From a virus: 23,318 bases of DNA. Positions 1-23,318 of the stretch are shown in pieces. The stretch lies in the IMG/VR virus record IMGVR_UViG_3300021197_000915, positions 1 to 23,318 of that record; one strand, 5' to 3'. The notes beneath the pieces are model-generated. The model did no database searches. It worked only from the letters and a program-made list of their open reading frames with translations, and was not told the DNA's origin. The position numbers were made by a program, and so were the translations under genes. Numbering within the stretch: position 1 is the first letter of the stretch; every line of letters begins with the position of its first letter.

Positions 1-141
1 CACTGTGGGTTCTCTCCAAATAATTTTACAAGTAAAATGAGAACCACATTGACATTTTCTTATATTGAAACTGAGCACGTAGATTCAATGAGTGTAGGAG
101 AAATTAAAAAAGCTCATAAGTACCAATTTAATATGTTATAA
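1..141 (+). CDS. C-terminal end of a phytanoyl-CoA dioxygenase-like protein (partial)
   Basis: Frame 1 is open from the window edge to TAA at 139-141, giving the last 46 residues of a gene that begins outside. The fragment starts with His, then S-P-N-N-x-x-S-x-x-x-R and a hydrophobic strand ending in SYIE. This resembles the distal iron-binding His and 2-oxoglutarate-binding Arg region of phytanoyl-CoA dioxygenase (PhyH) proteins, which usually read H-x-S-x-x-N-x-S-x-x-x-R-R. The His-to-Arg spacing (13) is slightly longer than the usual 11 or so. With the HxD half missing, the call is a motif-based inference. Two more 2OG oxygenases follow within 2 kb. Confidence 0.5.
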   Translation, partial: HCGFSPNNFTSKMRTTLTFSYIETEHVDSMSVGEIKKAHKYQFNML

Positions 142-142
142 T
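134..142 (+). promoter_or_regulatory. possible extended -10 promoter (TGTTATAAT)
   Basis: TGT followed by a perfect TATAAT at 137-142 forms an extended -10 element 24 bp before the ATG at 167. I see no acceptable -35 at 16-18 bp. It overlaps the stop codon of the upstream gene. It could start transcription near 149 for the small gene at 167. Confidence 0.35.
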
Positions 143-166
143 TAGTAGTGTATCTCACACATACTA

Positions 167-385
167 ATGAACAGACAAAACATTCTTCGTAAGTTTCCCG
201 AGGACATTGATATTCTTAATGATGCTGTAGATGGAGTTGTAAATCTTGAGGATGAATATCCACATATCTATAAAAAAATTTATGAGTTTTATGATGTGCG
301 TGGTCTACAACTGTTCGGAGACCCTGACGATGACTATGAAGTGGTTTTGACACAATTAGAAAAAGATCTTGATCTATTAATTTAA
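167..385 (+). CDS. small acidic protein of unknown function
   Basis: This encodes 72 residues with no recognised motif. The composition is strongly acidic, with many Asp/Glu including a DPDDDYE stretch near residues 52-58 and an acidic amphipathic C-terminus. No signal peptide or membrane segment is visible. Its stop codon overlaps the next start as TAATG at 383-387, so it is probably translationally coupled to the downstream 2OG oxygenase. I do not recognise the family. Coding is supported by the coupled overlap and by codon use like its neighbours. Confidence 0.65.
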   Translation: MNRQNILRKFPEDIDILNDAVDGVVNLEDEYPHIYKKIYEFYDVRGLQLFGDPDDDYEVVLTQLEKDLDLLI

Positions 386-888
386 TGCAGATTTATTATG
401 AAGTACTTCCTGATAATCTTTTGGAAGAATGTTGTCTTGAATTAACTGATTTAATGAATGAACGCTGTTGGGGATCTTCTACATTAAGATGGGATCCTCA
501 ACTTAAAAAAGGTATTGTCGGAGATTCTATTCATACATATGTACCTGAAGATACTAAAGAGAAAATAATTAGATCTATATCAAAATATTTTCCTGAAGGA
601 TCTAATTATGATATGCAGTACTATGTCTGGTTACAGAATGCTGGCATCGCGAATCATGATGATGGTGCTCATAAATATGGTGTCACAATATACTTGAATT
701 TTACTTGGGATAAAAATCATGGTGGTATCTTTCTTTGGGATGATGGCGATCCAGTAATTATGAAAGCAGTTGTTCCTAAACGTAATATGATGGTTGTCAA
801 TGATTCTAATCAGAGGCATATGGTGACACCAGTCTCTGCTCTTGCTGAACACCCACGGTTCTCCATACAAATCTGGGTTGACCCTTGA
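385..888 (+). CDS. Fe(II)/2-oxoglutarate-dependent oxygenase (2OG-FeII superfamily)
   Basis: This 167-residue protein has the compact double-stranded beta-helix layout of prolyl-hydroxylase-like 2OG oxygenases. The HxD iron ligands are H91 and D93 in NHDDG. They are followed by the strand VTIYLNFTWD, then GG.F.W at residues 113-118. The distal His is H145 in RHMVTP and the 2OG-binding Arg is R158 in PRFSIQIW. Full-length relatives in cyanophages are of similar size. The family hydroxylates proteins or small molecules using O2, 2OG and Fe(II); the substrate here cannot be read from sequence. The gene starts on the TAATG overlap with the upstream small gene. The stop at 886-888 lies inside the -35 box of the next promoter. 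Confidence 0.88.
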   Translation: MQIYYEVLPDNLLEECCLELTDLMNERCWGSSTLRWDPQLKKGIVGDSIHTYVPEDTKEKIIRSISKYFPEGSNYDMQYYVWLQNAGIANHDDGAHKYGVTIYLNFTWDKNHGGIFLWDDGDPVIMKAVVPKRNMMVVNDSNQRHMVTPVSALAEHPRFSIQIWVDP

Positions 889-913
889 CAACTCCTGCTT
901 CTCCTGCTATTAT
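885..913 (+). promoter_or_regulatory. sigma70-type promoter upstream of the gene at 936
   Basis: TTGACA (885-890), a 17 bp spacer, then TATTAT (908-913) preceded by TGC, an extended -10. The predicted start near 920 leaves a leader of about 15 nt before the ATG at 936. The -35 overlaps the TGA of the preceding gene. The match is close to the psbA promoter at 10064. Confidence 0.8.
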
Positions 914-935
914 TATTCAGTAAGTCATCCTGATT

Positions 936-1184
936 ATGAAAGTTCTTCTTGAGCGTTTCCCCTATCGTTATATTGAGTCTGGTGTACTGGAAATCAATGG
1001 TAAACCAGACTTTCGTATTCAGAAAGCAGATCCTTGGACTAAGCGTTACAAAGATATGTACCTGTGTGATAATGTAATGCAGATGACTACAGCGATGGGA
1101 GATTTTGACTATACTAAATGGTTAGATCCTGACGGCGTACCCTGCTATGTAAAAAATAATGTCGTTAAACAACACTCCTTTTAA
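936..1184 (+). CDS. hypothetical protein, 82 residues
   Basis: This encodes an 82-residue soluble protein rich in aromatic and charged residues, with no signal peptide and no motif I can name. It sits directly behind a strong sigma70-type promoter (TTGACA-17-TATTAT), so it is probably the first gene of a short early transcript. Its 3' end overlaps the next ORF if that starts at 1159. I do not recognise the family. Coding is supported by the promoter and by the lack of a competing frame. Confidence 0.6.
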   Translation: MKVLLERFPYRYIESGVLEINGKPDFRIQKADPWTKRYKDMYLCDNVMQMTTAMGDFDYTKWLDPDGVPCYVKNNVVKQHSF

Positions 1185-1542
1185 GTTCAATAACCAAACT
1201 AAATTTGTTCCTGCAAAACCTCCTGAATTTACAAACACTATGACTACCTATGAACGCCTTGATGCTGCTGAGAAAGAACTTCGTTCTGCTCTTGGTTCTG
1301 TAACTGGCACTGCTTCTTCTACCAGTCTTCATAAACTTCTTTCTCTTATTGAAGGCGTTGAAGATGTGAAACGTGCCTTTGTTGGTTCCAATGATCTTCA
1401 GTTTACTTCACCTGATCCTGATATGTACTCTGGATATATTGGTGACAATATCAATTTCAATTTAGATAGTGCTGCTACTCATGCTGCAGGAGAAGTCTAT
1501 ATGCCTGGTGCAAACGCTCAAGATGTAATTACATTTTCATGA
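1159..1542 (+). CDS. hypothetical protein, about 100-127 residues
   Basis: The frame is open from ATG 1159 (127 residues). The first ATG overlaps the end of the preceding gene by 26 bp, while an internal ATG at 1240 would give a 100-residue protein starting MTTYERLDAA. Neither start has a clear Shine-Dalgarno. The middle is predicted helical (ERLDAAEKELRSALGS, SLHKLLSLIEGVEDVKRAF) with a Ser/Thr-rich linker, followed by an acidic DPDPDMYSGYIGD region. No catalytic motif is visible. It ends just before an intrinsic terminator. Function unknown. Confidence 0.6.
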   Translation: MSLNNTPFKFNNQTKFVPAKPPEFTNTMTTYERLDAAEKELRSALGSVTGTASSTSLHKLLSLIEGVEDVKRAFVGSNDLQFTSPDPDMYSGYIGDNINFNLDSAATHAAGEVYMPGANAQDVITFS

Positions 1543-1613
1543 TGTACTGGTTTCCAATTTCCAGACAAAGAATTGGTGGCGCGGCATGTAAAACCCTACA
1601 TAAGTGGCATTAA
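1539..1613 (+). CDS. possible 24-codon micro-ORF ending inside a terminator
   Basis: ATG at 1539 overlaps the TGA of the preceding gene (ATGA, at 1539-1542) and reads 24 codons to TAA at 1611-1613. The stop falls in the centre of the terminator palindrome. The peptide is basic and aromatic (it begins MMYWFPISRQRIGG). Coupling geometry is the only support, so chance is quite possible. Confidence 0.25.
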   Translation: MMYWFPISRQRIGGAACKTLHKWH

Positions 1614-1627
1614 TGCCACTTTTTTTT
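1603..1627 (+). terminator. intrinsic terminator directly abutting a start codon
   Basis: A perfect 18-nt palindrome (AGTGGCATTAATGCCACT, 1603-1620) is followed by an eight-T run (1620-1627). The ATG of the next gene begins at 1628 with no gap. It should end transcripts from the 936-1542 genes, yet the downstream gene has no room for its own promoter or Shine-Dalgarno between hairpin and ATG. Confidence 0.8.
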
Positions 1628-2185
1628 ATGAATAATTTTATTGAACTATATGATAATGCTTTGTCACCAGATCAATGTGATAGTATCATAGAATATATCA
1701 ACACATCTTCTCGGATAAAGCGAGGACTTCTGGGCGATGGAGTTGATACTTCACGAAAAGATAGTTGGGACGTACATAGTAGATTTGAAGATCAAACTGT
1801 AGTAGATACCATGATACATGGTGCCCTATGTGAATGTCTTGATGATTATAAAATTAAAAACCCTCAGTTGAATGATATAGGATATTGGGGATTGGAAAAT
1901 AAATATAATCTTCAGAAGTATCTTCCTGGTGGAGGATACCCAAAATCACACTGCGAAGCTGGAGTGCGACAGAACTCGCATCGTGTCGCGGTGTGGATGA
2001 TTTATCTTAATACGGTTACTGATGATGGTGGGACTAACTTTCCTCAGCATAATTTGATTACTGATGCTGTTCAAGGAACGGCAGTACTTTGGCCTGCTGG
2101 ATGGACACATTTTCATCATGGTGTGATCAGTAAAACACAATATAAGTATATTGCTACTGGATGGTATTCTTACGTCCCTCAATAG
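1628..2185 (+). CDS. Fe(II)/2OG-dependent oxygenase, prolyl 4-hydroxylase-like, with HxE iron motif
   Basis: This encodes 185 residues from ATG 1628; an in-frame GTG at 1604 lies in the terminator stem and is unlikely. The C-terminal half is a prolyl 4-hydroxylase-like fold. SHCEAG places the proximal ligands at H108-x-E110, followed by VAVWMIYLN, then DGGTNFP (132-139), GTAVLWPAGWTHFHHG with distal His at 163 or 164, and K173 at the usual 2OG-contact position in YKYIATGWY. The proximal acid is Glu rather than the common Asp, but all other landmarks are intact, so activity is plausible. The substrate is unknown. It precedes the late virion gene block and could act on virion proteins, which is inference. 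Confidence 0.85.
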   Translation: MNNFIELYDNALSPDQCDSIIEYINTSSRIKRGLLGDGVDTSRKDSWDVHSRFEDQTVVDTMIHGALCECLDDYKIKNPQLNDIGYWGLENKYNLQKYLPGGGYPKSHCEAGVRQNSHRVAVWMIYLNTVTDDGGTNFPQHNLITDAVQGTAVLWPAGWTHFHHGVISKTQYKYIATGWYSYVPQ

Positions 2186-2188
2186 ATT

Positions 2189-2196
2189 TATAAATA
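2189..2196 (+). promoter_or_regulatory. T4-type late promoter box TATAAATA
   Basis: A perfect TATAAATA lies 28 bp upstream of the ATG at 2225, immediately after the stop codon of the oxygenase gene. In T4-like phages this box is recognised by the gp55/gp33-modified RNA polymerase. The gene behind it encodes a virion protein, which fits late expression of the 2225-8829 block. Confidence 0.8.
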
Positions 2197-2224
2197 CTTT
2201 GAAGGAAAGTATAAAGGACATGTA

Positions 2225-4723
2225 ATGTCACGACTATTAGTTGACGAACTAGTAAATTTAGCAAATAACGATAAAGTTATTTTCGCTGAAGGAGCAAAAA
2301 TTTCAACGGGGGAAACCCTTGATTTGAATGGTGCTACAATTACTTTGTCAGATGGTCTTGGACTTAACAATCAAATTTTAGCATCCACTGGTTCTGGATT
2401 AAAGTGGATTACATTCACTGATACTAATAGTGCCTATGCATTTGCATCAGTAAATGCTGCTGCTAATGATGTTAAGTTAAGACTAACTGGCAGTGGTGAT
2501 GCCACAGGGCAGCAGGATCAAGTAACATTTACTGGTGCTGGAAGTGTAACCCTGGTAGAAAATGCTGGTGTAATTACATTTACCGGATCGGACACCAATA
2601 CTACATATGATTTAATTCTTGCTGATGAGGTAGATGGTGCCAGTGCTACGCTGACGGGATCTGATAGTAGTTCTGATGCATTGATCTTGAAAGGTGGTAG
2701 CAATATTACCATCACTAGAAATAATAATGAAGTTACATTCGCTACTTCATTATCAGGAACTGTAGGTGCTCCTAGTACAACAACAGATAATGCTATCGCA
2801 TTGTTTGATGGGGTGAACGGAACAGTTCTTTCAGATTCTACACTAGTTGTAGATACTAATAGCAATCTAACAGGTGTTAATAGTATTACTACTGCTACAC
2901 AAACAGCGAGTAAGATTCCATTTTGGTATGATCAGCAGGGAAGTTTCCCAAGTGCCACGACATACGAAGGTGCAATCGCCTTTAATGATGATGACAACCA
3001 ACTCTATTATGCTGCTGGTAACTCATGGTATAGAGTTGCAAGATATACTGACATTCAGCAGGATACTAACACCACATATACTTTAAGTTTTGATGGTAAT
3101 ACCACATTAACTCTGACTGGATCTGATACTACAACAGATATAGTTTCGTTTCTTGAAAACTACTATGGTGAAACACGAATTATTCCTTCTGGTGATACAT
3201 TAACATTAAGTTCTAAAAAGTATACAGTTTCTTCTGAAACAGGATCAGGCAATACAGTTAAACTTAGATTGACTGGTACACATTATAATACTAATGGTAC
3301 TGTGTATGGTACACCATCCACTGATGATATTGTAATCGCTGGTGCTGATGGTCTGACTGTTGAGAGAACAGATGAGAATACAATTACTCTGAGACAAGGT
3401 GCTGGATCTGGGGGAGGTTCATCTTATAGTGATAGTCAAGCCAAGGATGCAGCTGCACAAGCACTTCTTAATGGTACTCAGTTGGGTATCGCATTCACTT
3501 ATGACAACACAAATAAGGTAATTAATGCTCAAGTAGGAACTACTCCTACCACATATAATATTACTACTGCTTCTCAAACTGGAGATTATCTGTTCACTGG
3601 ATCAGATCGCAGTAACACTTTCAGTGGTGATGCTGATCCTTCAATCACTCTTTATGCTGGTGATACAATTACCTTTAATAATACTGCCACATATGTAGGG
3701 CACCCAATGTATATTAGGGTTGCGAATGGTGGTTCTAGTGTAAACAATCCTGTTGCTTCTGGAGAAGGAACTGCTACAGTTTCTTGGACACCTACAGTTG
3801 CAGGAACATATTATTATCAGTGTAGTGCTCACTCCAGTATGGTTGGAACTATTACAGTTCTTTCTTCTGGTGGTGGTGGCGGTGGTGGATCTGCGATCTT
3901 ATATGACCTTTATGGCACTAACACTACATCAAATAATGTAATCTTTAATCTTGATCCATCTGTAGGATCTACCGATCAACTTGAACTTGTCGGGGGTGGT
4001 GGTACTAATATCTCATGGGACTCTGTTAATAAAGCAGCAACTATTTCTAGTACAGCACCAGTTAACGCCGACTGGAATGCTACATCGGGTCTTGCTCAGA
4101 TTCAAAACAAACCATCTATTCCATCTGCATATACATTACCTGCTGCTACAACATCAGCACTGGGTGGTGTTATTCCTGACGGCACTACTATTACTGTAGA
4201 TGCTAATGGTAATATCGCAGCTGCTGCCGGAGGATATGTATTACCAATCGCCGCCGCTGGCACCTTGGGTGGTATTAAAATTGGCGCTGGTCTTTCTATT
4301 GATGCTGGTGGCGTTGTTACAGTTGCATCTGGTGGATCTGTTGGTCTGCAAGCACGTCAAAGTTTCAACGGAACTACATCATCATTGGCAGATAATGCTA
4401 CCGGAGACCTAAATATAACAGCATATAAAGCATATACTTTGCTTAAAATTGAGACTGATGCTGATGCCTGGGTGCGAGTCTATACTGATGCTGCTGCTAG
4501 AACAGCAGATGCTACCCGAAGTGAAGGAACTGATCCTGGCACTGGGTCAGGAGTGATCGCTGAATCTAGAGGATCAGGAGTAGTTAGAATGGCACCTGCT
4601 GCTTTTGGTTATAACAATGATTCGCCTAGTGCGACAGATACAGTATATCTTGCAGTTACCAATCGTTCTGGTGCTGCAGCAACCATCAACGTAACCCTTA
4701 CCGCAATTAGATTAGAGGCATAA
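2225..4723 (+). CDS. large virion structural (tail-fiber-like) protein with an embedded cupredoxin-like domain
   Basis: This 832-residue Thr/Ser/Gly/Asn-rich beta protein is typical of cyanomyovirus fiber or decoration proteins. Residues 1-40 carry the MSRLxxDE module shared with the genes at 7662 and 7897. Repeated beta units with VKLRLTG begin near 82 and 345. GAIAFNDDDNQLYY near 247 is a phage-fiber-like motif. A GSGGGSS linker lies near 400. Residues about 440-545 look like a type-1 copper (cupredoxin) domain: AGDTITFNN, H493 in GHPMYIRV, then C533-x2-H536-x2-M539 in YQCSAHSSM followed by GTITVL. A poly-Gly linker follows, then LGG-type repeats (about 630-700) as in T4-like fibers. A TATAAATA box precedes it and the stop is 1 bp from the next start. 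Receptor binding or capsid attachment is inference. Confidence 0.88.
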   Translation: MSRLLVDELVNLANNDKVIFAEGAKISTGETLDLNGATITLSDGLGLNNQILASTGSGLKWITFTDTNSAYAFASVNAAANDVKLRLTGSGDATGQQDQVTFTGAGSVTLVENAGVITFTGSDTNTTYDLILADEVDGASATLTGSDSSSDALILKGGSNITITRNNNEVTFATSLSGTVGAPSTTTDNAIALFDGVNGTVLSDSTLVVDTNSNLTGVNSITTATQTASKIPFWYDQQGSFPSATTYEGAIAFNDDDNQLYYAAGNSWYRVARYTDIQQDTNTTYTLSFDGNTTLTLTGSDTTTDIVSFLENYYGETRIIPSGDTLTLSSKKYTVSSETGSGNTVKLRLTGTHYNTNGTVYGTPSTDDIVIAGADGLTVERTDENTITLRQGAGSGGGSSYSDSQAKDAAAQALLNGTQLGIAFTYDNTNKVINAQVGTTPTTYNITTASQTGDYLFTGSDRSNTFSGDADPSITLYAGDTITFNNTATYVGHPMYIRVANGGSSVNNPVASGEGTATVSWTPTVAGTYYYQCSAHSSMVGTITVLSSGGGGGGGSAILYDLYGTNTTSNNVIFNLDPSVGSTDQLELVGGGGTNISWDSVNKAATISSTAPVNADWNATSGLAQIQNKPSIPSAYTLPAATTSALGGVIPDGTTITVDANGNIAAAAGGYVLPIAAAGTLGGIKIGAGLSIDAGGVVTVASGGSVGLQARQSFNGTTSSLADNATGDLNITAYKAYTLLKIETDADAWVRVYTDAAARTADATRSEGTDPGTGSGVIAESRGSGVVRMAPAAFGYNNDSPSATDTVYLAVTNRSGAAATINVTLTAIRLEA

Positions 4724-4724
4724 A

Positions 4725-7391
4725 ATGTCAGTTTTAAAGAACACAGTTCAAGTTAATAATGGAAACACTGGATGGAATGCAGGGCATGTTATGGATGCCA
4801 TGGAAGAAATCATTGGAGATTTAGGATGGAATTCGGGCACTCAAAAGGATGGAGTTCCTCAGAGTGTGCGAAATTATAATTCCTCAGGTACTACAGCTGA
4901 TGATGTTACACGATGCACGTACAATTATGAAACTAGTGGACTTAGTGCCACTTATTATAACACTGCTTATGCTAGAGCGCCATTTCGCACATGGAAAGGT
5001 GTTTACTATGATGTACACGCAAATGGCACTACTGCATATAGACTTTTAAAGAAATTTTTTATTGCTTCTAGTGAAGTTGATGAAACTACCAATACGTTTA
5101 CCGAGGCAGAACATCAACTTAGCACTGGCGATCCTGTTGTTTGGGGTTATGATACTTATGAGCCAACGTCTGATGTTGATGCTATCCCCGAACTGACATT
5201 TGGTACAACATATTATATTATCAAAGTAGATAACGATAATTTTAAACTTGCGGCAAGTTTATCAGATGCTAATAGCACAACAGAGATTGATATTTCTGCC
5301 AAAGCTGGTAGTGGAGGTGTTCCTCTTGTCCAGGCATTTTCCAGTGTTACTGATAACAATGATATTAATGTATTAAAAGGTGACCATATTTATTTTTATA
5401 ATAGAACTCCTGGTATTCCTACTCACAGTAGTTTGATGGCAGCGGGCACTGGTTATACAGCAACTGGAACTGATGTTGCTACTACTGGTGGATCTGGTAC
5501 AGGGTTGACAGTTGACTTTACTGCAAATGCTGGTATTTTGCAGTCTGCTGTAATTAATACTGCAGGAACTGGATATGTTAAAGGAGATATTGTCACAATT
5601 ACTACGGGTAATGGTGATGCAACATTTAGAGTTGATAGAATTTCTGGATCACTTGGTCAGAAATTTACATTGTGCTCAAATACAGATGACTATGCTTCGG
5701 ATAAACTTTTAAGACAATACACAGAAACAGGTGGTAATTATTATCCACATACAACTAGTCACACCAGTTGGCCAGATGATTTCTCTGGTAATGATTTAAA
5801 TCCACCAACGCTTGATTTTGATGGTGGTGCAAATCAGAATGGATTGAGGTTGGATACAAAATACTACCGTCAAACTGAATCAAATTCATGCACACCTACT
5901 GAACTCAGATTTCCTGATTTCAATGTTAATGATCCTCGTGAGAATAGTACGCAGAAATATATCTATGCCAATGATACTACTCCTGGTATGACAGGAAATA
6001 TTATTATTCATGCAAGTACCCGCATCAACGGAAGTTCCGGTGAATATTACAGTCATTTTAACTATACTGTTCCTGCATCTGGTGGTAGGGGCGCATTAGA
6101 TCTTAGATTTTATATAACTTTTACTGAGGGATACCCTTACTACAACGGCGGCGAACTGGTGGGTGTCTCCATTATGAATGTTGCAGAAGGATGGACTACT
6201 GGAGAAGTATTTACAGTTCCTGGTGATCAGATTGGGGGAAGTAGTCCTGCTCAAGATGTTACTTTTGGTGTTGCCGCAAATGAAACTTCCACTGGTGCTC
6301 ATGATGCTAAATTAGAAATTGTAACTACTACTCTTGGTGCTGGACCTAACTTCTTCCAAAAATCTGATAATGGTTACTTTGGTACAGTGAAATTAGAAAA
6401 TGATGCTACTAAAAAATACGGCACTTCATACTATACATTTGGAATTCATACTGATGCTGATCCTCATACTATGTGGATTTCTTCTGGTTCATTCCTACAT
6501 TGGTTGAATCGTAAAGGAACAACAGGTGGCAGCTCCAGCGGATCTGCTTATGGCTTTCATACAGGTAGAAGGGGTTTAGATTATCAATACAATATACAAT
6601 CTCCTAGCAATAGCGACGGCAACTGGGCAACCGTTGAGTTTGCTTCATCTACTACTCCCACAGCATATCCTTTAAAGATTTATTCTTATAACGCACAGTC
6701 TCCTCAAGATGGTAACTTTGCCATAATTCAATTTGTACAGACTATTAATGAGATTGATCACCAATATGGAACATTCTACCTGATTAAAGGAAATCAAGTT
6801 GGTTCAAATATCTTTGATTTAGATCATGTTTGGATTGGTTGCCATGGTGAGTGGACCAGTAGCGGCAGGACCTTATTGAATAGTATGTATGTACCAAACT
6901 ACCACTATTACACATCTGGTGCCTCTAGGGAACCTGCAGGTAATTATTCTCTCGCGAGAGAAGCTTTCTATGGATATTATAGAGATAGTTCTGACAACTG
7001 GGTTGACAAGTTTGAGGACCAATATTCATGTAATATTGATACTGATAATGATCATGGGCGAAACGCGGTCACATATTTCAGAGATGCTACCTATGACAAT
7101 TATGATGGATACTCTGTAAGTGCATCTGCAGATTACTATCGTCCTATGAAAGGAATTCCATTGTCTAGAAAGATGATGCCAGTTCCTTATACTTTACCTG
7201 ATGATTTTGTACTACTTCAGGTCTCTACATCTCCAGGTTTAACTAACTTCAGACCAGGAGACACGATTACTATTAGTGCGTCTGAGGTTTATGAAGTGAT
7301 CAGAGCAGCATGGCAAACCAACCAAAACTCTCTGGATGGTCTTAACGACAGCTCTAGTATGGGTCTCTTACTTCTCGCGAGGACAACCTAA
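4725..7391 (+). CDS. large virion structural protein, probably tail fiber or baseplate-associated
   Basis: This 888-residue protein begins one base after the preceding stop and overlaps the next gene by TAATG, so it belongs to the same late operon. The N-terminus (MSVLKNTVQVNNGNTGWNAG) does not carry the MSRxxxDE module of its neighbours. Near residues 125-180 is a segment of the form EAEHQLSTGDPVVWG...TTYYIIKVDNDNFKLAAS. Tandem GTGY and GTGYVKGDIVTI beta repeats follow near 240-290; both types are common in phage baseplate and fiber proteins. The rest is rich in Tyr, Gly, Ser and Thr. No enzymatic motif or membrane segment is visible. A structural role is well supported by composition and context; its position in the particle is unknown. 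Confidence 0.8.
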   Translation: MSVLKNTVQVNNGNTGWNAGHVMDAMEEIIGDLGWNSGTQKDGVPQSVRNYNSSGTTADDVTRCTYNYETSGLSATYYNTAYARAPFRTWKGVYYDVHANGTTAYRLLKKFFIASSEVDETTNTFTEAEHQLSTGDPVVWGYDTYEPTSDVDAIPELTFGTTYYIIKVDNDNFKLAASLSDANSTTEIDISAKAGSGGVPLVQAFSSVTDNNDINVLKGDHIYFYNRTPGIPTHSSLMAAGTGYTATGTDVATTGGSGTGLTVDFTANAGILQSAVINTAGTGYVKGDIVTITTGNGDATFRVDRISGSLGQKFTLCSNTDDYASDKLLRQYTETGGNYYPHTTSHTSWPDDFSGNDLNPPTLDFDGGANQNGLRLDTKYYRQTESNSCTPTELRFPDFNVNDPRENSTQKYIYANDTTPGMTGNIIIHASTRINGSSGEYYSHFNYTVPASGGRGALDLRFYITFTEGYPYYNGGELVGVSIMNVAEGWTTGEVFTVPGDQIGGSSPAQDVTFGVAANETSTGAHDAKLEIVTTTLGAGPNFFQKSDNGYFGTVKLENDATKKYGTSYYTFGIHTDADPHTMWISSGSFLHWLNRKGTTGGSSSGSAYGFHTGRRGLDYQYNIQSPSNSDGNWATVEFASSTTPTAYPLKIYSYNAQSPQDGNFAIIQFVQTINEIDHQYGTFYLIKGNQVGSNIFDLDHVWIGCHGEWTSSGRTLLNSMYVPNYHYYTSGASREPAGNYSLAREAFYGYYRDSSDNWVDKFEDQYSCNIDTDNDHGRNAVTYFRDATYDNYDGYSVSASADYYRPMKGIPLSRKMMPVPYTLPDDFVLLQVSTSPGLTNFRPGDTITISASEVYEVIRAAWQTNQNSLDGLNDSSSMGLLLLARTT

Positions 7392-7648
7392 TGCCTTATA
7401 CACCAGTATCACATACACTTTCACTTGCTCCTACTGCGGGAGCAGATGATTTTGGTTTCAGTGGTGGTCTACCAACAACAAATACTGCTTTTGTTACTCC
7501 TGCCATTACATTTACAGAAAATCCAATCGGACCTTATACTCCAAAAAACTTCCTACTTTCTAGGTTTCCTAGTGGTGGTCTTTATAATACAGCAGCAGAA
7601 GCATTTCATACTGGCAGACCTTCTTCCGGTCAACTATATCCACGATAA
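7391..7648 (+). CDS. small virion-block protein, 85 residues
   Basis: This encodes 85 residues rich in Pro, Thr, Gly and Phe, beginning MPYTPVSHTLSLAP. It starts on the TAATG overlap with the 888-residue gene and ends 13 bp before the next start, so it is translated with the structural operon. No membrane segment or catalytic motif is visible. The low complexity and PT-rich composition suggest an extended structural peptide or connector, which is inference. A second frame over the same DNA (7425-7652) is a hydrophobic Leu-rich shadow and was not kept. Confidence 0.65.
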   Translation: MPYTPVSHTLSLAPTAGADDFGFSGGLPTTNTAFVTPAITFTENPIGPYTPKNFLLSRFPSGGLYNTAAEAFHTGRPSSGQLYPR

Positions 7649-7661
7649 ATAATTAAAAACC

Positions 7662-7892
7662 ATGTCCAGAATTAAGGTAGATGAGATTTGTAACTTCGCA
7701 GAGAACGGTGCCGTCTCTGCGATTGAAGGTCTTACCATTTCCACGGGTAAAAAATTAACAGTGTCAGGTGCCAGAACTATTGCTTCTGCTAGTGATACTG
7801 GCACTGCAGGTGAGATCTGTTGGGATGCAAACTACCTTTATGTTTGTGTTGGCACAGATACATGGAAGAGAGTCGCAATCGCTACGTGGTAA
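7662..7892 (+). CDS. short virion protein with the MSRxxxDE N-terminal module
   Basis: The 76 residues align over the first 40 or so with the N-termini of the 832- and 310-residue proteins (MSRIKVDE, then EG..ISTGKKLTV). The C-terminal half reads AGEICWDANYLYVCVGTDTWKRVA, a phage-fiber-like motif also seen near residue 247 of the 832-residue protein (GAIAFNDDDNQLYY...WYRVA). It therefore looks like a minimal fiber or anchor protein: the module plus one beta hairpin unit, without an elaborate C-terminal head. A GATAAATA sequence at 7644-7651 overlaps the upstream stop but leaves almost no leader. The structural assignment rests on module sharing. Confidence 0.75.
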   Translation: MSRIKVDEICNFAENGAVSAIEGLTISTGKKLTVSGARTIASASDTGTAGEICWDANYLYVCVGTDTWKRVAIATW

Positions 7893-7896
7893 TTAA

Positions 7897-8829
7897 ATGT
7901 CAAGATTAAGAGCAGACGAAGTATTAAGTAAGGATGCATTAGGACCATTCCTTGCAACAGAGGGAATTAATGTTCCTGCTGGAAAAAATATTACCTTTAA
8001 TGATGCTAGTGAACCAACAGTTCTTGATGGAACTTCACTTACTACTTCAACATTAACTTTAGATCAAGTAAATATAGGATATAATAATAGTTCTCCTGCT
8101 ACGAATGCTGTTAGGATGGGAACAGCTCAGGAATTTACGATCTATCATAATAATTCACCGGCAGCATCAACTATTCAATCTGATCTTCTAGTTCTTAGAG
8201 CTAAGCAGGGACTAGGAGATACTTATATTACATGTACTCAGGGTGGATCTGTAGCACTTAGATACTCAGGAACACCAAGATTTGAAACTACTAGTAGTGG
8301 TATTGATGTCAGTGGAGATATTGCATCAACATATTTAAATACAAATTCTACTGGAGCAGCAGTAACTGGTACTACTACATCAACTAATGGATGGGCAGGT
8401 ACTACATCGTCTGCAGGGGTCCTGGGTGGTCTTGCAATGGCATTTACTTGTGGTATTAATGGTAGAATTGGATTGCCTGCTGTAAACTCTACTATGGTCT
8501 TTGGTGGGTCTGAGTTCCAAGGAGGAACAGATAATACCGAGGGTGCTGTAATGCCGTATGCTGGTAAAGTGTATGCTGCTTCAGTTCATTCTGAAAACCA
8601 AGTTCAATCTTTTCGTCTAGCACTGTCAATTAATGGTGACACAACCAATACAACTAATACATTGGTGATGAATGGAAGTAATTCAGCGCAGAATTTTTCG
8701 GTTATTGAAGATTGGGGAGCGTCACCAATAACATTTTCGGCAGGAGATAGAGTAAACTTTAGAGTATCATATGCTAACGTTACTCAGCTAGAAGTAGTTA
8801 CCGTTACATTCTTTGTGAAATTTGACTGA
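7897..8829 (+). CDS. virion structural protein (fiber or decoration), 310 residues
   Basis: Residues 1-40 repeat the MSRLRADE module with EGINVPAGKNITF. Residues about 60-145 (QEFTIYHNNSPAA..., then RYSGTPRFETTSSGIDVSGDI) match a beta-rich pattern widespread in marine phage virion proteins, in which FTIYH and FETTSSGIDVSG anchor successive strands. The C-terminal half (about 170-310) contains GKVYAASVHSENQVQSF, SINGDT, FSAGDRVNFRVSY and a terminal VTVTFFVKFD. This resembles a compact jelly-roll (C1q/TNF-like) head and could be a receptor-binding or capping domain; that is inference. The gene starts 4 bp after the preceding stop and is the last of the structural block. The hli promoter begins 9 bp after its stop. 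Confidence 0.8.
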   Translation: MSRLRADEVLSKDALGPFLATEGINVPAGKNITFNDASEPTVLDGTSLTTSTLTLDQVNIGYNNSSPATNAVRMGTAQEFTIYHNNSPAASTIQSDLLVLRAKQGLGDTYITCTQGGSVALRYSGTPRFETTSSGIDVSGDIASTYLNTNSTGAAVTGTTTSTNGWAGTTSSAGVLGGLAMAFTCGINGRIGLPAVNSTMVFGGSEFQGGTDNTEGAVMPYAGKVYAASVHSENQVQSFRLALSINGDTTNTTNTLVMNGSNSAQNFSVIEDWGASPITFSAGDRVNFRVSYANVTQLEVVTVTFFVKFD

Positions 8830-8838
8830 CAAGGGGGC

Positions 8839-8867
8839 TTGACAAAATTTAAGATTTGCTATATACT
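8839..8867 (+). promoter_or_regulatory. strong sigma70-type promoter for the hli operon
   Basis: TTGACA (8839-8844), an exact 17 bp spacer, then TATACT (8862-8867). Transcription would begin near 8874, about 20 nt before the hli ATG at 8895. It marks the switch from the late virion block to early-type photosynthesis genes. The element is nearly consensus and should be read by the unmodified host polymerase. Confidence 0.88.
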
Positions 8868-8894
8868 ATTGTAGTATTTCTTTACATAAGTTAA

Positions 8895-9113
8895 ATGACT
8901 GTTACAACAGAAGACGGCGGACGTACAAATATGTTTGCTTCAGAACCTACCATGTATATGACAAAGGAATCACTTGACAGATATGGTATTGAGACTTATG
9001 CTGAACGTGCCGAGAAGTTAAACGGTCGTGTTGCTATGCTGGGATTTGTTTCAGCAGTAGTTTCTTATGCCGTCAGTGGCAGTGTTTTCTTCTTTGGTGC
9101 ATTTGGATTCTGA
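8895..9113 (+). CDS. hli: high-light-inducible protein (Hli, CAB-like)
   Basis: The 72-residue protein carries the chlorophyll-binding helix signature ExxNGRxAMxGF as E39-KLNGRVAMLGF, inside one membrane-spanning helix (about 42-65) that ends in FFGAFGF. The N-terminal 35 residues are polar. Host Hli proteins sit in the thylakoid membrane, bind chlorophyll and carotenoids and protect PSII assembly intermediates from excess light. Cyanophage copies are thought to protect PSII during infection. It has its own near-consensus promoter and is followed by a second, shorter hli 168 bp later. The Glu and Asn chlorophyll ligands are intact. Confidence 0.95.
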   Translation: MTVTTEDGGRTNMFASEPTMYMTKESLDRYGIETYAERAEKLNGRVAMLGFVSAVVSYAVSGSVFFFGAFGF

Positions 9114-9135
9114 TTAAGGAGACCCCTGACTATTA

Positions 9136-9285
9136 ATGACTAACCCCAATCAACTCTATGAAGACATGGAGCGGTTGAATGCTTTATACGAAGAACTCTG
9201 CTGGGGGCATTATGATGAATTAGTATTCACTCATGAAAATGGCAGAGTCATTATCTACAACAAAACACAGGAGCAAAACAAATGA
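9136..9285 (+). CDS. hypothetical protein, 49 residues
   Basis: ATG 9136 gives a 49-residue soluble peptide beginning MTNPNQLYED with an amphipathic helix (YEDMERLNALYEEL). It ends in TGA overlapping the next ATG (ATGA at 9282-9285). The stop-start coupling to a recognisable hli supports real translation. GGAGA at 9118-9122 lies upstream as a weak ribosome site. I cannot name the family. Confidence 0.55.
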   Translation: MTNPNQLYEDMERLNALYEELCWGHYDELVFTHENGRVIIYNKTQEQNK

Positions 9286-9389
9286 ATGAAAACGCAGAAC
9301 GTATCAATGGTTGGGCAGCAATGATTGGAGTCATTGCAGCAATGGGTGCTTACGCATCTACAGGACAAATCATTCCAGGAGTATGGTAA
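9282..9389 (+). CDS. hli: minimal high-light-inducible protein (Hli), 35 residues
   Basis: This encodes only 35 residues, essentially one transmembrane chlorophyll-binding helix. The motif is E-x-x-N-G-x-x-A-M-x-G in NAERINGWAAMIG, continuing VIAAMGAYASTGQIIPGVW, the usual Hli C-terminus. The basic Arg of NGR is replaced by Trp. It lacks the polar N-terminal extension of the 72-residue Hli at 8895. It overlaps the preceding gene by ATGA, and the next gene starts one base past its stop, so three small genes are translated as a unit. Its role is presumably photoprotection of PSII. Confidence 0.9.
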   Translation: MNENAERINGWAAMIGVIAAMGAYASTGQIIPGVW

Positions 9390-9515
9390 ATGTTAGTATT
9401 TGCATCGGGTCTGATAATTCTTTTTATTATTAATTCAGTCTTATCTGATATTGATGTAGATGATGACGACGATTTTGGTGGTGGTATGATGGTTCCTGCC
9501 ACGCAGGGCATTTAA
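9390..9515 (+). CDS. small single-span membrane protein with an acidic tail, 41 residues
   Basis: ATG 9390 directly follows the TAA of the minimal hli. Residues 2-18 form a hydrophobic helix (VFASGLIILFIINSVL), followed by a run DIDVDDDDDF and a Gly/Met-rich C-terminus. The layout suggests a single-pass membrane peptide with an acidic face. Its position at the end of the hli operon, before a terminator, suggests a role tied to thylakoid or PSII function, but that is inference. I do not recognise a named family. Confidence 0.6.
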   Translation: MLVFASGLIILFIINSVLSDIDVDDDDDFGGGMMVPATQGI

Positions 9516-9558
9516 TATCATATCAACATATATGTTTAAGATGATACAAATTCTACCT

Positions 9559-9584
9559 AAATACCCTATATGGGTATTTTTTTT
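9559..9584 (+). terminator. intrinsic terminator ending the hli operon, abutting a start codon
   Basis: An 8-bp stem (AAATACCC 9559-9566 with GGGTATTT 9572-9579) and a five-base loop run into an eight-T tract (9577-9584). The ATG of the next ORF begins at 9585. This repeats the geometry of the terminator at 1603-1627. Confidence 0.8.
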
Positions 9585-9707
9585 ATGAGATCAATTAACG
9601 TCTGGATCTTAAAAGATGATGGTTCCACATGTTGGCATACCATTCCCTGGGGAAAAAAGCATCTTGATGCTATACGACAATTAGGTAAGATTATATTTTC
9701 CTCCTGA
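9585..9707 (+). CDS. hypothetical protein, 40 residues
   Basis: The ORF of 40 residues starts immediately after the T8 tract of the hli terminator and begins MRSINVWILKDDGSTCWHTI. It is basic and Trp-rich with no membrane segment. There is no Shine-Dalgarno because the terminator occupies that space. Translation would need readthrough or a transcript starting within the hairpin. It is kept at moderate confidence because the same terminator-ATG arrangement precedes a clearly real gene at 1628. Confidence 0.45.
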   Translation: MRSINVWILKDDGSTCWHTIPWGKKHLDAIRQLGKIIFSS

Positions 9708-9728
9708 AAACTATACGAAATTAAAACT

Positions 9729-10034
9729 ATGACCAACGATAAGGAACTGTCGGATCTCAAACTTGAGAGAAAAGAATGTCCTAAATGTGGTGCTACATGG
9801 ATTAATGGCAAGCATGTCTTTAGAGGCACTGCCGCATCATACGACAAGAGTGAACTAGACCTTGCTGGTCTTGTTTGTAATAAATTAGGTGACGAGCAAT
9901 GCATCAACCCATCAAAAGGAAAGGATGGTGGACAGACATGGGAGTACCGTTCTGGATACATTGATGGTGTCTATGCTTCAAAGAAAAAATCAATGGAAGA
10001 CTTGCGCGATCAATTTGACGACCTAGACTTTTAA
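9729..10034 (+). CDS. Cys4 (zinc-ribbon-like) protein of unknown function
   Basis: The 101-residue protein contains CPKCG at C17-C20 and a second cysteine pair at C50 and C58, spaced as a possible zinc knuckle or ribbon. Between them is WINGKHVFRGTAASY, and after them a Gly/Lys-rich stretch and YRSGYIDGVYASKKK. The acidic C-terminus ends DQFDDLDF. Zinc binding is inferred from cysteine spacing only. It lies directly upstream of the psbA promoter and could be a small regulator or RNA/DNA-binding protein, but nothing in the sequence proves that. No convincing promoter of its own is visible. Confidence 0.7.
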   Translation: MTNDKELSDLKLERKECPKCGATWINGKHVFRGTAASYDKSELDLAGLVCNKLGDEQCINPSKGKDGGQTWEYRSGYIDGVYASKKKSMEDLRDQFDDLDF

Positions 10035-10063
10035 AAATAAGCATATTTACTCACGGAAAAGGG

Positions 10064-10097
10064 TTGACAGATCTAGGATTTGCTGGTATTATAAATA
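10064..10097 (+). promoter_or_regulatory. composite psbA promoter: sigma70-type overlapping a T4-type late box
   Basis: TTGACA (10064-10069), a 17 bp spacer, then TATTAT (10087-10092) with an extended -10 TGG. The late box TATAAATA (10090-10097) overlaps the -10 by three bases. Two polymerase forms could therefore initiate psbA within a few bases of each other (near 10099-10103), giving expression throughout infection. Confidence 0.82.
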
Positions 10098-10098
10098 A

Positions 10099-10260
10099 GT
10101 CGGAAGGTTAAGGAACGAACACATTCCTTAACAAGACTTAACACCCCTTAAACCGAGACCTATAGGGTGTATAAACAACGTCTCTAATACCTCTGCTAAG
10201 GGTGCAGAGGAAATAGTAACTCCACCATTACCCTGATGGTCTTACTTTTTTTCAATTAAA
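10099..10260 (+). ncRNA. structured psbA 5' leader, candidate cis-regulatory RNA (PhotoRC-like)
   Basis: The predicted leader is about 160 nt, against 15-25 nt for most other promoters here. Three hairpins are visible. One has a 9-bp perfect stem, GTTAAGGAA (10107-10115) with TTCCTTAAC (10124-10132). One has a 6-bp stem, ACACCC (10141-10146) with GGGTGT (10165-10170). One has a 7-bp perfect stem, CCTCTGC (10190-10196) with GCAGAGG (10204-10210) around a TAAGGGT loop. A pyrimidine-rich stretch then runs to the ATG at 10261, without a clear Shine-Dalgarno. RNA motifs called PhotoRC have been described upstream of psbA in cyanobacteria and cyanophages; whether this matches needs a covariance-model search. 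Confidence 0.6.
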
Positions 10261-11337
10261 ATGGCTACACTTTCAAGGCAACAATCAACCTCTTCGTGGG
10301 ATTCTTTCTGCGAGTGGGTCACCTCCACCAACAACCGTTTGTATGTTGGTTGGTTCGGCGTACTGATGATCCCCACACTGTTGGCGGCAACCATCTGTTT
10401 CATCGTCGCTTTCGTCGCTGCTCCTCCTGTGGACATTGACGGTATCCGCGAACCAGTTGCTGGTTCACTCATGTATGGTAACAACATCATCTCTGGTGCA
10501 GTTGTTCCTTCTTCTAACGCAATCGGTCTACACTTCTACCCCATTTGGGAAGCAGCATCTTTGGATGAGTGGCTCTACAATGGTGGTCCTTTCCAATTGG
10601 TAATCTTCCACTTCCTCATCGGCATCTTTGCTTACATGGGACGTGAGTGGGAACTTTCGTACCGTCTAGGTATGCGTCCATGGATCTGTGTCGCCTACTC
10701 GGCACCAGTCGCTGCTGCGAGTGCAGTATTCCTCGTCTATCCTTTCGGTCAAGGTTCTTTCTCCGATGCTATGCCTCTTGGTATCTCTGGTACTTTTAAC
10801 TACATGCTTGTATTCCAGGCAGAACACAATATCCTTATGCACCCGTTCCACATGCTCGGTGTTGCTGGGGTATTCGGTGGATCTTTGTTCTCTGCTATGC
10901 ATGGAAGTCTTGTTACTTCTTCACTCGTCCGTGAGACGACTGAAACTGAGTCACAAAACTATGGTTATAAGTTCGGTCAAGAAGAAGAGACGTACAACAT
11001 CGTTGCTGCACACGGTTACTTCGGTCGCCTGATCTTCCAATACGCTTCATTCAACAACTCACGTTCATTGCACTTCTTCCTTGCTGCATGGCCTGTTGTT
11101 GGTATCTGGTTCACCGCACTTGGTGTCTCCACGATGGCGTTCAACCTGAACGGTTTCAACTTCAACCAGTCCATCCTTGATGGTCAGGGTCGTGTGCTCA
11201 ACACCTGGGCAGACGTTCTTAACCGTGCCGGTCTTGGTATGGAAGTAATGCATGAGCGCAATGCTCACAACTTCCCACTGGATCTTGCTGCTGCTGAGTC
11301 AACTCCTGTTGCACTTACCGCACCTACCGTAGGCTAA
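10261..11337 (+). CDS. psbA: photosystem II D1 protein
   Basis: This is a complete 358-residue D1 with five transmembrane helices, numbered one lower than the standard. Key residues are present: tyrosine Z at Y160, the P680 ligand H197, iron ligands H214 and H271, QB-pocket S263, Mn4Ca ligands D169, E188, H331, E332 and D341, and the C-terminal processing site after A343 with a 15-residue tail. Position 130 (here 129) is Glu, as in high-light D1 isoforms. D1 is the fastest-turning-over PSII subunit; phage copies are known to replenish it during infection. The gene has its own promoters, a long structured leader and a strong terminator, so it is a monocistronic unit. No intron or frameshift is visible. 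Confidence 0.99.
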
Positions 11338-11357
11338 TATGCCTGATGGTAGTCTTC

Positions 11358-11389
11358 ACCCCATCACATTACATGTGGTGGGGTTTTTT
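11358..11389 (+). terminator. strong intrinsic terminator after psbA
   Basis: An 11-bp stem with one G-U pair (ACCCCATCACA 11358-11368 with TGTGGTGGGGT 11374-11384) and a five-base loop is followed by TTTTTT. It lies 20 bp after the psbA stop and insulates psbA from the downstream genes. Confidence 0.88.
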
Positions 11390-11469
11390 ATAGGTATTCT
11401 TACCATTGTCGTTCCATTACTTTGTGTGCTACTATTATGATTGGTAATCTTGAACCAGAAGAAAACGTT

Positions 11470-11853
11470 ATGTCTAACTTGACGCAGGATGAATTGTGGG
11501 AAACCATTGCAACCCTTGGTTGGGATGTTAGAAATGACAACATTGTTATTGAGATTGGCGGTACACAAGTTTCTGGTATTGAACAACCTGAAGGTTACAA
11601 TAAGAAGTGGGCATCTCCCTTGGGTCATCGTAAGTATAATAAGGACGCATTCATTGTTCTTAAAAATCTTTCTCGTAATGATGACACTAAGTCCCAACCG
11701 ATGGACCGGGAACATAAACCCCATCATCTAAATGAACCTGTTGAACCGCAAGATATTACTGTCAATATGGATGGTGGTGTAGGTGGTTCTTGGACAGTAG
11801 AAGAACTTAAAAAGCATGATGATGAATTAGGTTACGATACTTCAGGAAAATGA
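11470..11853 (+). CDS. hypothetical protein between psbA and psbD, about 127 residues
   Basis: The frame is open upstream. I prefer ATG 11470 (MSNLTQDELWETIATLGWDV) because a weak promoter-like TACTAT lies at 11430-11435 and AGAAG precedes this ATG; ATG 11437 is the alternative and adds 11 residues. The N-terminal half is a helix followed by beta strands (IVIEIGGTQVSGIE). The C-terminal half is acidic and Gly-rich with GGVGGSWTVEELKKHDDELG. No catalytic motif or membrane segment is visible. It overlaps the next gene by ATGA at 11850-11853. It sits between psbA and psbD, but I cannot name a photosynthetic function. Confidence 0.65.
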   Translation: MSNLTQDELWETIATLGWDVRNDNIVIEIGGTQVSGIEQPEGYNKKWASPLGHRKYNKDAFIVLKNLSRNDDTKSQPMDREHKPHHLNEPVEPQDITVNMDGGVGGSWTVEELKKHDDELGYDTSGK

Positions 11854-12065
11854 CACAAGTAATTGATCCCTCAGACGAACGTTATTTTACTAAAACGTCT
11901 GATGCTCCATATGATCGTCACACATACAACATTATATTTTCTAACGGTCAGTCGGAGCACTACCCTTCATGGGAACAAGTACAATCTAGATGGTTTGAAG
12001 TACCTAAACAATTTCTATCTCGTATAGAAGTGCTAGATGTAAAACAGTCAAAAGGTTTTCAATGA
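11850..12065 (+). CDS. hypothetical protein upstream of psbD, 71 residues
   Basis: The 71-residue soluble protein starts on an ATGA overlap with the preceding gene. It has alternating strands and aromatic residues (YNIIFSNGQSEHYPSWEQVQSRWFEVPKQFLSRIEVLDV) that suggest a small alpha/beta fold. It ends 39 bp before psbD. No known motif was recognised. Coding is supported by coupling and by the conserved-looking hydrophobic pattern. It may share a transcript with psbD, because no clear promoter separates them. Confidence 0.62.
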   Translation: MTQVIDPSDERYFTKTSDAPYDRHTYNIIFSNGQSEHYPSWEQVQSRWFEVPKQFLSRIEVLDVKQSKGFQ

Positions 12066-12104
12066 CATCAGAAAACACATCAAATAAATTAAGAGGTTTT
12101 AAAA

Positions 12105-13157
12105 ATGGTTGCGTCAACATTACAACAACGGAGGGGATGGTTTGACATCCTTGACGACTGGCTTAAACGAGATCGTTTCGTTTTTGTTGGCTGGTCTGGA
12201 CTTCTTCTTCTTCCCACTGCTTATCTTGCTATTGGCGGCTGGGTTACTGGTACAACTTTCGCTACGAGCTGGTATACCCACGGACTCGCTAGTTCCTATC
12301 TTGAGGGTGCAAACTTTCTTACAGCGGCAGTTAGCACTCCAGCTGATGCTATGGGTCATTCTCTTCTGCTTCTCTGGGGTCCTGAGGCTCAAGGGGATTT
12401 CGTCAGGTGGATCCAACTTGGGGGACTATGGAATTTCGTGGCTCTCCACGGTGCCTTCGCCCTAATTGGTTTCATGCTTCGCCAGTTTGAACTGGCACGT
12501 CTCATTGGTATCCGACCGTACAATGCTATTGCGTTCTCTGGGCCTATCGCTGTTTTTGTCAGTGTGTTTCTCATCTATCCTCTCGGACAGTCCAGTTGGT
12601 TCTTTGCACCGTCGTTTGGTGTTGCAGCGATATTTAGGTTCCTACTCTTCCTACAGGGCTTCCATAACTGGACGCTCAACCCATTCCATATGATGGGAGT
12701 TGCAGGTATCCTGGGTGGTGCATTGCTATCAGCAATCCATGGCGTCACAGTAGAAAACACACTTTATGAAGATGGCGAACAAGCAAACACATTCAAAGCA
12801 TTTGACAGCACGCAAGAAGAAGAAACGTATTCAATGGTCACAGCGAACAGATTCTGGTCGCAGATCTTTGGGATTGCATTTAGTAATAAGAGGTGGCTAC
12901 ATTTCTTCATGCTTTTTGTTCCTGTTATGGGTCTTTGGACCAGCAGCATTGGCATTATTGGTCTTGCTCTTAACCTTCGTGCTTACGATTTTGTATCCCA
13001 AGAAATAAGAGCAGCAGAAGATCCAGAATTTGAGACCTTCTACACCAAGAACATCCTATTGAATGAAGGACTACGTGCATGGTTGGCACCAGTTGATCAA
13101 CCACATGAACAGTTCATCTTCCCTGAAGAAGTTCTACCTAGAGGTAACGCACTGTGA
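12105..13157 (+). CDS. psbD: photosystem II D2 protein
   Basis: This is a complete 350-residue D2 with five transmembrane helices. The redox-active tyrosine D is Y158 (YPLGQ), the chlorophyll-ligand His is H195 in NPFHMMG, and iron-ligand histidines occur at H212 (SAIHG) and in the RWLHFF segment. The C-terminus [12 protein letters not shown] is typical. D2 pairs with D1 in the PSII reaction center and its presence beside phage psbA is common in broad-host-range cyanomyoviruses. An AAGAGG sequence at 12091-12096 is a plausible ribosome site 8 bp before ATG. The stop overlaps the GTG start of the next gene. Codon choice and length look normal; no disruption is seen. Confidence 0.99.
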
Positions 13158-13402
13158 TTAAATCACTCTTCACTTTTATGTTTGCTGCATTGATGTGGGT
13201 GCAAGTCCCACAGTGGCAGGATGATTGGTCTAAGTGTGCGGTTGATGTACCAGACACAGCATGTCATTGGTATATCACAGCACCCGATAGCACCATGGGT
13301 GAAGGATTCAGTTGGGCGAATGCCCCATGGTTCAGCGTTGAAGGTCTCCTTGACATTGGAGAACTTCATGATACAATGACATCACTACAAACTAACTCTT
13401 AA
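13154..13402 (+). CDS. hypothetical exported or membrane-anchored protein coupled to psbD
   Basis: A GTG start at 13154 overlaps the psbD stop (GTGA), giving 82 residues. Residues 1-18 ([18 protein letters not shown]) form a short hydrophobic segment behind one Lys, resembling a signal peptide or N-terminal anchor. The remainder is Trp- and Asp-rich with two Cys (C28, C37) in [13 protein letters not shown] that could form a disulfide in the lumen or periplasm. The tight coupling to psbD suggests a role at the thylakoid, but this is inference. No known family was recognised. Confidence 0.6.
13350..13377 (+). promoter_or_regulatory. possible internal promoter before the gene at 13408
   Basis: TTGACA (13350-13355), a 16 bp spacer, then TACAAT (13372-13377), lying within the end of the preceding coding region. 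It would start near 13385, giving a leader of about 23 nt. The spacing is one base shorter than that of the other promoters here, so it is less certain. Confidence 0.45.
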
Positions 13403-13407
13403 ATATT

Positions 13408-13629
13408 ATGTCTTGCAATCTTCGTGTTAAAATGTTAGATGCTCTACTCGCTGATGCTGAAGGTAACATTGCCAAAGCAAAAGCAAACGTAGAAGTATAC
13501 CTACACAACCCTGTTGGTATTGGTGAGCACCCTGATGTGCTCGGTGCCATTCAGGAACAATTAGATATCATTGCTCATGAAGAAGAGCGTATTGAAGTTA
13601 TCCAAAAACACTTTAGTGATCATGAATAA
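13408..13629 (+). CDS. helical small phage protein, 73 residues
   Basis: The 73 residues form a predicted two-helix hairpin: MLDALLADAEGNIAKAKANVEVYL, a loop NPVGIGEHPDV, then LGAIQEQLDIIAHEEERIEVIQKHF. The heptad-like spacing suggests a coiled coil. It looks like a small protein I recall from other cyanomyoviruses, but I cannot attach a function. It overlaps the next gene by 8 bp and may be transcribed from the possible promoter at 13350. Confidence 0.7.
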   Translation: MSCNLRVKMLDALLADAEGNIAKAKANVEVYLHNPVGIGEHPDVLGAIQEQLDIIAHEEERIEVIQKHFSDHE

Positions 13630-13840
13630 CTTTGAAGTCTTCTTCTACTTTGTATGCTTCGCTGCCATTGGTGGTGCTGCGTTTGCAATGATGTGGAGTA
13701 ACATTCAATCTATTAACATAGAGATGAGGAATCCTCCCAAACCAAAGCATCCTGAAGCACCACAGGCGGGTGAAGAGTTGATGTATGTAGATCTCTCTAG
13801 AGAAAAACTAGAAGACCTTTACAAACAAACTGATAACTGA
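13622..13840 (+). CDS. small single-span membrane protein, 72 residues
   Basis: The start chosen is ATG 13622, overlapping the upstream stop by 8 bp; the longer frame from 13571 would overlap the previous gene heavily. Residues 5-26 are a clear transmembrane helix (EVFFYFVCFAAIGGAAFAMMW). A Pro-rich linker (NPPKPKHPEAPQ) follows, then a soluble tail with YVDLSREKLEDLY. A single-span protein with a cytoplasmic tail fits a membrane-associated role next to the psb genes, but this is inference. The TTTACA -35 box of the carbamoyltransferase promoter lies within its last codons. Confidence 0.7.
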   Translation: MNNFEVFFYFVCFAAIGGAAFAMMWSNIQSINIEMRNPPKPKHPEAPQAGEELMYVDLSREKLEDLYKQTDN

Positions 13841-13846
13841 TATAAT
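13818..13846 (+). promoter_or_regulatory. sigma70-type promoter for the carbamoyltransferase operon
   Basis: TTTACA (13818-13823), 17 bp, then a perfect TATAAT (13841-13846) with an extended -10 TGA. The predicted start near 13853 falls inside the adjacent terminator hairpin (13850-13872), so new transcripts carry only part of the stem. Confidence 0.8.
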
Positions 13847-13849
13847 TAT

Positions 13850-13872
13850 AGGGTGTAACGACCCTTTTTTTT
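13850..13872 (+). terminator. short intrinsic terminator overlapping the promoter start site
   Basis: AGGGT (13850-13854) pairs with ACCCT (13861-13865) and is followed by eight T. The 5-bp stem is short, but the T tract is good. It would end transcripts coming from psbD and its followers. Confidence 0.65.
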
Positions 13873-13878
13873 GTAGGT

Positions 13879-15396
13879 ATGAAATTTATAGGTCTTAGAT
13901 TAGACGATCATGATACGAACATAACCTATACTGATGGCGTAAATGTAAAGTATACTAATTGTGAAAGGAATACTCAGAAGAAACATTATGGAGATAATGA
14001 TTTAAATTCTTGGATACAAATCATTAGGAAGTGGGGTATTAATCCTTCCGAAATAGATGCTATTGCCATCGTTATGGATAAGTTTCTCCATATGAACGTG
14101 GAGTATCAGGAAGAAGAATTGTTCAATCAAATTGAACTTAAAATTTTTAGAGTTCTTGGATTTGATTGTCCTATCTATAGAGTTGATCATCATTACTGTC
14201 ATGCCTTGAGTGTATGGCCATTAGGAGTTAAACCTACTGTTAGTATTGTGTCTGATGGTTTTGGTGATGATAAAATTAATTTCTCAGTATTCAGGGATGA
14301 TAAAATTGTTCAGAGATTTAAGGAAGGAACACAACGAAACGGTTATATTCCTTTTGAAAGTCTTGCTATGTCTCTAAGTCAAGTTGGAGATGCCCTGGAC
14401 ATTAATGGTGATCCTTTAGATCATGCTGGAAAAATTATGGGACTGATAGCATATGGTACTGAGTATAATTATGATAAGAAGTTTTTTAATTTAGAAAATC
14501 TTACTAAAGCATGGATGACATTTAGTTGGGACTCACTTAAACTTAAGGAGAATAAAGATTTTCCTATCATTTGCGATTGGGTTTCTAAAGCTCACTCTGT
14601 AACTGAAAAAGTTTATGTTGATGCTTTTGAAAAATATACTAATCCTGATGATGTTATTTCTTACAGTGGTGGGGTGGCACAGAACACTGTAATCAATACT
14701 AGAATCAGAAAAGTAAGACCGGACTTACATATTCCACCACATTGTAATGACTCAGGTCTTTCTTTAGGTGCTGTAGAATTCCTCAGAAAATATTATGATC
14801 AGGAAGATTTTGATATTTCTGGGTTCCCTTTCTGGGAGGATGATCAAGCACCATCGGATCTTCCATCAAAGAAAACAATCAAGGAGACTGCTGAGAGATT
14901 AGCCAGAGGTGAGATTGTTGCATGGTATCAGGGACATGGAGAGGTTGGTCCTAGAGCACTCGGCAATAGAAGTATTCTTATGAATCCATCTATTAAGAAT
15001 GGGAAGGCAATTATTAATGGCAAGGTGAAGAACAGAGAACACTTCAGACCATTCGGTGCTTCTGTGTTAGAGGGCAAAGCAAATAATTATTTTGATTTCC
15101 CCCACGCTTCTCCTTATATGCTATATGTTATGGATATGATTGATGATGAACTATATCCACCAGTAACTCATGCAGATGGAACCTGCAGAGCACAGACTGT
15201 ATCTCAAGATCTTGAGGTATATTACTCTTTGATTGAAGAGTTTGAATTACTTACGGGCATTCCTATGCTATTAAATACATCGTTAAATGTAGGAGGTAAA
15301 CCTATTGCTGCATATAAAGAGAATGCACTTGATCTTTGGTGCAATACTGATTTGGATACGTTAGTATTTGGAGACGAGGTATTTTCTGATGATTGA
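13879..15396 (+). CDS. carbamoyltransferase of the NodU/CmcH family
   Basis: The 505-residue protein has the two-part layout of O-carbamoyltransferases. The N-terminal Kae1/ASKHA-like domain has a metal-binding HxxxH at H104-H108 (DHHYCHA), VSDGFGDD near 124-131, the GKIMGLIAYG motif at 184-193 and SGGVAQN near 263-269. The C-terminal YrdC-like domain has QGHGEVGPRALGNRSIL (351-367), REHFRPFGASVL (386-397) and LLNTSLNVGGKPI (464-476). This family uses carbamoyl phosphate and ATP to carbamoylate hydroxyls on sugars or antibiotics; its members occur in cyanophages. The target is unknown, perhaps a host surface glycan or a virion component. It is first in a two-gene unit, overlapping a 2OG oxygenase by 8 bp. 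Confidence 0.93.
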   Translation: MKFIGLRLDDHDTNITYTDGVNVKYTNCERNTQKKHYGDNDLNSWIQIIRKWGINPSEIDAIAIVMDKFLHMNVEYQEEELFNQIELKIFRVLGFDCPIYRVDHHYCHALSVWPLGVKPTVSIVSDGFGDDKINFSVFRDDKIVQRFKEGTQRNGYIPFESLAMSLSQVGDALDINGDPLDHAGKIMGLIAYGTEYNYDKKFFNLENLTKAWMTFSWDSLKLKENKDFPIICDWVSKAHSVTEKVYVDAFEKYTNPDDVISYSGGVAQNTVINTRIRKVRPDLHIPPHCNDSGLSLGAVEFLRKYYDQEDFDISGFPFWEDDQAPSDLPSKKTIKETAERLARGEIVAWYQGHGEVGPRALGNRSILMNPSIKNGKAIINGKVKNREHFRPFGASVLEGKANNYFDFPHASPYMLYVMDMIDDELYPPVTHADGTCRAQTVSQDLEVYYSLIEEFELLTGIPMLLNTSLNVGGKPIAAYKENALDLWCNTDLDTLVFGDEVFSDD

Positions 15397-16027
15397 TTTT
15401 GTAGAAGTTAAGATCAAGGACATTGATAGACTTAGAAAGTTCTGTGATGATTTCATTGAGTGTAAGAATATCAAGTCCAAAAAATTACTTCCATGGTATT
15501 ACACTCCTGAAACAACATCAGATAAATTTCCTCAACTATCACACAACATGTTTGGTAGGCAGGATGATAGACCAGCATCACAGTATTTTAATTTCTTTTA
15601 TGAGATTGTTCATACTACACTCAGGGGAGTGGGTATAGAATATGATGGATGTATTAGAGCATGTCTGAATATGACATATCATATTCCTGGATACGAATTC
15701 TTTGATCCACATGTAGATAACTACGATACTCATTACAGTACTATCTTGTATCTCAATGAATCTGATGGTAATACTATTATCTTTGACGCTGAGCATGAAC
15801 AGGGGGGAGGTGATGAGATCTGTGTAAACGGTCATGAATATAAACTTGATGGTGGCACCTTATATCATGAGGACATTGATTGGGAGAATCATCCATTGCC
15901 AATCAAGCATGAGGTTGAGCCAGAGTTTGGTAAGATGCTTATCTTCAATGGTAAGTATCTACATTCTCTGAGACCACCATCGCCAGGAAAACTTAGAGCG
16001 ATTAGTGTATTCAATGTCAGCATCTGA
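15389..16027 (+). CDS. Fe(II)/2OG-dependent oxygenase paired with the carbamoyltransferase
   Basis: ATG 15389, overlapping the carbamoyltransferase stop by 8 bp, gives 212 residues; the upstream in-frame TTG is less likely. It shows the 2OG oxygenase core: H108-x-D110 in FDPHVDNYD, the strand YSTILYLNESDGNT, a distal H192 in GKYLHSLRPPSPGK and R203 in LRAISVF. GKMLIFNG (181-188) precedes the distal His as in prolyl hydroxylases. Translational coupling with a carbamoyltransferase suggests successive steps on one substrate, such as hydroxylation then carbamoylation of the new hydroxyl. That order is inference, but it is chemically sensible because the transferase needs a hydroxyl acceptor. Confidence 0.88.
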   Translation: MIDFVEVKIKDIDRLRKFCDDFIECKNIKSKKLLPWYYTPETTSDKFPQLSHNMFGRQDDRPASQYFNFFYEIVHTTLRGVGIEYDGCIRACLNMTYHIPGYEFFDPHVDNYDTHYSTILYLNESDGNTIIFDAEHEQGGGDEICVNGHEYKLDGGTLYHEDIDWENHPLPIKHEVEPEFGKMLIFNGKYLHSLRPPSPGKLRAISVFNVSI

Positions 16028-16100
16028 CCCAAATTCAACTTTTAATTCCAAAAATCGCCCTAAAAAAATTCGGGTAAATTTTTCACTCAAAAGGTTTTTT

Positions 16101-16250
16101 ATGAAAAAAGGATTCAAACCAACAGAACATAAGAAGTCAATGCCAAAAAATTTAAAATCGGCATTAGATCGTGCAGGGAAAGAACTCAAGAATGCTTTGA
16201 GGAATCCCGTAGTTATTGCAGCAAACCTTGACAATAAACCACCTGACTGA
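16101..16250 (+). CDS. small basic protein, 49 residues
   Basis: ATG 16101 has AAAAGG upstream (16089-16094) followed by a T6 run directly before it, giving a 49-residue Lys-rich peptide with a helix KNLKSALDRAGKELKNAL. The frame is open back to ATG 16014, which would overlap the preceding gene by 14 bp and add 29 basic residues; I prefer the downstream start but cannot exclude the longer one. The net positive charge suggests nucleic-acid or membrane contact, but no motif supports it. The -35 of the next promoter lies in its last codons. Confidence 0.55.
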   Translation: MKKGFKPTEHKKSMPKNLKSALDRAGKELKNALRNPVVIAANLDNKPPD

Positions 16251-16256
16251 TAGAAT
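16228..16256 (+). promoter_or_regulatory. sigma70-type promoter for the small-gene cluster
   Basis: TTGACA (16228-16233), 17 bp, then TAGAAT (16251-16256) preceded by TGA. The start near 16263 leaves about 20 nt before the ATG at 16284. The -10 runs into AATAAATAA, which partly resembles a late box. Confidence 0.82.
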
Positions 16257-16283
16257 AAATAAGAACACAATACAGTTTCTACA

Positions 16284-16463
16284 ATGGATCGTTCATCCTT
16301 GATTAAGAAGATTCAGTTTATTCTTTTTGATGACTATGATGAGAATTTATCTGTATTGAATGCTAAATTTTTTAGTGGGTATTACAATGAACTTTCTGAT
16401 GATGATCTGATGGAATACTATGATGAGTTAAAACATGGAAGTAAAAGTTTACAGCATCAGTAA
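16284..16463 (+). CDS. small acidic helical protein, 59 residues
   Basis: ATG 16284 follows the promoter at 16228. The 59 residues run MDRSSLIKKIQFILFDDYDE..., then acidic ELSDDDLMEYYDELKHG, predicted helical. It overlaps the glutaredoxin start at 16435 by 29 bp, a long overlap for this cluster. Acidic small helical proteins are common in phage early regions, sometimes as inhibitors, but nothing here identifies a target. Confidence 0.6.
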   Translation: MDRSSLIKKIQFILFDDYDENLSVLNAKFFSGYYNELSDDDLMEYYDELKHGSKSLQHQ

Positions 16464-16707
16464 TTGTAAGTATTGTGATGCACTTAAAACTGTATTATTG
16501 GAATCTTATATTCCTTTCATTGAAGTAAAAGTTCGTAGGTTAGTTGAAGGTGAAGGTGAAGGTATGTCCTTTACTGAATATCTTAAACTTGAACCGGACA
16601 TTCCTGTAGCGAAACGGTGTATTTTTCCTCAAGTTTATTTTGATGGAAAATATGTTGGTGATATGCAAGATGCCTTAGATTATCTTTATAGAAATGAAAC
16701 TAAATAA
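16435..16707 (+). CDS. glutaredoxin with a CKYC active site
   Basis: The 90-residue thioredoxin-fold protein has the classical glutaredoxin layout. A beta strand VKVYSISN leads into C11-K-Y-C14, a helix follows, and a cis-proline strand RCIFPQVYFDGKYVGD (about 61-77) ends with the GSH-site residues GD. The length fits the family. Phage glutaredoxins such as T4 NrdC pass electrons to ribonucleotide reductase, and that is the likely job here. An insert VEGEGEGMSF near 37-46 is longer than usual. It overlaps the preceding gene by 29 bp and the next by 14 bp. Confidence 0.9.
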   Translation: MEVKVYSISNCKYCDALKTVLLESYIPFIEVKVRRLVEGEGEGMSFTEYLKLEPDIPVAKRCIFPQVYFDGKYVGDMQDALDYLYRNETK

Positions 16708-16861
16708 AAGTGTAGAAACAATGACAAGGGGGAAGCGATCTCATGATCCTGATTTTAGAATTTCCTCCAAAAGAATTCTGAAGTTATGGGGACGTGAGTA
16801 CAACTTCCATCTTGATTTTTGGTTCTCCGCCAAAAGTTTAAAGTCAGGAGAAAGCAAATGA
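16694..16861 (+). CDS. basic hypothetical protein, 55 residues
   Basis: ATG 16694 overlaps the glutaredoxin end by 14 bp and gives 55 residues; an internal ATG at 16721 is possible. The peptide is strongly basic and aromatic (TRGKRSHDPDFRISSKRILKLWGREYNFHLDFWF). It ends TGA overlapping the next ATG (ATGA at 16858-16861), and AGGAGAAAG upstream of that ATG provides a ribosome site within this gene. The coupling and dense packing support coding. No family recognised. Confidence 0.55.
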   Translation: MKLNKSVETMTRGKRSHDPDFRISSKRILKLWGREYNFHLDFWFSAKSLKSGESK

Positions 16862-17070
16862 TCTCAGTAGCTCTTTTCTGTTCAGGATTTTTAATCCTCC
16901 TGTTCAGTGCTGTTGGATTTGGTTTTGGGTGGATGGGTAGAGAGTATTACGAAAACTCTATTGCCCACAATAGACTGTCTGATCATCCCGAGATGATTGA
17001 TGACAATGGCAATCCAATTCAGTCAGACTTATACTCTGTTCGTTTTGTCGTTGATGACGATGAAGATTAA
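16858..17070 (+). CDS. small single-span membrane protein, 70 residues
   Basis: The start at ATG 16858 uses the AGGAG at 16846-16850 and overlaps the preceding stop; the longer frame from 16819 is a shadow extension. Residues 3-25 form a hydrophobic helix (SVALFCSGFLILLFSAVGFGFGW), followed by a charged RE and a soluble tail with DDNGNPIQSDLYSV and a terminal DDDED. This is a type-I-like single-pass arrangement. Function unknown. Confidence 0.68.
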   Translation: MISVALFCSGFLILLFSAVGFGFGWMGREYYENSIAHNRLSDHPEMIDDNGNPIQSDLYSVRFVVDDDED

Positions 17071-17089
17071 ACACAATTAATTTATTAAA

Positions 17090-17527
17090 ATGAAACTCTT
17101 AATTTCTGAAGTGCTGCAAAAAGTAAGCAACGCTAAAACCAAACCAGAGAAGATTAAACTTCTCCAAGAACATAACAGTGATGGACTCCGAATGCTCCTT
17201 ATCTGGAACTTTGATGACAGTGTTGTCAGTGAACTTCCAGTTGGTGAAGTTCCTTATGAAAAGAACGAAGCGCCTATTGGTACTGAACATACCATGTTAG
17301 AGAGAGAGTCTCGGTTGTTTTATAACTTTGTCCAAGGAGGTAACAATGGTCTAACTCAAACCAGGCGTGAGAATATGTTTATTCAATTGCTTGAGGGTCT
17401 TCATAAGGATGAGGCAAATGTTGTCTGTATGGTTAAGGACAAGAAACTTGGTAAAAAATATAAAATTACCAGAGCGTGTGTTACTGAGGCATTCCCCCAA
17501 ATTAATTGGGGAGGTCGTACTGCATGA
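17090..17527 (+). CDS. conserved cyanophage protein (DUF6433-like), 145 residues
   Basis: The 145-residue protein opens with MKLLISEVLQKVSNAKT, a helix with coiled-coil character. A central region follows (LIWNFDDSVVSELPVGEVPY), then QTRRENMFIQLLEGLHKDEANVVCMVKDKKLG and a C-terminal EAFPQINWGG. I recall a similar protein across T4-like cyanophages annotated as DUF6433; that link is from memory and untested. No enzymatic residues stand out. Its last codons contain a hairpin covering part of the ribosome site of the next gene. Confidence 0.75.
   Translation: MKLLISEVLQKVSNAKTKPEKIKLLQEHNSDGLRMLLIWNFDDSVVSELPVGEVPYEKNEAPIGTEHTMLERESRLFYNFVQGGNNGLTQTRRENMFIQLLEGLHKDEANVVCMVKDKKLGKKYKITRACVTEAFPQINWGGRTA
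17495..17514 (+). promoter_or_regulatory. hairpin occluding the ribosome site of the gene at 17524
   Basis: CCCCAA (17495-17500) pairs with TTGGGG (17506-17511) around an ATTAA loop. The last pairing bases overlap the GGAGG Shine-Dalgarno (17510-17514) of the next gene. Ribosomes translating the upstream gene would open it, a classical way to enforce translational coupling. Confidence 0.45.
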
Positions 17528-17760
17528 AGACAATCTATTCTGATTGCGATCCCAGTGTGAGAGAGGAACGAACTCTACCAACTAATGCTTTCATTGTTGA
17601 ATATCTTCAAGATACTATCACAAAGTTTGATGTTGTTATGTCATCAAAACAAGTTGATATTTTTGATCATTATTGGGATAACTATCGGAGTGATTTAAAA
17701 AACATCACTCAATGTGAAGGTAGAATAAGTCCTAGACTTTACAATCCCCCGAAGAAATGA
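17524..17760 (+). CDS. hypothetical protein, 78 residues
   Basis: ATG 17524 overlaps the preceding stop by ATGA and has GGAGG 9 bp upstream, so this start is preferred over the in-frame ATG at 17506. The 78 residues begin MKTIYSDCDPSVREERTLPTNAF and contain a helix (VEYLQDTITKFDVVM), followed by DIFDHYWDNYRSDLKNITQ. No motif was recognised. It ends 7 bp before the next start. Confidence 0.65.
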   Translation: MKTIYSDCDPSVREERTLPTNAFIVEYLQDTITKFDVVMSSKQVDIFDHYWDNYRSDLKNITQCEGRISPRLYNPPKK

Positions 17761-17767
17761 TTTTATT

Positions 17768-17968
17768 ATGGATTACAAACCTTATTCGCCAGAATGGCAC
17801 AGATACAGATACTTAAAAGAAGCAATTGATAAGTATCTGGATGATTATATTGATAATGATACTATTATGAAAGATATTCTTGGTATTGTGTGTGATCGTC
17901 AAGAGAAAGCACATGCTGAATATCTTAGACTTGAAGACTTAGAACTCAAACTAGATTTTAGAGACTAA
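17768..17968 (+). CDS. small helical acidic protein, 66 residues
   Basis: The 66 residues are mostly helical: WHRYRYLKEAIDKYLDDYIDNDTIMKDILGIVCDRQEKAHAEYLRLEDLELKLDF. It ends one base before the next start, so the two are co-translated. It is acidic overall, with no known motif. It resembles small proteins I recall from other cyanomyoviruses, without a known role. Confidence 0.65.
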   Translation: MDYKPYSPEWHRYRYLKEAIDKYLDDYIDNDTIMKDILGIVCDRQEKAHAEYLRLEDLELKLDFRD

Positions 17969-17969
17969 A

Positions 17970-18284
17970 ATGTTATCTACTCAATACAGACTAAGACTAG
18001 AATTTATCTGTAAGAAGATTGCAAACAAGGAGGAAGTCCAATTAGACGACATGATTTGGGTTGAGAAACTCGCGAAAGCTCACACTACTGCTAGAGACTG
18101 GTTACAGAAGGCACGAAGGCAAGCATCGCAAGATATTGAGGAAGGTAGTACCGATGATTTTCTGAATAGGATGGGATTAGGAGACCCCGACCCATCCAAT
18201 CATAGAAAGGGGTTTGGCAGTGCTGATGACATCAAAGACTGGTTTCATCAGGACAAACCTGATGATTGGAGGCAACGTGACTAA
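17970..18284 (+). CDS. hypothetical helical protein, 104 residues
   Basis: The 104 residues start with a helical domain (STQYRLRLEFICKKIANKEEV, then WVEKLAKAHTTARDWLQKARRQA), followed by an acidic linker (DIEEGSTDDF) and a Gly/Asp/Trp-rich C-terminus (RKGFGSADDIKDWFHQDKPDDWRQRD). The basic helix followed by an acidic tail could fit protein or nucleic-acid binding. Its last 8 bp overlap the next small gene, whose GGAGG ribosome site lies within this coding region. Function unknown. Confidence 0.68.
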   Translation: MLSTQYRLRLEFICKKIANKEEVQLDDMIWVEKLAKAHTTARDWLQKARRQASQDIEEGSTDDFLNRMGLGDPDPSNHRKGFGSADDIKDWFHQDKPDDWRQRD

Positions 18285-18381
18285 AAAGCAATACAAGCAA
18301 TTGCTGCTGGATTACTTTACAGAGCAATTGGATAAACTCACAGCGAAAGAACTCAAAGAACTTGCTGCGAGGCACACATGA
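18277..18381 (+). CDS. GTG-started 34-residue helical peptide
   Basis: GTG 18277 is chosen over ATG 18262 because GGAGG (18268-18272) sits 4 bp before it. The 34 residues form one amphipathic helix (TKKQYKQLLLDYFTEQLDKLTAKELKELA). It overlaps the upstream stop by 8 bp and the next start by ATGA. It is too short for most gene finders. The strong ribosome site and coupling at both ends support it. Confidence 0.6.
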   Translation: MTKKQYKQLLLDYFTEQLDKLTAKELKELAARHT

Positions 18382-18509
18382 ATGATTATGTTTGTATCGC
18401 TACATGGGACCCTATTTTTGAGATGATGCGGTATCATTGGGTACATAAGTCTGAAAAAGATCCTGTGCAATTCGTAAAAAACCTCAACCCAGAGCAAGAA
18501 GTGCTATGA
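18378..18509 (+). CDS. hypothetical protein, 43 residues
   Basis: This encodes 43 residues beginning MNDYVCIATWDPIFEMMRYHW, coupled on both sides by ATGA overlaps (18378-18381 and 18506-18509). It is aromatic and mildly acidic without membrane segments. The coupling pattern is the main support. Function unknown. Confidence 0.58.
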   Translation: MNDYVCIATWDPIFEMMRYHWVHKSEKDPVQFVKNLNPEQEVL

Positions 18510-18805
18510 GTAGTAAGATGATGTTCTTGGTTGCCGATGGTGATAATAAATGTATCACTCATGATGGATACATTCAACTTGGTAGTTTCTGTCATAGTGT
18601 GGAGAAGCATCTAGAGTTAAATCCTAATCAAGAATGGCAGGTAACATATTGGATGCCTGATCCATTTTACATGAGATACCCACGACCTAACTATCAGCAT
18701 ACTATGAAGGCGAACGAAGGTTCACCTAAAACTGATAATGCTACTGATAGTAGACCAAGAGACTTCCCAGACCAAGCAACCAACCGTTTAGAGAGAACAT
18801 TATGA
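18506..18805 (+). CDS. hypothetical protein, 99 residues
   Basis: The N-terminal half looks like a compact beta-rich domain (MMFLVADGDNKCITHDGYIQLGSFCHSV, then EWQVTYWMPDPFYMRYPRP). The last 35 residues are polar and probably disordered (NEGSPKTDNATDSRPRDFPD). It is linked to its neighbours by ATGA overlaps at both ends. No catalytic motif is visible. Function unknown. Confidence 0.65.
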   Translation: MSSKMMFLVADGDNKCITHDGYIQLGSFCHSVEKHLELNPNQEWQVTYWMPDPFYMRYPRPNYQHTMKANEGSPKTDNATDSRPRDFPDQATNRLERTL

Positions 18806-19002
18806 AAGAAATTAAAATTACCCCTCAAACATACATTGATATGAATAAAGAATTTGAAGAAGATGGCACACCTTTCAGAATTGCTATTCCTACACAGGAA
18901 CAGATTGATGAGCACCGCTCACAACCACCAGTACCATATAAAACACCACCAGCAGTAGATATGGTACAAGAAATGTGGGACAAAATTGGAGGACGCCCCT
19001 AA
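18802..19002 (+). CDS. hypothetical protein, 66 residues
   Basis: The 66-residue protein begins MKEIKITPQTYIDMNKEFEED and has a Pro-rich middle (SQPPVPYKTPPAV) and a short C-terminal helix (MVQEMWDKIGG). It starts on ATGA with the preceding gene and ends on TAATG with the next. GGAGG at 18989-18993, near its end, serves the next gene. No family recognised. Confidence 0.62.
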   Translation: MKEIKITPQTYIDMNKEFEEDGTPFRIAIPTQEQIDEHRSQPPVPYKTPPAVDMVQEMWDKIGGRP

Positions 19003-19208
19003 TGGCATTATCTAACTCAGTTAAAGTATCACTTGACGAAGCGTCAGGAAATTTACGCAATGCACTAGCATATGCTGCTAGAAATGAACGCCCGGTTGTT
19101 TGTACACAAATTTCTGGATTGCTTAGTGAAATTGAGAACATTACATCTATGGATAGTATTTTTGATACACTTGAAGAAAAAATTAAAAATATGGATGATG
19201 ATGAATGA
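19002..19208 (+). CDS. hypothetical helical protein, 68 residues
   Basis: ATG 19002 is the natural start (TAATG overlap, GGAGG 8 bp upstream); the longer frame from 18975 is rejected. The 68 residues are predicted helical (VSLDEASGNLRNALAYAARN, then TQISGLLSEIENI and DTLEEKIKNMDDDE) with one Cys in PVVCTQ. Its layout, a helix with LRNAL followed by a linker, recalls the protein at 1159 (KELRSALGS then LLSLIEGVEDV), so the two may be distant paralogs. Function unknown. Confidence 0.66.
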   Translation: MALSNSVKVSLDEASGNLRNALAYAARNERPVVCTQISGLLSEIENITSMDSIFDTLEEKIKNMDDDE

Positions 19209-19369
19209 CTATGGACTGGAAAGAAGCAACTAACGAAGTCATTGCAAAAAAGTTAATTGACAGTGTTGCTGAATTATTGAATGCCAAAAGTGTCCGGCAT
19301 TTCTATTGTTCAGATAAATCTACAGAGCATGAAAAAATTGTTATAGAATACAATCACGCTAAAAAATAA
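19205..19369 (+). CDS. hypothetical protein, 54 residues
   Basis: ATG 19205 overlaps the preceding stop (ATGA). The 54 residues begin MTMDWKEATNEVIAKKLIDSVAELL, a helix, followed by beta-like HFYCSD and EKIVIEYN. This alpha-beta pattern could be a small fold but matches nothing I can name. It ends 3 bp before the next start. Confidence 0.58.
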   Translation: MTMDWKEATNEVIAKKLIDSVAELLNAKSVRHFYCSDKSTEHEKIVIEYNHAKK

Positions 19370-19372
19370 CAA

Positions 19373-19609
19373 ATGACCACAGCAGTAATCTACACAAACG
19401 GTAGCCAAGAATGTGAGCGTATTGCCTCACTACTTAAGTCTATGGGAGGAGAGTTCCTAGAGTATAACCTCAACGAACATTTTACTCAAAGAGCATTTGA
19501 AGCAGAATTTGGATCTGGGGCTACATACCCACAGGTAGCCATTGGTGCTAAACATCTCGGCAACCTCAAAGAAACCCTTCACCACATGAAAGAACGAGGA
19601 ATGATTTAA
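19373..19609 (+). CDS. glutaredoxin-like protein with an SxxC active site
   Basis: The 78-residue protein follows the glutaredoxin template: strand TAVIYTNG, active-site loop S11-Q-E-C14, helix ERIASLLKSMG, strand EFLEYNLN, the cis-Pro segment TYPQVAIGAKHLGN (about 51-64) and a C-terminal helix LKETLHHM. The first active-site Cys of the normal CxxC is Ser, leaving a single Cys at the position that is normally the second (resolving) one. It may work differently from a dithiol glutaredoxin, perhaps as a glutathione-binding or regulatory protein. The classical CxxC paralog lies at 16435. It ends on a TAATG overlap with the next gene. Confidence 0.82.
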   Translation: MTTAVIYTNGSQECERIASLLKSMGGEFLEYNLNEHFTQRAFEAEFGSGATYPQVAIGAKHLGNLKETLHHMKERGMI

Positions 19610-19806
19610 TGAAAGATCAGTATGTTATTGACGATGGTGAATCTCAAGAAGTAAAATGGAATCGTGGTCTGGATTTGTTTATTGAGAGTGTATTGAAACC
19701 AGATCCTGCACTACGTCAGTGCGCTCACAACCAACAATGTTATCATGAACTTATGTGGGTACGTGGGAATATCTTAGATCATCTTAAGACTTTAAGAAAA
19801 TATTAA
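19609..19806 (+). CDS. hypothetical protein, 65 residues
   Basis: ATG 19609 overlaps the preceding stop. The 65 residues include QEVKWNRGLDLFIESVLKPDPALRQ and C38-x5-C44 in RQCAHNQQCYHEL, with His residues that could bind metal, followed by a basic helix LDHLKTLRKY. Metal binding is speculative. It is the last gene of the coupled run; a promoter follows 20 bp later. Confidence 0.62.
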   Translation: MKDQYVIDDGESQEVKWNRGLDLFIESVLKPDPALRQCAHNQQCYHELMWVRGNILDHLKTLRKY

Positions 19807-19825
19807 AGTGTATTACATTATACAG

Positions 19826-19854
19826 TTGACAGATGCTAAATAATCATGTATACT
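19826..19854 (+). promoter_or_regulatory. near-consensus sigma70-type promoter whose -10 follows an ATG
   Basis: TTGACA (19826-19831), 17 bp, then TATACT (19849-19854). The -10 lies right after the ATG at 19846-19848. Transcription should start near 19861, downstream of that ATG, so the ORF reading from 19846 cannot be translated from its first codon on this transcript. Confidence 0.82.
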
Positions 19855-19860
19855 AATACC

Positions 19861-19920
19861 ATCGTTCATCCCACTCTTGGGTGGGACGCAAGTAAGTCGC
19901 GGAACGGAGCCGTTCATCCC
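19861..19920 (+). promoter_or_regulatory. structured leader with an inverted and a direct repeat
   Basis: This 60-nt leader contains a hairpin CCCAC (19870-19874) with GTGGG (19881-19885), an inverted repeat GAACGG/CCGTTC (19902-19907, 19910-19915), and two copies of CGTTCATCCC (19863-19872 and 19911-19920). Part of it (19882-19911) recurs imperfectly at 20068-20096. It looks like an RNA element, but its function is unknown. Confidence 0.5.
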
Positions 19921-20085
19921 ATGTTAGAATTACTATTCTATTCATCACTCACATGTGCTCAAGCCGATTCAATTATGTTTCGGATGAAAACAAATGAGAA
20001 TATTCCTACCGAATATAAGATTGAATTAATTGAGGTCATGAAGGAATCAACCCCTGAATGCTATCCATGGGACGCAAACGACTAA
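19921..20085 (+). CDS. hypothetical protein, 54 residues (79 if started at 19846)
   Basis: The frame is open from ATG 19846, but the promoter places the transcript start near 19861, so the first usable ATG is 19921 (MLELLFYSSLTCAQADSIMF). That gives 54 residues with a helix and acidic STPECYPWDAND end. The upstream 25 codons lie over repeated leader sequence, further evidence that they are not translated from this transcript; if a longer transcript enters from upstream, the 79-residue form is possible. Function unknown. Confidence 0.55.
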   Translation: MLELLFYSSLTCAQADSIMFRMKTNENIPTEYKIELIEVMKESTPECYPWDAND

Positions 20086-20096
20086 AGGAACGGACC
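20068..20096 (+). repeat. second copy of the 30-nt leader repeat
   Basis: TGGGACGCAA (20068-20077), a variable nine-base middle, GGAACGGA (20087-20094) and CC match the first copy at 19882-19911 (TGGGACGCAA, nine bases, GGAACGGA, GCC). The two copies lie 5' of consecutive small genes (19921 and 20128). The second copy overlaps the end of the first gene. Confidence 0.7.
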
Positions 20097-20127
20097 TAAA
20101 AATCCAACTACTTTAGGAGTACCTACA

Positions 20128-20295
20128 ATGAACACACTAAACATGATCAAGAAGCAGATCAACAAAGCATCTGCTATTCACGACGCACAGATCTCTCACA
20201 CCTCATATCGTGGTGTTGAGTATTCTACCCGTTGTGTAGAAAGCAAGGAGTCACATGGCACCTTCTGCTATCGTGGAAAAACTTATACTAAGTGA
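20128..20295 (+). CDS. small YRG-repeat protein (DUF4278-like), 55 residues
   Basis: ATG 20128 has AGGAG at 20115-20119, 8 bp away, one of the clearest Shine-Dalgarno sites in the window. The 55 residues contain two copies of a YRGxxY motif (SYRGVEYSTR and CYRGKTYTK), with a basic helix at the N-terminus. YRGxxY resembles the short DUF4278 domain found in cyanobacteria; that link is by eye only. Function unknown. It lies directly after the second leader repeat and before a late box. Confidence 0.72.
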   Translation: MNTLNMIKKQINKASAIHDAQISHTSYRGVEYSTRCVESKESHGTFCYRGKTYTK

Positions 20296-20306
20296 TATCA
20301 CAGTAG

Positions 20307-20314
20307 TATAAATA
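20307..20314 (+). promoter_or_regulatory. T4-type late promoter box TATAAATA
   Basis: A perfect TATAAATA lies 4 bp upstream of a terminator stem (20319). The late transcript should start near 20320, inside the hairpin, and would read the gene at 20356. Confidence 0.75.
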
Positions 20315-20318
20315 GTCG

Positions 20319-20342
20319 GGAGGGGGTAACCCTCCTTTTTTA
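20319..20342 (+). terminator. intrinsic terminator overlapping a late promoter
   Basis: GGAGGG (20319-20324) pairs with CCCTCC (20330-20335) around GGTAA, followed by a T tract (20336-20341) interrupted by A at 20342. It ends the transcript of the gene at 20128. Confidence 0.82.
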
Positions 20343-20355
20343 TTATGGAGGTATC

Positions 20356-20508
20356 ATGCAGGTAGATAGGGATAGGTTAAAGTTAATACTTAGGAATTTA
20401 AAGTTACTTGTAGATGCGTTGGAAAGCGAAATATATTCGGATATAGATCTGTATAAAAGTACAGATAATTATAAGGTAGGGGATGACGATGATGGTTATC
20501 CAGATTGA
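20356..20508 (+). CDS. small acidic protein, 50 residues
   Basis: ATG 20356 has GGAGG (20347-20351) 4 bp upstream. The 50 residues begin MQVDRDRLKLILRNLKLLVDALESEI, a basic-to-acidic amphipathic helix, and end VGDDDDGYPD. It is flanked by two terminators and served by a late box, so it is a single-gene transcription unit. I do not recognise it. Confidence 0.65.
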   Translation: MQVDRDRLKLILRNLKLLVDALESEIYSDIDLYKSTDNYKVGDDDDGYPD

Positions 20509-20516
20509 TTTGTGGA

Positions 20517-20541
20517 GGAGGGCTTGACGCCCTCCTTTTTT
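20517..20541 (+). terminator. intrinsic terminator whose loop is a promoter -35
   Basis: GGAGGGC (20517-20523) pairs with GCCCTCC (20529-20535) with loop TTGAC, then T6. The loop plus the next base forms TTGACG, the -35 of the thyX promoter. Confidence 0.85.
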
Positions 20542-20552
20542 ATTGCTAGAAT
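20524..20552 (+). promoter_or_regulatory. thyX promoter embedded in the terminator
   Basis: TTGACG (20524-20529), 17 bp, then TAGAAT (20547-20552) with an extended -10 TGC. The predicted start near 20559 gives a leader of about 19 nt before thyX. Confidence 0.72.
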
Positions 20553-20577
20553 AACTCCGTAGTGTTTCAAACATAGA

Positions 20578-21210
20578 ATGTCCGTTAAACTTATCTCAGT
20601 TACCCCAGATGCCGAAAAACATATGGCATACTGTGCTCGTGTGTCAAATCCAGCAAATCAGGATAACGAGAAGTTCAGTGGTCTTCTAAAGTATTGTATT
20701 AAGCATCAGCACTGGAGTATCTTTGAGCAGGCATATATGACTGTTGAAATTGAAACGACTAGAGCAATTGCAGCTCAAATCCTGAGGCATCGCTCATTTA
20801 CATTCCAAGAATTTTCCCAACGTTATGCTAATAGTTCCTTACTCGGTCCGAAGATCCCCCTACCAGAACTCCGTAGGCAGGACACCAAGAATCGTCAGAA
20901 TTCCATTGATGATCTGGATGCGTTTGATGTTCAAAATATGGAAATCCAAATGACAACATTATTTGATTCAGCAATGGCACTATATCAACAGATGCTTGAG
21001 CGTGGAGTGGCAAAAGAATGTGCTCGTAATGTGCTTCCTCTCTGTACTCCCACCAAAATCTATATGACGGGCTCAGTTCGGTCATGGGCGCATTATATTG
21101 ATTTAAGGTCCGCTCATGGCACTCAGAAGGAACATATGATTGTTGCTGAAGGTGTCCGTGATGTTTTCAAAGAACAGTTCCCCGCAGTATCAGAAGCACT
21201 TGAATGGTAA
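20578..21210 (+). CDS. thyX: flavin-dependent thymidylate synthase ThyX
   Basis: This is a complete 210-residue ThyX. The signature RHRx7S is at 70-80 (RHRSFTFQEFS) followed by QRY (81-83). The dUMP-binding tail is present as ECARNVLPL... and TGSVRSWAHYIDLRSAHGTQKEH. It makes dTMP from dUMP using methylene-tetrahydrofolate and NADPH through FAD, supplying thymidine for phage DNA replication. Most cyanobacteria also use ThyX. It has its own promoter interlaced with the upstream terminator and overlaps the next gene by 7 bp. Motifs are intact. Confidence 0.97.
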   Translation: MSVKLISVTPDAEKHMAYCARVSNPANQDNEKFSGLLKYCIKHQHWSIFEQAYMTVEIETTRAIAAQILRHRSFTFQEFSQRYANSSLLGPKIPLPELRRQDTKNRQNSIDDLDAFDVQNMEIQMTTLFDSAMALYQQMLERGVAKECARNVLPLCTPTKIYMTGSVRSWAHYIDLRSAHGTQKEHMIVAEGVRDVFKEQFPAVSEALEW

Positions 21211-21413
21211 ATGTAATTCGTCTAAGGGTCATAGGTAGTGCGCTCGTCATTGTTGCCTACTTCATTGTCCTTCATGTAAATGTATTAGTTGGTGTGACCG
21301 CACACTTCGTTGCAGATCTTATTTCAATTCCTTACTTCATAAGGACAAAATCATGGGATGTGGTTATAATGTTAGCATTCCTACTCTTCATTTCGTTATC
21401 TAAGTTACTATGA
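21204..21413 (+). CDS. small two-span membrane protein, 69 residues
   Basis: It starts at ATG 21204, overlapping thyX by 7 bp, and ends by ATGA overlap with the next gene. Two hydrophobic helices are visible (VIGSALVIVAYFIVLHVNVLVG near 9-30 and VVIMLAFLLFISLSKLL near 53-69), separated by AHFVADLISIPYFIRTKSWD, so it probably crosses the membrane twice. I recall a similar small membrane protein in other cyanomyoviruses, without a known role. Confidence 0.72.
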   Translation: MVNVIRLRVIGSALVIVAYFIVLHVNVLVGVTAHFVADLISIPYFIRTKSWDVVIMLAFLLFISLSKLL

Positions 21414-21937
21414 ATATCTTTGTAACTGACCCCAGTCCATATAAGTCTGCTGTTGTTCTTCCTGACAAGCACATCGTCAAGATGCCATTAGAGACATGTC
21501 AGATGCTTTCTATTGTATGCTCTGACAAATGGGGTCATGGATTCGGCACTCTTCCCAAAGCAGACGGTACTCCCTATGCTACTGAGAAGGGTGCCTTTCG
21601 TAATCATCCTTGCACTATTTGGGCAAATGAGTTTGTGACTAACTGGCAGTGGCTTCTTGCTCATGGTCTTGCTATGTGTGATGAATACACTGCTCGCTAT
21701 GGCAAGGTCCACACCTGCCAGAAGACCCTTCTAGCAGCAAAACAAATACTTCCTACAGCAGACCCTCAAGGACGCTCAGGGAAGCATACAACGCCCTTTG
21801 TTCGTGCTATGCCCGATGAATTTAAACTTGACACAAGCATTGATACTATTACTGCTTACAAAATGTACATTAGCAGCAAACCTTGGGTTGCATCTAATTA
21901 TCTTCGTGACCCATCCCGCAAACCTGACTGGGTTTGA
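21410..21937 (+). CDS. conserved phage protein of unknown function, 175 residues
   Basis: The N-terminus MNIFVTDPSPYKSAVVLPDKHIVKMPLETCQML has the pattern MNIFxxxxxPxxSAxxLxDKHxVKMxLExxQML, which I recall in a family spread through marine phages. The middle contains GAFRNHPCTIWANEF and NWQWLLAHGLAMCDEYTARYGK with several His and Cys. The C-terminus ends SNYLRDPSRKPDWV. The conserved D-K-H-x-V-K-M-x-L-E and NHPC residues look catalytic or metal-binding, but the function is unknown to me. It is coupled to the upstream membrane protein. Confidence 0.75.
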   Translation: MNIFVTDPSPYKSAVVLPDKHIVKMPLETCQMLSIVCSDKWGHGFGTLPKADGTPYATEKGAFRNHPCTIWANEFVTNWQWLLAHGLAMCDEYTARYGKVHTCQKTLLAAKQILPTADPQGRSGKHTTPFVRAMPDEFKLDTSIDTITAYKMYISSKPWVASNYLRDPSRKPDWV

Positions 21938-21964
21938 TATAGATACTTAAAATTACTATTTTTT

Positions 21965-22198
21965 ATGCCGACATACAACGTCAAAAATTTGAAGAATGGA
22001 GATCAACTTGAAATGCATATGTCAATCTCTGAGTATGAAAAATGGCGCAAAGATAATCCTGACTGGGACAAGGACTGGTCACAAGCGACATTTGGTGGTA
22101 CAATATATGGAGAACCTAAACAATCTGCTGGGTTCAAGGAAGTAATGCAGAAAGTACAATCCAGACACCCCAATGCAAACCTCTCCCGCTATACTTGA
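21965..22198 (+). CDS. conserved small phage protein, 77 residues
   Basis: The protein opens MPTYNVKNLKNGDQLEMHMSISEYEKWRKDNPDWDKDW and ends GFKEVMQKVQSRHPNANLSRYT. The layout resembles short FmdB-like phage proteins (a beta domain, then a linker, then a GFKEVL...I..RHP helix), but without the zinc cysteines of true FmdB. The start codon follows a T6 run with no Shine-Dalgarno. It lies 12 bp upstream of phoH and is probably co-transcribed. Function unknown. Confidence 0.72.
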   Translation: MPTYNVKNLKNGDQLEMHMSISEYEKWRKDNPDWDKDWSQATFGGTIYGEPKQSAGFKEVMQKVQSRHPNANLSRYT

Positions 22199-22210
22199 TT
22201 AAAGAATTAA

Positions 22211-22966
22211 ATGCCTAGAAAAAGAAACACATCATCTAACCCAGTAACTGGTGGCATGTCCACCAAACAGATGAAGCGAAAGAAACCCATTAACAGTGAG
22301 TATCTAAAGACTATTGAACCTCTCACTGAAAACCAGGAAAAGTTTTTTAATGACTGGAGCAAGGATCAAAACATCTTTGCATATGGTGCCGCTGGAACAG
22401 GTAAAACTTTCATTGCATTATATCTTGCACTTAAAGATGTTCTGGATGAGAACTCTCCATATGAAAAGATTTACATCGTTCGTTCTTTGGTAGCAACTAG
22501 AGAGATTGGTTTTCTTCCTGGAGACCATGAAGATAAGTCTTCGCTCTATCAGATTCCATATAAGAACATGGTGAAGTATATGTTCAAGATGCCAGATGAC
22601 AATTCATTTGAACTCTTGTATACTAACCTTAAGGCACAGGGAACTGTGTCATTCTGGTCTACCTCATTCATTCGTGGCACTACATTTGATAATGCTATCC
22701 TGTTGATTGATGAAGCACAGAACCTGAACTTCCATGAACTTGATAGTATCATCACTCGTGTTGGTGAGAACTCTAAGATTATGTTCTGTGGTGACGTAGT
22801 TCAGACTGATTTAGTCAAACAACATGAGAAAAATGGTATTATTGATTTCATGAAGATCCTAGAGGACATGGAAGAGTTTAGTTCTATTGAGTTTGGCATT
22901 GATGATATTGTCCGTTCGGGACTGGTGAAGTCCTACCTTGTAAGTAAAATGAATCTCGGTCTTTAG
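22211..22966 (+). CDS. phoH: PhoH-like P-loop ATPase
   Basis: The 251-residue protein has a basic N-terminus and a PhoH core. Walker A is G59-AAGTGKT-66, followed by the YIVRSLVATREIGFLPGD motif (88-105), and Walker B is ILLIDEAQN (163-171). A sensor-like GDVVQTDL (194-201) follows. PhoH is widespread in marine phages and linked to phosphate stress, though its biochemical role is unsettled; helicase- or RNase-associated ATPase activity is proposed. It overlaps no neighbours and precedes the exonuclease gene by one base. All key motifs are intact. Confidence 0.95.
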   Translation: MPRKRNTSSNPVTGGMSTKQMKRKKPINSEYLKTIEPLTENQEKFFNDWSKDQNIFAYGAAGTGKTFIALYLALKDVLDENSPYEKIYIVRSLVATREIGFLPGDHEDKSSLYQIPYKNMVKYMFKMPDDNSFELLYTNLKAQGTVSFWSTSFIRGTTFDNAILLIDEAQNLNFHELDSIITRVGENSKIMFCGDVVQTDLVKQHEKNGIIDFMKILEDMEEFSSIEFGIDDIVRSGLVKSYLVSKMNLGL

Positions 22967-22967
22967 T

Positions 22968-23318
22968 ATGTTTAATCATGTTGGCAATTCTTTAAGTGAA
23001 CTCCCTAATCCTACTACTGTTAACGGCGTAAGGTTTTATACCACGCCGAATGGTAGGAAACTACCATCTATTACATCAATCACGTCACTAAAATCTCGTA
23101 AGAGTATTGCTGAATGGCGTAAACGTGTCGGTGATGTTGAAGCGGATCGTATCTCTAAACAAGGTACAACTCGTGGTACTAAGTATCATGCGTATGCAGA
23201 AGATCATTTCAATAATATTGAGGTGAAACCAAAAGATCTTATGGAACAGATGTCAAAACCTTGGCAACTGTTTCAGGAATCACTCCCTTATTTTGAGGAC
23301 ATAAATAATATACACGCT
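22968..23318 (+). CDS. PD-(D/E)XK exonuclease, partial (N-terminal 117 residues)
   Basis: The frame starts at ATG 22968, one base after the phoH stop, and is open to the window edge. The sequence FYTTPNGRKLPSITSITS, then EWRKRVGDVEADRISKQGTTRGTKYHAYAEDHF, matches the N-terminal pattern of the RecB/Cas4-like PD-(D/E)XK exonucleases (MGME1-like) in T4-like cyanophages, with RGTxxHxxxE (69-78) as motif I. The catalytic D-E-x-K region lies beyond the window. A role in recombination, host DNA breakdown or DNA end processing is likely. Confidence 0.75.
   Translation, partial: MFNHVGNSLSELPNPTTVNGVRFYTTPNGRKLPSITSITSLKSRKSIAEWRKRVGDVEADRISKQGTTRGTKYHAYAEDHFNNIEVKPKDLMEQMSKPWQLFQESLPYFEDINNIHA

Follow-up and report, generated by a model that had tools for sequence, protein, structure and literature searches.

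PhotoRC-II in the psbA leader of a T4-like cyanophage: a predicted H-type pseudoknot core that probably controls translation initiation and messenger lifetime

Promoters and gene context of psbA

Studies have shown that an unusually long intergenic sequence precedes psbA in cyanomyoviruses, and that sigma-70 and gp55 motifs lie upstream of the gene (Puxty et al. 2018, PMC5931967). In phage S-PM2, psbA is the sole gene with a light-responsive share of its expression (PMC5931967). Two RNA families are described upstream of psbA: PhotoRC-I (RF01716), a 44-position element of host cyanobacteria, and PhotoRC-II (RF01717), whose Rfam covariance model, as printed by cmscan, contains two hairpins only (H1 and H2). 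PhotoRC-II was among the families with extra covariation in the survey of Rivas 2020 (PMC7657543), and R-scape pseudoknots are displayed on the Rfam site (PMC7779021); because of that reported covariation, a pseudoknot of PhotoRC-II may already be noted in databases. In the literature searched, we found no paper on the function or the minimal form of PhotoRC-II. The gene 32 leaders of T4, T2 and RB69 likewise carry an H-type pseudoknot, which precedes the start codon by tens of nucleotides in these T4-like phages, but the gene, the sequence and the downstream structure differ from those of the psbA leader.

The window analyzed in this study is the whole stretch of 23,318 nucleotides from the record of a marine cyanobacterial virus, and all features described below lie on its plus strand. 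The early sigma-70-like promoter TTGACA-17-TATTAT occupies 10064..10092 (TTGACA 10064-10069, TATTAT 10087-10092), and the T4-type late promoter box TATAAATA occupies 10090..10097. The sequence-only reading of this DNA had claimed a three-base overlap between the two, and the coordinates (10087-10092 vs 10090-10097) confirm it. The early pattern was found in the window with 2 exact sites and 3 with one mismatch, compared with 0.43 expected, and none of 100 shuffles reached 3. By itself, TATAAATA does not stand out from chance in the window (3 found vs 1.9 expected); its support comes instead from the 128 of 141 related psbA leaders in which both TTGAC and a TAAATA-type box are kept. From the early and late elements together, we infer a transcript start at approximately 10100-10103 and a leader of approximately 160 nt. 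The proposed length contrast also held, as the remaining sigma-70-like sites of the window lie approximately 15-30 nt before their genes. The two overlapping promoters would supply one leader both early and late.

This putative dual early/late promoter agrees with the published motif analysis, in which the same -35/-10 elements overlap a gp55-type late box (PMC5931967). An early-plus-late promoter on cyanomyovirus psbA is already published, and nothing about it is new here. However, S-PM2 of Puxty et al. 2018 has no PhotoRC-II, unlike the phage of the window, and the light response of S-PM2 therefore cannot be credited to this RNA.

The psbA gene (D1) lies at 10261..11337, without a Shine-Dalgarno sequence before its start codon. 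A strong intrinsic terminator at 11358..11384 directly follows the gene, so that psbA forms a separate transcription unit before psbD. Matches to NsiR1 and anti-hemB at 11304-11392 were below the cut-off and represent this terminator. A Shine-Dalgarno match before psbA was found in 0 of 147 leaders, whereas psbD in the window has one. Many cyanobacterial and phage genes have leaders without this sequence anyway, so its absence alone says little. An intrinsic terminator within the leader was rejected, because no terminator-like site was found there on the psbA strand. A short upstream reading frame, MVLLFFN (10236-10259), was rejected as well: it is not kept, and it varies in length and stops among relatives.

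Structure of the PhotoRC-II leader

The suggestion that the leader belongs to a PhotoRC family proved right. In cmscan, PhotoRC-II (RF01717) matched 10129..10224 at 83.1 bits (cut-off 39, E 2.1e-13) over the full model, positions 1-96 of 96. PhotoRC-I gave no match in the window at the gathering cut-off, nor at E up to 10 in 9700-11500. The PhotoRC-II match stands on the same strand as psbA and upstream of it (10129-10224 vs 10261-11337), in a virus record, and 0 of 151 genomes of the host family matched. With the same place upstream of psbA and the same phage range, the leader is a typical member of this known family. The lack of an Rfam match and the lack of covariation had both been named beforehand as refuting outcomes; both were looked at, and neither occurred.

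To analyze covariation, psbA loci were gathered by protein similarity with no selection on the leader. The leaders for alignment were chosen by loose anchors (ACC, a T.AT motif and AGGG), none of which requires the tested pairing, and 71 diverse leaders were aligned with MAFFT.

In the window, GAGAC (10155-10159) in the loop of H1 can pair with GUCUC (10180-10184) approximately 20 nt downstream, forming a helix at 10155..10184 that ends 76 nt upstream of the AUG. Judged by covariation, these strands form an H-type pseudoknot. All five pairs were standard in 70 of the 71 aligned leaders; the row of the lone exception is off by one base in the alignment, and AGGA/UCCU is still there. Eight combinations occurred in the alignment, namely GAGAC/GUCUC, AAGAC/GUCUU, AGGAC/GUCCU, GAGAU/AUCUC, GAGGC/GCCUC, GGGAC/GUCCC, GGGAU/AUCCC and GGGGC/GCCCC. 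There were 28 two-sided changes, compared with 3.6 in shuffles (0/500 as many), and sliding the partner by 1-3 columns reduced pairing from 99% to 28-74%. RNAalifold chose the helix unprompted.

The pseudoknot type changed 16 times on trees, for which a psbA tree and a leader tree that left out the pseudoknot columns were used. In independent tree pairs, the second arm followed the first and never went the opposite way. On the psbA tree, this held for 8 of 8 cases at pair 2; the same tree bears most of the test, because the well-supported branches of the leader tree give only 1 to 3 pairs per position. An independent set was obtained by a search with a Prochlorococcus-phage psbA, which gave 49 leaders with an ACC-RRGRN motif in a hairpin loop. 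The exact five-letter partner was present within 32 nt in all 49, compared with a mean of 18.7 and a maximum of 29 in the swap controls.

The whole leader folds better than shuffled versions (z -4.1, 0/200 as good), and the three stems described earlier, of 9, 6 and 7 bp, are real and lie where they had been placed. H0, the 5'-most hairpin of the leader, has a 9-bp stem (GUUAAGGAA/UUCCUUAAC) and spans 10107..10132, with arms at 10107-10115 and 10124-10132; across 133 leaders, the best stems at this place were 8.0 bp compared with 5.7 bp in shuffles. H1, which is stem 1 of the pseudoknot, spans 10141..10170 with 6 bp (ACACCC 10141-10146, GGGUGU 10165-10170). Stems of 5 bp or more were found here in 65 of the 71 leaders, with 47 different arm pairs, and pairing beat every swap control. 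H2, a 7-bp hairpin at 10190..10210 (arms 10190-10196 and 10204-10210), has the loop UAAGGGU, in which AGGG is near-invariant. The unpaired ACC, one A of UAAA and the AU before H2 were invariant in all 71 leaders, and the GG of the AGGG loop is also invariant across the aligned leaders.

The covariation asked for in the leader stems is strong, and it extends to parts that the first description overlooked: the pseudoknot and a fourth hairpin at approximately 10215-10246. This hairpin, H3 (10215..10246), has two parts and lies outside the Rfam model, with an outer stem AGUAA/UUACU, an inner stem ACCAUU/GAUGGU and a loop ACCCU. Its inner stem covaries, its outer stem covaries in the clade of the window, and it ends 14 nt before the psbA start codon. 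Compared with RF01717, the structure described here adds the pairing of the H1 loop with the downstream strand and a third covarying hairpin, and it makes H2 optional. This fold is the part that goes beyond both the earlier description and the Rfam model used.

The loops of H2 and H3 are complementary through AGGG and CCC in nearly all leaders, and in the window ACCCU of H3 is complementary to AGGGU of H2. At least four Watson–Crick pairs were possible in 53 of 67 unique loop pairs compared with 22% for shuffled letters, a count that is biased because the parser partly required GGG and CCC. No covariation was found between the two loops: native loops paired no better than swapped ones, and a kissing contact as shown by covariation was rejected. 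In one leader (L539), both loops have changed together, to GAAGG in H2 and AACCUU in H3 (GAAGG pairing with ACCUU), and we regard this double change as hinting at a loop-loop contact. A kissing contact between H2 and H3 is possible on the complementarity of their loops.

Distribution and minimal forms

PhotoRC-II was found in 28 of 30 phage records searched, as a single copy in all 28, and in a second record set it was single in 14 of 15. T4-like phages that infect Synechococcus, as well as ones that infect Prochlorococcus, carry it, S-RSM4 and S-RIM2 among them. Neither S-PM2 nor the podoviruses examined have it, though these bear psbA, and it was not found in the 151 genomes of the host family; the psbA of Synechococcus WH7803 carries PhotoRC-I, not PhotoRC-II. 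A host origin was rejected, with no match in host psbA loci or host genomes save one (L448), which is in a metagenome-assembled archaeal genome and resembles a phage contig.

A pattern search of viral contigs gave 120 matches, 10 of them at a contig edge. Among the 110 motif loci with enough sequence, psbA came next in 109 (108 by motif, and L319, a psbA variant, by reading), and the sole exception was L351, with a different gene downstream. These results indicate that PhotoRC-II is phage-only, nearly always single, and adjoins psbA. The contig of L351 carries a second copy (L279) approximately 1.2 kb away, with an HNH-like endonuclease, read as such by eye, between the two. Here the old leader is stranded upstream with its H3 gone, and the second leader adjoins psbA.

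Approximately fifteen of the 49 independent leaders, and that of the isolate S-SSM6a, have H1 and the pseudoknot but neither H2 nor H3 (L519, L521, L525, L526, L529-L533, L544, L556, L559, L560, L565; S-SSM6a, L505). In most of them, 31-54 nt separate the pseudoknot from the start codon, compared with approximately 75-90 nt in other leaders, and these minimal leaders score only 18-28 bits or nothing against our own full model R1. A small extra hairpin sits inside pseudoknot loop 3 in L533, L559 and L565. Because some phages keep the pseudoknot alone, without the second hairpin of Rfam, the predicted pseudoknot is the core of PhotoRC-II and that second hairpin is a module; since both hairpins are missing from the minimal leaders, H2 and H3 are not essential everywhere.

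Other arrangements were also seen around psbA. Short leaders without PhotoRC-II carry an H0-like hairpin (such as GUUAAGGAAU...AUUCCUUAAC) in L499 (S-PM2), L089, L153, L266, L280 and L290. In two cyanopodoviruses, glutamine-II riboswitch aptamers lie directly after psbA (L503:1784-1839, L504:1922-1976).

Possible control of psbA by the leader

The covarying structure argues well for the RNA-level control of psbA that had been proposed. We believe that PhotoRC-II, with its H-type pseudoknot core, probably controls translation initiation of psbA and the lifetime of its messenger. Such control is the most economical reading because the leader has no terminator, H3 lies near a start codon without a Shine-Dalgarno sequence, and the unpaired letters of the pseudoknot are invariant. 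The RNA would act after the start of transcription, on the psbA messenger itself, and initiation at this start codon would be the likeliest point of control, with messenger lifetime following it. Sensing or binding would fall to the pseudoknot and its invariant single-stranded ACC, UAAA and AUA. As adaptor hairpins, perhaps joined through their AGGG and CCC loops, H2 and H3 would place or release structure near the start codon. Counting against a control role, several psbA-bearing cyanophages, including S-PM2, manage without PhotoRC-II.

The strongest rival is a plain 5' stabilizer, in which the structures would only protect a heavily used messenger against RNase E of the host or other nucleases, and would neither sense anything nor influence initiation. 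The structures are indeed stacked at the 5' end with H0 first, and leaders of the S-PM2 type retain H0-like hairpins only. RNase E of Synechocystis cleaves the psbA2 5' UTR in the dark, at a site beside a hairpin in AU-rich sequence (PMC10989929), and the window is also AU-rich between H3 and the start codon. We hold this explanation to be possible but doubtful, as a pure shield has no need for the invariant single-stranded ACC, UAAA, AUA and AGGG.

Next comes a protein operator by analogy with T4, in which a phage or host protein would bind the pseudoknot and repress translation of psbA, much as gp32 does at the gene 32 leader. In T4, gp32 nucleates on a pseudoknot located 67 nt before the start codon (PMC3014915). 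The carriers of PhotoRC-II are T4-like phages with a covarying H-type pseudoknot in the messenger leader, and its distance from the AUG is 76 nt here and 31-54 nt in the minimal forms. In T4, however, an unstructured AU-rich tract of UUAA repeats leads to the ribosome site, whereas H2 and H3 occupy this place in the window and intervene in most phages, and we consider such an operator rather unlikely.

A metabolite riboswitch with the pseudoknot as its aptamer seems improbable. A compact H-type pseudoknot is a form common to small known riboswitches, and the loop letters here are invariant, but the RNA is tied to one gene and occurs in phages only, in no host. PhotoRC-II was also judged to be no riboswitch by Weinberg et al. 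(PMC2864571). A two-state switch, in which GAGACC would pair alternatively with GGUCUU after H3, is very improbable: the fold of lowest energy for the window (-41.4 kcal/mol) contains this pairing, a comparison unfair to the pseudoknot because the folding program cannot form pseudoknots, but all six pairs are possible in just 20 of the 71 leaders, and the long-range fold was rejected.

Going further than control of initiation and messenger lifetime, we tentatively speculate that T4-like cyanophages invented PhotoRC-II, which their hosts lack, as a compact sensor or operator built on a pseudoknot that tunes D1 synthesis in the course of infection, with H2 and H3 as an optional adaptor to the start codon, linked loop to loop. 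If this were true, T4-like phages would have a second viral leader pseudoknot that controls translation, the first being that of gene 32. A pseudoknot with repeated compensatory changes offers a precise object for mutation, of five base pairs, and the redefined family core may aid in finding minimal forms that score weakly with the full model. The gene concerned, phage psbA, supports photosynthesis while the most abundant phototrophs of the ocean are infected.
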